In this document: in pieces, positions 1 through 64,000 of the stretch | How the letters are laid out: each line of letters opens with the position of its first letter | Numbering within the stretch: the stretch's first letter is position 1 | Assembly: GCA_029916745.1 (NCBI GenBank) | Contig: JARXWK010000018.1 | Coordinates: 1 to 64,000 of the forward strand | Length of the DNA: 64,000 nucleotides | Direction: 5' to 3' | Origin: Dysgonomonadaceae bacterium PH5-43 | Lineage (GTDB): Bacteria; Bacteroidota; Bacteroidia; Bacteroidales; Azobacteroidaceae | Notes under the pieces: generated by a model | What the model was told of the DNA's origin: nothing | What the model saw: only the letters and a program-made list of their open reading frames with translations | The model's database searches: none | Translations under genes and position numbers: made by a program

Positions 1-163
1 CTTTTAGTTTTTAACTTCGAGCTTGTCGCTTTGCGCCAGTTCTTAGTTCTTCACTCTATCCCCGTAGGCAACGCTTCGCTCGCCGTACGGCTATGGAATT
101 TCTATCCTTTGGATAGCACTAACTTTTATCTTTTAGTTTTTAGTTTTTAGTTTTTAACTTGAG
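1..163. other. Low-complexity intergenic DNA with TTTTTAG heptads
   Basis: No gene is visible. Positions 130-160 hold four successive copies of a TTTTTAG-like heptad, and similar runs occur at 1-16 and 38101-38130. A short GC-richer stretch (60-110) interrupts the AT-rich DNA. The block abuts the conserved terminus of the repeat array that follows, so the heptads may belong to the same dispersed intergenic family. Function unknown. Confidence 0.5.
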
Positions 164-432
164 AAATGCAAAGCTTCACTTAGGGTCGTCTCTCTACTAA
201 GAGACACCTCGTGTCTCTACTGAGATAGGCAAGGTGTCTCTACTAAGAACGACGGGGTGGTTCTACTAAGAGAGATTAGGCGGTTCTACTAAGAGCTGCA
301 TCGGGTCTCTACTAAGAAGCACCTCGCCTATCTACTAAGAACGAACAGGGGTATCTACTAAGAAAGAACTCGCCTTTCTAATAACAACTAAAAGGGGTAT
401 CTACTAAGAAAGATAAGGAGGTTCTATTTTCA
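161..432 (+). repeat. 23-bp periodic array, class A, locus 1 (TCTACTAAGA)
   Basis: The CTAA core of TCTACTAAGA recurs at 197, 220, 243, 266, 289, 312, 335, 358, 381, 404 and, degenerate, 427: eleven units at exactly 23 bp. Each unit has a conserved half (about 10-12 bp) and a variable, GC-richer half of 11-13 bp. Some variable halves are themselves palindromic (AGAGACAC-ctc-GTGTCTCT near 198-217). The outer end, 161-188, is a sequence found again in inverted orientation beside the arrays near 13.6 kb and 48.7 kb. The array stops 8 bp short of the Fic stop codon, so readthrough Fic mRNA would contain it. Confidence 0.9.
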
Positions 433-440
433 ATAATTTT

Positions 441-1538
441 CTAAAAGTCGTCCAATTCATAATTTGTACTTCTTCCTCCAGCTTCTTCTTGCTTTAAGAT
501 TCCTTTCTCTATCAAATCCTTAATATCTCTCAAAGCGGTATCTGCCGATGATTTTGTTATTTTCGCCCATTTAGAAGTTTTTAGCTTGCCGTCAAAACCA
601 TCTAACAGTTTATTCAACATCAATCGCTGACGAGCGTTCAGTTCTGTATCTTTATGCTTATCCCAAAAACTAACTTTCTGCAACACCTTTTGTAGGGTTT
701 CTTCTGCGGTAAGCAAACTACGATAAAGGCAATTCAAAAACCAATCTAACCATTCGGTTATATCTCCATCGCTGTATTGAACTTTTTGTAATGTTTCGTA
801 ATATACCTTCTTTTCTATTAGTATTTGACTTGATAAACTGTAAAATCGTTGAGTAGTATCATCGGAACGAGCAAGCAGCAAATCCGAAATTGCTCTTGCA
901 ATACGACCATTCCCATCGTCAAACGGGTGTATAATGATAAACCAAAAATGTGCAATAGCTGATTTAAGTACTAAGTCAATTTCAGTCTCTTCGTTAATCC
1001 ATTTTAGTAATACATTCATTTCAGCTTTCAACTGATTAGGTGGGGGTGCTTGAAAATGAACCTTCTCTTTGCCCATCGCTCCTGAAACAACTTGCATTTC
1101 TCCATTTCGATAACAACCAACTTCAATTTTATGCATTCCGCTTCTTCCTGTCGGGAATAAAGCAGAGTGCCAACCAAATAGACGTTCTTCGTCAAGAAGT
1201 TGATTATAATTTTGCGTTGCATCAAGCATCATTTCCACCACACCGTCAACATCTCTGTTAGAATAAACCATTCCTGCATATTCTAATCCCAACTTTCTTG
1301 CTATGGAAGAGCGAACTTGTTCATAATTTAGTTCCTCACCTTCTATTTCCGAAGATTTTAGAACATCAAGAGTTAAAGCCGTGAGCGTAGTTTCTTCTTT
1401 TAAAGAAAAACCCAATGCGCTCATCTGCCCAAAGAGTTTACCTTGTAAATGGCGAACTTTCCCAAGAATTACCTGTATCTTTTGTTCCTCCCAAACAAAA
1501 TTTGGCCAAGTGCTATATTGATAAATGTATTTTGCCAT
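441..1538 (-). CDS. Fic-family AMP-transferase with N-terminal inhibitory motif
   Basis: Fic proteins transfer AMP, or sometimes other groups, from nucleotides to hydroxyl side chains of target proteins. This 365-residue protein has the catalytic core HPFDDGNGRIAR (His about 204, Arg about 212 and 215), the canonical HxFx(D/E)GNGRxxR. Upstream, SSEIEG (about 62-67) fits the class II inhibitory motif (S/T)xxxE(G/N), so it should be auto-inhibited. The N-terminus resembles DUF4172 and the C-terminus (from about 310) looks like a winged helix, as in many Bacteroidetes Fic proteins. I chose the Met at 1538 because the upstream 31 codons are Cys-rich, unlike the family, and lie close to the promoter region. 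Targets unknown. No antitoxin partner gene is adjacent. Confidence 0.88.
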   Translation of the reverse strand: MAKYIYQYSTWPNFVWEEQKIQVILGKVRHLQGKLFGQMSALGFSLKEETTLTALTLDVLKSSEIEGEELNYEQVRSSIARKLGLEYAGMVYSNRDVDGVVEMMLDATQNYNQLLDEERLFGWHSALFPTGRSGMHKIEVGCYRNGEMQVVSGAMGKEKVHFQAPPPNQLKAEMNVLLKWINEETEIDLVLKSAIAHFWFIIIHPFDDGNGRIARAISDLLLARSDDTTQRFYSLSSQILIEKKVYYETLQKVQYSDGDITEWLDWFLNCLYRSLLTAEETLQKVLQKVSFWDKHKDTELNARQRLMLNKLLDGFDGKLKTSKWAKITKSSADTALRDIKDLIEKGILKQEEAGGRSTNYELDDF

Positions 1539-1640
1539 ATTATTTTTTCTTATGCAACAACAACAGTGAAAGCCAAAAGCAGAGTATATATTTCTTGAAC
1601 TATGCTTAGACAAATATCCTATTTTCTGCAAATATACAAA

Positions 1641-1668
1641 CTATTCTCCGCAAATTTAATGAGAATAG
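1641..1668. promoter_or_regulatory. Operator-like palindrome upstream of fic
   Basis: CTATTCTC (1641-1648) and GAGAATAG (1661-1668) form a perfect 8-bp inverted repeat with a 12-bp spacer. A further ATTCTCCGCAAA copy lies at 1675-1686, repeating 1643-1654. A minus-strand TATATTTG -7 box lies beside it at about 1629-1636, so a bound protein would block the fic promoter. The C-terminal helix-turn-helix of the Fic protein is a candidate ligand; this is inference. Confidence 0.5.
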
Positions 1669-1768
1669 CTCAATTATTCTCCGCAAACTGATTTTTGCGA
1701 ATGTTTGCCGCTAACTATTTATTCGTTCGATACACTATAAAACTGCATTGTAATATTCTAATTATTGC

Positions 1769-1776
1769 TACCTTTA
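1769..1776 (+). promoter_or_regulatory. Putative -7 box for the GT4 gene
   Basis: TACCTTTA matches the Bacteroidetes -7 element TAnnTTTG except for its last base and lies 24 bp before the ATG at 1800. No clear -33 TTTG at the right distance. Confidence 0.4.
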
Positions 1777-1799
1777 CAAATTATTCGTAAAAGATATTT

Positions 1800-2900
1800 A
1801 TGACAAAGATTACAGTATCGGTTATTAATGATTTGGTTACCGACCAAAGGGTTCACAAAGTTTGTAGTTCTTTATATGAAGCGGGTTATGACGTAAAGTT
1901 GGTTGGTCGCAAATTTAGAACAAGCAAAGAACTTAACAGAGAATACGCTACCGACAGAATGCGATTAGTGTTTAATAAATCGTTTTTGTTTTATGCCGAA
2001 TATAATCTACGTTTGTTTTTCTATTTACTGTTCGACAAAGCTGATATATTTCTTTCTAACGACACCGACACTTTGGCGGCTAATTATTTAGCGGCTAAGA
2101 TTAGAGGCAAGCAATTGATATTTGATGCTCACGAAATGTTTCCCGAAGTGCCAGAGGTTACAAACCGTAAGTTTGTTAAAAAGGTTTGGACTAAGATTGA
2201 AGATTGGATATTTCCCAAACTTAATATCTGTTATACCGTTTGCAAATCTATTGCCGACATTTATAATAAAAAGTACAATATAGATATGCAGGTTGTACGA
2301 AATATTCCTTTTGCCAACAATGCCAGCAAGTTGACAAAAAACAAAGCACTTATCGACAGTAAAGGTAAAAAGGTTATTATGTATCAAGGGGCTATAAACA
2401 TAGGCAGAGGTATTGAATGGGTTGTTGATGCTATGCCCTATTTAGATGATTTTATATTTTATGTAATAGGCGACGGCGATATACTTGATGATCTTAAAGA
2501 TAAGGTAAACAAACAAAAACTTAACGATAAGGTTATATTTACTGGCAGAATACCTTTCGAACAATTACCTCAATATACTGCCTGTGCCGATATAGGTGTT
2601 AATTTATTGGAGAATAAAGGTCTTAACTATTACTACTCTTTGCCTAATCGTATTTTTGATTACATAAGAAGTGAAATCCCTGTTTTAGCTACCGACTTTC
2701 CTGAAATAAGACGAATAGTTGACACTTACAAAGTTGGTGTTTTAGTTAATGATTATTCGCCTCAAAACTTAGCCTCTTCTATAATCGAGTTATCTAAGCA
2801 AGAAAAGAATCAAAACGGGTTTGATAAAGCCAATGAAGATTTAACTTGGGAGAAAGAAATAGCTCCTCTTATTGAGCAACTGAAAACTACGATTGTTTAA
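1800..2900 (+). CDS. GT4-family glycosyltransferase
   Basis: A cytosolic or membrane-associated GT-B glycosyltransferase of 366 residues that would move a sugar from a nucleotide donor to a lipid- or surface-linked acceptor. The N-terminal half (Rossmann) starts with a strand and the DQRVHK stretch typical of this family. The C-terminal half holds the donor-binding region: VIFTGRIPFEQLPQY, then NRIFDYIRSEIPVLATDFPE, equivalent to the EX7E region of GT4 enzymes though the first Glu is replaced. No signal peptide. It is transcribed alone and its last 14 bp overlap the 3' end of the convergent ABC permease. Donor and acceptor cannot be told from sequence. Confidence 0.82.
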   Translation: MTKITVSVINDLVTDQRVHKVCSSLYEAGYDVKLVGRKFRTSKELNREYATDRMRLVFNKSFLFYAEYNLRLFFYLLFDKADIFLSNDTDTLAANYLAAKIRGKQLIFDAHEMFPEVPEVTNRKFVKKVWTKIEDWIFPKLNICYTVCKSIADIYNKKYNIDMQVVRNIPFANNASKLTKNKALIDSKGKKVIMYQGAINIGRGIEWVVDAMPYLDDFIFYVIGDGDILDDLKDKVNKQKLNDKVIFTGRIPFEQLPQYTACADIGVNLLENKGLNYYYSLPNRIFDYIRSEIPVLATDFPEIRRIVDTYKVGVLVNDYSPQNLASSIIELSKQEKNQNGFDKANEDLTWEKEIAPLIEQLKTTIV

Positions 2901-3864
2901 TCCAGCGTATTATTTCTTTAAGACTTGGTTTCTTACCATACATAAGAATACCTACTCTGTATATCTTTGCTGTTAACTTGATTATTAAAATTACAGTTAT
3001 AACAAGTATAATTATCGACAATAACAGTTCCCACCAAGCAACATTATTATAAGGTAGTCGGGTTATCATAACTATAGGCGATGTAAAAGGGATTATCGAA
3101 GCCCAAAAAGCCAAAGCACTTTCTGGTTCTTTAGTTGTGTATATTCCTATATAAAAAGAGAATAAAAGAAATAGAGTTATAGGAGTAGTGTATTGTTGAC
3201 TATCTTCCTGGCTGCTTACCATTGCTCCTATCGCAGCATACAAAGATGCGTATATTAAGAAACCACCTATAAAGAATATAAGGAATAGCACACTCATTAC
3301 CAATGTATCTATTGTAAGAAACATTGTCAATATTTGAGTTACAACTTCTGCTCCTGCAAAAACGATTGTGCCTGTAATGGCAAATGCTGTAAATACAAAT
3401 ATCCAGATGCCAAACTGCGTTAACCCTACTAATCCTATTCCAACAAGCTTGCCCATCATTAAATCGAAAGGCTTGACCGACGAAACCATTACTTCTATTA
3501 TACGATTAGTTTTTTCTTCCATTACCCCCGACATAACCATCACTCCATAAGCGAAAACAAACATATACATAAGAAAACTAAAACAATATCCCATCATTGC
3601 CGATACTGCGTTAGGCTTTCCTATATTATCTTCTGGAGTATTGTCGCTATTTAGATACGATTGTATCTCTTCTATATTTTCGGGAGTAACCATTCTTACG
3701 CTTTCTTGCGTCGGCACATCATCTTTATTAATTGTTTCGATATAAGCACCTCCTGCCACAAGAGCCACAAACAACAAAGGCATTATAAGAGTTATTATAA
3801 AAAAAGATCGTTTTTTTATACGAGTTAGATATTCTCTTTGTGCTACTATTGCTATTTTATTCAT
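2887..3864 (-). CDS. ABC-2 type transporter permease (NatB-like)
   Basis: Integral membrane half of an ABC exporter, partner of the ATPase encoded immediately upstream. The 325 residues begin with the cytoplasmic REYLTRIKKRSFF stretch seen in NatB/YhaP-type permeases, one membrane helix, a short periplasmic loop (about 45-85) and five further hydrophobic helices from about 90 to 305. The periplasmic loop is shorter than I expect for this group (often about 100 residues more), so it looks like a compact or internally deleted form. The start codon overlaps the ATPase stop by 4 bp, which implies translational coupling. The substrate is unknown; Na+ export is a family precedent only. Confidence 0.83.
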   Translation of the reverse strand: MNKIAIVAQREYLTRIKKRSFFIITLIMPLLFVALVAGGAYIETINKDDVPTQESVRMVTPENIEEIQSYLNSDNTPEDNIGKPNAVSAMMGYCFSFLMYMFVFAYGVMVMSGVMEEKTNRIIEVMVSSVKPFDLMMGKLVGIGLVGLTQFGIWIFVFTAFAITGTIVFAGAEVVTQILTMFLTIDTLVMSVLFLIFFIGGFLIYASLYAAIGAMVSSQEDSQQYTTPITLFLLFSFYIGIYTTKEPESALAFWASIIPFTSPIVMITRLPYNNVAWWELLLSIIILVITVILIIKLTAKIYRVGILMYGKKPSLKEIIRWIKQS

Positions 3865-4769
3865 CTTGTTTGCGATACTATTTGTATAAATATATCATTC
3901 ATCGAAGGTATTTCTTCTGCAAATGATATTATTTCGTTATTTTGTAACAGAAGAGATAAAAACTTAGAGTTAGACAAATCTGTTAAGTTTTTTACTCTAA
4001 ACGTATAGTTGTTGTAACCTTTTATTTTCTCTACAACCTCCCCTACTTCATCGTTGATTTTAAACTCTTCCGATGTTGTTTGAATTGCAAATATTTGATT
4101 TTTGAAACGAGATCTAACCTCTTGTACATCACCCGAAAGCACAACTTCTGAATTGTTAATAAGAGCTATATCATCACATATTTCTTCTACAGAAGACATA
4201 TTGTGAGTAGAGAATATTATTGTTTTGCCTTTTTCTTTTAGTTCAAGGATTTCGTTTTTAAGCATTTCTGCATTAAGAGGGTCGAAACCACTAAAAGGCT
4301 CATCGAATATCATCAACTCGGGATTGTGAATAACCGTTATAACAAACTGAACCTTCTGTTGCATACCTTTCGACAATTCTTCCAAACGTTTATTCCACCA
4401 AGTTAACATATTAAACTTATCGAACCAATGCTTTAAGCGTTGCTCGGCTTCTCGTGTAGATAGTCCTCTAAGTCGTGCAAGATAAATAGCTTGCTCCCCT
4501 ACTTTCATCTTTTTATACAAACCTCTCTCTTCGGGAAGATAACCTATATTGTAAACATCATCTTGTTGCATAAGACTATTATTAAACAACACTTCGCCTG
4601 AGTCTGGAAGCGTTATACGATTAATAATACGTAGAAGTGTAGTTTTTCCTGCTCCATTAGGTCCTAATAAACCGAATATCTTTCCTTTAGGAACTCGAAT
4701 GCTTACTTTATCCAAAGCCAAATGCTCCGAATATTGTTTAACTACATCTCTTGTTTCTAAAAATATCAT
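3861..4769 (-). CDS. ABC transporter ATP-binding protein (NatA-like)
   Basis: ATPase subunit of 302 residues that drives the adjacent permease. Walker A is GPNGAGKTTLL (about 35-45), the signature is LSKGMQQKV (about 133), Walker B is LMIFDEPFSGFDP (about 157) and the switch His sits in STHN (about 189). A C-terminal domain of about 80 residues follows the nucleotide-binding domain, as in DUF4162-bearing NatA-type exporters. It is the first gene of a two-gene unit with the permease (4-bp overlap) and lies 16 bp after fmt, so it may also be reached by transcripts from the fmt side. Confidence 0.9.
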   Translation of the reverse strand: MIFLETRDVVKQYSEHLALDKVSIRVPKGKIFGLLGPNGAGKTTLLRIINRITLPDSGEVLFNNSLMQQDDVYNIGYLPEERGLYKKMKVGEQAIYLARLRGLSTREAEQRLKHWFDKFNMLTWWNKRLEELSKGMQQKVQFVITVIHNPELMIFDEPFSGFDPLNAEMLKNEILELKEKGKTIIFSTHNMSSVEEICDDIALINNSEVVLSGDVQEVRSRFKNQIFAIQTTSEEFKINDEVGEVVEKIKGYNNYTFRVKNLTDLSNSKFLSLLLQNNEIISFAEEIPSMNDIFIQIVSQTR

Positions 4770-4785
4770 AGATGATGTGTTTATA

Positions 4786-5751
4786 TTATATTATAAGCTG
4801 ACTATTACCTCTAAGGAAATCTTCTGCCAACATTCGCTTCTTGCCTGCTAACTGAATAAGTTGCAATATAATAAAGCCATCTGTAGTAGCTACTTTTATT
4901 ACATCTTTACCGTTAGTAATTATTTTACCTGTAGAATAATTGTGAGATTCTATTTGTTTGTCAGCCTTAAATACCTTTAAGTTAAGAACATTGCCTTTAT
5001 CGGTAGTAAGTTCTGTCCAAGCAGCTGGATAAGGAGACAAGCCTCTTATAAAGTCGTAAACCTCTTTTGTTGTTTTATTCCAATCTATTTGGCAATTATC
5101 TTTGAAAAGTTTAGGTGCTGGTTTTAATTCTTCAAGATTAGCTATAATATCATCTTGACTTATTGTATCTATAGAGTCAGCCAAAATATCATCTACAGTT
5201 TTCACAACCAACTCGCCACCCATATACATCAGTTTGTCGTGTATTATACCGGCATCATCGGTATCTTCAATATTAATCTTTTGCTGATTAATTATTTTAC
5301 CAGTATCTATTTCGTGAGTAAGAAAGAATGTTGTGTTTCCTGTTTCGTTCTCTCCATTTATAATAGCCCAGTTTATTGGAGCTGCACCTCTAAACTGAGG
5401 TAAAAGAGATGCGTGAAGATTAAAAGTTCCGAGAGGAGGCATATTCCACACAACTTCGGGAAGCATACGGAACGCTACTACAATTTGTAGATCAGCATTC
5501 CAAGCTTTTAGTTCTTCTAAAAACTGAGGGTCTTTAAGTTTTTCAGGTTGTAGCAATGGGATATTCTTAGATACAGCATATTCTTTTACTGGACTTGCTT
5601 GTAATACACTCTGGTGTTTACCCTTTGGTTTGTCGGGCATAGTAACCACTCCTACTACATTATATCCGTTTTCTACTAAACTGCGTAAACTTTCCACAGC
5701 GAAATCGGGCGTACCCATAAACACAATACGTATATCTTTCTTTGCTTTCAT
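4786..5751 (-). CDS. fmt: Methionyl-tRNA formyltransferase
   Basis: Transfers a formyl group from 10-formyl-tetrahydrofolate to methionyl-initiator tRNA, making fMet-tRNA for translation start. At 321 residues it is close to the E. coli enzyme (315). The start RIVFMGTPDFAVESL and the catalytic region HASLLPQFRGAAPINWAI (about 114-131), with the Asn-His-Asp triad regions (NLHAS and HEIDTG), are characteristic. The C-terminal OB-like domain (about 210 onward) carries LSPYPAAWT. It sits 6 bp downstream of the ClC gene in a tight minus-strand run. An initiator tRNA gene with the expected C1:A72 mismatch lies at 51776-51847. Confidence 0.97.
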   Translation of the reverse strand: MKAKKDIRIVFMGTPDFAVESLRSLVENGYNVVGVVTMPDKPKGKHQSVLQASPVKEYAVSKNIPLLQPEKLKDPQFLEELKAWNADLQIVVAFRMLPEVVWNMPPLGTFNLHASLLPQFRGAAPINWAIINGENETGNTTFFLTHEIDTGKIINQQKINIEDTDDAGIIHDKLMYMGGELVVKTVDDILADSIDTISQDDIIANLEELKPAPKLFKDNCQIDWNKTTKEVYDFIRGLSPYPAAWTELTTDKGNVLNLKVFKADKQIESHNYSTGKIITNGKDVIKVATTDGFIILQLIQLAGKKRMLAEDFLRGNSQLII

Positions 5752-5757
5752 ATAAAT

Positions 5758-7569
5758 TTACATATCTTCTGAGAAGTTCTCTTGTAATATATTTCTATAA
5801 GCATTAAATATCTTCGATTTAGATATAAAGCCTAAGTAACGTCCTTTATCGTCAACCACCGGAAGATTCCAAGCTTTAGTATCTTCAAACAACTGCATAA
5901 CTTTATCCATTTGCATAGACACATTTATTTTACCAGGTGCCGACACCATAAATTTCTTAACATTAAATCTATCGTAAAGCTCAGGACGGAACATTATGTT
6001 TCGTATATTATCTAACAAAACTACTCCTCTTAATACATTATCTTTATCAACTACAGGAAATACATTTCTACGAGATTTAGCTATAGCTTTTACCATATCT
6101 CCTAAAGTCATATCTGGAGTTACTGTTACGAAGTCATTTTCTACAACTGCCTCACAATTAAGAAGAGTAAGCACTGCTTTGTCTTTATCGTGAGTAAGCA
6201 ATTCGCCTTTTTTAGCTAAACGAATAGAGTATATACTATGCTTTTCAAACAATATAATAGTAGAATAAGCACTTATTGTAACTATCATCAAGGGTAAGAA
6301 TAAATCAAATCCTCCTGTAAGTTCTGCAATAAGAAACACTGCTGTTAACGGCGAGTGCATAATGGCAGCCATCATACCAGCCATTCCCATTAATGCAAAG
6401 TTTTCGGCAGGAAGATAATTAACGTCTAACAAGTGCATAGACAAATTCGGACTTATGAAATTAAATGTAAAAGCGAATAAGAATCCAACAACACTACCCA
6501 AGAATAAAGAAGGGGCGAATATTCCACCGCAACCACCACCTCCATTAGTGGCACTCGAAGCAAATACCTTTAAGAATATAATCAATATCATAAAAGTGAA
6601 TACACCCCAAAAGTTATCCTGAAAATCGTAGAAGAAACTACCATCGAACATTCCTTCGTAAGTGTTACCGATAAGACTACCGATAGTATCATAACCCTCA
6701 CCATATAAAGGAGGCAATACGAATATTAGAATACTTAAGATAGCCGTACCAAAGAAAAACTTCTTCCAAAAGGTTTTTAACTTACGGAATACGCCTTCTA
6801 TCCAAATCATAGCACGAGTAAAATACAGAGCTACAAATCCACATATAATGCCTAAGATAAGAACGTAAGGTATTCTTTCTACTTCAAAAACCTGATTTAA
6901 GCTAAACTTAAACATCGCGTCCATACCTGTAAAGATGTAACTAACAGTAGCCGCTGTTACAGAAGATATAAGAAGGGGCATTACCGATGCAGTTGTAAGG
7001 TCGAGCATAAGTACTTCTATAGTAAATAGTAGTCCTGCAATCGGAGCTTTGAATATACCAGCAATAGCACCAGCCGCACCACAACCAACAAGCAACATAA
7101 GAGTTCGTTGTTCCATCTTAAAAATACGACCCAAGTTAGAACCTATTGCCGAACCTGTTAATACAATAGGTGCCTCAGCCCCTACCGAACCACCAAAGCC
7201 AATGGTAATAGAACTTGCCACAAGCGACGACCAAGTGTTATGAGGCTTTATTCTGCTTTTACGTTGAGAGATTGCGTATAGTATTTTTGTTACTCCGTGT
7301 CCTATATCATCTTTTACTATATATTTCACAAACAAACCAGCAATAAGAATACCAACTATCGGGTAAACTAAGTAAACCCAGTTTGCATTTGTTGTATCTA
7401 TACTTTCAGTAAGAAAATGCTGAATAAGATGTATTGACGATTTTAATAAATTTGCAGCCAGTGCCGTTAATATTCCTATGGCAAAACTAAGTATAAGTAT
7501 AAAGTGTTTCTCCTTTATAAACTTCTCTCGCCATTGCAGAACATTATCAAACCAAGTTTTTGATTCCAT
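5758..7569 (-). CDS. ClC-family chloride channel/transporter with CBS pair
   Basis: Membrane protein of 603 residues that conducts chloride or exchanges it for protons. The selectivity-filter segments are visible: GFGGSVGAEAPIV (about 123-135; the gating Glu is kept in GAEAP) and GGGGCGGIFAPSLF (about 340-353). About ten hydrophobic helices span 20-440. The cytosolic C-terminus (about 460-595) has two CBS domains, usually adenosine-nucleotide sensors. It starts 7 bp after the sugar-transferase stop and ends 6 bp before fmt, so the three are probably co-transcribed. Channel or antiporter activity cannot be decided here. Confidence 0.93.
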   Translation of the reverse strand: MESKTWFDNVLQWREKFIKEKHFILILSFAIGILTALAANLLKSSIHLIQHFLTESIDTTNANWVYLVYPIVGILIAGLFVKYIVKDDIGHGVTKILYAISQRKSRIKPHNTWSSLVASSITIGFGGSVGAEAPIVLTGSAIGSNLGRIFKMEQRTLMLLVGCGAAGAIAGIFKAPIAGLLFTIEVLMLDLTTASVMPLLISSVTAATVSYIFTGMDAMFKFSLNQVFEVERIPYVLILGIICGFVALYFTRAMIWIEGVFRKLKTFWKKFFFGTAILSILIFVLPPLYGEGYDTIGSLIGNTYEGMFDGSFFYDFQDNFWGVFTFMILIIFLKVFASSATNGGGGCGGIFAPSLFLGSVVGFLFAFTFNFISPNLSMHLLDVNYLPAENFALMGMAGMMAAIMHSPLTAVFLIAELTGGFDLFLPLMIVTISAYSTIILFEKHSIYSIRLAKKGELLTHDKDKAVLTLLNCEAVVENDFVTVTPDMTLGDMVKAIAKSRRNVFPVVDKDNVLRGVVLLDNIRNIMFRPELYDRFNVKKFMVSAPGKINVSMQMDKVMQLFEDTKAWNLPVVDDKGRYLGFISKSKIFNAYRNILQENFSEDM

Positions 7570-7576
7570 TTTTAAT

Positions 7577-8995
7577 TTAAATACCTTTCCCTGTAATTAT
7601 TGTTTTTATTGTATATATCAATATTTTTATATCTAAGCCAAGCGACATATTCTCGTAATAAAGAATATCGTATTGCATTCGCTCTATCATCTGCTTTACG
7701 TTAGATGCATATCCGTACTTAACCATTCCCCAAGAAGTTATTCCTGGTCTTACATTATGAAGTAGATAGTAATAAGGTGCTTCCTTTATTATCTTATCTA
7801 TGAAATATTTTCGTTCAGGACGAGGACCTACCAACGACATATCCCCTTTCAAAACATTCCAAAATTGAGGCATTTCATCTAAACGATACTTTCGCATAGT
7901 TTTACCGAAGCTTGTAATCCGTTCATCATCTACAGTAGATAAGCGAGGACCATTATCTTCCGCATCTTGCTTCATTGTTCTAAACTTATAAATCATAAAT
8001 GGTTTGCCACCCAAACCTATTCGTTCTTGTTTAAGAAATATGGAACCAGATGAATCAAGTTTTACTCTTATAGCTAAGCATAGATAAAGCGGGGACAAAA
8101 GTAATAAAACAAATACAGAAACTATTTTATCTATCGCTAATTTTATGTTTTTTTCTGCATCTGAGAAGTTATTCGATGTTACATCAATAAGAGGATAGCC
8201 CACTATAGTTTTTATTTTCATACCACCTGTAAGTAGTTTACTATAGCTTATGGGAAGTTTTATCTTAATTTTATACTGATACAAAGAATATAATAGCTTA
8301 AGCATACTATCATCATCGACCGAATCTACGGCAATAATCAGTTCTTCGGTCTGATTTTGAATAATTAAATTACCTAAATCCTCAAGATTACCTATTGTCG
8401 ATATTTGAATATCTGATTTATTGGGCATAACACTATCTGTATTAACAAACCCTTGTATAGTATAACCTAACGAATCGTAATGTTTATTTAATTCTCGTTC
8501 TATTTCTTTAGCTTTATATCCGTTCCCTAAAATTAAAGTTTTAATTGTCCACTCTCTATTTTGTATCTTTTTAGTAGCCTTTGAAGTAATAATAAATCGA
8601 CCTATATATGTAAATAGGAAAGAAAAGAGAAAGAGAGACATAAATTGTTCATAATATATTCTGAACGACTCTGGAAGATTTTTCAACAATAAAGCAAAGA
8701 ATATCACAACAGTACCGATGAAGCACATAAAGAGAGTTGTGAAGAGTTCCGATAGTCTTGATTTCTCTATTGGATTGTTATAGTAGCCTGAGAAATAATG
8801 TAGAATAAGCCAACAAAAAGGAATTATTATCTGCCCTTTAATTACCTGTCCGTACATCATAAAATCACCCAACGTAGAAAAGCCCTCATTTTGCGAAATA
8901 AGATAATATCTAATTACATTAAACACACACCAAGCTAAGTGTGCACTTAAAAAATCAGAAACGAGATATTTTATAAGTTGAGATTGTTTCTTCAT
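7577..8995 (-). CDS. Polyprenyl-phosphate sugar-1-phosphate transferase (WcaJ-like)
   Basis: Starts assembly of a surface polysaccharide by moving a sugar-1-phosphate from a nucleotide sugar to undecaprenyl phosphate. The 472-residue protein has about four or five N-terminal membrane helices (10-130), a soluble nucleotide-binding-like domain (about 150-255), a further membrane helix (about 285) and the catalytic bacterial sugar-transferase domain to the end. Diagnostic motifs are FRTMKQDAED, YRLDEMPQFWNVLKGDMSLV and the following GPRPE. Its ATG shares one base with the tsaC stop (TAATG). The sugar is unknown. Confidence 0.92.
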   Translation of the reverse strand: MKKQSQLIKYLVSDFLSAHLAWCVFNVIRYYLISQNEGFSTLGDFMMYGQVIKGQIIIPFCWLILHYFSGYYNNPIEKSRLSELFTTLFMCFIGTVVIFFALLLKNLPESFRIYYEQFMSLFLFSFLFTYIGRFIITSKATKKIQNREWTIKTLILGNGYKAKEIERELNKHYDSLGYTIQGFVNTDSVMPNKSDIQISTIGNLEDLGNLIIQNQTEELIIAVDSVDDDSMLKLLYSLYQYKIKIKLPISYSKLLTGGMKIKTIVGYPLIDVTSNNFSDAEKNIKLAIDKIVSVFVLLLLSPLYLCLAIRVKLDSSGSIFLKQERIGLGGKPFMIYKFRTMKQDAEDNGPRLSTVDDERITSFGKTMRKYRLDEMPQFWNVLKGDMSLVGPRPERKYFIDKIIKEAPYYYLLHNVRPGITSWGMVKYGYASNVKQMIERMQYDILYYENMSLGLDIKILIYTIKTIITGKGI

Positions 8996-9558
8996 TACTC
9001 TCGTATCACCTTTATCACCCCTCCTGTTCCGAGTTTCAATATGCTGGAAGCTTGTGCTTTAGTTTTTTCTTCACGACGATAATTAACTACATAGTCAACG
9101 TTATGTATAATATCTTCGTTTATTTCAGAGAAAGAAGAAGGAGGTAACTCTCCACTTATATTGGCAGAAGTAGAAACAATAGGTTTCTTAAATCTTTTGC
9201 ATAACTCTTTAGAGAAAATCTCACGAGTAACTCTTATTCCTAAAGTTCCATCTTCGGCAATTAATTCGGAAGCTACATTTCGTGCATTAGAATAAATTAT
9301 AGTTAAAGGCTTATCCGACAATTCTATCAAGTCGTAAGCTATATCAGGCACTTCTTCTACATAAGCGTTAAGCTTTGCCTCCGAATCAATCAAAACTAAC
9401 AGAGCCTTAGAATCTGCTCTTTTTTTTATTTCGTAAACTTTTTTTACTGCCTCAGAGTTAGTAGCATCGCAACCTATACCCCATATAGTATCGGTAGGAT
9501 ATAATATTATGCCACCTTTATACAATATATCAATCGCTTTTTTTAGTTCTTCTTCCAT
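8995..9558 (-). CDS. tsaC: Threonylcarbamoyl-AMP synthase (Sua5/YrdC/YciO family)
   Basis: Makes threonylcarbamoyl-adenylate from threonine, bicarbonate and ATP, the first step of t6A modification of ANN-decoding tRNAs. The 187-residue single YrdC domain shows YPTDTIWGIGCDATN (about 20-34), KKRADSKALLVLI (about 44) and PIVSTSANISGE (about 131), as in the family. I place the start at 9558, not further upstream, because a TATCTTTG -7 box lies at 9584-9591; a longer reading would begin upstream of its own promoter and carry a Cys-rich tail absent from the family. Translationally coupled to the sugar transferase. Confidence 0.93.
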   Translation of the reverse strand: MEEELKKAIDILYKGGIILYPTDTIWGIGCDATNSEAVKKVYEIKKRADSKALLVLIDSEAKLNAYVEEVPDIAYDLIELSDKPLTIIYSNARNVASELIAEDGTLGIRVTREIFSKELCKRFKKPIVSTSANISGELPPSSFSEINEDIIHNVDYVVNYRREEKTKAQASSILKLGTGGVIKVIRE

Positions 9559-9583
9559 CTTAGAAAGTTTATTACAAGTAGCA

Positions 9584-9591
9584 CAAAGATA
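9584..9591 (-). promoter_or_regulatory. -7 box of the tsaC operon
   Basis: Minus-strand TATCTTTG, a full match to TAnnTTTG, 25 bp before the tsaC ATG. No clear -33 TTTG. It decides the tsaC start. Confidence 0.55.
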
Positions 9592-9641
9592 CAACTTTGT
9601 TTCTAAAGCTTGATATAAACTTTTAACTTTTATAACAACTC

Positions 9642-12137
9642 TTAATTGTTCACTATTTGACCATCGGCTATTCCCTGACAATCAATTATTATTTTGCTTC
9701 TTGAACTGTTATTATAGAACTGTATTTTTGCTTTGCCTTCATATTGTGTGTCTATATTAGGATTCCAATACAAAGTACGTCTGTAGTCGACATCGCCAAA
9801 GACGGGAGGATTAGCTTTGTAATTGGGATTATAAAAATCTTTTACCTCTGAATAACCTTGAAAACTGGTATGACGAAGACCATCAGGCAAATCCTGTATG
9901 TCATTGTCATTAAAAGAAACTAGGATAAATACTTTAGGAACAAATTCACCACCAGAACAAGGTGCTGTTGTTTTTGTCCAAGCAAATAAATCAGAATAAT
10001 AAATTTCTATTTTGGAAATTTCTTTGATATCCACTTTTTCAAGACGTTCATAAAAAGAGAATATCTTATTCTGTGTTTCTATCCGTTTGTCCGTGTCATA
10101 ATTGTAACACCAATGTACAATTTGACTTTTATAGTGTTTTATTCTTCCGCCTTCGTCTGGTACTGCATTTATATTGTATGGTATACCTTTTTTTACCAAA
10201 TATTCCTCTAATGTATAGAAATAATTCTCACCTTTATCTTGCCAATCATTATAGTCTTGCTCTACGTTAAGGATTATATCAGGGCCTTCATATTTAGAAG
10301 TTTTATCGTGTCTTATAACCACCTCTCTTAACAACTGTTCTTCTAACACCGAAGCTTTTCTCGACTTTTCATCTTGTAGTTTGGGAGATAGATAAAATCT
10401 ATTTTCGGTGTTCAATTCACTAAAAGCGAATCTTTTTGATTCGGGTATAAATAATCTATTTAGCAATATACGACTCTTAAATGTGTCGCCTTTGCGAGTT
10501 GCGTGAAGTCCTAAAAACCATTTGTTGTAAAGAGATATTGTATCTAACGAAAATGCAAACTCACCGTTCTTATCTGTTACAGCTTTACTCTTAAACAACA
10601 GAGAACCTTGTGTCATCCACATAAAGAGATTTACGTCTTTTGCTGGCTTTTTATTGTTTAACCCCAATATCTTACCTGTAACTAACAAGCCATCTTCTAT
10701 AGGGTGTGTTACATCAAAACTCTCAATCCCTGCCATACGTTTCCATTCGTAACGTCTCCAGCCATTGACCAACATTAAAAGGTCTAAATCTCTTTCACGC
10801 TTAGGTTTACTATCATCTTCTCCCTTGAAGTAATATGAAGGGTTATCGATATAGCCCTTAAGCTCTGACGACAAAAGCAGATTAGTGTAAATGTTATCGG
10901 GGTAATATTCCTCCAAACTGTTTACTGCCGACTTAACCGATAATGACAAATATGACGGTGTAAAACCTTCCTTATTTTTTGTCTCTACTGTAAGTTCAAT
11001 CAAATCAAATGGGTCATAAATTTCCTTTTTGCTCTTAATGGTTAATTTGGTTGTTTGTGGGTGAACAATGAAAACCATACGTTCAGCAAATACTTCACCT
11101 TTTTTGTCGAACAAGGTAATATTGTTAACACCTGTAGGGAGTGCCGACTCAGGAACAACTATCTCTCTGTAATCATCAGAGATAAAGGCATTGAAATAAT
11201 ATACCTTTCCTCTACAGGCTATACTTATACCTAAAGTATCTTGGGGTTGATTGTTTGTTTTGTTTACTTTTATAGATAGTTCTTTATTATCGGTCTTTCC
11301 TACCGACATAACATATCCCTCTTGAAGAGGAGTTGGTAATTCTACATCGTAAGTCTTATTATTGTAAAAGACCTTTGCCTTAAAGCCTTGATCTTCAGAG
11401 TTAATCTCGAAAGAACCTATACCTTGATGTTCGGTATTAAAACTTGCAAGTTCTTCGTTCCACATACTATAAACCTTGCCTGTTACAGATATGTTTGCGC
11501 CATTTTTATCGGTTGCCTTAAAAGCAACTCTCGAACGAAGACCTTTAACGAGATTGCCTCCTTCTGGATAGAAGGTAATATTAAGATCTTTGCGGTTTTC
11601 TTGTTTTGCTCTTGTTTTAGTTTGTTCGACAGCCCGACTATCGACTGTCATTTCAGAGTAATCACCCGTAACATCTGGACGTTCAAACACTGGCAGTACT
11701 CTACTATAAATAAAAGCTTCGCCAAAGTTAAGCATACAGCGAGTATAGGCTCTAACTTCATAAAAGTCTGAATGATACTTTTTAGTATTTAAGATAAACT
11801 CTCCGTGCGCTTGTCCGTTCTCTATCTTAAGCTTTTTGTTATCTAAAACATCGCCTCGCCCGTTAAGTAGCTCTACATACAGAACTTTACTTAAGTCGGT
11901 AAAAGTATTATTATCTGCTGAGACTACATAAGACTTAAACCATATTGTGTCGCCTACGAAATAACTTGTATTATCGAGATGTAAATAAACTTTCTCTTGC
12001 GGATAGTTGTAATTAAACGTGTGAATGTTCTTTACAAACTGAGCAAGTCTTTCTACTGCCGTAGAGTCCGATTGAGAGTAAACTCCCATAAAAGACAAAA
12101 CGACGAAAACGAAGAGTGTTGTAAAAAGCTTTTTCAT
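9642..12137 (-). CDS. Large exported MG2 (macroglobulin-type) protein, copy A
   Basis: An 831-residue exported protein of unknown role. It starts with a signal peptide (MKKLFTTLFVFVVLSFMGVYSQ); I use the Met at 12137, as the upstream MHTT adds nothing to it. Residues about 45-160 look like an MG2/macroglobulin beta-sandwich (YPQEKVYLHLDNTSYFVGDT, then FYEVRAYTRCMLNFG). More beta-rich domains follow, with a carboxypeptidase-regulatory-like stretch (about 485-560). The C-terminal part (LREVVIRHDK... GENYFYTLEEYLVKKG) is laid out like a TonB-receptor plug but has no barrel. Copy B lies at 13663-16131. The first 480 residues are almost identical; differences cluster near 490-590 and 655-700, suggesting duplication followed by gene conversion. 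Confidence 0.8.
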   Translation of the reverse strand: MKKLFTTLFVFVVLSFMGVYSQSDSTAVERLAQFVKNIHTFNYNYPQEKVYLHLDNTSYFVGDTIWFKSYVVSADNNTFTDLSKVLYVELLNGRGDVLDNKKLKIENGQAHGEFILNTKKYHSDFYEVRAYTRCMLNFGEAFIYSRVLPVFERPDVTGDYSEMTVDSRAVEQTKTRAKQENRKDLNITFYPEGGNLVKGLRSRVAFKATDKNGANISVTGKVYSMWNEELASFNTEHQGIGSFEINSEDQGFKAKVFYNNKTYDVELPTPLQEGYVMSVGKTDNKELSIKVNKTNNQPQDTLGISIACRGKVYYFNAFISDDYREIVVPESALPTGVNNITLFDKKGEVFAERMVFIVHPQTTKLTIKSKKEIYDPFDLIELTVETKNKEGFTPSYLSLSVKSAVNSLEEYYPDNIYTNLLLSSELKGYIDNPSYYFKGEDDSKPKRERDLDLLMLVNGWRRYEWKRMAGIESFDVTHPIEDGLLVTGKILGLNNKKPAKDVNLFMWMTQGSLLFKSKAVTDKNGEFAFSLDTISLYNKWFLGLHATRKGDTFKSRILLNRLFIPESKRFAFSELNTENRFYLSPKLQDEKSRKASVLEEQLLREVVIRHDKTSKYEGPDIILNVEQDYNDWQDKGENYFYTLEEYLVKKGIPYNINAVPDEGGRIKHYKSQIVHWCYNYDTDKRIETQNKIFSFYERLEKVDIKEISKIEIYYSDLFAWTKTTAPCSGGEFVPKVFILVSFNDNDIQDLPDGLRHTSFQGYSEVKDFYNPNYKANPPVFGDVDYRRTLYWNPNIDTQYEGKAKIQFYNNSSRSKIIIDCQGIADGQIVNN

Positions 12138-12152
12138 GGTAGTGTGCATTCA

Positions 12153-12188
12153 TTTCTACAAAGAAAGCAATATTTTCTTAGAAATGCA
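12153..12188. promoter_or_regulatory. Shared 36-bp dyad element, copy 1 (upstream of MG2 copy A)
   Basis: The element carries TTTCTA at one end and TAGAAA at the other, with inner GAAA/TTTC arms around a central GCAATAT. It lies 16 bp before the ATG at 12137 and recurs almost unchanged at 13042-13077 and 16147-16182, each time just before a minus-strand gene. It is an operator or 5'-leader hairpin candidate. Confidence 0.7.
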
Positions 12189-12213
12189 TATATTCTAAAA
12201 AGAAATTACATAT

Positions 12214-13026
12214 CTATTTCAATATCTTTCTATTTTCTACCTCTGCTAAAATCTGCATTTGCTGAATAGCAATTTGGTTTAATTTTATCAGCCGTTCTCT
12301 TTGAGGAAGTCCCTCATTGATAAATACAGCATTAAGGTTCTCCATGTTTGATAGACTGATTAACTCATTTATAGATGCATAATCGCGAATATTTCCTTTT
12401 AGGTCAGGATTGGACTCTCGCCACTCCTTAGCTGTCATTCCGAATAGTGCAATATTCAGCACATCAGCTTCATTGGCATAAATAATCGAAGTTTGTTTTG
12501 CGGTAAGTTCGTTAGGTATCAAATTGTGTTTAATGGCATCTGTATGAATACGGTAATTAATCTTAGCCAATTCCCGTTTTGCAGACCAACCAAGTGTTTT
12601 TTGCTCCTCTATTTTAAGTCGCTTGAACTCCGTAACAAGATATAGTTCGAACTCTGCTGAAATCCACGCTGCAAATTTAAAAGCAATATCCGAATGCGCA
12701 TACGTCCCTCCGCCATAGCGTCCCGATTTAGAGGTCATACCAATAGCGTTTGTTTCGCTGATCCACTTTTGTGGAGACATCCAAAAATGAGGTTTTGCCG
12801 ATTCGTTTTTAAACCCCTCATAAATGTGGGGGTTAAAATTTGGGTTGTTCAGCATTTCCCACAGACCTATATACTCTATAGTGCTGTAAGTGCGTAGCCA
12901 TAAGCTAATTATCTGTGATGGATTCTCTGTGTCTCGAATTTTAGCAATGTCGGTCAGTGAGATATAATCTTCCTGCTCTTTCTTATAAAAGACTATTTCT
13001 GTATTTTTAACCGTTATTTTAGCCAT
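12214..13026 (-). CDS. KilA-N domain protein
   Basis: A 270-residue soluble protein with an N-terminal KilA-N DNA-binding domain (about 1-125). The diagnostic stretches are YISLTDIAKIRD, then WMSPQKWISETNAIG and GRYGGGTYAHSDIAFKFAAW. The C-terminal half is helical (KRELAKINYRIHTDAIK...), as in free-standing KilA-N proteins common in gut and oral Bacteroidetes. KilA-N domains occur in phage proteins, but no phage gene is near. It sits between the two MG2 copies and carries the same 36-bp upstream dyad, so autoregulation and control of both neighbours is plausible; that is inference. A fragment of a second copy survives at 16226-16260. Confidence 0.9.
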   Translation of the reverse strand: MAKITVKNTEIVFYKKEQEDYISLTDIAKIRDTENPSQIISLWLRTYSTIEYIGLWEMLNNPNFNPHIYEGFKNESAKPHFWMSPQKWISETNAIGMTSKSGRYGGGTYAHSDIAFKFAAWISAEFELYLVTEFKRLKIEEQKTLGWSAKRELAKINYRIHTDAIKHNLIPNELTAKQTSIIYANEADVLNIALFGMTAKEWRESNPDLKGNIRDYASINELISLSNMENLNAVFINEGLPQRERLIKLNQIAIQQMQILAEVENRKILK

Positions 13027-13041
13027 ATTATTAAGTTTGAT

Positions 13042-13077
13042 TTTCTACAAAGAAAGCAATATTTTCTTAGAAATGCA
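13042..13077. promoter_or_regulatory. Shared 36-bp dyad element, copy 2 (upstream of KilA-N gene)
   Basis: Same sequence as 12153-12188 and 16147-16182, lying 15 bp before the KilA-N ATG. Conservation extends beyond the arms (TGCA on one side), whereas the DNA on either side has diverged. Confidence 0.7.
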
Positions 13078-13371
13078 ATTAATTATTCAGCGAAAACTTT
13101 ATCTTTTTTTCTATTTCCCAAAAATTCTCGACATTTTCTCTACTTACTTATTTTCACAAGACTTCTCTTTTTTCTATTATTTTGACATTATCGACCCTTT
13201 GTGTCAATTAAGAAAGAAGACAAGAGAGTAAGCAAACTACCCCAATAGGCAACTGTCTGTAATTCCTTAACTCTCGGAGAAGAGCATAAAAGTGAGCGAC
13301 TGGACAAATGCGCGGCTATATATCTCTCTCGAAGAGCTTTTTCGCTCTCAGGAGAACTCCCTTATCGCTCT

Positions 13372-13628
13372 TAGCAGATAGGCGAGCGGGTTGTTACTAT
13401 ATACCCCTTGTCGCTCTTAGTAGATACCCTAGCCTTTGTTAGTAGAAAGGGGAGTTGCTTCTTAGTAGAGACCCGATGCAGCTCTTAGTAGAACCACCCC
13501 GTCTTTATACTTAAAGCACCCCATCGTTCTTAGTAGAGAGACCTCCCCTCTCTTAGTAGATAGGCAAGGGGTCTCTTAGTAGAGAGGCGACCCTAAGTGA
13601 AGCTTTGCATTTTTAGGAGAAAAATACT
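13372..13628 (-). repeat. 23-bp periodic array, class A, locus 2
   Basis: On the plus strand this reads TCTTAGTAGA, so it is inverted relative to locus 1. TTAG cores fall at 13417, 13439, 13462, 13485, 13530, 13553 and 13576, steps of 22-23 bp or a multiple, with degenerate units at about 13375, 13394 and 13511. A run of about 35 bp spanning two units (13460-13494) is the reverse complement of DNA in locus 1. The conserved terminus follows at 13595-13628 and lies beside the stop of MG2 copy B. Confidence 0.88.
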
Positions 13629-13662
13629 TGCCACAAGAGAGGATTCGCATCCTTCCTTATTT

Positions 13663-16131
13663 TCAATTATTCACTATTTGACCATCAAATATTCCCTGAC
13701 AATCTATTATTATTTTGCTTCTTGAACTGTTATTATAGAACTGTATTTTTGCTTTGCCTTCATACCGCGTATCTATATTAGGATTCCAATACAAAGTGCG
13801 TCTGTAATCTACATCACCAAAAACAGGAGGATTAGCTTTGTAATCGGGATTGTAAAAGTCTTTCACGTCTGAATAGCCTTGAAAACTGGTATGACGAAGA
13901 CCTTCGGGTAAATATTGTATATCATTATCTTTAAACGAAACATAAAAAAACACTAAGGGAACTAATTCACCACCAGAACAAGGTGCTGTTGTTTTAGTCC
14001 AAGCAAATAAATCAGAATAATAAATTTCTATTTTGGAAATTTCTTTGATATCCACTTTTGCAAGACGTTCATAAAAAGAGAATATCTTTCTTTGCGATCT
14101 TATAATGTTATTAGGATCTCCATAGCACCATTTTATTGATTGGTTTTTGTATTTATCTGCATATATATCATAAGGGATACCTTTCTTTAATAAATACTCA
14201 TCAATAGTATAGAAATAATTCTCACCCTTGTCTTGCCAATCATTATAATCTTGCTCTACGTTAAGGATTATATCAGGGCCATCATATTTAGAAGTTTTAT
14301 CGTGTCTTATAACCACCTCTCTTAATAACTGTTCTTCTAACACCGAAGCTTTTCTCGACTTTTCATCTTGCAGTTTGGGAGATAGATAAAATCTATTTTC
14401 TGTGTCTAATTCGCTGGAATAATATAATCTAGCTTTTGGTATAAATAATCTGTTTAGTAATATTCTACTCTTGAAAGTTTTGTTCTTTTTGCTCGCATGA
14501 AGTCCTAAAAAGTATTTATCGTAAAGAGAGATGGTGTCCAACGAAAATGCAAACCCTCCATTTTCATCTGTTACTGCCTTGCTCCTGAACGATAAAGAAT
14601 CTTGTGTCATCCACATGAAAAGATTTATATCTTTTGCTGGTTTTTTATTGCGAAAGTTCAACACCTTACCCGTAATTAACAAACTCTCTTCTATAGGGTG
14701 CGTTACTTCAAAACTCTCAATCCCTGCCATACGTTTCCATTCGTAACGTCTCCAACCATTGACCAGCATTAGGAGATCTAAATCTCTTTCACGCTTAGGT
14801 TTACTATCATCTTCTCCCTTGAAGTAATATGAAGGGTTATCGATATAACCCTTAAGCTCTGATGATAAAAGCAGATTAGTGTAAATGTTGTCGGGGTAAT
14901 ATTCCTCCAAACTGTTTACTGCTGATTTTACCGACAAAGATAGATTTGAAGGAGTAAAACCTTCCTTATTTTTTGTCTCTACTGTAAGTTCAATTAAATC
15001 AAATGGGTCATAGATTTCCTTTTTGCTCTTAATGGTTAATTTGGTTGTTTGTGGGTGAACAATGAAAACCATACGTTCAGCAAATACTTCACCTTTTTTG
15101 TCGAACAAGGTAATATTGTTAACACCTGTAGGGAGTGCTGACTCAGGAACAACTATCTCTCTGTAATCATCAGAGATAAAGGCATTGAAATAATATACCT
15201 TTCCTCTACAGGCTATACTTATACCTAAAGTGTCTTGTGGTTGATTGTTTGTTTTGTTTACTTTTATAGATAGTTCTTTATTATCGGTCTTTCCTACCGA
15301 CATAACATATCCCTCTTGAAGAGGAGTTGGTAATTCTACATCGTAAGTCTTATTATTGTAAAAGACTTTTGCCTTAAAGCCTTGATCTTCAGAGTTAATC
15401 TCGAAAGAACCTATACCTTGATGTTCGGTATTAAAACTTGCAAGTTCTTCGTTCCACATACTATAAACCTTGCCTGTTACAGATATGTTAGCGCCATTTT
15501 TATCGGTTGCCTTAAAAGCAACCCTCGAACGAAGACCTTTAACGAGATTGCCTCCTTCGGGATAGAATGTAATATTAAGGTCTTTGCGGTTTTCTTGTTT
15601 GGCTCTTGTTTTAGTTTGTTCGACAGCCCGACTATCGACTGTCATTTCAGAGTAATCACCCGTAACATCTGGACGTTCAAACACTGGCAGTACTCTACTA
15701 TAAATAAAAGCCTCACCAAAGTTAAGCATACAACGAGTATAGGCTCTAACCTCATAAAAGTCTGAATGATACTCTTTAGTATTTAAGATAAACTCTCCGT
15801 GCGCTTGTCCGTTCTCTATCTTAAGCTTCTTATTATCTAAAACATCGCCTCGTCCATTCAAAAGCTCTACATACAGAACTTTACTTAAGTCGGTAAAAGT
15901 ATTGTTATCTGCTGAGACTACATAAGACTTAAACCATATTGTGTCGCCTACGAAATAACTTGTATTATCGAGATGTAAATAAACTTTCTCTTGCGGATAG
16001 TTGTAATTGAAAGAATGGATATTCTTAATAAACTGAGCAAGTCTATCAACCGCCGTAGAGTCCGATTGAGAGTAAACTCCCATAAAAGACAAAACGACGA
16101 AAATGAAGAGTGTTGTAAAAAGCTTTTTCAT
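13663..16131 (-). CDS. Large exported MG2 (macroglobulin-type) protein, copy B
   Basis: Paralogue of the gene at 9642-12137; 822 residues from the Met at 16131. Signal peptide, MG2-like domain (about 45-160), middle beta domains and plug-like C-terminus are the same. Identity is near complete over the first 480 residues and again at the C-terminus. The regions around 490-590 and 655-700 differ by many substitutions and short indels, so surface variation may be concentrated there. The upstream dyad (16147-16182) is kept as well. What the protein binds is unknown; MG2 domains otherwise occur in protease-trapping macroglobulins, but no thioester CxEQ motif is visible. Confidence 0.8.
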   Translation of the reverse strand: MKKLFTTLFIFVVLSFMGVYSQSDSTAVDRLAQFIKNIHSFNYNYPQEKVYLHLDNTSYFVGDTIWFKSYVVSADNNTFTDLSKVLYVELLNGRGDVLDNKKLKIENGQAHGEFILNTKEYHSDFYEVRAYTRCMLNFGEAFIYSRVLPVFERPDVTGDYSEMTVDSRAVEQTKTRAKQENRKDLNITFYPEGGNLVKGLRSRVAFKATDKNGANISVTGKVYSMWNEELASFNTEHQGIGSFEINSEDQGFKAKVFYNNKTYDVELPTPLQEGYVMSVGKTDNKELSIKVNKTNNQPQDTLGISIACRGKVYYFNAFISDDYREIVVPESALPTGVNNITLFDKKGEVFAERMVFIVHPQTTKLTIKSKKEIYDPFDLIELTVETKNKEGFTPSNLSLSVKSAVNSLEEYYPDNIYTNLLLSSELKGYIDNPSYYFKGEDDSKPKRERDLDLLMLVNGWRRYEWKRMAGIESFEVTHPIEESLLITGKVLNFRNKKPAKDINLFMWMTQDSLSFRSKAVTDENGGFAFSLDTISLYDKYFLGLHASKKNKTFKSRILLNRLFIPKARLYYSSELDTENRFYLSPKLQDEKSRKASVLEEQLLREVVIRHDKTSKYDGPDIILNVEQDYNDWQDKGENYFYTIDEYLLKKGIPYDIYADKYKNQSIKWCYGDPNNIIRSQRKIFSFYERLAKVDIKEISKIEIYYSDLFAWTKTTAPCSGGELVPLVFFYVSFKDNDIQYLPEGLRHTSFQGYSDVKDFYNPDYKANPPVFGDVDYRRTLYWNPNIDTRYEGKAKIQFYNNSSRSKIIIDCQGIFDGQIVNN

Positions 16132-16146
16132 GGTAGTGTGCATTCA

Positions 16147-16182
16147 TTTCTACAAAGAAAGCAATATTTTCTTAGAAATGCA
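16147..16182. promoter_or_regulatory. Shared 36-bp dyad element, copy 3 (upstream of MG2 copy B)
   Basis: Third copy of the TTTCTA...TAGAAA element, at the same 16-bp distance from the start codon as in copy A. Confidence 0.7.
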
Positions 16183-16225
16183 ATTAAAATGGCACATCTA
16201 TAATATTTTGTGATTACATCTAAAT

Positions 16226-16260
16226 GATTCGTTTTTAACCCCTCATAAATGTGTGGTTAA
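16226..16260 (-). pseudogene. Remnant of a second KilA-N gene
   Basis: About 35 bp match an internal part of the intact KilA-N gene (12800-12836), with small deletions and one substitution. The fragment sits upstream of MG2 copy B, where a second KilA-N gene would lie if the whole MG2 plus KilA-N unit had been duplicated. Too short to code. Confidence 0.6.
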
Positions 16261-16278
16261 TGGCAGTCTAAGATTTCC

Positions 16279-17862
16279 TCACTGAGTTTTTTTCGTTGAA
16301 TTTATCCATTTAAGAGAAAAATTCACATAAACTAAAGAGTATCCACCAGGCATTTGCTCCTCTTCTATATATGCACCTATAGTTCCGTCGGGCAATACCG
16401 TTATGGAAGAATATGCTGAACCTCTCTTACATAGTGTTTTTTTAACAGTCCAAGTTTTACCTTCGTCGTAACTTAAAAAGATAGAAACATTTTCTCTATT
16501 TCTGTTGTGATTAGGAATGGTATGTAGCAATATATTTTTTTTACCTCCATTAAGTTTAGAGCTATACCTTATTATATCTCCATTACAGTTTGGCTCTATC
16601 AGGTCTTCCCACGAAGATACCTCGCCCCAAGTTATTCCGTTATCTTTTGAAGTTGTATAATAACGCGCACCCTTACTCTGACGACGAATACTCATCAATA
16701 TAGTGCCATCGTTTAATTCGGTAACTTTAGCTTCATCGCCTCCAAGCATTGCTCGCTCCGAAACATTCCAAGTATCTCCATTGTCATCAGAATAAAACAC
16801 ATAGTTAGATAAGGTACCTCCCGAATTTTCTCTGACTGCTGAAACAAACATTATTCTTCCGTTTTTTGTTAATAAACCATTACCTGAAGCACAAAATGAA
16901 GCATACCAATTCTTACGTTCTTCTACAGCGCACTCTTCCCCAAACAACATTGCAGTAATATCTCGAGGCTCCGACCAAGTAATACCATTATCGAGACTTT
17001 TGCTAATATATGTTCTGTTAGGATTAGATGGAGTTGATTGCCATAAGCCTTGTCCGCCAACAAATATAGCCAACAATCCACCCTCTTCGTTAGTGTGTAC
17101 CAAAGCTGCATCGCCAAAACCTTTTTCATAACCTTTACCTTCAGCTATTGTAACATATTCCGACCAAGTTTTACCTCCGTCAACACTTCTATTCACAAGT
17201 ATATCAATATCGTGTGGTAAATCTATTTGATTGTTCTTTCTTTTGTCGGTAGCAATTACTAAAGAGCCGTCTTTAGCTGTAATAATGGCTGGTATTCTGT
17301 AGTTTTTAGAACCAAAATCGCCAGGAGCATACAATACTTTTCGTGTAATAAGAATAGTACGCTCTCCTTCTGGATTGGTAAATTCTGGCTTGAACTTTTC
17401 TTTTTTTGTACTTAAAGACACCAACTCTGCATCAACCGAATTTCCTTCTTTAGCTTTGTCGCTTATATCAAAAGTTATCCACAAGTAATTTAATCCTGGC
17501 AATAAATCGCCCGTAAGTTTACATTTTACATCTTTAGGTTTAGATTTGCATTCGCCTAATAAAGTAGCAGACGAAACATCTCTAAAATCATAATATTCCA
17601 CATCGCCTGTGGAGTACACTTTTATCGACTTAATATCTTTTACATTGGTAGATGCCGACACATTTATTTCTACATTTTCCAGAGCTACAGGTTTTTCGTA
17701 GTTAGATTTTACTTTAGCTCTAAGTATTACTTCGTTAGCATTTCCACGTCCGGTATAGTTATCGTCTTGGGTTAAAGCCACATACTCTATTTGAGCAAGC
17801 GAAGGTGTAACTAACAATATTAATAAAATAGTTGTTACAAAAAGTTTTAATTTAATCGTCAT
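16279..17862 (-). CDS. nanH: Exo-alpha-sialidase (GH33)
   Basis: Cleaves terminal sialic acid from glycoproteins or mucin. 527 residues; signal peptide LKLFVTTILLILLVTPSLAQ. An N-terminal beta domain (about 25-165) precedes the six-bladed catalytic propeller. YRIPAI (about 187) is the FRIP-like motif with the catalytic-triad Arg, followed by the ATDKR aspartate region. Five Asp boxes are visible: SVDGGKTW, SLDNGITW, SDDNGDTW, SKDNGITW and SYDEGKTW. Start chosen at 17862 so the signal peptide is N-terminal. It follows the DUF554 gene by 19 bp and is probably co-transcribed with it. Likely secreted or periplasmic. Confidence 0.93.
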   Translation of the reverse strand: MTIKLKLFVTTILLILLVTPSLAQIEYVALTQDDNYTGRGNANEVILRAKVKSNYEKPVALENVEINVSASTNVKDIKSIKVYSTGDVEYYDFRDVSSATLLGECKSKPKDVKCKLTGDLLPGLNYLWITFDISDKAKEGNSVDAELVSLSTKKEKFKPEFTNPEGERTILITRKVLYAPGDFGSKNYRIPAIITAKDGSLVIATDKRKNNQIDLPHDIDILVNRSVDGGKTWSEYVTIAEGKGYEKGFGDAALVHTNEEGGLLAIFVGGQGLWQSTPSNPNRTYISKSLDNGITWSEPRDITAMLFGEECAVEERKNWYASFCASGNGLLTKNGRIMFVSAVRENSGGTLSNYVFYSDDNGDTWNVSERAMLGGDEAKVTELNDGTILMSIRRQSKGARYYTTSKDNGITWGEVSSWEDLIEPNCNGDIIRYSSKLNGGKKNILLHTIPNHNRNRENVSIFLSYDEGKTWTVKKTLCKRGSAYSSITVLPDGTIGAYIEEEQMPGGYSLVYVNFSLKWINSTKKTQ

Positions 17863-17881
17863 AATAATTATTGTTTGTTGT

Positions 17882-18568
17882 TTAAATAAATTCGTATATC
17901 CAAATAAATACACATATATATATTAATGCTGGAAGCATATTAAGTATCTTAAGTTTTTTTATTTCAAGAATATTAAAAGCGAGACCTATAAGTAGTATTC
18001 CGCCCACAACGGTAATTTCGTTTATGTAAACCTCCGAAATATCTTTTCCTATAAATTGCGCAACAAGAGTTATTCCTCCTTGATATATTAATAAAGGTAT
18101 AACTGAAAATAAAACTCCTACTCCTAAAGCCGATGTTAATAACAGAGACGAAAAACCGTCCATTAATGATTTCGCTTTCAACAAATCAGATATTTCGCCA
18201 GTAAGCCCCTCTTCTACTGGACCTATTATCGACATCGACCCCATACAAAAAAGTAAAAAGGCAGTAACCATACCTTCTGTAAAATTACTATTTCCAAACT
18301 TAAGTTTCGTTTTGATATAATCTCCAAAGTTATTCATTCTGGTTTCAAGCTTCAAAAACTCACCCGTAAGTCCACCTGCTATTAAAGCAAAAACAACTAA
18401 CAAAGGGAGATTTATCTTAAGAGCCATTTGAACTCCAAGCACCAATGTAAACAAACCCACTGCCTGAAAATAAATAGTATTATACTTTTCAGGGAGTTCT
18501 TTTTTCAGCATTAAACCTAAAGAACTTCCGACAATTACAGCACCAGCGTTAATAAGTGTACCTAACAT
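17882..18568 (-). CDS. DUF554 family membrane protein
   Basis: Hydrophobic 228-residue protein with six or seven predicted membrane helices. It begins GTLINAGAVIVGSSLGLML, typical of DUF554 (YqgA-like) proteins, and has the conserved FCMGSMSIIGPVEEGL segment. Members are suggested transporters but have no firm function. It is the first gene of a minus-strand pair with the sialidase and diverges from the porin-like gene at 18663. Confidence 0.85.
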   Translation of the reverse strand: MLGTLINAGAVIVGSSLGLMLKKELPEKYNTIYFQAVGLFTLVLGVQMALKINLPLLVVFALIAGGLTGEFLKLETRMNNFGDYIKTKLKFGNSNFTEGMVTAFLLFCMGSMSIIGPVEEGLTGEISDLLKAKSLMDGFSSLLLTSALGVGVLFSVIPLLIYQGGITLVAQFIGKDISEVYINEITVVGGILLIGLAFNILEIKKLKILNMLPALIYICVFIWIYEFI

Positions 18569-18635
18569 TTTTAATAATGTTGTTATTTGAGCGTGTAAAG
18601 TTCATAAATAATTCTAATAACTAAAAATATTCTTG

Positions 18636-18643
18636 TAATTTTG
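18636..18643 (+). promoter_or_regulatory. -7 box of the porin-like gene
   Basis: TAATTTTG, a full match to TAnnTTTG, 20 bp before the ATG at 18663. Confidence 0.5.
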
Positions 18644-18662
18644 CAGAAAATTTATTCAAATA

Positions 18663-19910
18663 ATGAAAAGAATTGTACTACCTATTTTAATATTCGCATC
18701 AAGCATTCAGGTATTTGCACAAAATAGTGCCAGTGATTTAACTTTCAAATTTTCGGGATTTGTAAGAGGTGACATTATCTACAACACAAGAGAAAACGTT
18801 GCTGCTCTCGAAGATTTATTCTATCTATACCCTAAAGACGAAAAGAAAGATGCTTTGGGAGAAGACTTAAATTCTCGATCGGCATTAGGATTTTATAATT
18901 TATCTACTCGTGCCGCTTTAGATATAGCTGGCGTAAAACTGTTTGACGCCGCCGTTTCTGCTAAAATGGAGGCCGACTTTGCTGGAGCTGGAGGTTCGGG
19001 AGGAACTTCTGCGGTTTTAAGACTTCGTTTAGCATACATAAACTTCGCTTGGGATAAATCAACATTACTTATAGGTCAGAACTGGCACCCTATGTTTCAG
19101 AACATTCAGCCCGGACAAATAACTTTATCTACTGGTGCGCCATTTCAACCTTTTAATCGTAGTCCTCAACTTGCCTATAAATATAAAATTAAAGATTTTA
19201 ATTTACGCGCAGCAACTATATTTCAATTGCAAAACAAATCAACTGGTCCGTCTGGCAAATCAAATATATATGCAAAAAACGCTACACTTCCCGAGCTTAA
19301 CTTTATTGCCGAATACAAAAACAAGTCGATAAATACTGGTGTAGGTGTAAACTTCTTATCGCTAAAACCACGCACTGAATCATCTTTTAATGGAAGTTCT
19401 TATAAGGTTGACGAATATATACGTTCGTTATCTTATTTAGCTTTCTTTCAATACACAGAAGATATGCTTAGTGTGGGTGTAAAATCTATTTATGGACAAA
19501 ACAATACTAACTTGAATATGCTTGGCGGTTACGGTATTAAATCTATAAATTCGGTAACAGGAGAATGCAAGTACACAAACTTCAACTATAGCACTTCGTG
19601 GTTTAATATTGCTTACGGAAAGAAATATAAAGGTAATCTAATGTTTGGTTATACTAAAAACTTAGGAACAGAAGATGCCCTTGTGGAAGGCTCATCTTTA
19701 TATGGAGAAGGTTTATCGGTTGATAATATGCACAGAGTTGCATTCAATTTCACATATAATGTACCTCATTTTACTGTGGGTTTAGAATATGAGTTTATGA
19801 ATGTATTTTATGGTAACGCAGGAACCTTAAATTGGAAAGATGGAAAATATTCATCTACTCACTCTGTAGAAGATCATCGCATTACAGGAGTAATAAGATA
19901 CATCTTTTAA
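18663..19910 (+). CDS. Outer-membrane beta-barrel protein, porin-like
   Basis: 415 residues with signal peptide MKRIVLPILIFASSIQVFAQ. The mature part alternates polar and hydrophobic residues in strand-length stretches, is rich in Tyr, Asn and Gly, and ends in an aromatic residue (GVIRYIF), all expected of an outer-membrane barrel. The N-terminal part (FSGFVRGDIIYNTRENV) and LLIGQNWHPMF resemble DcaP-like/DUF-type porins of Bacteroidetes. The substrate is unknown. Single-gene unit with its own promoter and a strong terminator. Confidence 0.75.
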   Translation: MKRIVLPILIFASSIQVFAQNSASDLTFKFSGFVRGDIIYNTRENVAALEDLFYLYPKDEKKDALGEDLNSRSALGFYNLSTRAALDIAGVKLFDAAVSAKMEADFAGAGGSGGTSAVLRLRLAYINFAWDKSTLLIGQNWHPMFQNIQPGQITLSTGAPFQPFNRSPQLAYKYKIKDFNLRAATIFQLQNKSTGPSGKSNIYAKNATLPELNFIAEYKNKSINTGVGVNFLSLKPRTESSFNGSSYKVDEYIRSLSYLAFFQYTEDMLSVGVKSIYGQNNTNLNMLGGYGIKSINSVTGECKYTNFNYSTSWFNIAYGKKYKGNLMFGYTKNLGTEDALVEGSSLYGEGLSVDNMHRVAFNFTYNVPHFTVGLEYEFMNVFYGNAGTLNWKDGKYSSTHSVEDHRITGVIRYIF

Positions 19911-19956
19911 GCACTAATAAAAACTCAATCAGCACAACAAGTGCGCTTGTAATAAC

Positions 19957-19999
19957 AAAGATTGCTCCCCTAAAATAAACAGGAAAGCAATCTTTTTTT
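19957..19999 (+). terminator. Rho-independent terminator after the porin-like gene
   Basis: Inverted repeat AAAGATTGCT / AGCAATCTTT (19957-19966, 19986-19995) followed by a T run. Confidence 0.8.
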
Positions 20000-20031
20000 A
20001 TTACACCTTATTATATGTAACATCTTTTTCT

Positions 20032-20039
20032 TAAATTTG
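20032..20039 (+). promoter_or_regulatory. -7 box of the PAP2 gene at 20061
   Basis: TAAATTTG, a full match to the -7 consensus. It overlaps the TTG at 20037 that would otherwise open the reading frame, which rules that start out. Confidence 0.6.
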
Positions 20040-20060
20040 CGCAAACTAATTAAACTCGAT

Positions 20061-20759
20061 ATGCTTGAACAAGAACTATTATTAGAAAGAGACTTATTCT
20101 TCTTTCTTAACGGAAGCGACTATACTTTTGTCGACTTCTTTTTTTGGTTATACTCTTACAAACTAACATGGATTCCATTTTATTTCTGTTTTTTAACAGT
20201 CTTCTTTTTTAGAAAAAACTGGAAAGAGATAGTTATAACGCTACTATCTTTAACCTTACTAATTGTTTTGTGCGACCAGATAGCTTCTGGTTTTTTCAAA
20301 CCAGTATTCCAACGTTTCAGACCAACACACCACCCCGATTTTATGAATCAAGTTGATATTGTGCTTGGCTACAGAGGAGGCAAATATGGCTTTATCTCAA
20401 GCCACGCATCTAACGCTGTAGGATTTGCAACTTTCACAATGCTCCTGTTCAGGAATAAACTGTTTTCAACAATGATTATCTTTTTTGCTGTGATAAACGC
20501 ATACTCTCGAATATATTTAGGCGTTCATTTTATTTCTGATGTAATAGTCGGATCATTAGTTGGTATTCTTTGCGGATACTTTGTTTATAAACTTTACAAT
20601 TATGCACGATACCGTTTGTTAAAAATAAATAAAGAAGACCTAAAAATATCTTTATACTCAAAAAGCCAGGTTTATTTCTTAAGTGGCGCATACATAGCCA
20701 CTTTAATCTCAATATTTGTTTTCGACAATCAACTTGTAAGCTTGTTTCACAACAAATAA
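20061..20759 (+). CDS. PAP2-family membrane phosphatase
   Basis: Membrane lipid or polyprenyl-phosphate phosphatase of 232 residues. The three phosphatase motifs are present: KPVFQRFRP (about 86-94), SSHASN (about 120, a variant of PSGH) and SRIYLGVHFISD (about 153-164, with catalytic His and Asp). Five or six membrane helices. The ATG at 20061 is used because the upstream TTG lies inside the -7 box. Possible roles are undecaprenyl-pyrophosphate or lipid A phosphate removal; sequence alone does not decide. A second PAP2 gene lies at 32237. Confidence 0.87.
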   Translation: MLEQELLLERDLFFFLNGSDYTFVDFFFWLYSYKLTWIPFYFCFLTVFFFRKNWKEIVITLLSLTLLIVLCDQIASGFFKPVFQRFRPTHHPDFMNQVDIVLGYRGGKYGFISSHASNAVGFATFTMLLFRNKLFSTMIIFFAVINAYSRIYLGVHFISDVIVGSLVGILCGYFVYKLYNYARYRLLKINKEDLKISLYSKSQVYFLSGAYIATLISIFVFDNQLVSLFHNK

Positions 20760-20865
20760 TTGACAATTTGAGAAATTATTTTCAATTTTAATTGGAAGTG
20801 ATTATATTTTTTCTTAAGTTAGTAGCGTGAAACAATTTTTATTATAACACTTTAATAATAATGCC

Positions 20866-21144
20866 ATGAAAACAGTAACATTTAATGAGCTTCGTAGAAT
20901 TAAAGATCAGTTACCCGACGGAACTATGCGTCGCATCGCTGAAGAGTTAGGCCTTCCAGTTGAAACAGTTAAGAACTATTTCGGAGGTGTAAACCAGAGT
21001 GCCGGCGACGGAGGTGGTATACATATAGAACCCGGTCCCGATGGTGGAATCGTAATGTTAGATGATCCTTCTATTTTAGAGAAAGCGCTTATCATATTGG
21101 GAGAATCTAATCATAATGTTTCTAACGTTTCGGCTAACGTCTAA
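20866..21144 (+). CDS. Small helix-turn-helix protein of Bacteroidetes
   Basis: A 92-residue protein. The N-terminal half reads like a helix-turn-helix (MRRIAEELGLPVETVKNYF, about 21-39). The C-terminal part has a Gly-rich hairpin (IHIEPGPDGGIVMLDD) and a short helix. I recognise the layout from small conserved Bacteroidetes proteins, but know of no assigned function; a nucleoid or transcription role is inferred. Single gene between PAP2 and the Usp protein. Confidence 0.75.
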   Translation: MKTVTFNELRRIKDQLPDGTMRRIAEELGLPVETVKNYFGGVNQSAGDGGGIHIEPGPDGGIVMLDDPSILEKALIILGESNHNVSNVSANV

Positions 21145-21267
21145 CAAAGCAGAACAAAAATTTAAGAGTTGGGGATAAAAGTTGAAACTTTTAATTCCCA
21201 ACTTTTGTTTTATAAACACAGTAGATGCTTATTGTTAAACTTTTATTATTCATTTTATTCACAAATC

Positions 21268-22386
21268 ATGGAAGACAGATTAATTACGCTCGCAATTCAC
21301 ACCTATCAAAAAGCACAAATATTAAAAACTATGCTCGAAAGCGAAGGCATAGAAGTGTATCTACATAATGTAAATCTTATTCAACCCGTTGTTTCATCTG
21401 GTGTAAGAGTGAGAATTAAAGAAAGCGACCTGCCAAAAGCCTTGAAATTCATTGAAGCCAGTGAAATATTCAAAGAAGAATTTACTGAACAAAAAAAGGG
21501 AAAAGAGAAAAAAGAGAAAAAGAAAATACTTATACCGATAGACTTTTCGAGCTATTCTAATCGCGCTTGTGCTTTAGGCTTTAACTTAGCCAGCGAAATA
21601 GATGCCGAAATAGTTATAATGCACGCCTTTTTTACTCCATTCTTCCCCTCATCTATGGGAGAATCTTTTGCTTTTCAAACAGTAAGTGAAGAAGAAAGTA
21701 TATTATTACAATCAGAAGCAATCAAAGAACTTAAAAAGTTTGAAGAAGACATTAAAACTAAAATAACAAACGGTGAATATCCTAAAGTTAAATTCACTAC
21801 AATATTAAGAAGCGGCGTACCCGAAGAAGAAATAGTAAACTATAGCAATCAAACCAAACCATTGCTTATTATAATGGGTACTCGTGGTAAAAATCAAAAA
21901 GATATAGAGCTAATAGGTAGCGTTACCGCAGAAGTTTTAGACACTGCAAAAGTTCCTTTATTTGCAATTCCCGAAGATACACACTTCTCTAAATTCTCTG
22001 AAGTAAAAAGAATAGCTTTTGGCACTAACTTAGACCAAAAAGACTTAGTTGTTGTTGATAGTCTGTTCAAGATATTCAATACTTACGATATAGAATATTA
22101 CCTTTTCCATATTACACACAAGCGAGAAGACACTTGGAACGAAATAAAACTTGCTGGAATTAAAGAATATTTCAAAAAACAATATCCTGAAATTAAAATC
22201 AACTACAACATTATAGATGGAAACGACTTTGTATTAAATATGGAAAAGTTTATACGGGATTATAAGATAGACATTATATCTTTATCTAAACATAAACGCA
22301 ACATATTTGCTCGATTATTTAATCCGAGTATTGCAAGAAGAATGCTTTTCCATACAGATACACCTATTTTAGCTCTTCATTCTTAA
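21268..22386 (+). CDS. DUF2007 plus tandem universal stress protein domains
   Basis: A 372-residue cytosolic protein. Residues 1-68 resemble DUF2007, a small putative signal-transducing domain (EGIEVYLHNVNL...). A Lys/Glu linker (about 72-85) leads to two Usp domains: about 86-238, starting ILIPIDFSSYSNRA, with GTRG near 212, and about 240-372, lacking the full nucleotide loop. Such tandem Usps bind ATP or sense stress. The start at 21268 gives a clean DUF2007 beginning; the reading upstream is hydrophobic, Cys/Tyr-rich and unlikely. The fusion of DUF2007 to Usp is less usual than either alone. Confidence 0.82.
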   Translation: MEDRLITLAIHTYQKAQILKTMLESEGIEVYLHNVNLIQPVVSSGVRVRIKESDLPKALKFIEASEIFKEEFTEQKKGKEKKEKKKILIPIDFSSYSNRACALGFNLASEIDAEIVIMHAFFTPFFPSSMGESFAFQTVSEEESILLQSEAIKELKKFEEDIKTKITNGEYPKVKFTTILRSGVPEEEIVNYSNQTKPLLIIMGTRGKNQKDIELIGSVTAEVLDTAKVPLFAIPEDTHFSKFSEVKRIAFGTNLDQKDLVVVDSLFKIFNTYDIEYYLFHITHKREDTWNEIKLAGIKEYFKKQYPEIKINYNIIDGNDFVLNMEKFIRDYKIDIISLSKHKRNIFARLFNPSIARRMLFHTDTPILALHS

Positions 22387-22394
22387 AAAAGATG

Positions 22395-22402
22395 TATCTT
22401 TG
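22395..22402 (+). promoter_or_regulatory. -7 box for the PDZ protein gene
   Basis: TATCTTTG, full consensus, 20 bp before the ATG at 22422. It lies inside the first codons of a longer reading from 22392, which is therefore rejected. Confidence 0.6.
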
Positions 22403-22421
22403 CACAAAAAGTTTATTCTTT

Positions 22422-23855
22422 ATGAAAAGGTATAACATCTTATTACTGTTTGTATGCTTGGCTATTAGTGCTTTTTCTCAAGCCGACTTGCAATACCATT
22501 GCACTTACGGTTTTACTTACGAGATGAGTCAACAAGAAAGTTGGGGTTATCAAAAACCTGTTATCTTGTCGGTTTACCCTATGAGTGCAGCCGATGAAGC
22601 GGGTATGCAGCCTAACGATATTATCGAATACATAAACGATAGACCTACAAAAGGAGAAAAGTTAGAGATTATAGACGAGTGGATGCACGATGTTAATGAA
22701 GATGTTATAAAGATAACTTTCAGTAATCTAAAAGAGAAAAACAAAACGGCAACTCTTACAAAGCAATGTATGTTTAGCAACATAATAACAGAAAAAGATA
22801 TTGCCAGTTCTTTCGCCTTTTACAGTTTAGAGGATATTCAAACACGCTCATTTGTTTGCCCTTTCAGAACTACCACCAACACAAAAGAAGATATTATTTC
22901 TTATAAAACATTCAACTTCTATAATACTAGTAACGACAATATAGAATTGGAAAACACTATCAGGCAAAGTATAAAAACAGCTCTTGAAGATAAGGGGCTG
23001 ACATTCTCCAACAACAACCCTGATTTAATAATATATTCTTATTACTCCTATAATGACAACCAGAACTATAGAGCTAATGAAAGTAACAAACGTCTGAAAA
23101 CTGCTTGTCGTTACAATGTTATTACTAATAAAATGGAAGAGATGCCTATATACGACGATGCTTCTGTCTCTAATAACCAAGCTGCATATACTCTTAACTT
23201 AGGCATTCGTCTTGTAGATACAAAGCAATCGACCCCTACAAATCTTGTTATTGTTTGGGAATGTGAGGCTAACGAACTTCTTAAAAGCAATTACGGAATG
23301 GATAATTACTGTAAAGTGCATATCCCGTTAATGTTTAAGCAGTTCCCATTTGCTAAAACTAAAGAATATGCTAAGTTTCTTTATACTCAAATGAAATACA
23401 ACTACTCGGGAATAAACTACGACATCAATAACTTAGAAAAAATAATTAAGGTAGACGACAATTCGCCTGCTTACAACTCCGGCATTAGAACTGGCGATAG
23501 AATAGAGAAAGTTAACTCTATTAAATTCGAGAAAAAGAAAAAAGAAATCGACGAAAGATACAAACAATTCATCTATAACACTTTGGAGTTTAGAGATTTC
23601 AGAACTATGTATACAAACTCTTATGGATTTGAAAAATGTGCCTATTGGGACAAACTTAAATACCCTCAGGTAGCCGAAGTTTTTAGATCGAATATGTATC
23701 TTACACAGTTCTCTTATCTGTTCTACTTCGAGCCATTTATAAATCCTTCCGAAACAAATGTTATTACATTTAATATAAAAAGAGAGAAAGAAAAACTACA
23801 GTTCAAGGTTTGGCCTGTAGTAAAACAAGAACAATCGTTTGAAACAATAAGATAA
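22422..23855 (+). CDS. Exported protein with two PDZ-like segments around DUF4136-like core
   Basis: 477 residues with signal peptide KRYNILLLFVCLAISAFSQ. A PDZ-like segment covers about 45-105 (SVYPMSAADEAGMQPNDIIE). A middle domain (about 150-300: YKTFNFYNTSNDNIELENTI... DLIIYSYYSY) resembles DUF4136, a lipoprotein-associated fold. A second PDZ-like segment lies at about 325-375 (KIIKVDDNSPAYNSGIRTGD). No protease active site is visible, so it is probably a periplasmic scaffold or sensor. It ends 1 bp before the UPF0316 gene, so the two are likely co-transcribed. Confidence 0.72.
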   Translation: MKRYNILLLFVCLAISAFSQADLQYHCTYGFTYEMSQQESWGYQKPVILSVYPMSAADEAGMQPNDIIEYINDRPTKGEKLEIIDEWMHDVNEDVIKITFSNLKEKNKTATLTKQCMFSNIITEKDIASSFAFYSLEDIQTRSFVCPFRTTTNTKEDIISYKTFNFYNTSNDNIELENTIRQSIKTALEDKGLTFSNNNPDLIIYSYYSYNDNQNYRANESNKRLKTACRYNVITNKMEEMPIYDDASVSNNQAAYTLNLGIRLVDTKQSTPTNLVIVWECEANELLKSNYGMDNYCKVHIPLMFKQFPFAKTKEYAKFLYTQMKYNYSGINYDINNLEKIIKVDDNSPAYNSGIRTGDRIEKVNSIKFEKKKKEIDERYKQFIYNTLEFRDFRTMYTNSYGFEKCAYWDKLKYPQVAEVFRSNMYLTQFSYLFYFEPFINPSETNVITFNIKREKEKLQFKVWPVVKQEQSFETIR

Positions 23856-23856
23856 T

Positions 23857-24429
23857 ATGTTTGAGATTTTTGACGTTTACCCTTGGTTGCTTCCAATAGT
23901 TATTTTCTTTGGTCGTATATGTGATGTTACTTTAGGAACCCTTCGTATAATATTTGTATCTAAAGGTGAAAGATACATTGCTCCAATTGTAGGATTCTTT
24001 GAAGTCTTTATTTGGGTAATAATCATCTCTCAAATATTTTCAAACGCAAACAGTATAATAGCCTACTTAGCTTATGCTGGAGGATATGCTGCTGGTAATT
24101 TTGTTGGAATACTTGTAGAAAACAAAATAGCTTTTGGTTATCAGTTATTAAGAGTATATACTAAGAAAGACGCAAGCGAACTAATAAAAACATTGAATAA
24201 GAAAAACATTGGTGCTACCCTTATTAAAGGAGAAGGAGCTATATCGCAAGTGCATATTCTTGAAATTGTTATCGACAGAAAAAATCTTAACGACACTATC
24301 GACACTATAACTTCTTTCGACTCTGATGCTTTCTATCTTATTGAAGACATTAGAACCAAACAAAAAGGAATATTTGCAGTTAAAACTTGGAACAAACACC
24401 TATCACACCCGCTGCTAAAAAAGAAGTAA
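23857..24429 (+). CDS. UPF0316/DUF2179 membrane protein
   Basis: 190 residues. Three or four N-terminal membrane helices (about 8-90) contain the conserved GRICDVTLGTLRIIFVSKG segment, and the C-terminal soluble DUF2179-like domain (about 105-175) has GATLIKGEGAISQ. The family has no established function. It starts 1 bp after the PDZ protein stop. Confidence 0.85.
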   Translation: MFEIFDVYPWLLPIVIFFGRICDVTLGTLRIIFVSKGERYIAPIVGFFEVFIWVIIISQIFSNANSIIAYLAYAGGYAAGNFVGILVENKIAFGYQLLRVYTKKDASELIKTLNKKNIGATLIKGEGAISQVHILEIVIDRKNLNDTIDTITSFDSDAFYLIEDIRTKQKGIFAVKTWNKHLSHPLLKKK

Positions 24430-24553
24430 AAACTCCCACCAACACATAAATACTACTTATATCTCCACAATAATTTGTTTTATTGTTGTTTTTTTAAGAT
24501 ATTTGCAAGCTATATGCAAACAACAAACAAATTATTAATTAAATTTTTCTAAC

Positions 24554-27500
24554 ATGAAGAACTTGAAATTACTTTTTGTTGCGCTATTTGTGTCTTTTGG
24601 ACTAATAAATTCTTATGCGCAACCATTAACAACGCCATTGGCAAGCCCTGCAACTGGCAATGTTTTAGCCGACGAAGACGGAAACGTTTGGTATTACATT
24701 AAATTCAAAAATGGGAATGGCTTCCTACAAGATATGGGAGATGCCACAAACCTAAAAACTCAGAACAAAGTAACTGGCAGCGATGCTCAACTTTGGAAAA
24801 TGACTGGTACTTTAAGTAACTGCACTCTCGAAAGTAAAGCTGGAAGAAAAATGACTTTTGCTGAAAGTAGATTTCAAGCAGGAACTACGGCTACTGCTAT
24901 GAAAATTACAGAAACAAGCAATACAAATCATTCTCCTGCTTGGGAAATACAGAGAGCCTCATCAAACAGTAGTATGAATCAGTGGGGAGGTGCAGGCATA
25001 GGTAAAGACTTAGGAGAATGGAGCTTCGGAGATGCAAACAATCCTTTAGTGTTTATTCCATTTAATGGTGATGCTGCTAAGTTCCCTATCATAAGCAGCG
25101 ATGACGACTCTAACGAAATATGGTATTTCATCTGGTTCTTAAACGGAAACACTCTTGTTGATGATATGGGAGATGGCATACCTGTAACAAACAAAAAACT
25201 TAATCTATCTAAAAGCTTACAATGGAAAGTAACTGGCTCGGAAGGCAATTACACTTTCGTAAACCGAAATAGTGGACGTAAGTTAGCTCTTTCTGATGGA
25301 AACTATACATCTTCAAACTCAAATGCAGTTACTTTCGATATTGTTGCTTCAACTAATACAAGCTACGACTTCCCTGTTGCTTTGAAAAACAAAACAACAA
25401 ACAAATATCTATCTAAAAGTTCTTCTAACGTTGTTGAAAACGCAACGCTAAGCAATGCCAACAATGCAATATCATTTATTAAAGTTGATGATTTAGATTT
25501 AGAATCTTCTGAAGCAGAAATAACCGGTAGCGAAGAAGCTCCTGAAGCTAAGTTCAGCTTATGGTATCAAGAGCCTGCTAATGTTTGGATGACTCACGCT
25601 CTTCCTATTGGTAACGGACAATTTGGAGCTATGATATTCGGAGGCGTTCGTTTTGATGAAATTCAGTTTAACGACAAAACTCTTTGGTCGGGCAATACTT
25701 CTTCTTATGGTGCTTACCAAAACTTTGGTAATATAATGATCGAAAGTAAGGATATTATTGCTGTAACTGACTATCGTCGCGAACTTGACATAGAAAATGC
25801 TTTAGCTAAAGTTAGCTTTAAGGTGGGCGATGTAGAATATACTCGTGAATATTTATCAAGTTATCCTGATGATGTAGTTGCTATTCGCTACACAGCTTCC
25901 GAAAACGGAAAAATTGATGCGAACCTTTCTCTAAAGAGCGGACACGATGCAGCTGTTACTTACACTAACGGAGAAGCAACATTCTCTGGCAAGTTGGCTT
26001 TAGTTTCTTATAAAGCTAAAATGGTGGTACAAAACGATGGCGGAACTCTTACTTCTTCTACCGACGGTATAAAGGTAAGCGGAGCAAACTCTATGACTAT
26101 CATTCTTAGAGGTTGCACTAACTACGACGAAAACAGTGCTACTTATATTTATAAAGAGTCTGAACTATCAGGCAATGTAGATAAAATCATCGCCGATGCA
26201 TCTGCTAAATCTTACGAAACTATTAAAGAAGCACACATTGCCGATTATAAATCATTGTTCGACAGAGTAAGCTTCGACTTAGATGGAACTGAAAACAAAT
26301 ATCCTACCGATAAACTTATTACTCAGTACAATAAAAACTACAATGCTAACTTATTCTTAGAAGTATTGTATTTCCAATATGGTCGTTACCTTATGACTGC
26401 AAGTGCACGCGCTGGCGTAAACCTTCCATCTAACCTTCAAGGTATTTGGAACAACAGAAACAATCCTCCTTGGAGCTCTGATATTCACAGTAATATTAAT
26501 GTTCAGATGAACTACTGGCCTGCCGAAAGCACTAACCTATCAGAACTTCACACAACTTTCTTGAAGTATATTTACAACGAAGCTATTGTTCACAAACAAT
26601 GGAAACAAAATGCAAAGAATTCAGGACAGACTAAGGGTTGGACTTTATTCACCGAAAACAATATCTTTGGCTGGCACGGAGGTTTTATGCACAACTATGT
26701 AATTGCTAACGCTTGGTATTGTATGCATATTTGGCAACACTATCGCTATACTTTAGACGAAACATATCTGAAAGACTTAGCTTTCCCTGTAATGAAAAGT
26801 TGCTGCGACTTCTGGCTCGAACGTTTAGTTTTAGCTGCAGACGGAACTTACGAGTGTCCTAAAGAATACTCACCCGAACACGGTCCGGGTTCTGAAAATG
26901 CAACCGCTCACTCTCAACAATTAGTTTGGGACTTATTTAACAGTACGCTACAAGCTATTGATATTTTAGGAGAAGATGTTGTTGATGCTGCTTTCTTAAG
27001 CGACATACAAAACAAGTTCAACAAATTAGACAAAGGATTAAGAGTTCAAGCTAACGGACAACTTAAAGAATGGAAATATTCAGACAACTCGGTTGGAGAA
27101 GCTAAGCACCGACATATGTCTCACCTTATGGGATTATATCCGGGCAATCAAATATCTCCATTTGAAGACGAAACTTTCTTCAAAGCAGCAGTAAAGTCAC
27201 TTACCGATAGAGGCGACGAAGGAACAGGCTGGGCTATGGGTTGGAAAATAAACCTTTGGTCTCGCGCTCTTGACGGAAATCACGCTCGTAAAATACTAAA
27301 CAATGCTTTAAGACTTTCTAAATCTACAGGCACTAACCAACACGACGGTGGTATATATCAAAACTTGTTCGACTCTCACTCTCCATTCCAAATAGATGGA
27401 AACTTCGGAGCTACCTCTGGTATCGCCGAGATGTTATTACAAAGTCATATGGACATCTTACACATACTACCCGCCCTTCCATCTGCTTGGAAAATTGGTA

Positions 27501-27985
27501 AAGTAACAGGATTGAAGGCAATAGGAAACTTTGAAGTTGATATAGAATGGAATACTACAGAAAAAGAAGTAACCGCTGTAATAACTTCTAAGGCTGGAAC
27601 TGATTGTGTTTTAGCATTCGACGAGATAAGTAAATCTATTATCAAAGACGAAAACGGCAATCTAGTAAACACTACTGCCGCAGGCGATAACAGAGTTAAA
27701 TTCTCTACCGAAAAAGGAAAGAAATACACAATGGTATATAACAAACTTACAAACGTAACATCAGTTGTTAAGGAGAAAAGCGACATTGTGGTAACTCAAG
27801 ACAAAAAAAAACTAAACATATCAGGTGAAGGCATTTCTAAAGTAAACATCTTCTCTATTGATGGTCGATTGATAAATACAAAGACACAAGATTTCAACTT
27901 TGCTCTATCGAACGGCAGCTACATTGTTTCTGCGTTAAAAACAGACGGAAGTAGCGAAGCTAAAAAAGTAATTGTAGGAGAATAA
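24554..27985 (+). CDS. Alpha-L-fucosidase (GH95) with N-terminal lectin-like repeats and sorting tail
   Basis: Exported glycosidase of 1143 residues that would release alpha-1,2-linked fucose from host glycans. Signal peptide about 1-22. Two related modules of about 130 residues follow (about 40-165 and 183-310; [13 protein letters not shown] and [12 protein letters not shown], each with an LWK/QWK turn), probably beta-trefoil-like carbohydrate-binding. GH95 runs from about 335 to 1050: [32 protein letters not shown] with the Asn-x-Asn pair, and SPEHGPG (the acid-Glu region). The end ([14 protein letters not shown]...) is a gliding-type secretion-system sorting tail. Single gene; a 23-bp array and terminator follow. 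Confidence 0.93.
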
Positions 27986-27995
27986 ACCTCTCCCG

Positions 27996-28155
27996 GTTTC
28001 AAATTAGTTTCAGCCGTGTGAAACAACTTGTTTCAGTTAGGTGAAACAAACAGTTTCAGTTAGATGAAACAACTCGTTTCAGTTAGGTGAAACAACTTGT
28101 TTCACCAGTATGAAATGAACCGTTTCACCAATATGAAATGAATTGTTTCATCAGA
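27996..28155. repeat. 23-bp periodic array, class B, locus 1 (GTTTCA-N6-TGAAAC)
   Basis: GTTTCA begins at 28007, 28030, 28053, 28076, 28099, 28122 and 28145: seven units at exactly 23 bp, plus a degenerate start at 27996. Each unit is an 18-bp dyad GTTTCA-N6-TGAAAC plus a 5-bp spacer. Units five and six have TGAAAT, which still pairs by G-U on the plus strand. The array begins 11 bp after the fucosidase stop and ends before a shared terminator, between convergent genes. Confidence 0.9.
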
Positions 28156-28224
28156 GGAAAGGGATAATATCATTAAAAGGAAAAAGTAAAACATCTTGCT
28201 GACGTCGAGATTAAAGCTATAAAT

Positions 28225-28263
28225 AAAGCGAGCGAAGAGATCTAAAAACTCTTCGCTCGCTTT
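28225..28263. terminator. Bidirectional terminator between fucosidase and nuclease genes
   Basis: A perfect 15-bp stem (28225-28239 / 28249-28263; AAAGCGAGCGAAGAG) with a 9-nt loop. A/T tracts at both ends allow use in both directions between convergent genes. Confidence 0.85.
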
Positions 28264-28285
28264 GTTTATTATAGAAATGTAAGTA

Positions 28286-30151
28286 TTACAGTTTCAGGTC
28301 GTAAACCACTTCTCCATCTCCTCTTATTACTTTAAGAGTCATCACCTCGCCCTTCTTTTGAAGAACCATTACCGATGCAGAATTTAATTGATTACCACCA
28401 CCAACTACTACAGGGAAGTTATTACCATTACCCTCTCCCTTAGGAATGTAAGCGATACGGTGAGTATGTGCGCTAATATTAATATCAAACGGTGCTTTAG
28501 CTAATAAGGGTTGCCAAAGAACATAAGACGGTTCGAATCGCTGGCGACCATCATCTCTGCGAGCAGCATTATATAAAGGTATATGATTAAATAGCACTCG
28601 TTTCTTTGCTTTCTTAAACTCTTTAGAAGATAACTCTTGTTTAAGGAAAGCAACCTGATCTTCTCTTAATTGAGTAAAGTCGTTTAAGTCATAATACACA
28701 TAAGTACTGTCGGGTTTATCTTCTCCACAATCGAGCATAACAATGCGAGTATCTCCCCAGTTAAACGAACCATAAGTTTTGTCGCCCACATAATCAAGCA
28801 AAGCTCTAAAACCTATAGAATAAGCATTGCGGATTTCGTGGTTTCCTCTTAAGTAAAAAGTAGGAACAGAAGACGCTCCAACTGCTTCGCTCTGCATTTT
28901 AAGGTGATAAAGCACATCGCTTTCGTTTGCTGGGTCGTCGATACAGTCGCCATTAAACACAACAAAATCGTAGTCTACATCTTTAACCAAATTGCACAAC
29001 CCTTTAAGAGTAGCTTCTTGCTTGTGAACATCGTTAAAGATTATAGCTGTAAAATCTTTAGTATCGGGCGAAGGCAATGTAAAAGAATAAAAAGGAGACA
29101 CGGCTGTTTCTCCAAATTCTTTATAATAAGCTTGGTAGATAAGCATCTCTTGCGAACAGATACGATAGTAATATGTTTGTCCGGGAGTAAGTCCCTCTAT
29201 ACGAATTTTATTATGAAGATCGTTACAAATAACTTGTCCATCAACTAAAGTGCGCGCACGTTGTAAGTTAGTTGTATCCGTTCCGTACTCTACCCAACTA
29301 TATGTAGGAACTTTAGTTTGCCACATTACGGTAATACCTCCATCAACAGGGTTTTGCAGGTAAGGCTTAGCATAAAATATATCTTCTTTCTTAGCTTTTA
29401 AGCGAATATTCACAAGTACGGGATTATGGTCTGAGGCTACTGGTTCTTTAATTACCCACTGACCTAAACGAGAATATGCATCTCCCGACTTCTTATATGC
29501 AGCAATATAATCTATCATACCCTTACTCTCTTTGCCATCAGGCTTTTCGACATTCAGTAAGCGGAAGTCTGCTTTCAAAGCTTTCAAAGCCTGCGACTCT
29601 GGGTAAGCATTAAAATCTCCTGCAAGAAAGAATGGTTTGTCGAGTTTCTCTGCCTTAGACTTTATTATATTGGCAGAAGCAAGGCGGTCTGTTTCGTTCA
29701 AATCCCAATGCGTACAACCCATAAAGAATTTCTCAAACTCAACAATAAGCAGAGTGCGAGCTTCTTTGCCGGGCAACGCCACTTGATAACTACTAATAGG
29801 ACGTTCTTTGCTTAACATTCCTACTCCATACTTACCATTGTCAAGATTTATAGCAGGAGCAAACACGGGATACATTAGAGTTTCATTAGCAAGATAGCGT
29901 AACATATCAACATTACCAGAACGAGCAACCACACTGTCAACCTCTTGAAGAGCAACTACATCGCATTTATACTTGTTGATAATAGATGAGATACGACTAA
30001 GATTCTGAACATTATCAGTACCTTCTCCGTGATGAATATTATAACTCATCATTCTGAATGAATTACCTTCGGCATCGCCCAAGCGTTGTGCCGACAACTG
30101 ATTAGAGCTTAAGAGCGCAATCAGTAAAAGAAAACCAAATACACGTTTCAT
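28286..30151 (-). CDS. Exported endonuclease/phosphatase-calcineurin-like phosphoesterase fusion
   Basis: 621 residues with signal peptide MKRVFGFLLLIALLSSNQLSAQ. The first domain (about 28-255) is an endonuclease/exonuclease/phosphatase fold: MSYNIHHGEG, ALQEVD, GDFNAYPES and SDHNPVLV mark the active site. A fibronectin-like segment of purple-acid-phosphatase type (about 258-350: YLQNPVDGGITVMWQT) follows. The last domain (about 360-600) is a metallophosphoesterase with NDVHK, NGDCIDD, RGNHE and HTHR. The combination suggests hydrolysis of extracellular phosphodiesters plus phosphomonoesters, for instance nucleic acid or inositol phosphates; the substrate is unproven. Confidence 0.85.
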   Translation of the reverse strand: MKRVFGFLLLIALLSSNQLSAQRLGDAEGNSFRMMSYNIHHGEGTDNVQNLSRISSIINKYKCDVVALQEVDSVVARSGNVDMLRYLANETLMYPVFAPAINLDNGKYGVGMLSKERPISSYQVALPGKEARTLLIVEFEKFFMGCTHWDLNETDRLASANIIKSKAEKLDKPFFLAGDFNAYPESQALKALKADFRLLNVEKPDGKESKGMIDYIAAYKKSGDAYSRLGQWVIKEPVASDHNPVLVNIRLKAKKEDIFYAKPYLQNPVDGGITVMWQTKVPTYSWVEYGTDTTNLQRARTLVDGQVICNDLHNKIRIEGLTPGQTYYYRICSQEMLIYQAYYKEFGETAVSPFYSFTLPSPDTKDFTAIIFNDVHKQEATLKGLCNLVKDVDYDFVVFNGDCIDDPANESDVLYHLKMQSEAVGASSVPTFYLRGNHEIRNAYSIGFRALLDYVGDKTYGSFNWGDTRIVMLDCGEDKPDSTYVYYDLNDFTQLREDQVAFLKQELSSKEFKKAKKRVLFNHIPLYNAARRDDGRQRFEPSYVLWQPLLAKAPFDINISAHTHRIAYIPKGEGNGNNFPVVVGGGNQLNSASVMVLQKKGEVMTLKVIRGDGEVVYDLKL

Positions 30152-30220
30152 TGATATTAAATTAGTATAATTATTAAGTTAAGAGTATTTAAGACCTAAA
30201 AGGTTTAAAGGCAAAGAAGA

Positions 30221-31408
30221 TTAAATATACTTTGCCAATCCTCCTAACGATGTTTCTTTATATAAAGAAGGTAGGTCGTGTCCTGTTTGATTCATTGTTT
30301 GCACTACTTTATCGAAGCTCACCAAGTGTTTACCGTCCGACAAAGTTGCATACGAACAAGCATCTAAAGCCTGAACGGCGGCAAAAGCATTTCGTTCAAT
30401 ACAAGGCACTTGCACAAGTCCACAGACCGGGTCGCAAGTTAAACCCAAGTGGTGTTCCAATCCCATTTCGGCAGCATACTCAACTTGCGCAGTTGTTCCT
30501 CCAAACAACTGAGTTGCAGCAGCGGCAGCCATCGAACAAGCAACACCTATCTCGCCCTGACAACCAACTTGCGCTCCCGAAACAGAAGCGTTTGTTTTAA
30601 CGATATTCCCAATTAGGGCAGCAGTAGCAAGAGCTTTTATTATCTTAGAGTCTCTAAAATCGTGATTACTTCTTAAGTGATAAAGAACGGCAGGCAATAC
30701 ACCCGACGAACCACAAGTAGGAGCTGTTACTATTTTTCCTCCAGATGCATTCTCTTCAGAAGTAGCAAGAGCATAAGAATATATAGCCGAACGGCTTTGC
30801 AACGAACCTCTATAACTTTTAGATTTTGTAAAATACGACGATGCTTTACGGTGCAAACCAAGTCCACCAGGAAGTACACCCTCTTCATCAAGTCCTTTCT
30901 CTATTGTATCGGTCATAACCTTCCATACTTCTGAAAGGAAATCCCATATCTCAGTACCTTCAGTTTCTTGAACATATTCCCAAAAAGATTTACCCGACTT
31001 CTGACACCATTCGAGAATATCTTTCATTGTAGACATCTCGTAGATTTGGTTTTCTTTTACACAAGAAGTTTCATTAGCCAAGTCGCCGCCGCCAATACTA
31101 TATATAGTCCACTCTCCTATTTTAGTATTATCAACAAATGCCTCAAACAACATTCCGTTAGGGTGAAACGGCAAAACTATTTCAGGTTTCCAAATAATCT
31201 CTACAGTCTTTGGTGCTATTGCATCTATTATCGCAACATCTGTAAGGTGACCTACTCCTGTTGCGGCAAGACTTCCGTAAAGCGTAACCTTAAAATTTGT
31301 AGCTTGTGGATAATCCGAAATAAACATTTCAGCAGCTTTCTTTGGACCCATAGTATGACTACTCGAAGGTCCGTTCCCTATTTTGTATAATCTTCTAATA
31401 CTTTCCAT
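30221..31408 (-). CDS. sdaA: L-serine ammonia-lyase, iron-sulfur dependent, single chain
   Basis: Deaminates L-serine to pyruvate and ammonia in the cytosol. The 395 residues join the beta domain (GPSSSHTMGPKKA, about 13-25) and the catalytic alpha domain. Cysteines for the 4Fe-4S cluster are in TAPTCGSSG (about 229) and CDPVCGLVQVPC (about 331-342). At 395 residues it is slightly shorter than single-chain E. coli SdaA (454). Its ATG shares one base with the upstream phosphatase stop (TAATG), so the two are coupled. Confidence 0.94.
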   Translation of the reverse strand: MESIRRLYKIGNGPSSSHTMGPKKAAEMFISDYPQATNFKVTLYGSLAATGVGHLTDVAIIDAIAPKTVEIIWKPEIVLPFHPNGMLFEAFVDNTKIGEWTIYSIGGGDLANETSCVKENQIYEMSTMKDILEWCQKSGKSFWEYVQETEGTEIWDFLSEVWKVMTDTIEKGLDEEGVLPGGLGLHRKASSYFTKSKSYRGSLQSRSAIYSYALATSEENASGGKIVTAPTCGSSGVLPAVLYHLRSNHDFRDSKIIKALATAALIGNIVKTNASVSGAQVGCQGEIGVACSMAAAAATQLFGGTTAQVEYAAEMGLEHHLGLTCDPVCGLVQVPCIERNAFAAVQALDACSYATLSDGKHLVSFDKVVQTMNQTGHDLPSLYKETSLGGLAKYI

Positions 31409-32136
31409 TATTTATCTAAATATATTTCTTTCATTTTGTCTAAATCTACACTTAACGCTTTTTGTAGATAATCTTCCACTGTGCCGTATTCCGCCTTTAT
31501 ACTGTTTAATGCAGCCTCTGCAAAACTTCTTTCAACTTCAAATGCTTTTACAAATTGAGGATTTTCTTCTAAGAATGCAGCATACTTTGGTTTAATATAT
31601 AATCCCGTAAGCAGATAATCTTCTATTGCTTGTTCTTCATCTACTCCTAAAGAAAGAAGAAACAATAAAGACGCAATGCCAGTTCTATCTTTCCCTGCCG
31701 AACAATGAAACAATAAAGGAGCTTTATCATCTTGTAATAAAGCAAATAGTTTTTTATACTGATTGATTATAGCATCATCACTAACCAGAATATTATACAT
31801 CTTCTGCATTATATTATCCATAGGTATAGTTTCTGCCATCTTTGTTATATTTTCGGGCTTCATACTACCCGGACTAATATGTAGATTGTGCATTTGTTTT
31901 ACCGAAGATGGAACTTTGTTAGGAGCCATACTTACTTCTTCTTCACTCCTAAAGTCTACTATAGTAACTAAAGGAATATCTGAAAGATACTGTAAATCGC
32001 TATCACTCAGATTCTCCAACGAGTCGGAACGAAATACTTTGCCTTGCTTTACAACTTTGCCTTGTTTGGTTTTATACCCTCCTAAATCTCGCAGATTGAA
32101 TGTTCCCTCTAAAGGGATATGTCTATTTTGTTTCAT
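31408..32136 (-). CDS. Tyrosine-protein phosphatase, PtpA/DUF-type cysteine phosphatase
   Basis: 242 residues. The P-loop FHCSAGKDRTGIAS (about 147-160) is CX5R with nucleophilic Cys and Arg, and RDLGGYKTKQGK near the N-terminus is typical of the 'tyrosine phosphatase family protein' group (Pfam Y_phosphatase3). Substrates could be phosphotyrosine or phosphoinositides. The ATG at 32136 is chosen because the upstream TTG lies in the -7 box TAACTTTG (32155-32162). Coupled to sdaA by a one-base overlap. Confidence 0.88.
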   Translation of the reverse strand: MKQNRHIPLEGTFNLRDLGGYKTKQGKVVKQGKVFRSDSLENLSDSDLQYLSDIPLVTIVDFRSEEEVSMAPNKVPSSVKQMHNLHISPGSMKPENITKMAETIPMDNIMQKMYNILVSDDAIINQYKKLFALLQDDKAPLLFHCSAGKDRTGIASLLFLLSLGVDEEQAIEDYLLTGLYIKPKYAAFLEENPQFVKAFEVERSFAEAALNSIKAEYGTVEDYLQKALSVDLDKMKEIYLDK

Positions 32137-32154
32137 TCCTATTATATTTGCGAC

Positions 32155-32162
32155 CAAAGTTA
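32155..32162 (-). promoter_or_regulatory. -7 box of the phosphatase-sdaA operon
   Basis: Minus-strand TAACTTTG, 18 bp before the ATG at 32136. It lies about 50 bp from the divergent PAP2 promoter. Confidence 0.5.
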
Positions 32163-32209
32163 GTCAAAAAATATTGATTAATCTGACAATCACATTAAGA
32201 AATAAAAAC

Positions 32210-32217
32210 TATCTTTG
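32210..32217 (+). promoter_or_regulatory. -7 box of PAP2-tilS
   Basis: TATCTTTG, full consensus, 20 bp before the PAP2 ATG at 32237. Confidence 0.6.
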
Positions 32218-32236
32218 CGAACTTTATATATATTGT

Positions 32237-32893
32237 ATGAAAGACTTTTTATTAAAAAACAAATGCTACTATGCCACTTTCATCTTATTCACAATAATGG
32301 GTGGCACACTTTTACTTTTAGTAAACAGAGATGATATTAATATTTGGATAAATAGTAAATGGACTTACTTTCTCGATGATGTAATTTTATTTATTAATGG
32401 TTTAGGAACAGTTTCTTTCAGTGTAGCTGCTGTAGTTGTTCTCGCCTTATGGAAAGGTTGGCGCACCGCACTTAAAGCAACTATCTGTTTTGCTTCGGTT
32501 GCCTTAGTTACTCAATTTGCTAAACATATTTTATTCCCCGCCACTCCTCGCCCAACATTACACTTCGAGGAAGGAATGCTTAGGTTAATAGAAGGTGTAA
32601 AACAATTAACAACCGAAAGTTTTCCATCAGGACACACCTCTGCATCGTTTGCCTTGTCTACATTTTTTGCGTTATTATTACCTAAAAAGAATTGGCATTG
32701 GGCTTTTGCTGCTCTTGCCCTATTTGTAGGATACGGACGTATTTATTTATCTCAACACTTCTTCACTGATGTATATACAGGTATGATAATAGGTGTAGTT
32801 GTTACTACTTTAGTTTATTATTACTATCCTAAATCTTGGGAAAATGCTTCAAAGAATAAAAAGATACATAGAAAAGCAAAAGCTACTTCCTGA
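32237..32893 (+). CDS. PAP2-family membrane phosphatase, second
   Basis: 218 residues with about five membrane helices. Phosphatase motifs are KHILFPATPRP (about 96-106), PSGHTSAS (about 134-141) and GRIYLSQHFFTD (about 168-179). It keeps the classical PSGH motif, unlike the paralogue at 20061. The start at 32237 gives a normal N-terminus behind the promoter; a longer reading would pass antisense through the phosphatase gene. The last 50 bp overlap the start of tilS in another frame. Confidence 0.88.
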   Translation: MKDFLLKNKCYYATFILFTIMGGTLLLLVNRDDINIWINSKWTYFLDDVILFINGLGTVSFSVAAVVVLALWKGWRTALKATICFASVALVTQFAKHILFPATPRPTLHFEEGMLRLIEGVKQLTTESFPSGHTSASFALSTFFALLLPKKNWHWAFAALALFVGYGRIYLSQHFFTDVYTGMIIGVVVTTLVYYYYPKSWENASKNKKIHRKAKATS

Positions 32894-34136
32894 CAATAGT
32901 TCCAAGTCAACAACTAAGATTATTATAGGATTAAGTGGCGGTGCCGACTCGGTAGTGCTACTCCATATACTAAATAGATTAGGATATAACTGCATTGCAG
33001 CCCATTGCAACTTTCATTTAAGAGGAGAAGAATCTTTGAGAGACGAAGAGTTAGCTCGTGCTTTCGCCATTGAACTTAACATACCATTTACTAAAATAGA
33101 CTTCAACACCATAGAATATTCTAAAAAGAATAATATCTCTATCGAAATGGCTGCTCGCAACCTAAGATACGAATGGTTTGAAAAAATAAAAATAGAAAAT
33201 AACGCCGACTATATAGCAGTTGCCCATCATAGCGATGATAATGTAGAAACTTTTTTACTTAATATGATAAGAGGCACAGGCATTAAAGGCTTAACAGGTA
33301 TCTCTCCCAAAAATGGGCACATTATCAGACCTTTACTAAATGTATCTAAAGAAGATATTATTAATTATGCCCAAAGCGAGAACATAAGCTACGCCATAGA
33401 TTCTACAAACTTAGAAGATGAATACACAAGAAACAAGATAAGATTAAACATTCTACCTCTTTTAAGAACAATAAATCCATCGGTCAGCACATCTATTCTT
33501 AACAGCATAGAAAATTTAACCGAAGTAGATAAGATATACAATAAGGAGATAAACAATATAAAAGAATTTGTTTTCGACAAAGAAAAACATACCATAGACA
33601 TAGATAGATTAAAAGAAGCTGCATCTCCCGAAGCTGTACTATTTGAAATATTAAAAGAATATCAATTCGACAGAGATACTATTAAAAACATAGCAAAGGC
33701 AATAGATAGTCAATCTGGGAAAGAGTTTTATTCTCCCGAACATATCTTAATTAAGGATAGAAATAAGTTTTTTATTAAAAAACAAGACGTTTCGGACGCT
33801 TCATATCCTCTTAATCTACAAACTGAAATTAAAGATATAAGCGAAGTTGAGATTACAAAAGATAATAATATAGCCTACTTCGATTACGACAAGCTAAAGC
33901 TTCCTCTAACTATGAGACGATGGCAAGCTGGCGATAAATTTGTTCCTTTCGGAATGACAGGTTTTCAAAAGCTTAGCGATTACTTCAATAACAACAAGTT
34001 TAACAAGTTTGAAAAAGAAAACACTTGGCTACTTTGTTCTGGCGAAGATATTATTTGGATAGTAGGACATAGAACCGACAACCGCTACAGGCTAAACAAA
34101 ACATCACAAAGAGCTTACATAATAAAACTTTTATGA
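32844..34136 (+). CDS. tilS: tRNA(Ile)-lysidine synthase
   Basis: Converts C34 of the CAU-anticodon tRNA-Ile to lysidine using ATP and lysine. 430 residues. The PP-loop IIIGLSGGADSVVLLHIL starts at about 26; HCNFHLRGEES (about 53) and AHHSDDNVETFLLNMIRGTG (about 124) complete the active site. A C-terminal TilS domain (about 340-430) reads LTMRRWQAGDKFVPFGMTG. The ATG lies 50 bp inside the PAP2 gene in another frame; a later start would cut into the strand before the PP-loop. Confidence 0.95.
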   Translation: MLQRIKRYIEKQKLLPDNSSKSTTKIIIGLSGGADSVVLLHILNRLGYNCIAAHCNFHLRGEESLRDEELARAFAIELNIPFTKIDFNTIEYSKKNNISIEMAARNLRYEWFEKIKIENNADYIAVAHHSDDNVETFLLNMIRGTGIKGLTGISPKNGHIIRPLLNVSKEDIINYAQSENISYAIDSTNLEDEYTRNKIRLNILPLLRTINPSVSTSILNSIENLTEVDKIYNKEINNIKEFVFDKEKHTIDIDRLKEAASPEAVLFEILKEYQFDRDTIKNIAKAIDSQSGKEFYSPEHILIKDRNKFFIKKQDVSDASYPLNLQTEIKDISEVEITKDNNIAYFDYDKLKLPLTMRRWQAGDKFVPFGMTGFQKLSDYFNNNKFNKFEKENTWLLCSGEDIIWIVGHRTDNRYRLNKTSQRAYIIKLL

Positions 34137-34140
34137 TTTA

Positions 34141-34171
34141 TTTGTCAAATTAAAAAAACTGGTTACCTTTG
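34141..34171 (+). promoter_or_regulatory. Bacteroidetes promoter for rho
   Basis: TTTG (34141-34144), 19 bp, TACCTTTG (34164-34171): a complete -33/-7 match. The start codon is 120 bp further, giving a long 5' leader in which Rho autoregulation could act. Confidence 0.75.
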
Positions 34172-34292
34172 TGCGGTAATCAATCCATTGATTATTTCGG
34201 AACCATTTACAAAAATTCTCCCTACTTTTTAGTAAACAAACAATATAGAAATATATTAGTCAATAATAAATATAAATACACATAACACTTAT

Positions 34293-36251
34293 ATGCAGAG
34301 ATACAACATTTTGCAGTTAAAAGAAATGGAGCAAAGCAACTTAATTGCTTTAGCAAAAGAATTAGGACTTACAAAAGTCGACAAATTAGGAAAAGACGAA
34401 CTTGTATATCAGATTTTAGACCAACAAGCTATAATTAACGCTGCTAAGCAAACTGCCATTAGTAAAGACACTGATGATAAAAAAACAGTTAACAAAAGAG
34501 GTAGAAAACCTAAAACAGTTACCAAAAGCAACGAAAAGGAAGCTAATGAAGAAAAAACAATAGATACCAAACAAGAAAAAACAGAAAAGAAAACAGAAAC
34601 CATAGAGACTGTGGAAAAACCTAAAAAACAAAACAAAAAGAAAGAAGAAACGAAAGAAAAAACAATAGACTCAACTTCCAAAAAAGAAGTTGTCGCAAAA
34701 CAGAAAAAAGAAAAAGCCCCAATCGCAACTAACAATAATAACAAACCTACCCCTAATACAAAACCCGAAGTTGCAACTCCGACAATTAGCGAAACAAAAG
34801 AAAAAGAGGATAAATCAATTATTGAAAAGCCTCAAGATGTTTCGGATATAAAAGTTAACGAAAAAGAAAAGACTAAAACCCCTGAAGCTAAGAATGAAGA
34901 CAATCAACAAAGTATAGGTCCTAACAAATTAGTTTTCAGACACAACCCTGGAGCAAATACAATAATGGACGAACTTATATTTTCTGCAAAAAAAGAACCT
35001 CAGAAACAAAACAATCAGAACCCAAAGGCTAACCAGCCAAATAACAATAATAATAACAACAGCAACAATAATAAAAACAAACAAAACAATGCTCCTGCTC
35101 CTAAAGAGAAGGGATTTGATTTTGATGGCATTTTAACTGGCTCTGGTGTTTTAGAGATAATACAAGAAGGTTATGGTTTCTTACGTTCTGCCGACTATAA
35201 CTACCTATCTTCAGCCGACGATATTTATGTATCGCAATCTCAGATAAAGTTATTCGGATTAAGAACTGGCGACTTAGTAGAAGGACCTATTCGCCCTCCT
35301 AAAGAAGGCGAGAAATTCTTTCCTTTAGTAAAAGTTGATTTAATTAACGGACTTCGCCCTGAGGAAGTTAGAGATAGAGTTCCCTTTGATCACCTTACTC
35401 CACTATTCCCTGAAGAAAGATTTCATCTTACTCGCAGTATGAGCCCTAAAGTAGTAGATAGAATATCTCCTCGCGTAGTTGACTTGTTTTCTCCTATCGG
35501 CAAGGGACAAAGAGGACTTATTGTAGCACAACCTAAAACAGGTAAAACTATGCTACTTAAAGACATAGCAAACTCTATTGCTTGGAATCACCCAGAAGTT
35601 TATATGATTATTCTTCTTATAGATGAACGTCCTGAAGAAGTAACGGATATGCAACGAAGTGTTGATGCCGAAGTTATTGCTTCTACATTCGACGAACCAG
35701 CAGAAAGACACGTAAAGATTGCCGATATAGTTCTTAACAAAGCTAAAAGAATGGTTGAGTGCGGACACGACGTAGTTATACTTTTAGACTCTATAACTCG
35801 TTTGGCAAGAGCCTACAATACAGTACAACCTGCATCGGGTAAAGTTTTATCGGGTGGTGTTGATGCTAACGCATTACAAAAACCTAAAAGATTTTTCGGT
35901 GCTGCTCGTAACATCGAGAATGGCGGTTCGCTTACAATTATAGCTACAGCTCTTACAGAAACCGGTTCTAAAATGGACGATGTTATCTTTGAAGAATTTA
36001 AGGGAACTGGTAATATGGAACTACAATTAGACAGAAAACTTTCGAACAAACGCATATATCCTGCTGTTGACATTATAGCATCAAGCACTCGTCGCGATGA
36101 TTTACTTCAAGACAGAGATACTGTGAACAGAATGTGGATACTTCGCAAATATCTTTCTGATATGAACAGCTTAGAAGCTATGGAGTTTGTTAAAGACAGA
36201 ATGGAAAAAACTTATAGCAATGACGAGTTTTTAATTTCAATGAATGGTTAA
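34293..36251 (+). CDS. rho: Transcription termination factor Rho with long insert
   Basis: Hexameric RNA helicase that ends transcription. 652 residues versus 419 in E. coli. An N-terminal Rho-N helical domain (1-45) is followed by about 220 residues rich in Lys, Glu, Thr and Asn (about 55-275, including an N-rich run), then the RNA-binding OB domain (about 278-350, [17 protein letters not shown]) and the ATPase. Walker A is AQPKTGKTM (about 411-419), Walker B ends [10 protein letters not shown] and the Q-loop/R-loop follows. Long charged inserts are usual in Bacteroidetes Rho and are thought to aid RNA binding or condensation. Confidence 0.96.
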
Positions 36252-36270
36252 TTACTAAATAATAAAAGAA

Positions 36271-36807
36271 ATGAAGAGATTATTATTAATTGCGCTAATT
36301 AGTGTTTGTGCCTTTTCATCTAACATACAAGCGCAGTCGAACAGCCTTACCGTAGGTGCAAAAGGAGCTTATCAATCTAAGTATAAAGGATTTTTATACG
36401 GATTAGATTTATCTTACAGAGTTTCTCCTCTATTTGAAGTTAGCTTATCGGGATTGATGAACCCTAAAATCTTTAATGAAGACAAAGATTTTAACGACCC
36501 TGCTTGGGATAGAGATATTTCTTTTTATTCGGGAAGCGTAGATCTAAGATTCTACTTAATAAATTCGGATTTATTGTCTACCGGACCTTCACTGGGTGCA
36601 CAATACATCAACTTCAAAAGTAAAGATATGAATGGAATTACCGTTGACGATGGTTCTCTATTCGGATTCAATATAGGTTGGCACGCTCAGTTTATGGTTA
36701 CCGAAAACTTTCAGATAAACGGAGGTTGGCGATACACCAATGCCAAAGAAGAGCAAAGTTACCACGCTATTTATTTAGGCGTTGGCTATACTTTCAATCT
36801 ATTTTAA
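36271..36807 (+). CDS. Small outer-membrane beta-barrel protein
   Basis: 178 residues with signal peptide KRLLLIALISVCAFSSNIQAQ. The mature part has alternating strands and aromatic girdle residues, ending AIYLGVGYTFNLF with a terminal Phe, as in 8-strand OmpX/OmpW-like barrels. It follows rho by 19 bp and may be expressed by readthrough. Its last 9 bp overlap the convergent glycosyltransferase. Function unknown. Confidence 0.72.
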   Translation: MKRLLLIALISVCAFSSNIQAQSNSLTVGAKGAYQSKYKGFLYGLDLSYRVSPLFEVSLSGLMNPKIFNEDKDFNDPAWDRDISFYSGSVDLRFYLINSDLLSTGPSLGAQYINFKSKDMNGITVDDGSLFGFNIGWHAQFMVTENFQINGGWRYTNAKEEQSYHAIYLGVGYTFNLF

Positions 36808-37752
36808 CTCTTCAGATATTTTATACTGATTACGTTCCGGAGAGTTGCGAGTAATAAGCTCGCCAATAAATCCAGCCAAGAATAATTGCGTCCCTATTAT
36901 CATACTTGCAATAGCAATATGGAAATAGGGCGTATTTGTTATTAAAGGTGCTGCTGTATTGTTAAACAAAGCATAAGCCTTAATTCCGCCAACAACTAAA
37001 ATCGCAATAAAACCAATAAAGAACATCAGACTACCGATTAAACCAAAAAAGTGCATAGGTTTTTTACCAAACTTCGACAAAAACCACAAAGTAAATAAGT
37101 CTAAGTAGCCATTAGTAAACCTATCTATACCAAACTTAGAGTATCCATACTTACGAGATTGATGATTTACCACCTTCTCTCCTATCTTAGTAAAACCCGC
37201 ATTCTTTGCCAAAAAAGGTATCCAGCGGTGCATATCATTATAAACCTCTATGCTTTTTACAACTTGAGAATCGTACGCTTTAAGTCCACAATTAAAATCG
37301 TGAAGCTTAATACCCGAAAAAGCCCTTGCCGTAGCATTAAAAAGTTTTGTTGGAATAGTTTTAGTTAATGGATCGTATCTTTTCTTCTTCCAACCCGATA
37401 CTAAATGATATTTATCTTCCTTTATCATTCGATAAAGTTCTGGAATTTCATCAGGACTATCTTGCAAATCGGCATCCATAGTAATCACTACATCACCTTG
37501 TGTAATCTGAAAAGCAGAATGTAAGGCTGGCGACTTACCATAATTCCGTTGAAAACGAATAGCTTTCACTATTTCGGGATACTCATTCTTTAAGTTTTTA
37601 ATGATACTCCACGAATTGTCGGTACTTCCATCGTCTACAAAAATAACTTCGTAAGAAAAACCTTCCTTTTTCATTACTCTATCTATCCACTCAAACAGTT
37701 CGGGAATAGAGTCAGCCTCATTCAATAAGGGTATTACAACAGATATATCCAT
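36799..37752 (-). CDS. GT2 glycosyltransferase, DPM1/ArnC-like
   Basis: Membrane-bound glycosyltransferase of 317 residues, likely making a polyprenyl-phosphate sugar. The GT2 domain (1-220) shows VVIPLLNEADSIPELFEW, VDDGSTDNSW and TMDADLQDSPDEIP (DxD-type DAD). Two membrane helices lie at about 230-255 and 270-300, as in GtrB/ArnC/DPM1-like enzymes. The start at 37752 removes a 14-residue leader inconsistent with the family. Acceptor and sugar cannot be inferred. Confidence 0.9.
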   Translation of the reverse strand: MDISVVIPLLNEADSIPELFEWIDRVMKKEGFSYEVIFVDDGSTDNSWSIIKNLKNEYPEIVKAIRFQRNYGKSPALHSAFQITQGDVVITMDADLQDSPDEIPELYRMIKEDKYHLVSGWKKKRYDPLTKTIPTKLFNATARAFSGIKLHDFNCGLKAYDSQVVKSIEVYNDMHRWIPFLAKNAGFTKIGEKVVNHQSRKYGYSKFGIDRFTNGYLDLFTLWFLSKFGKKPMHFFGLIGSLMFFIGFIAILVVGGIKAYALFNNTAAPLITNTPYFHIAIASMIIGTQLFLAGFIGELITRNSPERNQYKISEELK

Positions 37753-37829
37753 AATAGCGCAAAGATAATGATAATATAGGAAAGTTAAAAACAAAAAGAA
37801 CTAAGAGTGAAGAACTAAGAGCTGGTGTC

Positions 37830-38089
37830 GACTCTAATACGCTTCGCGTAAACTCTTAGTTCTTAGTTCTTAATTCTTAGTTGAAAGCCTTTTTTTATTT
37901 CAACCGTTTGAAACGAGTAGTTTCTATAGTATGAAACAAGGTGTTTCACCTATATGAAACAAGTAGTTTCGCCTAATGAAACAAATTATGTCGAAGTGCA
38001 AAACAGATTGTTTTAGTTGTATGAAACAATTCGTTTCAAAGTATGAGATGGATTATGTTTAAGTTTTTGCGCAAAGCATATTAGAGTCG
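37830..38089. repeat. 23-bp periodic array, class B, locus 2, flanked by inverted repeats
   Basis: GTTTC starts at 37921, 37944 and 37967 (23-bp steps); degenerate units follow at 37991 and 38011, a good one at 38034, and another degenerate one near 38058. Most have the TGAAAC partner arm. The block is bounded by 37830-37848 and 38070-38089, which are inverted repeats matching at 17 of 19 positions (GACTCTAATAyGCTTyGCG). Together they make a unit of about 260 bp resembling a non-coding mobile element. It lies between divergent genes. Confidence 0.75.
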
Positions 38090-38126
38090 CTTCGCGCAAA
38101 CTTTTAGCTTTTAGTTTTTAACTTTT

Positions 38127-38159
38127 AGCTTTCTCCTCCTTGCGAGGAGGAGAAAAGCT
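38127..38159. terminator. Strong GC-rich hairpin
   Basis: An 11-bp stem (TTTCTCCTCCT / AGGAGGAGAAA) with a TGCG loop, extended by three pairs past a bulge. No T run follows on the plus strand. It may be a terminator or part of the neighbouring repeat element. Confidence 0.45.
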
Positions 38160-38248
38160 TGACAACCCCTATATCGAAATCGTATATTTGCCCCTCAAAT
38201 AAAAACTACATAACTTCCATATAGAAAAAAAATTAATATCTTAAAAGA

Positions 38249-38279
38249 TTTGCAATTAATCAAAAAAATAATAACTTTG
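38249..38279 (+). promoter_or_regulatory. Bacteroidetes promoter for the 38357 gene
   Basis: TTTG (38249-38252), 19 bp, TAACTTTG (38272-38279); complete match. Leader of about 70 nt before the ATG. A further -7-like TATATTTG lies at 38183-38190 without a good -33 box. Confidence 0.7.
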
Positions 38280-38356
38280 CCAAAACACATTTATTGCTCT
38301 AACGAACTTAAAGGAATGAATTAGTTGAAAGAGTTAATAATTTTAATTTAAACGCC

Positions 38357-39277
38357 ATGAAAAAGACAATTATTTTTATCGTAGCATTAATTTGCTGTTT
38401 GCCCATTTGTTTACAAGCTCAAGAAAAGCAAAAGAAACAAAAGAAGCAGATGCAATTTGCCGTAGTTGATTCTGTTGGGAATATAAAAGTGCTAAATGAA
38501 CAAGAAACTAAGGCAATCCATCTCCTTAATCTCAAGGAAGCTATGGCAAAAGGCGATGTGTCTAAAATTATTTTTTGTCCACCTAAAATTGCGAATGAGT
38601 TTTTCAGTCAATACAAACCAGTTATAATTCCTGAGTACTTTCTTTTAGGAGCTTTAGGCAGTCAAAAGATTACTCCTCCCGATGCTAAAGGAACTGAGAT
38701 AAAGGATATGAAACAATATCCGGCCTACGCATATCTTAAAAATTGCATAAAAGAAACTACTGGTAAAGATGCAGTTTTTACTAAAATAGACAATCTAACA
38801 TACAAGTTTTATTCTCCCGAGTTAGCATTGTTGATAAATGATTTCTTCGATAATAATAATGAGTTAGATATGAGTAAATTTAATTCGCAAGAAGAAATCT
38901 GCTCATACTTACTTGGCGTGTATTTCGACGGTGGAGAAAAGAAAAATGACGTTACTTATCGATTCCCTTGCGTTGATATACGTGGTACAAAAATAGATAA
39001 TGTGTTCTCTTTGTTGAGAAAATCTTATTCTAACAACATAAAATATTCGTCTTCGTCGCTAAAAGGTGCAATACCTGGCAGTGCTTTTATTTACTTTGAG
39101 CCATTGGCGCATCTAAAAAATTATTTAGATTCGATAGAGACGACTCGTGCACAATTTGCAAGCGATATAGACAGAGCACTGGCAGGTACTATATTCGCTA
39201 ACGCTGCTCCTGCATCTAAACCTGCAACAGCTCCTATTAACAATGGTGCTGAATACGACAATGGAGAAACTCCTTAA
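38357..39277 (+). CDS. Exported protein of unknown function
   Basis: 306 residues; signal peptide KKTIIFIVALICCLPICLQAQ. A Lys/Gln-rich stretch (about 23-32) follows cleavage. The body has no domain I recognise. The C-terminus (FANAAPASKPATAPINNG... NGETP) is a Pro/Ala-rich disordered tail. DNA encoding this tail and the following spacer is repeated downstream (39790-39930), showing a local tandem duplication. First gene of a small plus-strand cluster of exported and lipoprotein genes. Confidence 0.7.
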   Translation: MKKTIIFIVALICCLPICLQAQEKQKKQKKQMQFAVVDSVGNIKVLNEQETKAIHLLNLKEAMAKGDVSKIIFCPPKIANEFFSQYKPVIIPEYFLLGALGSQKITPPDAKGTEIKDMKQYPAYAYLKNCIKETTGKDAVFTKIDNLTYKFYSPELALLINDFFDNNNELDMSKFNSQEEICSYLLGVYFDGGEKKNDVTYRFPCVDIRGTKIDNVFSLLRKSYSNNIKYSSSSLKGAIPGSAFIYFEPLAHLKNYLDSIETTRAQFASDIDRALAGTIFANAAPASKPATAPINNGAEYDNGETP

Positions 39278-39327
39278 CTAAGGAAATCTAATTTATTGAA
39301 GAAATACTTTAAGCATTGCACAAAATA

Positions 39328-39720
39328 ATGATATTAAGAAAGACAAAATGGTCAATAATTGCTTTTGTCGTAACCTTATCTCTTACATTGACATCTTGCG
39401 ATTATCCCAGTTCATTGATAATTAACAACAAGACAAAAGACGATGTAATTATAAAAGCTTACATCGAAGAGCAAGATAGCATAAGTGTTAAGACGTTTGA
39501 AATCCCGTATATAAAAGGGGAAGAATATTGTATATACTCATTTTCTGAATTTCACAAAACTTGGGGAGAGGAGAATATAAATAACTTCGTCAAAAACATA
39601 CAGAAAGTAGAGATAATAACGTCGAGTTATGAAAAGACTTTGCGTAAGCATCATTTGCTATTATTGTTAACAAAACACGGTGGCAGTAAAAAGAGAAACA
39701 TAAAAATTACCATTGATTAA
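39328..39720 (+). CDS. Small lipoprotein, copy 1
   Basis: 130 residues. Signal peptide with lipobox TLTSC (Cys about 24), so membrane-anchored by lipid. The mature part (SLIINNKTKDDVIIKAYIEE) looks like one small beta-sandwich, followed by a basic end (KKRNIKITID). Near-identical to the protein from 39930-40322; the differences cluster just after the lipobox and near residue 70. Start at the ATG 39328 instead of the upstream TTG. Function unknown. Confidence 0.72.
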   Translation: MILRKTKWSIIAFVVTLSLTLTSCDYPSSLIINNKTKDDVIIKAYIEEQDSISVKTFEIPYIKGEEYCIYSFSEFHKTWGEENINNFVKNIQKVEIITSSYEKTLRKHHLLLLLTKHGGSKKRNIKITID

Positions 39721-39731
39721 AAGTAAACATC

Positions 39732-39878
39732 ATGAAAAAGACAGTTAGTTTTGCAACTGCACAAGTTAAGATTGAGAGTGACATTGACACTATCCTCGCT
39801 AACGCTGCTCCTACATCTAAACCTGCAACAGCTCCTGTTAACGATGGTGCTGAATACGACAATGGAGAAACTCCTTAA
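39732..39878 (+). pseudogene. 48-codon chimaeric remnant of the 38357-type gene
   Basis: ATG at 39732 opens 48 codons: an MKKTVSF-like start joined to a copy of the Pro/Ala-rich tail (ILANAAPTSKPATAPV... NGETP) of the 38357 product. The body of that gene is missing, so this looks like the residue of a duplicated copy after internal deletion. Whether it is translated is unknown; it lacks a signal peptide. Confidence 0.6.
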
Positions 39879-39929
39879 ACTAAGGAAATCTAATTTATTA
39901 AATAAATACTTTAAGCATTGCACAAAATA

Positions 39930-40322
39930 ATGATATTAAGAAAGACAAACTGGTCTATAATTGCTTTTGTCGTCACTTTATCTCTTACATTGACATCTTG
40001 CGATTGGAAAGGTTCATTAATAATTAACAATAAGACAAAAGACGATGTAATTATAAAAGCTTACATCGAAGAGCAAGATAGCGTAAGTGTTAAGACATTT
40101 GAAATCCCATATATAAAAGGGAAAGAAAATTACATATACTCATTGCCTGGATTAAATAAAACTTGGGGAGAGGAGAATATAAATAACTTCGTCAAAAACA
40201 TACAGAAAGTAGAGATAATAACGTCGAGTTATGAAAAGACTTTACGTAAGCATCATTTGCTATTATTGTTAACAAAACACGGAGGTAATAAAAAGAAAAA
40301 CATAAAAATTACCATTGATTAA
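39930..40322 (+). CDS. Small lipoprotein, copy 2
   Basis: 130 residues, tandem paralogue of the protein from 39328. Same lipobox (TLTSC), same body. Upstream DNA (39880-39930) is also repeated from 39277-39328. The two copies differ after the lipobox (CDWKG versus CDYPS) and near residue 70 (YIYSLPGLNK versus CIYSFSEFHK). Very recent duplication. Function unknown. Confidence 0.72.
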   Translation: MILRKTNWSIIAFVVTLSLTLTSCDWKGSLIINNKTKDDVIIKAYIEEQDSVSVKTFEIPYIKGKENYIYSLPGLNKTWGEENINNFVKNIQKVEIITSSYEKTLRKHHLLLLLTKHGGNKKKNIKITID

Positions 40323-40387
40323 AAATTTCGTTTAGATTGGATAAAAACAATACCTTTGTAAATAAACGAATAGATAAATTAATTTCT

Positions 40388-41068
40388 ATGAACAAATTAA
40401 ACATTGTATTAATATCAATTTGTTTGGGTTTACTTGCTTGTTCTAAAACAGAAGTAGCCCAACACGAGTATAATAGAGAAGCTATTGCTAAAAGAGATTC
40501 GGCTCTTTTCATATATACAGGGTTCGATACAAATAAGAAGCTCGAAGAGGGAAGGCAAGATGAGATATTTTCTGATGAAGAAAGAGCCCCAATAGCTATG
40601 TCCTTATTATCCGAATCCATATCTTTAGATTCCACATACATATATTCTTATACATTAAAAGCCCAATTATTAAAAGACGAAGGGCGATACATTGAAGGCA
40701 TAGAGGTTATGGAAGATGCTTTTAGATATACAAAAGGATATATGGAAGACAATATTGTTCGCATACATTTAATTAAGGGTATTCTTTACGAACTAATGGA
40801 TTCTACATCTTTAGCTAAAGAAAATTATTACTCTGCATTAACTCAGTTCGATTTAATAACAAAAGATAATCCATCTGATATTTGCAATATGATTAATAGA
40901 ATCGTCTTAGAGAATTTCTACAATGAAGAAGAACTTGCTTTGGAAAAATTAAAGGACTTAAAAAAAAGAAAATTATCGGAACGAGACATTATACTTGTCA
41001 ATAATATTATTGAATATTTTGAGAATAACAGTAGAGCCGAGTTGGTTGAAGAAATGAGTGTTTATTGA
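40388..41068 (+). CDS. Lipoprotein with TPR-like helices
   Basis: 226 residues; signal peptide with lipobox LLACS (Cys about 18). The mature part is helical; residues about 75-170 (AMSLLSESISLDSTYIYSYT... EGIEVMEDAFRYTKGYMED) pair like tetratricopeptide repeats, suggesting a scaffold in the periplasm or at the outer membrane. The start at 40388 begins the signal peptide. Its stop shares a base with the next ATG (TGATG), so the two are coupled. Confidence 0.7.
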   Translation: MNKLNIVLISICLGLLACSKTEVAQHEYNREAIAKRDSALFIYTGFDTNKKLEEGRQDEIFSDEERAPIAMSLLSESISLDSTYIYSYTLKAQLLKDEGRYIEGIEVMEDAFRYTKGYMEDNIVRIHLIKGILYELMDSTSLAKENYYSALTQFDLITKDNPSDICNMINRIVLENFYNEEELALEKLKDLKKRKLSERDIILVNNIIEYFENNSRAELVEEMSVY

Positions 41069-41541
41069 TGAAAAAACATCTATATTATTATCTAATTAGT
41101 TTTCTAATCTCAACAACTCTGAGTTGCTGTGCTAGCACTAATGAGGAATCAGAAAAAGAGATTATTAGGTTTATATCTGATTTTTATACCGAATACATCA
41201 ACGAAGGCAACAAACCCGGAACATTTTGTATTGATTGTATAATTGAAATTCAGAAAAAATATTGCACACCTGAGTTATTAAACCATATAGAGTTTTTAAG
41301 AAACGAAAAAGATTTAGATTTTGATCCTTTTATACAAGCGCAGGATTTCGTTTTAGATTGGCTCGATAAAATGACGATAGAAAAGGTTAAATCAAGAAAA
41401 TCTCTATATAATGTATCATTCAAGTATGAATCTGAAGAGGAATACACTACAATAACAATAGGTGTGAAAAAATATAATAATCAGTATAAAATATATTACT
41501 TAGATGTTTATTCTGATGAAGTAACTACCTATAATGATTGA
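41068..41541 (+). CDS. Lipoprotein of unknown function
   Basis: 157 residues; signal peptide ending in TTLSC (Cys about 20). Mature part: a helical start (IIRFISDFYTEYI), a loop with CIDCI, and a C-terminal beta part (VSFKYESEEEYTTITIGV). The layout resembles small NTF2-like/DUF3828 lipoproteins (helix, helix, curved sheet), but I am not sure. Translationally coupled to the TPR-like lipoprotein. Confidence 0.65.
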   Translation: MKKHLYYYLISFLISTTLSCCASTNEESEKEIIRFISDFYTEYINEGNKPGTFCIDCIIEIQKKYCTPELLNHIEFLRNEKDLDFDPFIQAQDFVLDWLDKMTIEKVKSRKSLYNVSFKYESEEEYTTITIGVKKYNNQYKIYYLDVYSDEVTTYND

Positions 41542-41988
41542 TTAACAAAACAAAGTATGGAGTGCGACTTACCAACCCAACTGTTAGTTGCCGCTTTCTA
41601 AGTATAGATGTTAAAGATATTATAGCTTATGCTGTCTTGGAAAGTTATAGTTTTAGAAGCCATTTCCATATAGGAATAACTTCAATCGTTTTATTCTATC
41701 AATAACACAAAGATAGTTGTTTTTTATTTTACACACAAAACAATATGGTTGTATTTCTATTCTACACATAAAACAAAAGCATATTATTGTATTGTTGCTT
41801 TTTATTAGCAGATGAAACAATAAGAATGTTTACAGTATTATGATAATTACAATACCTTTGAGCGTATGTGAATATCCTCCGAAGGAATACTTCAATTATT
41901 TCTCTCATAAAGTTTTTATAATTGAATAAATTGTATTACCTTCGCCCCCGATTTTAGAAAATATAAATTTATAAACAAATTCTTTATC
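41542..41988. other. 447-bp intergenic region with an orphan minus-strand promoter
   Basis: No long gene. On the minus strand a complete promoter (TTTG at 41736-41739, 20 bp, TATCTTTG at 41708-41715) points away from rpsO. The first open frame behind it is 23 codons (41598-41669, starting MEMASKTITF). On the plus strand TACCTTTG (41853-41860) is a likely rpsO -7 box, giving a leader of about 120 nt. Confidence 0.5.
41853..41860 (+). promoter_or_regulatory. -7 box for rpsO
   Basis: TACCTTTG, full -7 match, with TTTA at the -33 distance. The long leader to 41989 could hold an S15 autoregulatory structure, which I cannot fold here. Confidence 0.5.
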
Positions 41989-42258
41989 ATGTATTTAGAT
42001 TCAGAAAAAAAGCAAGAAATCTTCGCAAAGTACGGAAAGTCTAACACTGATACTGGCTCACCAGAAGCTCAGATAGCATTGTTTTCATACCGTATTTCGC
42101 ATTTAACTGAACATTTGAAGTTAAATAAGAAGGATTATAGCACTGCAAGATCACTTAAAATGATGGTTGGTAAACGCCGTCGTTTGTTGAATTACCTAAA
42201 AGATAGAGATATCGAAAGATATCGCGCTATCATTAAAGAATTAGGTATCAGAAAGTAA
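41989..42258 (+). CDS. rpsO: 30S ribosomal protein S15
   Basis: 89-residue primary 16S rRNA-binding protein of the small subunit platform. All hallmarks are present: TGSPEAQIALFSYRISHLTEHLK (cut here to its core TGSPEAQIA and RISHLTEHLK), the KDYSTARSL loop and the GKRRRLLNYL helix. Length equals the family norm. Transcribed alone, closed by a strong terminator. Confidence 0.98.
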   Translation: MYLDSEKKQEIFAKYGKSNTDTGSPEAQIALFSYRISHLTEHLKLNKKDYSTARSLKMMVGKRRRLLNYLKDRDIERYRAIIKELGIRK

Positions 42259-42269
42259 AAAAAACAAAG

Positions 42270-42302
42270 AAAAAGGACGAAGCTTGGCTTCGTCCTTTTT
42301 TG
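42270..42302 (+). terminator. Terminator of rpsO
   Basis: Perfect 14-bp stem (AAAAAGGACGAAGC) with a TTG loop, ending in a T run. Confidence 0.9.
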
Positions 42303-42371
42303 TTTTTAAATAATTGTCCACAATAACGAGTAGTTTTTGTTTTTTCCTTAGCTAATTATTACAAATCTCCT

Positions 42372-42379
42372 TATATTTG
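42372..42379 (+). promoter_or_regulatory. -7 box of tkt-rpiB
   Basis: TATATTTG, full match, 47 bp before the tkt ATG. The -33 box is unclear. Confidence 0.5.
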
Positions 42380-42425
42380 CGTTGAATTTCGAAATCGCAG
42401 AAATTTACATAAACAATATAATTAC

Positions 42426-44450
42426 ATGAACGATATTAAAGTATTAAATCTTGCAGCCGACAACATAAGAATACTATCTGCTGCAATGGTAGAAAAAGCT
42501 AAATCGGGACACCCTGGTGGTGCTATGGGAGGAGCTGATTTTATTAATGTATTATATAGCGAATACATGGTATACGACCCAGACAATATGTCGTGGGCAG
42601 GAAGAGATCGTTTCTTCTTAGACCCAGGACACATGTCGCCTATGCTATATTCTGCATTAACTTTATCTGGTCATTACTCATTAGAAGACCTACAACAATT
42701 TCGCCAGTGGGGAAGCATTACTCCAGGTCACCCAGAGGTAGACATACTTCACGGAATAGAAAACACTTCAGGTCCATTAGGACAAGGTCATACTTATGCC
42801 GTTGGTGCTGCTATAGCTGCTAAATTCTTACAAGCTAAAACTAAAAAAGCTTCAAATCAAAAAATATATACTTTTATATCAGACGGTGGTATTCAAGAAG
42901 AAATATCACAAGGGGCTGGTCGTATAGCAGGACATTTAGGCTTAGATAACCTTATAATGTTTTACGACTCTAATGATGTTCAATTATCTACCGATGTTGA
43001 CGCTGTAACAAGCGAAAACGTTGCAATGAAATACGAAGCTTGGGGTTGGAAAGTTATTACTATAAATGGTAATGACGTAAATGAAATAAGAAAAGCTTTA
43101 GACGAAGCTATAACCGTTAAAGACTGCCCTACTTTAATTATTGGTAAAACAATTATGGGTAAAGGCGTAGTGCTTCCCGACGGTTCGTCGTTTGAAGGAC
43201 AATGCTCTACTCACGGACAACCACTAAGCGGAGCAGGCGCTTGTTTTGAAGGCACTGTAAAAAACTTAGGTGGCGATCCTAAAAATCCTTTCTCTATATT
43301 CCCAGAAGTACAAAACTTATACAATAGAAGGAAAGAAGAATTAAGAAAAATTGTTGGCAAACAATTAGAAGCTGATGCTGTTTGGGCTAAAGAAAATCCA
43401 GAAACTGCAGCTAAGTTAAACTATTGGCTAACAGAAAAATCACCTAAGTTAGATTGGGACTCTATTCAACAAAAGCCTAATCAACCAACAAGAGGTGCTT
43501 CGGCTAACGTGCTTGGCTTTTTAAGTAAAAATGTAGAAAATATGATTGTTTCGTCGGCCGACCTTTCTAACTCCGACAAAACAGATGGATTCCTTAAACA
43601 TACTCACGCTATGAGTAGAGGAGACTTTTCTGGTGGATTTTTACATGCAGGAGTTTCAGAACTTACTATGGCTTGTATCTGTAATGGTATAGCTCTATAC
43701 GGTGGTGTGATTGCAGCTTGTGGAACATTCTTCGTATTTTCTGATTATATGAAACCAGCAATTAGAATGACTGCATTAATGCAACTTCCTGTTAAATACA
43801 TCTGGTCTCACGATGCTTTCAGAGTTGGAGAAGATGGACCTACTCACGAACCTGTAGAACAAGAAGCTCAGATTCGTTTAATGGAAAAAGTAAAAAATCA
43901 TAAAGGTAAAAACTCAATGTTAGTACTTCGTCCTGCCGATGGAGAAGAAACTACTATTGCGTGGAAACTTGCAATGGAAAATACCGACACTCCTACTGGA
44001 TTAATTCTATCTCGTCAGAATGTTAATGATTTACCTGCTATAGAAAACAGATATAAAGAGGCTCAACAAGCTGCTAAAGGTGGATATATTGTACAAGATG
44101 ATGGAGATGCCGATATAATTTTATTAGCTTCTGGCTCTGAAGTTTCAACTTTAATAGAGGCTGCAACGTTATTAAGAAAAGAGGGAGTTAAAGTTAGAGT
44201 TGTATCTGTACCTTCGGAAGGATTATTCAGAACACAAACCAAAGAATACCAAGACTCCGTTATTACTCCGGGCAAAAAAGTTTTCGGATTAACAGCAGGC
44301 TTACCTGTAAACCTTCAAGGACTTGTAGGTTGCAATGGAAAAGTTTGGGGATTAGAATCTTTCGGATATTCAGCTCCTTATAAAGTGTTAGACGAGAAAC
44401 TCGGTTTTACCGGCGACAATGTGTATAAACAAGTAAAACAAATGCTGTAA
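42426..44450 (+). CDS. tkt: Transketolase
   Basis: Thiamine-diphosphate enzyme moving two-carbon units between pentose-phosphate sugars. 674 residues, normal length. HPGGAMGGADF near the N-terminus, the GPLGQGH(T) His loop (about 119), the TPP-binding stretch SDGGIQEE...(about 152) and the pyrimidine domain with THDAF-like SHDAFRVGEDGPTHEPVEQ (about 462). The TPP motif GDGE reads SDGG, as in other Bacteroidetes transketolases I recall. Its stop shares one base with the rpiB start, coupling two pentose-phosphate steps. Confidence 0.96.
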   Translation: MNDIKVLNLAADNIRILSAAMVEKAKSGHPGGAMGGADFINVLYSEYMVYDPDNMSWAGRDRFFLDPGHMSPMLYSALTLSGHYSLEDLQQFRQWGSITPGHPEVDILHGIENTSGPLGQGHTYAVGAAIAAKFLQAKTKKASNQKIYTFISDGGIQEEISQGAGRIAGHLGLDNLIMFYDSNDVQLSTDVDAVTSENVAMKYEAWGWKVITINGNDVNEIRKALDEAITVKDCPTLIIGKTIMGKGVVLPDGSSFEGQCSTHGQPLSGAGACFEGTVKNLGGDPKNPFSIFPEVQNLYNRRKEELRKIVGKQLEADAVWAKENPETAAKLNYWLTEKSPKLDWDSIQQKPNQPTRGASANVLGFLSKNVENMIVSSADLSNSDKTDGFLKHTHAMSRGDFSGGFLHAGVSELTMACICNGIALYGGVIAACGTFFVFSDYMKPAIRMTALMQLPVKYIWSHDAFRVGEDGPTHEPVEQEAQIRLMEKVKNHKGKNSMLVLRPADGEETTIAWKLAMENTDTPTGLILSRQNVNDLPAIENRYKEAQQAAKGGYIVQDDGDADIILLASGSEVSTLIEAATLLRKEGVKVRVVSVPSEGLFRTQTKEYQDSVITPGKKVFGLTAGLPVNLQGLVGCNGKVWGLESFGYSAPYKVLDEKLGFTGDNVYKQVKQML

Positions 44451-44899
44451 TGAATCATCAAATTATCGGTCTTGCATCTGACCATGCAGGTTTTGAAATG
44501 AAAGAGTTTATCCGTATACTTTTAGACAAACGAGATATACCTTATATAGATTACGGAACATACACTACTGAGAGTGTCGATTATCCCGTTTTCGGACATA
44601 AACTTGCAGAAGCAATAGAAGAAAAAGTTGTTTCGTGCGGTATAGCTATTTGCGGAACAGGCAACGGCATTAATATGTCGTTAAACAAACACGCCGCAGT
44701 AAGATCAGCTCTTTGCTGGGACGAAGAAATTGTTCGCTTAGCAAGAACTCACAACGATGCAAACGTATTAGCTTTACCTGGAAGATTCCTTTCTATGGAT
44801 CAAGCTGAAAAAATGGTAGAAGTATTCCTTAATACTCCTTTTGAAGGAGGAAGACATCAGAATAGGATCGACTTAATACCTATTAAAAGTCAAGAATAA
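44450..44899 (+). CDS. rpiB: Ribose-5-phosphate isomerase B
   Basis: Interconverts ribose-5-phosphate and ribulose-5-phosphate. 149 residues, standard for RpiB/LacAB. Visible: LASDHAGFEMKEFI (about 7-20), the active-site Cys region CGIAICGTGNGINMSLNK (about 63-80), and HNDANVLALPGRF (about 102). One-base overlap with tkt gives a two-gene operon closed by a hairpin. Confidence 0.97.
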   Translation: MNHQIIGLASDHAGFEMKEFIRILLDKRDIPYIDYGTYTTESVDYPVFGHKLAEAIEEKVVSCGIAICGTGNGINMSLNKHAAVRSALCWDEEIVRLARTHNDANVLALPGRFLSMDQAEKMVEVFLNTPFEGGRHQNRIDLIPIKSQE

Positions 44900-44920
44900 A
44901 TATCACTGACACAAATTACA

Positions 44921-44962
44921 AATAAACGCGAAGCAATAACAATACGCTTCGCGTTTATTGTT
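44921..44962 (+). terminator. Terminator of tkt-rpiB
   Basis: Perfect 14-bp stem (AATAAACGCGAAGC, 44921-44934 / 44946-44959). The T tract is short and mixed (TTATTGTTAAT). Confidence 0.75.
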
Positions 44963-45017
44963 AATAAGATGTTTATAGATTAACCCTGCCCTACCCTCTA
45001 TTCAATTTTATAATATA

Positions 45018-45025
45018 TATTTTTG
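45018..45025 (+). promoter_or_regulatory. -7 box of dnaB
   Basis: TATTTTTG, full consensus, 24 bp before the ATG at 45050. Confidence 0.55.
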
Positions 45026-45049
45026 CACTCATAAAAAACTAACAACAAT

Positions 45050-46591
45050 ATGGCTGCAAATACAAACTCAAATCAAGGTTATAAAAATCAAAGTAATACT
45101 CGAAAAAAGAAAGCCGATGCTCCGAGCGAAGCAATAGGAAGAGTTTTGCCTCAAGCTCGAGAAATAGAAGAAGCTGTGCTTGGTGCTCTTATGCTCGAAA
45201 AAGATGCATATCCCTTAATTAGTGAAATATTAACACCAAAATCGTTTTACGACAAAAATCACGAACTTGTATTTACTGCTATCCGAAATCTTGCTATTCA
45301 GCAAGAACCAATAGATATGCTAACCATAGTAGAGCAGCTAAGGAAAGAAGGCAATTTAGAAACTGTAGGCGGAATACCATACATAGCACACCTTTCTCAG
45401 AAGGTAGTATCAAGTGCACACTTAGAATATCACGCAAAAATTGTAGCCCAGAAAGCTATGGCAAGAGAGTTAATATCATTCTCATCGGGCATAACAACAA
45501 AAGCATTCGACGAAACAAATGATGTTGATGATTTAATGCAAGAAGCTGAAGGGCAGCTATTCGAAATATCGCAAAAGAATCTAAAAAAAGACTTCACAGC
45601 TATTAGTCCTGTTATTAAAGAGTCAATTCATCTTATGAATGAAGCCGCTAAACGCCCTGATGGATTAAGTGGTGTTCAGACCGGATTCAGAGATTTAGAT
45701 AAAATAACCTCAGGTTGGCAAAATTCCGATTTGATAATTATAGCCGCCCGTCCCGCAATGGGAAAGACAGCATTCGTATTGTCGATGGCTAAAAATATGG
45801 CTGTAAATTTTAATACTCCTGTAGCGGTATTCTCATTAGAAATGTCGAACGTACAATTAGTAAACCGTTTAATAATAAATGTATCGGAAATACCTGGCGA
45901 AAAAATTAAAAGTGGAAAATTAGAACAATACGAATGGCATCAATTAGACCAAAAAGTGAAAATACTATACGATGCCCCTATATATGTTGATGACACTCCG
46001 AGTTTATCGGTATTCGAACTCAGAACTAAAGCTCGACGATTAGTAAAAGAACATAAAGTTAAATGTATAATTATAGACTACCTTCAGTTAATGAATGCAA
46101 GCGGAATGACTTTCGGTAGCCGCGAACAAGAAGTTAGTATAATATCAAGGTCGCTAAAAGGATTAGCTAAAGAGCTAAATATCCCAATCATTGCACTGTC
46201 GCAGTTAAATCGTAGCGTTGAAAACCGTTCGGTTAAAGATGGACCTGAAGCAAAACGCCCTCAACTATCAGACCTTCGTGAATCTGGAGCCATTGAACAA
46301 GACGCCGATATAGTTTGCTTTATTCACCGCCCCGAATATTATAAAATATATGAAGACAGTCAAGGACGAGATTTACGAGGCAAAGCAGAGATTATTATTG
46401 CAAAGCACAGAAATGGTTCTACTGGCGACGTATTATTAAGTTTCAAGAGCGATTATATTCGCTTTCAAAATCCAGACGAAGACAGAATTGTTGCAGAACA
46501 TCAATCTCGTATGAGCAGCCAGGAGAATCTTATCCCTGCCGACAGACCTTATTCTAAATCTATAGAACCCGACGATAGTGTACCTTTTTAA
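45050..46591 (+). CDS. dnaB: Replicative DNA helicase DnaB
   Basis: Hexameric 5'-3' helicase of the replication fork. 513 residues; no intein. The N-terminal domain (about 30-135: PQAREIEEAVLGALML) is followed by a helical linker and the RecA-like domain from about 205. Walker A is ARPAMGKTAFV (about 238), Walker B IIIDYLQLM (about 342), H4 SQLNRSVENR (about 382) and RESGAIEQDAD (about 407). Alone in its unit, ended by a terminator shared with the convergent LRR gene. Confidence 0.97.
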   Translation: MAANTNSNQGYKNQSNTRKKKADAPSEAIGRVLPQAREIEEAVLGALMLEKDAYPLISEILTPKSFYDKNHELVFTAIRNLAIQQEPIDMLTIVEQLRKEGNLETVGGIPYIAHLSQKVVSSAHLEYHAKIVAQKAMARELISFSSGITTKAFDETNDVDDLMQEAEGQLFEISQKNLKKDFTAISPVIKESIHLMNEAAKRPDGLSGVQTGFRDLDKITSGWQNSDLIIIAARPAMGKTAFVLSMAKNMAVNFNTPVAVFSLEMSNVQLVNRLIINVSEIPGEKIKSGKLEQYEWHQLDQKVKILYDAPIYVDDTPSLSVFELRTKARRLVKEHKVKCIIIDYLQLMNASGMTFGSREQEVSIISRSLKGLAKELNIPIIALSQLNRSVENRSVKDGPEAKRPQLSDLRESGAIEQDADIVCFIHRPEYYKIYEDSQGRDLRGKAEIIIAKHRNGSTGDVLLSFKSDYIRFQNPDEDRIVAEHQSRMSSQENLIPADRPYSKSIEPDDSVPF

Positions 46592-46620
46592 GGAAAGGAG
46601 ATAAATCGTAGCAAAAAAAT

Positions 46621-46657
46621 AAGGCAAGGAAGTTAGTAAAACCTCCTTGCCTTTTTT
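46621..46657. terminator. Terminator of dnaB
   Basis: AAGGCAAGGA / TCCTTGCCTT stem with extra pairs inside and a T6 tract on the plus strand. It may also serve the convergent LRR gene. Confidence 0.8.
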
Positions 46658-46731
46658 ATTATATCTCATTTTCAATGGCTTTTAAGTATAAATAGAGTAA
46701 AGCCTATTTATAAATACACCATAGAAATTGT

Positions 46732-48129
46732 TTACTTCACAATAACTTTATTACCGTTAACAATATAAACACCTTTAACTAAAGATATTTCTTCATATCC
46801 ATTAACAACAGATTGATAAACTTTCTGTGCTGACATATTGAATATAGAGATAGTTGTAGCTTCTTTTGTTTCTATAACGATACCGTTTGAAGTAGATTGA
46901 ATAGAGATATTATTATTATTAACACTACCAATTGAAGTGAAATCTTTTTCTATGATATTTAAGAAGTCGCTCCAACCAGACGCTGCTGCATAATCTGCCA
47001 TTGAACCCATAGGAACGTATAATTTACATATATCTTTGTCCACTTTCTCAAAACTATTCGCGTTTATAGTTGAAGGAGTTTCACTTTTACAATATACACC
47101 AGTTAATTCAGTACAATCTCTAAAAGCATAACTTCCAATCGTAGTTACACTTTCGGGGATAGTTATACTTTTCAAGCCTGTACAACCTCTAAACGCAGAA
47201 CTACCAATTGAAGCTACACCATTTGGAATAGTTATACTTTCCAAACTAACACAACCTCTAAAAGCATAACTCCCAATCGTAGTTACACCATTTGGAATGA
47301 CAATGTTTTCTAAGCCAATACAATTAGTGAAAACAGATGAACCAATCTTAGTTACACCATTAGGGATAATTATACTTGCCAAGCAGGCACAACCTTTAAA
47401 AGCATTATCGCCAATCTTAGTTACGCTATTTGGAATAATAATATCTATCAAACTCGCACAACTTTCAAAAGCACTCTCTTTAATCTCTATTACGCTATTT
47501 GGAATAGAATAAGTATCTGACTTTGCATTAGGATATGCCACTAAAACCGTTGTATCCTTATCGAATAAAACCCCTTCTAAACTTGAATAAGTTTCATTTT
47601 CGTTAGACACTTTGAACTCTCGAATGTTAATACAGTCAGTAAAAGCATTTTTTTCTATATTATTTACATCACTTGGAATAGTAACGCTTGTTAAGTTGGC
47701 ACAACCATACATAGCACCCTCACCTATTCCTGTTATGCTGTTTGGCAGAACAATAGAAGATAAATTTGTTTGAAAAAACATATAACTTCCTATAACATTA
47801 GGTGTTGTAATAGTCTCAAAATGATAACCAGCCCCACCTGCAACAATATTTGCATCTGCTAAATTTAGCTTAGTTAATGCTCCCTCTGTTTTGTCTCCTG
47901 CAGCATCCATTCCTGCCATTTCTCTAATAAAGCGAATGTCATCACCATTTAAATCACCAGTTAGGGTTAAATCAACAATTTCATTCTTTTGACCTCCCGC
48001 AATAAGAGACGATAAAGTACCTGCCGTTTCTACGTTTAGAGTAACTTTGGTTTCTTGTGCCCACAAATTAAGTTGAGATAGCAAAGCCATTACTACCAAC
48101 AATGTTCTGAAAAGTAATTTTTTATTCAT
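46732..48129 (-). CDS. BspA-like leucine-rich-repeat surface protein
   Basis: 465 residues with signal peptide KKLLFRTLLVVMALLSQLNLWAQ. A cap region (about 25-100) precedes about eight LRR_5 repeats of 23 residues (consensus SITIPNGVTTIGSYAFRGC), giving a 69-bp DNA repeat. These Treponema pallidum-type LRRs mediate adhesion to host matrix or other bacteria. Residues about 395-465 form a tail ending ISLVKGVYIVNGNKVIVK, resembling a gliding-type sorting domain. Repeats four to seven are very alike in DNA, so copy number may vary between strains. Confidence 0.88.
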   Translation of the reverse strand: MNKKLLFRTLLVVMALLSQLNLWAQETKVTLNVETAGTLSSLIAGGQKNEIVDLTLTGDLNGDDIRFIREMAGMDAAGDKTEGALTKLNLADANIVAGGAGYHFETITTPNVIGSYMFFQTNLSSIVLPNSITGIGEGAMYGCANLTSVTIPSDVNNIEKNAFTDCINIREFKVSNENETYSSLEGVLFDKDTTVLVAYPNAKSDTYSIPNSVIEIKESAFESCASLIDIIIPNSVTKIGDNAFKGCACLASIIIPNGVTKIGSSVFTNCIGLENIVIPNGVTTIGSYAFRGCVSLESITIPNGVASIGSSAFRGCTGLKSITIPESVTTIGSYAFRDCTELTGVYCKSETPSTINANSFEKVDKDICKLYVPMGSMADYAAASGWSDFLNIIEKDFTSIGSVNNNNISIQSTSNGIVIETKEATTISIFNMSAQKVYQSVVNGYEEISLVKGVYIVNGNKVIVK

Positions 48130-48269
48130 AATCTAATTATTTTGTCTCTTAGCTCCCCTGCAGAGACGAGTTATTAAATGATAAGAAAACGAGGAACTGT
48201 TAACACTTAAACGTTTTCGCATTATTGTGTCAATTTTTCCAATCAAATATGTAATTGAAAGAATTTCGA

Positions 48270-48277
48270 CAAAGGTA
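48270..48277 (-). promoter_or_regulatory. Putative -7 box for the LRR gene
   Basis: Minus-strand TACCTTTG, full match; leader of about 135 nt to the ATG at 48129. No -33 TTTG seen. Confidence 0.4.
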
Positions 48278-48435
48278 ATGCTTTTTATTAAAAAATTTAT
48301 AATTTATATATTTCAAGCTTATATGTTTTGTAATCATAAGCGATATACAACAACTATTATAGTAACAATCTAAGCAACAAGAATAAAAGACAGTTATTAT
48401 ACTCCTCTATACATCTTTGCAGCCCCCTTGCCATT

Positions 48436-48717
48436 ATTATTAGATAGGCGAGTTGTTTCTTACTAAAGCCCCCCTGTCGTTCTTAGTAGAGACACCTCGT
48501 CGCTCTTAGTAGAGACCCCTCGTCGCTCTTAGTAGAGACCCCCTGTCGCTCTTAGTAGGGACCCGATACCGCTCTTAGTATAACGGTCTCGTCTTTATAC
48601 TTAAGACACCCCGCCGTTCTTAGTAGAGACACCTCGCCTATCTACTAAGAGCGACGAGGTGTCTCTACTAAGAGAGGAGGCATAAAGTGAAGCTTTGCAT
48701 TTTTAGGAGAAAAATAC
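48436..48717 (-). repeat. 23-bp periodic array, class A, locus 3, with inverted end
   Basis: TTAG cores at 48440, 48460 (degenerate), 48483, 48506, 48529, 48552, 48575, 48601 (degenerate) and 48620. Then the orientation flips: CTAA cores at 48645 and 48668, again 23 bp apart. The flip creates a perfect inverted repeat of about 18 bp (CTTAGTAGAGACACCTCG and its complement). The degenerate TATACTTAA unit has the same place and spacing as in locus 2. The shared terminus (48683-48717, AGTGAAGCTTTGCATTTTTA...) follows, 39 bp before the next start codon. Confidence 0.88.
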
Positions 48718-48755
48718 AACAATAACGGCTCGTTATAGTTAAAGCAAAATTGTCG

Positions 48756-49115
48756 ATGAGCCGAATTTATCGCTTTATTACAAATGGCGATGAGCGAACC
48801 AAATACAGAGACATTAACAACAGATACTTTAAGCTTAAAGAAGAGCGTGATGAAACAATGAGGCTGTTGCGAGAATACAATAAAGCAACTAAAAAAGGGG
48901 TATTTGAATATGCAGAAGAGATGAATTTCCTATATAATTTTCCCGAATATACACGTGCATTGTTGTTTGATACATTTAATGAGAATGTCGATTTGTTTAA
49001 TGAATTGATAAAGTCTGCTCCAAATGAAAGCGTTGCTGATGAGTTTAGAAACCCACAAAACGAAATGAAACGTGTCTTGGTTAATGCGATAGAAGACACT
49101 CGCAGGGGGCTGTAA
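48756..49115 (+). CDS. Small soluble protein of unknown function
   Basis: 119 residues, strongly charged and mostly helical (YRDINNRYFKLKEERDETMRLLREYNKATKK may form a coiled coil, residues about 18-45). No signal peptide, no domain recognised. ATG at 48756 preferred over the TTG two codons earlier. It starts 39 bp after the conserved terminus of the class A array, so the array may supply or influence its promoter. It converges on the M48 peptidase gene with 8 bp between the stops. Confidence 0.6.
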   Translation: MSRIYRFITNGDERTKYRDINNRYFKLKEERDETMRLLREYNKATKKGVFEYAEEMNFLYNFPEYTRALLFDTFNENVDLFNELIKSAPNESVADEFRNPQNEMKRVLVNAIEDTRRGL

Positions 49116-49123
49116 GAGAACGA

Positions 49124-50239
49124 TTAGTCGACGAAAACTACTTTGTTTGAAAACTCTTCGAAAGTTCCTAAATTGCTAAAGCCTCTTTTGAATAACTCTT
49201 CGAAAGTCTTTTTGCGATTCTTTTCTTTTTGTAGTCGCTTACTGAAATCATCAAGGCTTCCCAGCTTGTCGAAACCTTGATTTTTCATAGCATCATACAG
49301 TTTGCTAATATTTTGAATTGCCTCTTTATTTCTATCTAAATAGCTCAACAACCCAATGCGATACTCTGTTGCAGGGTGTTTAGAATCTTCTGATTGATAC
49401 CAATCGAAGATATTGTTTTTTTGCAATAGCCTTAAGCAATCAATATAGGCTTCTCCGCCAGCTCCAATCCAATCTAAAAACCTATAAGCAATTATATCAG
49501 CCTCAATCTCCTGCTCTCTGTTGTATTTGTATTTATATTTTTCTGCATCTTTTTTTGCTGATTCAATCAAATTGTCCACGCCTTTTCCTACCGCATCCCA
49601 ATCTTGCTCAATTCCGTTAGCGGCTGCATAGCCAGAGGAAAGTATGTTTACTCCAGCAGTAATTGCTGCAATCGTATTATTTTTCTTTTCTTTTTTGACC
49701 GTCTTGTATGTTCCTACATAAGCGTGTTGTAACACAAAGTGAGCAAATTCGTGCGCACATACACCAAGTAGCATCTTATAATCCATATCCTCCAAGTCCA
49801 TCAAACCCGTATTGATATAAATACGTCCATCGGGAACAACAAATGCGTTTGCATCATCGTCATAAACAAGAGATATTTTTGCGTTGAGAGATACCTGCTT
49901 TGCACCTAAATCATCAATAAGCCAATGCGAAAGGCTATCGCCGTCTACCGTGTGCAAAGAGCGAAGATAAAGTTCCATTTCGTAATAGTCTTTATTGATT
50001 CTAAGCTGTGCCTCTCTTGCATCACCCTTTTTATTAACTACGGCATAGAAGAACTCTACAAAATCTTCGTTATTGGACACTATCCCATCCCAAAACTCTT
50101 TATGGCTTTTTGATTCTGTAACGAAATTTGGAACGTCGTAAGAAGCAATGAGCTTTTGATAATCTTTTGCAAGATCGTTGCTGTATAATAAAATTGAACA
50201 GGAGAGAAAGCTAATTAGAAATAGTGTTGTTTTTTTCAT
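49124..50239 (-). CDS. Exported M48-family zinc metallopeptidase
   Basis: 371 residues; signal peptide KKTTLFLISFLSCSILLYS. The HEFAH zinc motif lies at about 163-167 in GVCAHEFAHFVLQHAY, and the third ligand is in EQEIEADIIAYRFL (about 243-256), both as in M48/BepA-like peptidases. The C-terminal part (about 260-371) holds helices that could be TPR-like, with HPATEYRIGLL. It is likely periplasmic and involved in protein quality control. It starts 2 bp after the upstream small exported protein gene, so they form an operon. Confidence 0.88.
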   Translation of the reverse strand: MKKTTLFLISFLSCSILLYSNDLAKDYQKLIASYDVPNFVTESKSHKEFWDGIVSNNEDFVEFFYAVVNKKGDAREAQLRINKDYYEMELYLRSLHTVDGDSLSHWLIDDLGAKQVSLNAKISLVYDDDANAFVVPDGRIYINTGLMDLEDMDYKMLLGVCAHEFAHFVLQHAYVGTYKTVKKEKKNNTIAAITAGVNILSSGYAAANGIEQDWDAVGKGVDNLIESAKKDAEKYKYKYNREQEIEADIIAYRFLDWIGAGGEAYIDCLRLLQKNNIFDWYQSEDSKHPATEYRIGLLSYLDRNKEAIQNISKLYDAMKNQGFDKLGSLDDFSKRLQKEKNRKKTFEELFKRGFSNLGTFEEFSNKVVFVD

Positions 50240-50241
50240 AG

Positions 50242-50604
50242 TTAATCCAAGAATACTAATGTTCCATATTTTCTGTTACCATACGATTTAACAATGAGTA
50301 CAGCGTCGTCCATTATTGCATATTCATAACAATAAGAAGTTTCTATATAATAATCGGTTCCGTCTACTTTGTACATATTAGAACCTTTCCTTGTTACGCT
50401 TACAGAATACTTACCGTCTTTAAGAGAATTATCAGGGACAAGCAGTTTTTCTATTTTTATGAAATTACCATATTCGTCAATTGCTTTTGCGCCATTGTCG
50501 GCTTCAACCTCCAAATAAAAAGCCTTTACATCGCACTCTTCTGCTTTTAAATAAGAAAGGGAAGAAAGGAGAGCTACAAACGTTATTATTATTATCCTTT
50601 TCAT
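50242..50604 (-). CDS. Small exported protein of unknown function
   Basis: 120 residues with signal peptide KRIIIITFVALLSSLSYLKA. The mature part is about 100 residues of beta-rich sequence (FYLEVEADNGAKAIDEYGNF... YYIETSYCYEYAIMDDAVLIV). No family recognised. First gene of a pair with the M48 peptidase (2-bp gap), so it may be a partner, inhibitor or substrate; inference only. Confidence 0.65.
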   Translation of the reverse strand: MKRIIIITFVALLSSLSYLKAEECDVKAFYLEVEADNGAKAIDEYGNFIKIEKLLVPDNSLKDGKYSVSVTRKGSNMYKVDGTDYYIETSYCYEYAIMDDAVLIVKSYGNRKYGTLVFLD

Positions 50605-50700
50605 AATTATCTATTTTTAGACAAAATTATTGAAAATATTTTGATTATTCAATAAAAAATGAAGTAAATCAAACTCACAAGCGTAAATAGTTAAACGTGA

Positions 50701-50850
50701 CAAGACTGCTTAGGGTGCTACAAAAACAAATGCTTGCGTAAGCGCTTGACAGAAGAAGAGTTGCGTTCGTGCGCCTATAGTCGTACGATAGACATTGTAG
50801 AGGAAAGATTTAAGATTGCTATCCGAAAAAAGTCTGGCACCAAACAGTAG
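50701..50850 (+). pseudogene. Gene remnant with transposase-like cysteine pattern
   Basis: A 49-residue open stretch without a start codon follows a stop at 50698-50700. It begins QDCLGCYKNKCLRKRLTEEE, a C-x2-C-x4-C pattern that recalls the Cys region of some DDE transposases (IS1182 type). It looks like the 3' part of a decayed gene. The rest of 50605-51114 has no gene. Positions 50838-50949 hold two interleaved inverted repeats. Confidence 0.4.
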
Positions 50851-50967
50851 GGTCGTTTATCAAAGAGGATAGTAGTCGTAATTTATACTTTTTGTGCCAT
50901 TGTTTGGTGATCCATGTTTTTACGGTGATCCGTTTTTTCAGTAAACGACAAACAAACTAAACTAAAA

Positions 50968-50998
50968 CAAAAAAAGAGTCTGATTTCTCAGACCCTTT
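50968..50998 (-). terminator. Orphan minus-strand terminator
   Basis: An 11-bp stem with one mismatch (50973-50983 / 50988-50998) and a TTTC loop, followed on the minus strand by a T tract. No minus-strand gene precedes it, so it may be left from a lost gene. Confidence 0.6.
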
Positions 50999-51114
50999 CG
51001 ATTTAGTTGAACTCCCTATCGAATTATCGAACAAATTTATTGCGGATTTTAAGAAGATAATTGAGTTTTACAATTATACTTGTTCTATAAAATAATATCA
51101 ATTTGCATGATACC

Positions 51115-51684
51115 ATGAAATATAAAATTTATATTATCTCTATTTTCACAGCATTCTCATTTTCGTCTTGCAAACTCCATTCTCTGACTTCTGACAGCGA
51201 ATTCACTCAACATAACAGTCCGCTGAAGGATATTAATGGAACTTATACTATAAATCAAGATGCTAATGACAGCATATATTATGGGCGTATGAGAAAGATG
51301 TTTATCGTCTCTGATTTGGTTAAACAAAAAGATAAGGAACTATTAAAAGATAAATCTTTCGAACAATTAACCATTCTATATGATGGCAAGGAAAAAATAT
51401 CATTCAGCTTATTTGATGGAAAAGAAAACTTACAGTTTACATATAAATGTAAACCTAAAGAAAATTATTTAGAAGTCTATTTTACCAAGAGAAGAATTTG
51501 GGCTCTACCTTTATTTATGAATTATGAATACGATAGGCTTAGATTAGGCATTAACGAGGAGTCAAATCTTATATTTCATAAATGGCACACAATTCTTGCC
51601 ACATTAACAATAATGCCTTTTGATTACTTTGGAGGTAGCGATTACAGCCATACACTCTTAAGAGTTAATAACAAAGAGCAATAA
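51115..51684 (+). CDS. Lipoprotein of unknown function
   Basis: 189 residues; signal peptide with lipobox SFSSC (Cys about 19). The body has a short helical/loop start (NGTYTINQDANDSIYYG) and two beta hairpins (KISFSLFDGKENLQFTYKC; YLEVYFTKRR). An NGTY-then-beta layout is common in small Bacteroidetes lipoproteins. ATG at 51115 is used; the upstream TTG adds four residues. Downstream lies the convergent tRNA terminator. Confidence 0.68.
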   Translation: MKYKIYIISIFTAFSFSSCKLHSLTSDSEFTQHNSPLKDINGTYTINQDANDSIYYGRMRKMFIVSDLVKQKDKELLKDKSFEQLTILYDGKEKISFSLFDGKENLQFTYKCKPKENYLEVYFTKRRIWALPLFMNYEYDRLRLGINEESNLIFHKWHTILATLTIMPFDYFGGSDYSHTLLRVNNKEQ

Positions 51685-51710
51685 AAGTTGTGTTGCGTTT
51701 TTGTTGCGGC

Positions 51711-51753
51711 TAAAAAACAAAAATCGGCAAAACTGAATTTCAATTTGCCGATT
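51711..51753 (-). terminator. Terminator of the initiator tRNA gene
   Basis: Perfect 10-bp stem AATCGGCAAA / TTTGCCGATT (51722-51731 / 51744-51753) followed on the minus strand by a T-rich tract. Confidence 0.85.
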
Positions 51754-51775
51754 ATCAAGCTTTTAGCTTGCTTAG

Positions 51776-51847
<72 letters not shown>

Positions 51848-51915
51848 ATTTCGAGTACAAAGGTACGCTTATTTTTTACAATAACAAACTTTTCACAAAC
51901 TTTCTTTCATTTTTC

Positions 51916-51946
51916 TTTGGTAGAACTTCATTTTATACTAAATTTG
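51916..51946 (+). promoter_or_regulatory. Bacteroidetes promoter for the tetR-fabG run
   Basis: TTTG (51916-51919), 19 bp, TAAATTTG (51939-51946); complete match, 29 bp before the ATG. Confidence 0.7.
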
Positions 51947-51975
51947 CACAACAATTTAATTAATGTGCAAGCCCG

Positions 51976-52569
51976 ATGGCAGTAGCAATGGCAAAAACAA
52001 GAGAAACTTTAATTGAAGTAGCAAGATTACTTTTCGCAAGAACTGGTGTAGAAAATACAACAATGAACGACATTGCTGTGGCTTCTAACAAGGGAAGACG
52101 CACCTTATATACCTACTTTAAAAGCAAAACGGATATTTATCACGCTGTGATAGAATCTGAACTCAACCTCCTTTACTCTTCTTTGGAATCCGTAGCTCAA
52201 AAAAATATTCCTGCCGATGAAAAGCTATTAGAATTTTTAAGAATCCGATTAGAATCTATAAAAAATGTAGTATCGCGAAACGGAACTCTTAAAGCAAACT
52301 TCTTTAGAGATATATGGAGGGTGGAGAATGTGAGAAAAGATTTCGACTTAAAAGAAATAAGTTACATTCAAGGCATTCTTGACGAAGGCGTAAAAAATAA
52401 TATATTCGACATCGAAGACACTAACTCTATGGCAATTGTATTGCATCACGCCCTTAAAGGACTTGAAGTACCTTATATTAGAGGACGAATGACAAGCACT
52501 ATGCCTTCCAACACAGATCGAACAGATAGCATTATAAAACTACTATTCGATGGAATAAAGAAAAAGTAA
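51976..52569 (+). CDS. TetR/AcrR-family regulator
   Basis: 197 residues. The N-terminal HTH (about 7-55) reads RETLIEVARLLFARTGVENT, then NDIAVASNKGRRTLYTYFKSK, characteristic of TetR proteins. The C-terminal domain (about 60-195) binds an unknown ligand. It lies 43 bp before fabG, so regulation of fatty-acid synthesis genes is a reasonable guess. An alternative start is the Met five codons in. Confidence 0.9.
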   Translation: MAVAMAKTRETLIEVARLLFARTGVENTTMNDIAVASNKGRRTLYTYFKSKTDIYHAVIESELNLLYSSLESVAQKNIPADEKLLEFLRIRLESIKNVVSRNGTLKANFFRDIWRVENVRKDFDLKEISYIQGILDEGVKNNIFDIEDTNSMAIVLHHALKGLEVPYIRGRMTSTMPSNTDRTDSIIKLLFDGIKKK

Positions 52570-52612
52570 AACACTAAACAATTCTCAATATTAACTTACA
52601 ATATTTATTAAT

Positions 52613-53359
52613 ATGAAATTATTAGAAGGAAAAGTCGCTATAATCACAGGCGCAGCTCGTGGTATAGGCAAATCAGTAGCAATTCGCTTTGCTCAAGAAG
52701 GTTGTAACATTGCTTTTACCGATTTAGCTATCGACGAAAACGCAGAAGCAACAAAAAAAGAAATTGAAGCTTTAGGCGTAAAGGTTGAAGGTTATGCCTC
52801 TAACGCTGCAAATTTTGAAGAAACTCACGAAGTAGTTAAACAAATCCATAAAGATTTCGGCAAGATAGACATCTTAATCAACAACGCTGGTATTACTCGC
52901 GATGGACTTATGATGAGAATGAGCGAACAACAATGGGATATGGTTATTAACATCAACCTTAAGTCGGCATTTAATTTCGTTCACGCCGTTACTCCTATTA
53001 TGATGAAACAAAAGGCAGGAAGCATCGTTAATATGAGCTCTGTTGTTGGTGTTCACGGTAATGCAGGACAAGCAAATTACTCTGCTTCAAAAGCTGGTAT
53101 GATTGGTTTGGCTAAATCTATCGCTCAAGAATTAGGCTCAAGAGGTATCCGCGCTAATGCTATAGCTCCAGGATTTATAGCAACAGAAATGACTCATCAA
53201 TTATCTGAAGAAGTTCGTGCTGAATGGGCTAAACAAATCCCTCTTCGCCGCGCTGGTAATCCTGATGACGTTGCTAACGCAGCTCTATTCCTTGCGTCAG
53301 ACCTATCATCATACATCACAGGACAAGTTATTCAAGTAGATGGAGGAATGAACACCTAA
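52613..53359 (+). CDS. fabG: 3-oxoacyl-[acyl-carrier-protein] reductase
   Basis: NADPH-dependent reduction of beta-ketoacyl-ACP in fatty acid elongation. 248 residues, standard. Short-chain dehydrogenase motifs: TGAARGIG (about 12-19), NNAG (about 88-91), catalytic Ser in NMSSVVG (about 140), YSASKAG (about 154), IAPGFIATEM (about 182). High similarity in layout to FabG (RRAGNPDDVANAALFLAS... GQVIQVDGGM). Confidence 0.95.
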   Translation: MKLLEGKVAIITGAARGIGKSVAIRFAQEGCNIAFTDLAIDENAEATKKEIEALGVKVEGYASNAANFEETHEVVKQIHKDFGKIDILINNAGITRDGLMMRMSEQQWDMVININLKSAFNFVHAVTPIMMKQKAGSIVNMSSVVGVHGNAGQANYSASKAGMIGLAKSIAQELGSRGIRANAIAPGFIATEMTHQLSEEVRAEWAKQIPLRRAGNPDDVANAALFLASDLSSYITGQVIQVDGGMNT

Positions 53360-53383
53360 TTAATTTAGGTTTACACATTTATT

Positions 53384-54076
53384 ATGAATGTTATTTACGA
53401 AGATAATCACATTATAGCTGTAAGCAAAACAAGCTCAGAAATAGTACAGGGGGACAAAACAGGAGACGTCCCCCTTTCTGAGATTGTTAAACAATGGATT
53501 AAAGAGAAATATAATAAACCAGGCAACGTGTTTATCGGAGTAACCCATAGATTAGACCGCCCTGTTTCGGGATTAGTTATATTCTCCAAAACCAGCAAAG
53601 CTCTTCCTCGTCTAAACAATATGTTCAGAGATGGAGAGATGAAAAAAACTTATTGGGCGATAGTCAAAGACAAACCACCCAAAGAAAAAGACGAACTGAT
53701 TCATTATTTAGTTCGTAACGAAAAGCAAAACAAGTCTTACGCTTACGATACCGAAAAGCCTAATTCAAAGAAGGCCATATTAAGCTACAGACAAATAGCT
53801 AAGTCTGAAAACTACTATCTCTTAGAAGTAGATCTTAAAACCGGGCGACACCATCAAATAAGATGTCAGTTAGCCAAGATTGGCTGTCCTATAAAAGGCG
53901 ATTTGAAATACGGTTTCCCTCGTTCAAATAACGACGGAGGCATAAGCCTACATTCTCGTAAGGCTCAGTTTATTCACCCTGTATCAAAAAATGACATAAC
54001 TATCACAGCCCCTACCCCTAACGATAAACTATGGAAAGAGTTTGAAACAAAAATAGAACAACAAAATAAATATTAA
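53384..54076 (+). CDS. RluA-family pseudouridine synthase
   Basis: Isomerises uridine to pseudouridine in rRNA or tRNA. 230 residues; no S4 domain. The catalytic motif HRLDRPVSGLVIFSKT (about 53-68) contains the Asp, and LKTGRHHQIRCQLA (about 147) is the conserved RluA C-terminal motif. Single-domain, RluA/TruC-size. Gap of 24 bp from fabG and 3 bp to terC. The target site cannot be told. Confidence 0.93.
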   Translation: MNVIYEDNHIIAVSKTSSEIVQGDKTGDVPLSEIVKQWIKEKYNKPGNVFIGVTHRLDRPVSGLVIFSKTSKALPRLNNMFRDGEMKKTYWAIVKDKPPKEKDELIHYLVRNEKQNKSYAYDTEKPNSKKAILSYRQIAKSENYYLLEVDLKTGRHHQIRCQLAKIGCPIKGDLKYGFPRSNNDGGISLHSRKAQFIHPVSKNDITITAPTPNDKLWKEFETKIEQQNKY

Positions 54077-54079
54077 GCT

Positions 54080-55027
54080 ATGGAAATTACATCAATCCAT
54101 TGGTTCTCCTTTATAGTATTCGTAGTAATTATGCTACTATTAGACTTAGGGGTATTTCACAAAAAAGACAGCGTAGTAAGCATAAAGTCAGCTATTTGCT
54201 GGAGTATATTTTGGATATCCTTAGCTTTATTATTTAATACTGGTATATATTTCTTCTTAGATAAAACTAAAGCATTAGAGTTTTTTACAGCTTACGTTCT
54301 TGAAAAATCTTTAAGCGTTGATAATCTATTTGTATTTATACTCATTTTCGGATATTTCAAAATAGCACCTCAATTTCAACACAAGATACTCTTCTGGGGC
54401 ATATTAGGAGCCTTAGTAATGCGTGCATTATTTATATTTGCAGGCGTAGCTCTAATTAGCCACTTTAGTTGGATAATGTATATTTTTGGAGTTTTTCTTA
54501 TTTATTCAGGAATACACATACTCACAAACAAACAAGATAACGAAGATTTCGACCCTAACAAGAATATTGTTATCAGAGTTCTAAGGAAGATTATGCCCGT
54601 TACCGACAATAACTCTGAAAATAAATTCTTCATAAAGAAAGACCATACCCTATACGCAACAACGTTTTTCATAGCACTTATATTTATAGAAGCCTCCGAC
54701 CTTGTGTTTGCCGTCGATTCTATACCTGCTGTTCTGTCGGTATCTAAAGATACATTTATAGTATTCACCTCTAACATATTTGCAATATTAGGATTACGTT
54801 CTCTTTATTTTGCCCTAAACGGCATTATGGACTATTTCTATTATCTTAAATATGCACTTGCGGGCATTTTATCTTTTATAGGTATAAAAATGTGCGTTAA
54901 TGAATTATGCCACACCTTAGATTACAACTTTCACATTAGCAACTTTGTATCACTCGGCATTATACTTTCGTTACTAACCATATCCATTGTGTTTTCTATT
55001 ATCAAAAAGAAGAAAACAGTATCCTAA
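54080..55027 (+). CDS. TerC/Alx-family integral membrane protein
   Basis: 315 residues with seven to nine membrane helices. Characteristic stretches: LLLDLGVFHKKD (about 21-32), AYVLEKSLSVDNLFVFILIF (about 72-91), IEASDLVFAVDSIPAVLSVS (about 202-221), with the acidic residues thought to bind metal. Family members are linked to manganese export for secreted enzymes (Alx/MeeF-type) or tellurite resistance. No ter gene cluster is near, so a general metal role is more likely. Confidence 0.9.
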   Translation: MEITSIHWFSFIVFVVIMLLLDLGVFHKKDSVVSIKSAICWSIFWISLALLFNTGIYFFLDKTKALEFFTAYVLEKSLSVDNLFVFILIFGYFKIAPQFQHKILFWGILGALVMRALFIFAGVALISHFSWIMYIFGVFLIYSGIHILTNKQDNEDFDPNKNIVIRVLRKIMPVTDNNSENKFFIKKDHTLYATTFFIALIFIEASDLVFAVDSIPAVLSVSKDTFIVFTSNIFAILGLRSLYFALNGIMDYFYYLKYALAGILSFIGIKMCVNELCHTLDYNFHISNFVSLGIILSLLTISIVFSIIKKKKTVS

Positions 55028-55094
55028 AAGAATATTATGTTCTTGTTGAAAGGTTCGTTTGTTTTTCTTAATTTTGCATTAAAATAGAAATCAA

Positions 55095-55616
55095 ATGAAA
55101 GAAGAAATAATCTACTCTAATTACACTATAGATTTTGCTCGAGTAGCTTTAGAATTTTGTGTGTTCGTTGAAAAAGTAAAAGAATCAGACAAGCAAACTT
55201 TTGTAGATAATATGACTAAGGTTTTGCCTTTGTTATACCTTAAAGTTTCTATCATTCCTAATATTACTAATAATTACGAGTCGGAACTAAACTCTAAAGT
55301 AGATGAAGTACTTTACCAACAAGTATTAGACAATGTTGGCGAACTATTAGGTGAAGATGATTTATATTTAGAAACATTTCACCCCGACATAAAACTCAGC
55401 GACTCTCCTGTAGCCGTAAAAATATCTGAAGATTTAGCTGACATCTATCAAGACTTAGGGAACTTTATTGCAATATTCAAAAACGGACATAAAGAAACTA
55501 TGAACGATTCTCTTATATTATGCATTGAGAACTTTAAGAAGTTTTGGGGACAACGCTTAGTTAATGCCCTAAGAGCTTTACACTTTATTAAATACAAAAC
55601 TACCATAGAAGAATAA
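55095..55616 (+). CDS. DUF5063 family protein
   Basis: 173 residues, all-helical, cytosolic, with no catalytic motif seen. The layout (FARVALEFCVFVEK... VLPLLYLKVSIIP... DLADIYQDLGNFI) matches DUF5063, found in Bacteroidetes directly before a 3'-5' exonuclease gene, as here (2-bp gap). The pairing suggests a shared RNA or DNA metabolism role; unproven. Confidence 0.8.
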   Translation: MKEEIIYSNYTIDFARVALEFCVFVEKVKESDKQTFVDNMTKVLPLLYLKVSIIPNITNNYESELNSKVDEVLYQQVLDNVGELLGEDDLYLETFHPDIKLSDSPVAVKISEDLADIYQDLGNFIAIFKNGHKETMNDSLILCIENFKKFWGQRLVNALRALHFIKYKTTIEE

Positions 55617-55618
55617 TT

Positions 55619-56215
55619 TTGGAAAGAACAATAACTAAAGAAGAACTAAATAAATTCACGATAGAAGAGTTTAACGGTACAATAACCGAAGTCGACACTA
55701 TTAATAGCGCAGAGAAAGCAATAGATTATCTGTATCAATTCAAATGTTTAGGATTTGACACTGAAACTCGCCCATCTTTCAAGAAAGGAAAAGTTAATGG
55801 AGTGGCTCTAATTCAATTAGCAACCGAAAACACTTGTATTTTATTTAGATTAAACAAAATAGGATTCATTCCTGGTTTGGAAAAATTATTATCAGACCCG
55901 AATATTACCAAAGTAGGACTATCGTTACGCGATGACTTTCACACATTAAGAAGAACCGTCAATTTTGAACCTCAAGGTTTTATAGATTTACAAAGTATCG
56001 CTAAAGAATACAACATTGCAGACACTAGCCTACAGAAGATATACGCAATCTTATTCAATAAAAAGATTTCTAAAAATCAAAGACTCAGCAATTGGGAAGC
56101 CGACGTTCTTACAGAGCCCCAAAAAGCTTACGCCGCATTAGATGCTTGGGCTTGTCTTAAGATATACAATGAATTGAACTCACAAAACAAGGAGAAAAAG
56201 CACGAAAACAATTAA
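55619..56215 (+). CDS. DEDD 3'-5' exonuclease domain protein (RNase D-like)
   Basis: 198 residues. DEDD motifs: GFDTETRPSFKKG (about 42-54; Exo I), VGLSLRDDFHTLR (about 101-113; Exo II) and AYAALDAWACLKIY (about 175; Exo III, with Tyr as the DEDDy type). It lacks HRDC domains, unlike RNase D. The start codon is TTG: no ATG lies between the upstream stop and Exo I, and the TTG is 2 bp after the DUF5063 stop, so coupled translation is likely. Confidence 0.9.
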   Translation: MERTITKEELNKFTIEEFNGTITEVDTINSAEKAIDYLYQFKCLGFDTETRPSFKKGKVNGVALIQLATENTCILFRLNKIGFIPGLEKLLSDPNITKVGLSLRDDFHTLRRTVNFEPQGFIDLQSIAKEYNIADTSLQKIYAILFNKKISKNQRLSNWEADVLTEPQKAYAALDAWACLKIYNELNSQNKEKKHENN

Positions 56216-56274
56216 AGATTGTTAATTCTGAAAGAAAACTGCTATAAAAATATGTTTTATAACATAAAATGCTT

Positions 56275-56358
56275 TATCTTTGCACTGTGTTTTTCATGGT
56301 ATTAGATTTAAGGTTAACAATGAAGATTGGTTGTCGCGAGGACAACCTTTTCTTTTTT
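56275..56358 (+). ncRNA. Candidate small RNA with terminator (56289-56358)
   Basis: TATCTTTG (56275-56282) is a full -7 box; the predicted start is near 56289. The transcript of about 70 nt contains GGTATTAGATTTAAGGTTAAC and ends in the hairpin GGTTGTC-gcgag-GACAACC (56329-56347) followed by a T-rich tract. I recall very similar short leaders and RNAs in other Bacteroidetes genomes, which supports a conserved structured RNA, but cannot name the family with confidence. No coding frame of note. Confidence 0.6.
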
Positions 56359-56405
56359 AAATAAATTCATTAAAAAAGTACAGTTCTAAGCTTTATTATA
56401 AAACA

Positions 56406-56446
56406 ACAAAAGGCTGCCCTACTCAGACAGCCTTTTGTGTTTTTTT
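56406..56446. terminator. Bidirectional terminator
   Basis: Perfect 11-bp stem ACAAAAGGCTG / CAGCCTTTTGT (56406-56416 / 56428-56438), with T7 on the plus strand. It lies between the exonuclease/small RNA and the convergent DUF4468 gene. Confidence 0.85.
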
Positions 56447-56460
56447 ACCTACAAAGTCAA

Positions 56461-56997
56461 CTATAACAATTCTCGAATATCAAAAAATAAATCCTCAATA
56501 TTATCAATCGTAGCCTTCTGTATCTTTTTTATAGGCTCTTCAACCGACACCTCTTTATATTTCTTGTCAATCAAAACAGACTCAGCCGAATACACACCTA
56601 TATTATCTGGATTTGATTGCATTTCAGCAGGCTCTACATAACTTATGTTATTAACCGAAACAAAACACTTATTAGTCTTAAATTCTAAAACTAATGTATA
56701 TCGCATATTAAGAACAAACTGCGACCAGTTCCTTTTTTCTATTTCAAGTCGCTCCATCACTCTACAAATAATTCTATTTTCAACCGTATCTATATTCACT
56801 ACAAGTCCTCTATTAGGCAGAAACGTTTCTTCAAGCCAACTAAGCACAGTTTCTTTCATCTCTACAGTTTTCAGAGCAGTAAGAATATCTTCAGAGAATA
56901 CTATTTTCCCATTTTTCACAGGAACTTCGTCATAATTCTGAGCCGACACAAAAAGAGGAAATGCCAACAGCAGCAATAACATTATTTTTTTCTTCAT
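56461..56997 (-). CDS. DUF4468 domain exported protein
   Basis: 178 residues; signal peptide KKKIMLLLLLAFPLFVSAQ. The mature N-terminal part (about 25-115: VPVKNGKIVFSEDI... NRIICRVMERLEI... FVLNMRYTLVLEFK) matches DUF4468, a beta-alpha fold common in Bacteroidetes exported proteins of unknown function. Start at 56997 puts the signal peptide first. A TACTTTTG -7 box (minus strand, about 57024-57031) lies between the upstream small RNA terminator and this gene. Confidence 0.82.
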   Translation of the reverse strand: MKKKIMLLLLLAFPLFVSAQNYDEVPVKNGKIVFSEDILTALKTVEMKETVLSWLEETFLPNRGLVVNIDTVENRIICRVMERLEIEKRNWSQFVLNMRYTLVLEFKTNKCFVSVNNISYVEPAEMQSNPDNIGVYSAESVLIDKKYKEVSVEEPIKKIQKATIDNIEDLFFDIRELL

Positions 56998-57044
56998 GAT
57001 AAAATATATTTCATTAATTCGGTTCAAAAGTAAGGCTTTTTTAT

Positions 57045-57173
57045 TTAAAAAGCAACAGGCCGTATGCTCACGCACTCGACCTGTTTAATACTAAATTCAA
57101 TTTATCTTGAAAAACATATCTATATCTTGTTTCAAGCAAGCGCAAAGGTAACCAATTAATATTTATTTTCAAA
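57045..57173 (-). ncRNA. Candidate small RNA 1 (57045-57136) with promoter
   Basis: Minus-strand promoter: TTTG (57170-57173), 19 bp, TACCTTTG (57143-57150); the predicted start is near 57136. About 90 nt later comes a hairpin AACAGG...CCTGTT (57054-57085) and a T-rich tract. It holds the 14-mer ATGTTTTTCAAGAT and TTTAGTATT that recur in small RNA 2. It is closed before the DUF4468 promoter, so it is an independent short transcript or leader. Confidence 0.6.
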
Positions 57174-57224
57174 TAAAACAAGTAAATATTACCTTCAAAC
57201 CGCCATCAATATTTTTCTTTTCAT

Positions 57225-57460
57225 AAAAAAACAGGCAAGTTATATATTCACATACCTAACTTGCCTAAATACTAAATTTAATTCATCTTGAAAAACATGT
57301 TATGAGTATAATTTTATTCTAAAATTATCTTTTTAATAGAAAAATATGTTTGTTGCTTGTCTCTGTGTTCTTTTCCTTTATTAAATATTAAGTAATAAAA
57401 TATTCTACATACTTAATGCTTAACACTACAAAAGTATTAAATGTGATTTATCTATGCAAA
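57225..57460 (-). ncRNA. Candidate small RNA 2 (57225-57422) with promoter
   Basis: Minus-strand promoter: TTTG (57457-57460), 20 bp, TACTTTTG (57429-57436); predicted start near 57422. The transcript would be about 195 nt, ending in a perfect 10-bp stem AGGCAAGTTA / TAACTTGCCT (57233-57266) with T7. The last 70 nt match small RNA 1, including ATGTTTTTCAAGAT. No coding frame of note. The hexosaminidase upstream has its own terminator at 57579-57620. Confidence 0.6.
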
Positions 57461-57578
57461 CTTTTAAGCAATTATTTTTAATTTATATCATTTTAATTAC
57501 AAATACTACCAAATACAGAAATAAAGTAAGCATAACAAGCTCAAAACAGAGACAACCCACAACAAGTTATGACATATT

Positions 57579-57620
57579 TTAAAAGACAGCGAGCAGAATA
57601 CATATCAGTATCCTGCTCGC
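57579..57620 (-). terminator. Terminator of the hexosaminidase gene
   Basis: 12-bp stem with one mismatch (57589-57600 / 57609-57620; GCGAGCAG core), with a short T tract on the minus strand. Confidence 0.75.
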
Positions 57621-57639
57621 CAAAAACTTCAATCAAATA

Positions 57640-60600
57640 TTAATCACCAATCAAATAAACTTTCTTTCCTTTCTGTATATAAAATCCTTTTGTTGGATTT
57701 TTAACCGGGCGACCCAAAACATCATACATTGTATCATCGTTATTTTCTTCTACCATTACCGACTCGATATTAGTTATCACTTCATCATCTTCTAACATCT
57801 CGAATACCCAAATAGAAGCTCCCCAGTCGTAAGGCTTTAGAAGTACGTTAGTAAACGAATAAGAGTCTGGATTTGTATACCAACCATAAGCACAACCCGG
57901 CTCCATTATTACGATTCCCGTACCTCCCAAGTCTGTAGTAATCTGTTTAACCGTCCATTTGGCAATCCCGGTGTTTGCATAGTTTATCTTAACACCTTGA
58001 TTAATTGCCGAACTCGAAACAAATGTAGCTTTTTCTGTTGCCTTATTATATATATACACGGTTCCATCTGTATTTTTCTTGAAATTCCAACGCAAATGGT
58101 CGTCTGTTTCAGCAAGACGTGCAGGCTCTACATCGCCTGTTTCTGTGTTTGCTTTAGCATAATACTTTGTAAAATAAGCACTGCGTATATAATAATAATT
58201 TTTTTCGCTTAGAACATCAAATACACTCGTACAAGGCATTGACAGATACTCGTTGTATATTGCTAAATATTCATTATAAGAATCTTCAGACACCAAAGCA
58301 TTACCATTCAAAAATGATTTAAGAGGAGTAACCAATGTTGTTTCCAAAAAATCTAAAGCTGCTTGCGTTGGAGAACCTACAAGTCCAACTTCTGTTTTAA
58401 CAATAATATTTTCGCTTTTTCTAAGCAAACCTTCAAGTTGAACTCTAAAATCTGTTACCTCAATTATATACCAAGTTCCAGGATAACAAAGTTTAGGATC
58501 GTCAATAGCCTTTACCAAACCAGAGCCATCGGCATACATTCTTTTTATGTAACCCATTGGAGTGCCGGAATAACCTTCCAATTCAGAAATAGTAACCGTG
58601 CCCGGAATATAAGTATAATTACCTGCCTGCAATGCCGCTTTATCAACTCTTACAACAGTTGCATTATTTGCATCTAACACAGCTTTATCGTTATACGTAG
58701 GCAAACTTACTCGTTTACCGCTCTTGTGATTTTTAATTACAAAACCTTCTCCATTAGGAACAAATTGCCAAAGCTCTTCCGGTTCCACCTGCGGAGTATA
58801 ATGGAAAGAGATAGTATTATCTTTTTCATACATAGCAGAACCTGCATATCTTTGTCGGTAATACGTAGAAGCCGACACTATTTGATATATTTTACCAGCT
58901 TCCGGCATATTTATTTTTGCATATTTATAGTTATCCATAGCAGATGTTAGAGCTGTCAATAATGCATCATCATCTTTATTTGCTTTAAGATTATCGTAAG
59001 CAGCAACTAAAGCATCATAAATTTCTACAGAAGGATAACCAACCCCACCACGTATCGATGCTTCTATTATACTATTAGCTTCTGCCAATGCTGTTTCGCT
59101 TGCTGTTAAATCTTCGGGGTCAATGTAATGTTTTGCATAAACAAAATCAAGAGCATCAAATATTTCATCGTGAGTTTGTAGGCGTTCGTAGAAGCTACCC
59201 CAATTTTTCTGAGCTGTAGGCAACCAACCATTTTCTGCCAAAGCTAAAAGGCGAGGCAACAACTGATATTCTAATTGCGCTATAGAGCTTGTTGTTTCCG
59301 TCCACATATTACCTTGAATGCCCATACAATATTCTTCTCTTCCAGCAAGTGCACCAAAAGGATTAGCATTATAAACGCTCTGAACAGTTACAGTATAATC
59401 TGTTCCTCCTCCTTGGTAAGGCTCATTAACATCGGCTTTATCGCCTGTAACTTGCATTTTACTGAAATAAAGATTGGTGTAAGACGAATAAATAGTCTTA
59501 AAACCTTTATCGGCAGCAGCTCCACTCTTATCATTGGGAGTCCAAGCCATAATTACGGGGTTAATTTCGTTATCTGTTTTCCAAGATGATATAACCTCGT
59601 CCCAGACAATAATATCTTTATTGTATTCTTCTTTAACGTATTTACCTAATAATTCTACTAACCACGACTGAAGCTGATTAACCCCTGTAAGGTTTTCATC
59701 TTTTACTCTTTTCAAACAATCGGCATTAGTAGACCATTGCGTTGTAGGACATTCATCTCCTCCAAAATGTATATATTCGTAAGGGAAGACTTCGGCGATA
59801 TGACCAAGCACTGTTTTAAGAAAATCTATTACTTTATCATCTCCCACATTAAGTACATCTTGAGATATTCCGTTATCTAAACGAACCGAATACTTTTTAG
59901 TAGGATCGCAACTAAACTCGGGATAAGCTGTAATAGCAGCCACCATATGCCCTGGGAAATCTACTTCTGGGATTATCTCAATATGACGAGCCTTTGCGTA
60001 AGCTACAATCTCGCGAAGATCATCTAAGCTATACCATAAACCTTCGCCATATTCCGTATCATCGAAAAACTTAGTAACTCCAGTACTAACCAAAGACCCC
60101 GAACGAACACTACCAACCTCTGTAAGTAAAGGATATTCAGGAATTTCAACTCTCCAACCTTGATCGTCGGTCAAGTGCCAATGCAATCTGTTTAGTTTAT
60201 AAAGCGACATTATATCAAGAATTTTCTTCACCTCTTCTTTTCCAAAAAAGTAACGAGCCTCATCAAGCATATAACCTCTATAATCTAAATTAGGCTTATC
60301 GGTAATACTAAGACAAGGAAGCTTCCAATCATCAGAAGCTACCAAAGCTTGACCAAAAAACTCGCGAGGAAGTAACTGTTTCAAAGTCTGAACAGCATAA
60401 AAGAACCCCACTGGTTGAGATGCCTTTACAGTAACACCCTCTTCCGTTACATCTAAAGCATAACCGTTTTCATCAATCGCATTATCTAATATAAAAGAAA
60501 TATTATCTTGTGCTGAAGTATCGGCAGCTTTTACTTCAAGATTCACACCCGAAGTTTTGTTTAATTGTTCAGCAAAACCCTCCAATAATGTTTTAGTCGT

Positions 60601-61263
60601 ATCGTCTCCTGTAGGATAAGTTATTGCCTTTAAGCTATTAACAAGTATTGTTTTATTATCAGCAAGCACCAACGAGGCAGGATAAGGAATAACATTTACT
60701 GATGTTTCCACATCAACCTCAGTACCTTTAGCATCAAAACGAATAGCATTGTTCTTTCCTCCATTATTAACGTGAGAAACTATTTCGCCAGTTGCCTCGT
60801 CTTGATTAACGTGCCCATACATAGTATCTCCATTGTACACTCTTAACACTCCGTTACTACCGCCCGTTACTGCAGCTCCAGTGTAAGCTTCGAGCTTAAA
60901 CTTAGTGTCGTTAGTATTATTTGCTACAGCAAAGAAACGTCCTTTACTATTTGGTCCGACATTAGGTGTAAACATAATTTGACGACCGTCAGTGTTTACA
61001 ATCTTAAAAAAGCCATTGCCGGCATCAACGAACTTCCACAACTGTTTGTTTTTAATAGCTGTTCGGTAACTAACCATAGAACTCAAATGCGTACCTTCGT
61101 CATTTGCGGCAGTAATCACATAATTTCCATTAGCATTTGTTTGTGGATAGCGAATAAAGTAATAATACTCGTTATCTCCATCGCTTAAACTTGGCATTGT
61201 TTGTGCTTCTGCATATCCCAAAGAAAGGATAAAACACATAAATAGGAATGCAATCTTCTTCAT
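57640..61263 (-). CDS. Beta-N-acetylhexosaminidase (GH20), multidomain, exported
   Basis: Removes terminal GlcNAc or GalNAc from glycans. 1207 residues. Signal peptide KKIAFLFMCFILSLGYAEAQ. A lectin-like module (about 30-175, EYYYFIRYPQTNANGN) is followed by the GH20b domain (about 190-310) and the catalytic barrel (about 315-690) with HFGGDECPTTQW (catalytic Asp-Glu about 502-503). A FIVAR-like helical region (about 735-820) and two more modules like the N-terminal one (about 825-1000; 1070-1165) follow. The end, YDVLGRPVKNPTKGFYIQKG, resembles a sorting tail. The start at 61263 begins the signal peptide. Single gene. Confidence 0.92.
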   Translation of the reverse strand: MKKIAFLFMCFILSLGYAEAQTMPSLSDGDNEYYYFIRYPQTNANGNYVITAANDEGTHLSSMVSYRTAIKNKQLWKFVDAGNGFFKIVNTDGRQIMFTPNVGPNSKGRFFAVANNTNDTKFKLEAYTGAAVTGGSNGVLRVYNGDTMYGHVNQDEATGEIVSHVNNGGKNNAIRFDAKGTEVDVETSVNVIPYPASLVLADNKTILVNSLKAITYPTGDDTTKTLLEGFAEQLNKTSGVNLEVKAADTSAQDNISFILDNAIDENGYALDVTEEGVTVKASQPVGFFYAVQTLKQLLPREFFGQALVASDDWKLPCLSITDKPNLDYRGYMLDEARYFFGKEEVKKILDIMSLYKLNRLHWHLTDDQGWRVEIPEYPLLTEVGSVRSGSLVSTGVTKFFDDTEYGEGLWYSLDDLREIVAYAKARHIEIIPEVDFPGHMVAAITAYPEFSCDPTKKYSVRLDNGISQDVLNVGDDKVIDFLKTVLGHIAEVFPYEYIHFGGDECPTTQWSTNADCLKRVKDENLTGVNQLQSWLVELLGKYVKEEYNKDIIVWDEVISSWKTDNEINPVIMAWTPNDKSGAAADKGFKTIYSSYTNLYFSKMQVTGDKADVNEPYQGGGTDYTVTVQSVYNANPFGALAGREEYCMGIQGNMWTETTSSIAQLEYQLLPRLLALAENGWLPTAQKNWGSFYERLQTHDEIFDALDFVYAKHYIDPEDLTASETALAEANSIIEASIRGGVGYPSVEIYDALVAAYDNLKANKDDDALLTALTSAMDNYKYAKINMPEAGKIYQIVSASTYYRQRYAGSAMYEKDNTISFHYTPQVEPEELWQFVPNGEGFVIKNHKSGKRVSLPTYNDKAVLDANNATVVRVDKAALQAGNYTYIPGTVTISELEGYSGTPMGYIKRMYADGSGLVKAIDDPKLCYPGTWYIIEVTDFRVQLEGLLRKSENIIVKTEVGLVGSPTQAALDFLETTLVTPLKSFLNGNALVSEDSYNEYLAIYNEYLSMPCTSVFDVLSEKNYYYIRSAYFTKYYAKANTETGDVEPARLAETDDHLRWNFKKNTDGTVYIYNKATEKATFVSSSAINQGVKINYANTGIAKWTVKQITTDLGGTGIVIMEPGCAYGWYTNPDSYSFTNVLLKPYDWGASIWVFEMLEDDEVITNIESVMVEENNDDTMYDVLGRPVKNPTKGFYIQKGKKVYLIGD

Positions 61264-61460
61264 AAAATTTCTTTTAAAATTAATTATGTTTGTTGTTATT
61301 AACATTATAAGGTGCTAATGTAGGCAAATATAGTTTGTCGACCAAATTTTATCTTAAAGAACTATTAAACACAAACTAAAAAGACCCTAAAAGCAATAAT
61401 TAAACAGGAAATAACGCAATAGCAGACATTGATATAATTGTAAAAGAGCGTTAATTAACA

Positions 61461-61492
61461 TTTGACAAACGCCTTATTATATTGTATCTTTG
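61461..61492 (+). promoter_or_regulatory. Bacteroidetes promoter for the small RNA at 61499
   Basis: TTTG (61461-61464), 20 bp, TATCTTTG (61485-61492): complete match, directly followed by a 48-nt terminator-ended unit. Confidence 0.75.
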
Positions 61493-61498
61493 TGTAAG

Positions 61499-61546
61499 CA
61501 CAAAATCACAAACCCGCTAAGAATCACTTCCTTAGCGGGTTTTTTG
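61499..61546 (+). ncRNA. Candidate very short RNA (about 48 nt)
   Basis: From the predicted start (about 61499) the transcript reaches a perfect 11-bp hairpin AACCCGCTAAG / CTTAGCGGGTT (61511-61521 / 61531-61541) and T6 within 48 nt. There is no room for a gene. Either a tiny stable RNA or an abortive leader. The surrounding 61264-61749 region has no coding gene. Confidence 0.55.
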
Positions 61547-61603
61547 TACTATATTTCCTACACTCGCAATGAGTTTTGGTTATTATCTCGGTGTTTTACT
61601 ACT

Positions 61604-61657
61604 AAAAAAACAGTGAGTTTTCTTAAGAAGACACTGTCTTACTTAGAAAACTCACTG
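61604..61657 (-). terminator. Terminator of gcvP
   Basis: Perfect 13-bp stem CAGTGAGTTTTCT / AGAAAACTCACTG (61611-61623 / 61645-61657) with a nested inner hairpin AAGAC-act-GTCTT, and T7 on the minus strand. It lies about 90 bp after the gcvP stop. Confidence 0.8.
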
Positions 61658-61749
61658 AGTTGTAGGAAAAAATCCTTATTAAACTAAAAACCACACAGTT
61701 TACAATAAACAACACTCGGTTAAAGATTGTAAAACGAGGTTAAAGTTGA

Positions 61750-64000
61750 TTAGCAATCACACTGAACCGAGATTAAATTTCTATCGCCATAAGCATTATC
61801 TAATCGTGCTACATTTATCCAGAACTTGTTTTCTTTAATCCATTCTAACGGGAATGCTGCTTTTTCTCTTGAGTAAGAGTGTTTCCATTCATCGTTACAA
61901 ATTTCATATTGTGGGTGTGGAGCATTTTTAAGCACGTTATCATCTTTATCTGCAACACCCTTAGCCACATCTTCTATTTCGGCACGAATAGTTAACATTG
62001 TTTCTACAAATCTATCTAATTCTGCCAAGCTTTCACTTTCTGTAGGTTCAATCATTAATGTTCCATGCACAGGGAATGATAATGTGGGCGCGTGAAATCC
62101 AAAGTCAATCAAACGTTTTGCAATATCAGTTTCATCTATACCTGCATACGCTTTCATATTTCTGCATTCAAGAATAAGTTCGTGACCTACTCGAGATTGT
62201 GCTCCTCTATACACTATACCATAAGCCTCGTCTAACTTTGCAGCAAGATAATTTGCATTAAGAATTGCGTAAGTAGTTGCCTTCTTTAATCCTGCAGCTC
62301 CCATCATACGGATATAACCATACGTAATAGCCAAAATACCTGCACTTCCATAAGGAGCTGCAGAAACTGTATTCAAACAAGAATCGTCTTTTATTGGGTG
62401 AGAAGGCAAATAAGGAATTAAGTGTTTGGCAACACAAATAGGACCTTCGCCAGGACCTCCGCCACCGTGTGGACTTGCAAATGTTTTGTGTAAGTTTAAG
62501 TGACAAACATCGGCTCCTATATATCCCGGATTTGTTAATCCTACTTGAGCATTCATATTTGCGCCGTCCATATAAACCTGCGCTCCATAACTATGAATTA
62601 CTTCACACATCTCAGCGATAGTAGTTTCAAAAATACCGTGTGTAGAAGGATAAGTAATCATAAATGCTGCTAAATCGTCTTTATATTGTTCAGCTTTAGC
62701 CTTTAAGTCGTCTAAATCGGTATTACCATTTTCATCAAACTTAACAGTTACAGTAGTAAATCCCGCCTGAATAGCAGAAGCTGGGTTGGTTCCGTGAGCC
62801 GAACCAGGTATTAAAACTATATTACGGTTACCTTTTCCGTTAGCTTTAAGATATTCACGAATAGTCATAAGCCCAGCATACTCACCTGCGGCTCCCGAAT
62901 TAGGCTGAAAGCTTACACCTGGCAATCCTGTTATTACTCCAAGATACGATGCTAAGTTTTCTATTAACTCTTTATACCCTTCCGTTTGGTCGGCAGGAGC
63001 ATAAGGGTGAATGTTAGTAAAGTGAGGATCATTAAGCGGAAGCATCTCCGACGCTGCATTCAACTTCATAGTACACGAGCCCAAAGAAATCATTGAATGA
63101 GTTAATGATATATCTTTCACTTCTAAACGTTTGATATATCTCATCAATTCAGTTTCGGTATGATAAGAGTTAAATACTTTGTGAGTTAAATAAGTAGAAG
63201 TTCTAAGAAATTTATTATCGAAATAAACCTTAGTAGGAATATCCTGACTTAATACCTCTTCTTTGTTTTGAGCAGTCGAAAATATATAAAGCAATACGCC
63301 TATATCTTCAGTCATAGTAGTTTCGTCGACACTAATACCAACAGTAGAGTCGTCGATATATCTTAAATTAACTTTACAATCTAAGGCTGTATCTCTAAGA
63401 GTATTTATATTAGCATTAGAAGGAAGTTTTATTATTAAAGTATCGAAGAAGTTTTCATTTGTTTGAGTATATCCCATCTCTGTAAGCTTAACAGAAAGGA
63501 AACCTGCAAGCGAATGAACTCTTTCAGCTATATCTTTCAATCCTTGCGCTCCGTGATATACGGCATAGAAAGAAGCCATAGTAGCAAGAAGAGCCTGAGC
63601 AGTACAAATATTAGAAGTTGCTTTTTCTCTCTTAATATGTTGTTCACGAGTTTGAAGAGCCATTCTTAAAGCTTTCTTACCATAAGCATCTTTTGAAATA
63701 CCAATAATACGACCAGGTATAGCTCTTTTATAATCGTCTTTAGTAGCAAAATAAGCGGCAGAAGGACCGCCGAAATACATAGGAGTACCAAATCTCTGTG
63801 AAGTACCAAAAACAACATCAGCCCCCCACTCTCCCGGAGGAGTTAAAATACATAAGCTTAACAAGTCGGCTGCAACTGCAAGTTTAACTCCGTTTGCATT
63901 AGCTTTTTGTGCAAATTCTTTATAGTCTTCGATAGAACCATCAGCATTAGGGTATTGAACAATAGCAGCAAACTCATTACCTGTAAAAGCATAAGTTTTG
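61750..64000 (-). CDS. gcvP: Glycine dehydrogenase (decarboxylating), P protein; 5' end outside window
   Basis: PLP enzyme of the glycine cleavage system: decarboxylates glycine and hands the aminomethyl group to H protein lipoate. The frame is open through the right edge; 749 residues are present and about 200 N-terminal ones are missing (full length about 950). The visible part covers the end of the N-terminal half (WGADVVFG... GPSAAYFATKDDYKRAIPGR) and the whole C-terminal half, with the PLP lysine in CHLNLHKTFASPHGGGGPGE. The single-chain form is shown by LTHSMISLGSCTMKLNA in the linker. The apparent start at 63864 is a TTG internal to the gene. Confidence 0.96.
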   Translation of the reverse strand, partial: KTYAFTGNEFAAIVQYPNADGSIEDYKEFAQKANANGVKLAVAADLLSLCILTPPGEWGADVVFGTSQRFGTPMYFGGPSAAYFATKDDYKRAIPGRIIGISKDAYGKKALRMALQTREQHIKREKATSNICTAQALLATMASFYAVYHGAQGLKDIAERVHSLAGFLSVKLTEMGYTQTNENFFDTLIIKLPSNANINTLRDTALDCKVNLRYIDDSTVGISVDETTMTEDIGVLLYIFSTAQNKEEVLSQDIPTKVYFDNKFLRTSTYLTHKVFNSYHTETELMRYIKRLEVKDISLTHSMISLGSCTMKLNAASEMLPLNDPHFTNIHPYAPADQTEGYKELIENLASYLGVITGLPGVSFQPNSGAAGEYAGLMTIREYLKANGKGNRNIVLIPGSAHGTNPASAIQAGFTTVTVKFDENGNTDLDDLKAKAEQYKDDLAAFMITYPSTHGIFETTIAEMCEVIHSYGAQVYMDGANMNAQVGLTNPGYIGADVCHLNLHKTFASPHGGGGPGEGPICVAKHLIPYLPSHPIKDDSCLNTVSAAPYGSAGILAITYGYIRMMGAAGLKKATTYAILNANYLAAKLDEAYGIVYRGAQSRVGHELILECRNMKAYAGIDETDIAKRLIDFGFHAPTLSFPVHGTLMIEPTESESLAELDRFVETMLTIRAEIEDVAKGVADKDDNVLKNAPHPQYEICNDEWKHSYSREKAAFPLEWIKENKFWINVARLDNAYGDRNLISVQCDC

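What the first reader, a model, noticed from the sequence alone, without database searches (positions are those of the whole stretch)
161..432. Exact 23-bp periodic array with a constant and a variable half (class A, locus 1)
Eleven consecutive units have their CTAA core at exactly 23-bp steps (197 to 427). About 10-12 bp are constant (TCTACTAAGA) and 11-13 bp vary and are GC-richer than the surroundings. A strict period with changing content is unlike a simple slippage microsatellite and too short for CRISPR. It could be an array of protein sites at a fixed helical phase, or a repeat that forms tandem RNA structures at the 3' end of the fic mRNA.
Basis: seen in the sequence. Interest (0 to 1): 0.85.

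Follow-up and report, generated by a model that had tools for sequence, protein, structure and literature searches.

The report
Dispersed 23-bp palindromic repeat element
The array beside the fic gene is one copy of a short non-coding repeat element scattered through this bacterium's chromosome, built from ordered 23-base partly symmetric units, and a sister species carries a related version in which the shared half of the units has a different sequence.

Summary
The array is real: 10 in-register sites, shuffle maximum 2. It is one copy of an intergenic element, a fixed head plus a ladder of 23-bp units, at about 88 loci in the 2.54-Mb genome. The 'variable' half is an ordered set of words shared between copies (identity 0.75 at the same position, 0.41 at different ones). 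The TCTACTAAGA pair pattern is absent from 57 relatives. The nearest congener examined, G024, has a dispersed family with the same period and related variable words, but of the constant half only TACT is shared. Seven of nine sites compared are occupied in one species only. Copies fold well on both strands with little common fold; no Y1 transposase. Together with a second 23-bp family (class B), arrays on seven contigs are spaced more evenly than random. Best reading: a BOX/BIME-like dispersed palindromic element acting, if at all, as DNA; not a fic-specific RNA. Even spacing and the changed common half leave room for a chromosome-organising role; that is inference.

The parts
167..191 (+). 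Head of class A element, copy 1
   Evidence: Motif TGCAAAGCTTCACTT: 58 hits with at most 1 mismatch in the own genome, 57 of them element heads
193..435 (+). Ladder of 23-bp units, copy 1 (the finding); ends within about 20 bp of the stop codon of the fic gene
121..160 (+). Heptamer repeats (TTTTAGT) just upstream of copy 1
   Evidence: 17 of 57 heads have at least 2 such heptamers within 70 nt upstream
13125..13613 (-). Class A copy 2 with the extra 3' tail (approximate: tail 13125-13365, units 13369-13583, head 13585-13609)
48433..48703 (-). Class A copy 3 (approximate limits); its first two units carry the inverted core (TCTTAGTAGA), register kept
28006..28160 (.). Class B array (TGAAAC-N5-GTTTCA, 23-bp period); in G024 the matching gene pair encloses a G024-type array
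37905..38060 (.). Second class B array, between heptamer repeats
441..1631 (-). Neighbouring gene: DUF4172 plus Fic domain; the element lies beyond its 3' end

Best explanation
The array is one copy of a non-coding, dispersed, palindrome-rich intergenic element that multiplied in this chromosome and, separately, in that of a sister species, most likely as a non-autonomous mobile or otherwise duplicated repeat tolerated at the ends of transcription units, as BOX elements and BIMEs are. If it acts, it acts as DNA. Each 23-bp unit has a constant half with dyad symmetry (TCT-ACTA-AGA here; mostly RATACTCTTC, or inverted GRTAAGTATY, in the sister) and a position-specific half. The constant halves within an element are held to a common pattern, because they pair with one another in hairpins or cruciforms or share one binding factor, so they changed together in at least one lineage while the position-specific words stayed recognisable. 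Shown: dispersal, order, period, word similarity with a different constant half, site turnover. Inferred: mobility as the route, DNA-level action, the shared partner or pairing.
For: About 88 loci. No called ORF of 90 aa or more overlaps by more than 60 nt in 57 of 57 copies; three ORFs touch the edge by 8-27 nt. Ordered words in 26 copies (0.75 against 0.41). Seven of nine readable sites occupied in one species only. Bridging word CGACGGGGTGNTNNTACT with at most 2 mismatches: 58 hits here (control 1), 40 in G024 (control 4), 0-5 in each of the other 36 genus genomes (controls 0-21). 51 G024 words match own words at 9.55 of 13 against 6.80 (sd 0.19) for shuffled ones, best in register 0. Pairs 1-10 and 2-9 of the constant half are Watson-Crick in 207 and 197 of 208 own units; in G024 Watson-Crick or G-T in 60 and 87 of 105; arms mixed between species pair in 207 and 246 of 18720 (three of seven G024 sites used). 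Copies fold better than shuffles on both strands (mean z -3.3 to -4.4, 47 copies). Inverted core in 49 of 299 ACTA/TAGT units with register kept.
Against: No transposase, terminal repeats or target-site duplication identified; Y1 absent, other transposases not sought. Two of nine sites are occupied in both species. Even spacing is not what plain selfish spread predicts. Own words reverse-complemented also match G024 words (8.73 of 13), so self-complementarity explains part of the similarity. The G024 dyad is imperfect: A-C in 43 of 105 at pair 1-10, 18 of 105 at 2-9, and pair 3-8 broken in 70 of 105; G024 units have more than one constant form, e.g. GATACTTACC at one site in 9 of 15. The constant-half contrast rests on units picked by their motif. 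Inverted cores do not favour longer stems (P = 0.24).
Confidence: 0.5

Rival explanations
1. Chromosome-organising or topology sites: class A and class B arrays are interchangeable landing arrays for a dyad-recognising DNA-binding protein or topoisomerase, placed at operon ends about every 18 kb; the constant half follows the protein's specificity.
For: Contigs C1-C7, A and B together, 38 spacings: CV 0.51 against 0.90 for random placement (0 of 5000 as even; 0.0012 with a 3-kb exclusion built in); 4 spacings under 10 kb against 15.4 expected. Convergent flanks in 16 of 48 copies against 5 of 42 gene pairs of the window (P = 0.024). Two families of different sequence share the 23-bp period. 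The gene pair that holds class B here holds a G024-type array in the sister.
Against: On C1-C8 class A alone (CV 0.74, P = 0.19), class B alone (P = 0.076) and the distance of B to the nearest A (P = 0.14) are not significant. A and B lie side by side at L080. No candidate protein was sought. Most compared sites are not shared with the sister. The spacing test was thought of after seeing the positions and places random points over genes too.
Confidence: 0.22
2. A family of structured RNAs (dispersed small RNA or 3'UTR element) made of tandem hairpins.
For: Copy 1 folds as RNA at -84.2 kcal/mol, z -3.4. A 29-nt-arm stem around unit 1 pairs at 0.68 in 54 copies, against 0.37-0.60 around the other constant halves. 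Several short copies end in a hairpin followed by T-rich sequence (read).
Against: Alifold energies of -13.7 to -18.8 against mean single-copy energies of -62.6 to -84.3 kcal/mol; the reverse strand folds about as well (gap-free register alignments). No marked orientation to genes. No Rfam match at E up to 1 for copy 1, a sub-threshold MIR319 match for copy 2.
Confidence: 0.12
3. REP/BIME proper, mobilised by a RAYT (Y1) transposase.
For: Palindromic, extragenic, species-specific repeats, as described for REPs (PMC3733652, passages).
Against: No Y1 match in a genome scored 99.97% complete, while the same search rings in 5 of 14 control genomes, E. coli among them. GTAG/CGTC tags were not searched for.
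Confidence: 0.03
4. Neutral tandem-repeat growth by slippage, without an element.
For: Repeated identical stretches in own L030 (46 bp, three times) and G024 L189.
Against: A fixed head at 57 sites and ordered words are not made by local slippage.
Confidence: 0.03

Closest known systems
BOX elements of Streptococcus pneumoniae (boxA-boxBn-boxC)
   Same: Modular interspersed element with end modules and a tandem array of variable length between, predicted to fold (PMC3049150, passages read)
   Different: boxB copies are repeats of one module; here the units carry an ordered set of different words with one common half at a strict 23-bp step. Sequence homology was not tested.
REP/BIME (GTAG and CGTC repeats)
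   Same: Palindromic, extragenic, some families species-specific (PMC3733652, passages read)
   Different: No Y1/RAYT gene here; a ladder of about 10 units
MITEs
   Same: Short, non-coding, base-paired, many copies, site turnover (features as summarised in PMC3049150)
   Different: Terminal inverted repeats, target-site duplication and partner transposase not shown here
Cyanobacterial STRR heptanucleotide repeats
   Same: Heptamer arrays lie beside the elements and occur in congeners; the likeness to STRR is recalled, and one search gave listings only
   Different: Other phylum; the heptamers are neighbours of the 23-bp elements, not the elements themselves

Membership tests
BOX-like modular intergenic element (analogy) | End module(s) and a tandem array, dispersed in intergenic DNA | tested here: met
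   Head at 57 sites, array, a tail at 36 sites; no ORF overlap over 60 nt in 57 of 57
BOX-like modular intergenic element (analogy) | Sequence homology to boxA, boxB or boxC | not tested
   No comparison was made
REP/BIME with RAYT | Y1 (RAYT) transposase in the genome | tested here: not met
   PF01797: 0 matches in own genome; rings in 5 of 14 control genomes
REP/BIME with RAYT | GTAG or CGTC tag at one end of the palindrome | not tested
   No scan was made
MITE | Terminal inverted repeats and target-site duplication | tested here: inconclusive
   Flanks looked at by eye and by column counts only; empty sites too diverged to place the ends
MITE | Presence or absence at orthologous sites | tested here: met
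   7 of 9 readable sites (10 candidates) occupied in one species only
CRISPR | Direct repeat with mutually unrelated spacers | tested here: not met
   The 'spacers' are words repeated in order in many copies
Structured ncRNA family | Conserved consensus fold, better on one strand | tested here: not met
   a partial recurrent stem around unit 1 is seen

The most novel reading that the evidence does not exclude
Class A and class B arrays are equivalent chromosome-organising sites, spaced about every 18 kb, bound through the dyad-symmetric constant half by a fast-evolving protein; in one of two sister species the constant halves, about ten per element in tens of elements, moved together to another motif while the rest of each unit stayed homologous.
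Probability: 0.16. Interest if true: 0.88.

Novelty: new variant of a known kind. Interest (0 to 1): 0.6.

Why it matters
Dispersed bacterial repeats are usually read as selfish or as RNA hairpins. Here a 23-bp architecture appears in two families of different sequence in one genome and, with another common half, in a sister species, where the distinct halves of the units are still recognisable. That pattern suggests a constraint on the common half, either pairing between units or a shared binding partner. Whether such repeats serve the chromosome becomes testable by a pull-down or by one more close species.

Tried and rejected
Rejected: CRISPR (ordered shared words); RAYT-driven REP; a fic-specific 3'UTR element (dispersal); a conserved RNA fold. 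A viral origin was looked at by pattern only: one contig for the class A pair pattern, a short unlike repeat; 6 contigs for the bridging word, 0 for the G024 pattern, 1 for class B; the stretches around those seven hits have lag-23 identity 0.19-0.32. The one named genome with the class A pair pattern, a betaproteobacterial MAG, holds an unlike short repeat. Both scans say that the window's own genome may be left out.

One search compared stem pairing within copies with pairing after arms were shuffled between copies. It gave z down to -7.4 around units 0-2, I think because shuffles mix inverted and plain cores, and z up to +5.0 around units 4 and 6 and down to -5.5 around some variable halves. 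The mixed result is not used as evidence of covariation. Column covariation mostly shows two alternative unit types. Paper searches: the string TCTACTAAGA is in 38 papers, 20 listed, none opened, titles off-topic; searches for such repeats in Bacteroidetes or like terms listed none that by title or abstract start describes this element. This does not show absence from print.

Limits. Stretches, not whole genomes, of 17 congeners besides G024 were scanned for periodicity (7.5 to 152 kb each). The scan finds 4 of the 5 arrays known in the window, so it can miss weak ones. Of the 17 only G008 gave a 23-bp array, a near-perfect tandem of another kind, plus 42-bp and 22/44-bp arrays. The listing was cut after contig 13 and that within contig 8, so the 88 loci are an estimate and class B positions are complete, for that strict pattern, only on C1-C7. 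Dropped before counts: L063 (unrelated head hit); 2 of 45 window ORFs; headed copies that fitted neither type (26 and 26 of 57 kept) and 6 of 21 G024 loci (15 kept). L188 against L055 could not be judged in the site comparison. In this check I lowered two odds: the imperfect G024 dyad and its several constant forms weaken the claim that constant halves must match.

Full report
Observation. The window region 193-422 holds units TCTACTAAGA-N13 in one 23-bp register. Ten sites fit TCT-N4-AGA with at most one mismatch against a mean of 0.80 and a maximum of 2 in 2000 shuffles.

A dispersed element. The pair pattern occurs 184 times in the window's own genome (91 forward, 93 reverse, control 0). 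The head TGCAAAGCTTCACTT occurs 58 times with at most one mismatch (28 forward, 30 reverse, control 1); one hit (L063) is not an element. Copies were read in 71 stretches (output was cut, one search shows the units of all headed copies). A typical copy is the head followed by units 0 to about 10; some are truncated (L027, or at contig ends L037, L039). The half that looked variable is an ordered set of words, such as GACCCCTCGTGTC or relatives at unit 0, ACGACGGGGTGGT at unit 2, GAGATTAGGCGGT at unit 3. In 26 copies of one type, identity of this half is 0.75 at the same position and 0.41 at different positions; by position it falls from 0.92 (unit 3) to 0.47 (unit 7). A second type has another, one base shorter, stretch at units 3-4. 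A 3' tail is seen in 13 of the 57 headed copies; its core has 36 hits in the own genome and none in 37 other genus genomes. Clustering heads, tails and listed arrays gives 88 loci, an estimate because one list was cut. Of 57 copies none is overlapped by more than 60 nt by a called ORF (three ORFs touch by 8-27 nt); of 48 with both neighbours seen, 16 lie between convergent, 11 between divergent and 21 between co-directional ORFs, against 5, 5 and 32 of 42 neighbouring ORF pairs in the window (P = 0.024 for convergent, 0.0025 for co-directional).

Distribution. The exact pair pattern is in 1 of 58 genomes (the own; 33 congeners and 24 of the same order lack it); a BLAST search with copy 1 agrees. 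One match each in the named-genome and viral collections is unlike.

The sister species. By one 603-aa protein (chloride-channel-like to my eye, not tested), G024 is the nearest of the 36 congeners with a match (88%). It carries arrays with another constant half, RATACTCTTCGC, at the same 23-bp step: 95 pair hits with at most 3 mismatches, none in 37 other genus genomes including the own. I read 20 further loci and L096. In register, 51 distinct G024 words match own words at 9.55 of 13 on average against 6.80 (sd 0.19) for shuffled words; the other registers from -6 to 6 give 4.67 to 7.76. Own words reverse-complemented give 8.73, so self-complementarity adds to the match. In the constant halves, which were picked by motif, TACT is common and the other six bases differ. 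The bridging word with at most two mismatches gives 58 hits here (control 1), 40 in G024 (control 4) and 0 to 5 in each of the other 36 (controls 0 to 21). I take the two families as homologous, with the common half of the units changed in at least one lineage.

Symmetry. In 208 own units pairs 1-10, 2-9 and 3-8 of the constant half are Watson-Crick in 207, 197 and 207. In 105 G024 units (15 loci, 7 sites) pair 1-10 is Watson-Crick in 48, G-T in 12, A-C in 43; pair 2-9 is Watson-Crick in 67, G-T in 20, A-C in 18; pair 3-8 is Watson-Crick in 35 and broken in 70. Arms mixed between species pair in 207 and 246 of 18720 at the first two pairs. So two outer pairs differ in both bases between species while symmetry is largely kept at 2-9 and partly at 1-10; the third pair is mostly lost in G024. 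G024 also has inverted (GRTAAGTATY) and variant (GATACTTACC) units at particular sites. This supports, without proving, a constraint on dyad symmetry, and cannot tell a hairpin from a dimer site. Of 299 own units with ACTA or TAGT cores, 49 have the inverted core, in copies whose neighbouring words are kept; they do not favour longer stems (P = 0.24). Small inversions inside hairpins are known from plastid DNA (recalled; listings only).

RNA reading. Copies fold better than shuffles on both strands (group means of z from -3.26 to -4.37, 47 copies, 40 shuffles each). The common fold is weak: alifold -13.7 to -18.8 kcal/mol against mean single-copy energies of -62.6 to -84.3 (gap-free alignments, which is a limit). 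A stem around unit 1 recurs (pairing 0.68 over 29-nt arms). Rfam gives nothing for copy 1 at E up to 1 and a sub-threshold MIR319 match for copy 2.

Turnover. Best tblastn matches (60-94% identity) between fetched own and G024 stretches give ten sites, nine readable; the match is on one side of the element except at L184, where both neighbours match. Four are occupied here only (L014, L013, L071, L028; at L013 the gene beyond was not compared), three in G024 only (L186 after fmt, L190, L193), one in both with each species' own motif (L080 and L182), and one with class B here and a G024-type array there (window 28 kb and L184). Gain or loss dominates, which favours a mobile or duplicating element. 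No Y1 transposase is in the genome; others were not searched.

Class B and spacing. A second family, TGAAAC-N5-GTTTCA at the same step, has 177 hits here and 0 or 1 in each of 57 relatives. On contigs C1-C7, A and B together have 38 spacings with CV 0.51 against 0.90 for random placement (0 of 5000; 0.0012 if a 3-kb exclusion is built in) and 4 spacings under 10 kb against 15.4 expected. On C1-C8, class A alone (P = 0.19), B alone (P = 0.076) and avoidance of A by B (P = 0.14) are not significant. Class A on 23 contigs gave CV 0.60 against 0.87 (0.0004, two contig lengths guessed, list incomplete). The test was thought of after seeing the positions. At L080 an A and a B array lie side by side.

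Interpretation. Anatomy and turnover fit a dispersed, non-coding, palindrome-rich element like pneumococcal BOX elements or BIMEs. What exceeds these is the ordered 23-bp ladder and the common half that differs between sister species while the distinct halves stay alike. The simplest account is that constant halves within an element are held to a common pattern, by mutual pairing or by one partner, and that a changed master copy then multiplied. Even spacing adds a weaker hint of a chromosome-level role. Mobility, the partner and any function are inference.

Noticed in passing
Congener stretches L146, L147, L149 (G030), L159 (G027), L203, L205 (G007), L208 (G058), L096, L114 (G024): Heptamer (7-bp) arrays, some as inverted pairs, with a sequence that differs between species by eye; in G024 at least 3 heptamers lie upstream in 7 and downstream in 14 of 21 element loci.
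   Followed up: partly
L154:7626-7830, L155:4575-4830, L155:19330-19430 (G008): Another congener has a near-perfect 23-bp tandem array and arrays with 42-bp and 22-bp periods that look palindromic.
   Followed up: partly
window 9642-12149 and 13663-16143: Two 92%-identical paralogues (no Pfam match for the second); class A copy 2 lies beyond the 3' end of the second, and a third paralogue on contig 14 also has an element head just beyond its 3' end.
   Followed up: partly
window 56287-56359: Rfam match to BTncRNA_FopS, a Bacteroidetes family of paralogous small RNAs.
   Followed up: no
L023 and L052 downstream of the element: GATA tetranucleotide runs next to two element copies.
   Followed up: no
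L177, L179, L186, L190 (G024); L013:2034-2150 (own): Palindromic stretches around CACGTGCGAAAATTTC in G024 and GTACGTAAATTTATTTTCATACG in the own genome near elements.
   Followed up: no
window 47109-47506: 69-bp tandem repeats inside the gene of a BspA-type leucine-rich repeat protein.
   Followed up: no
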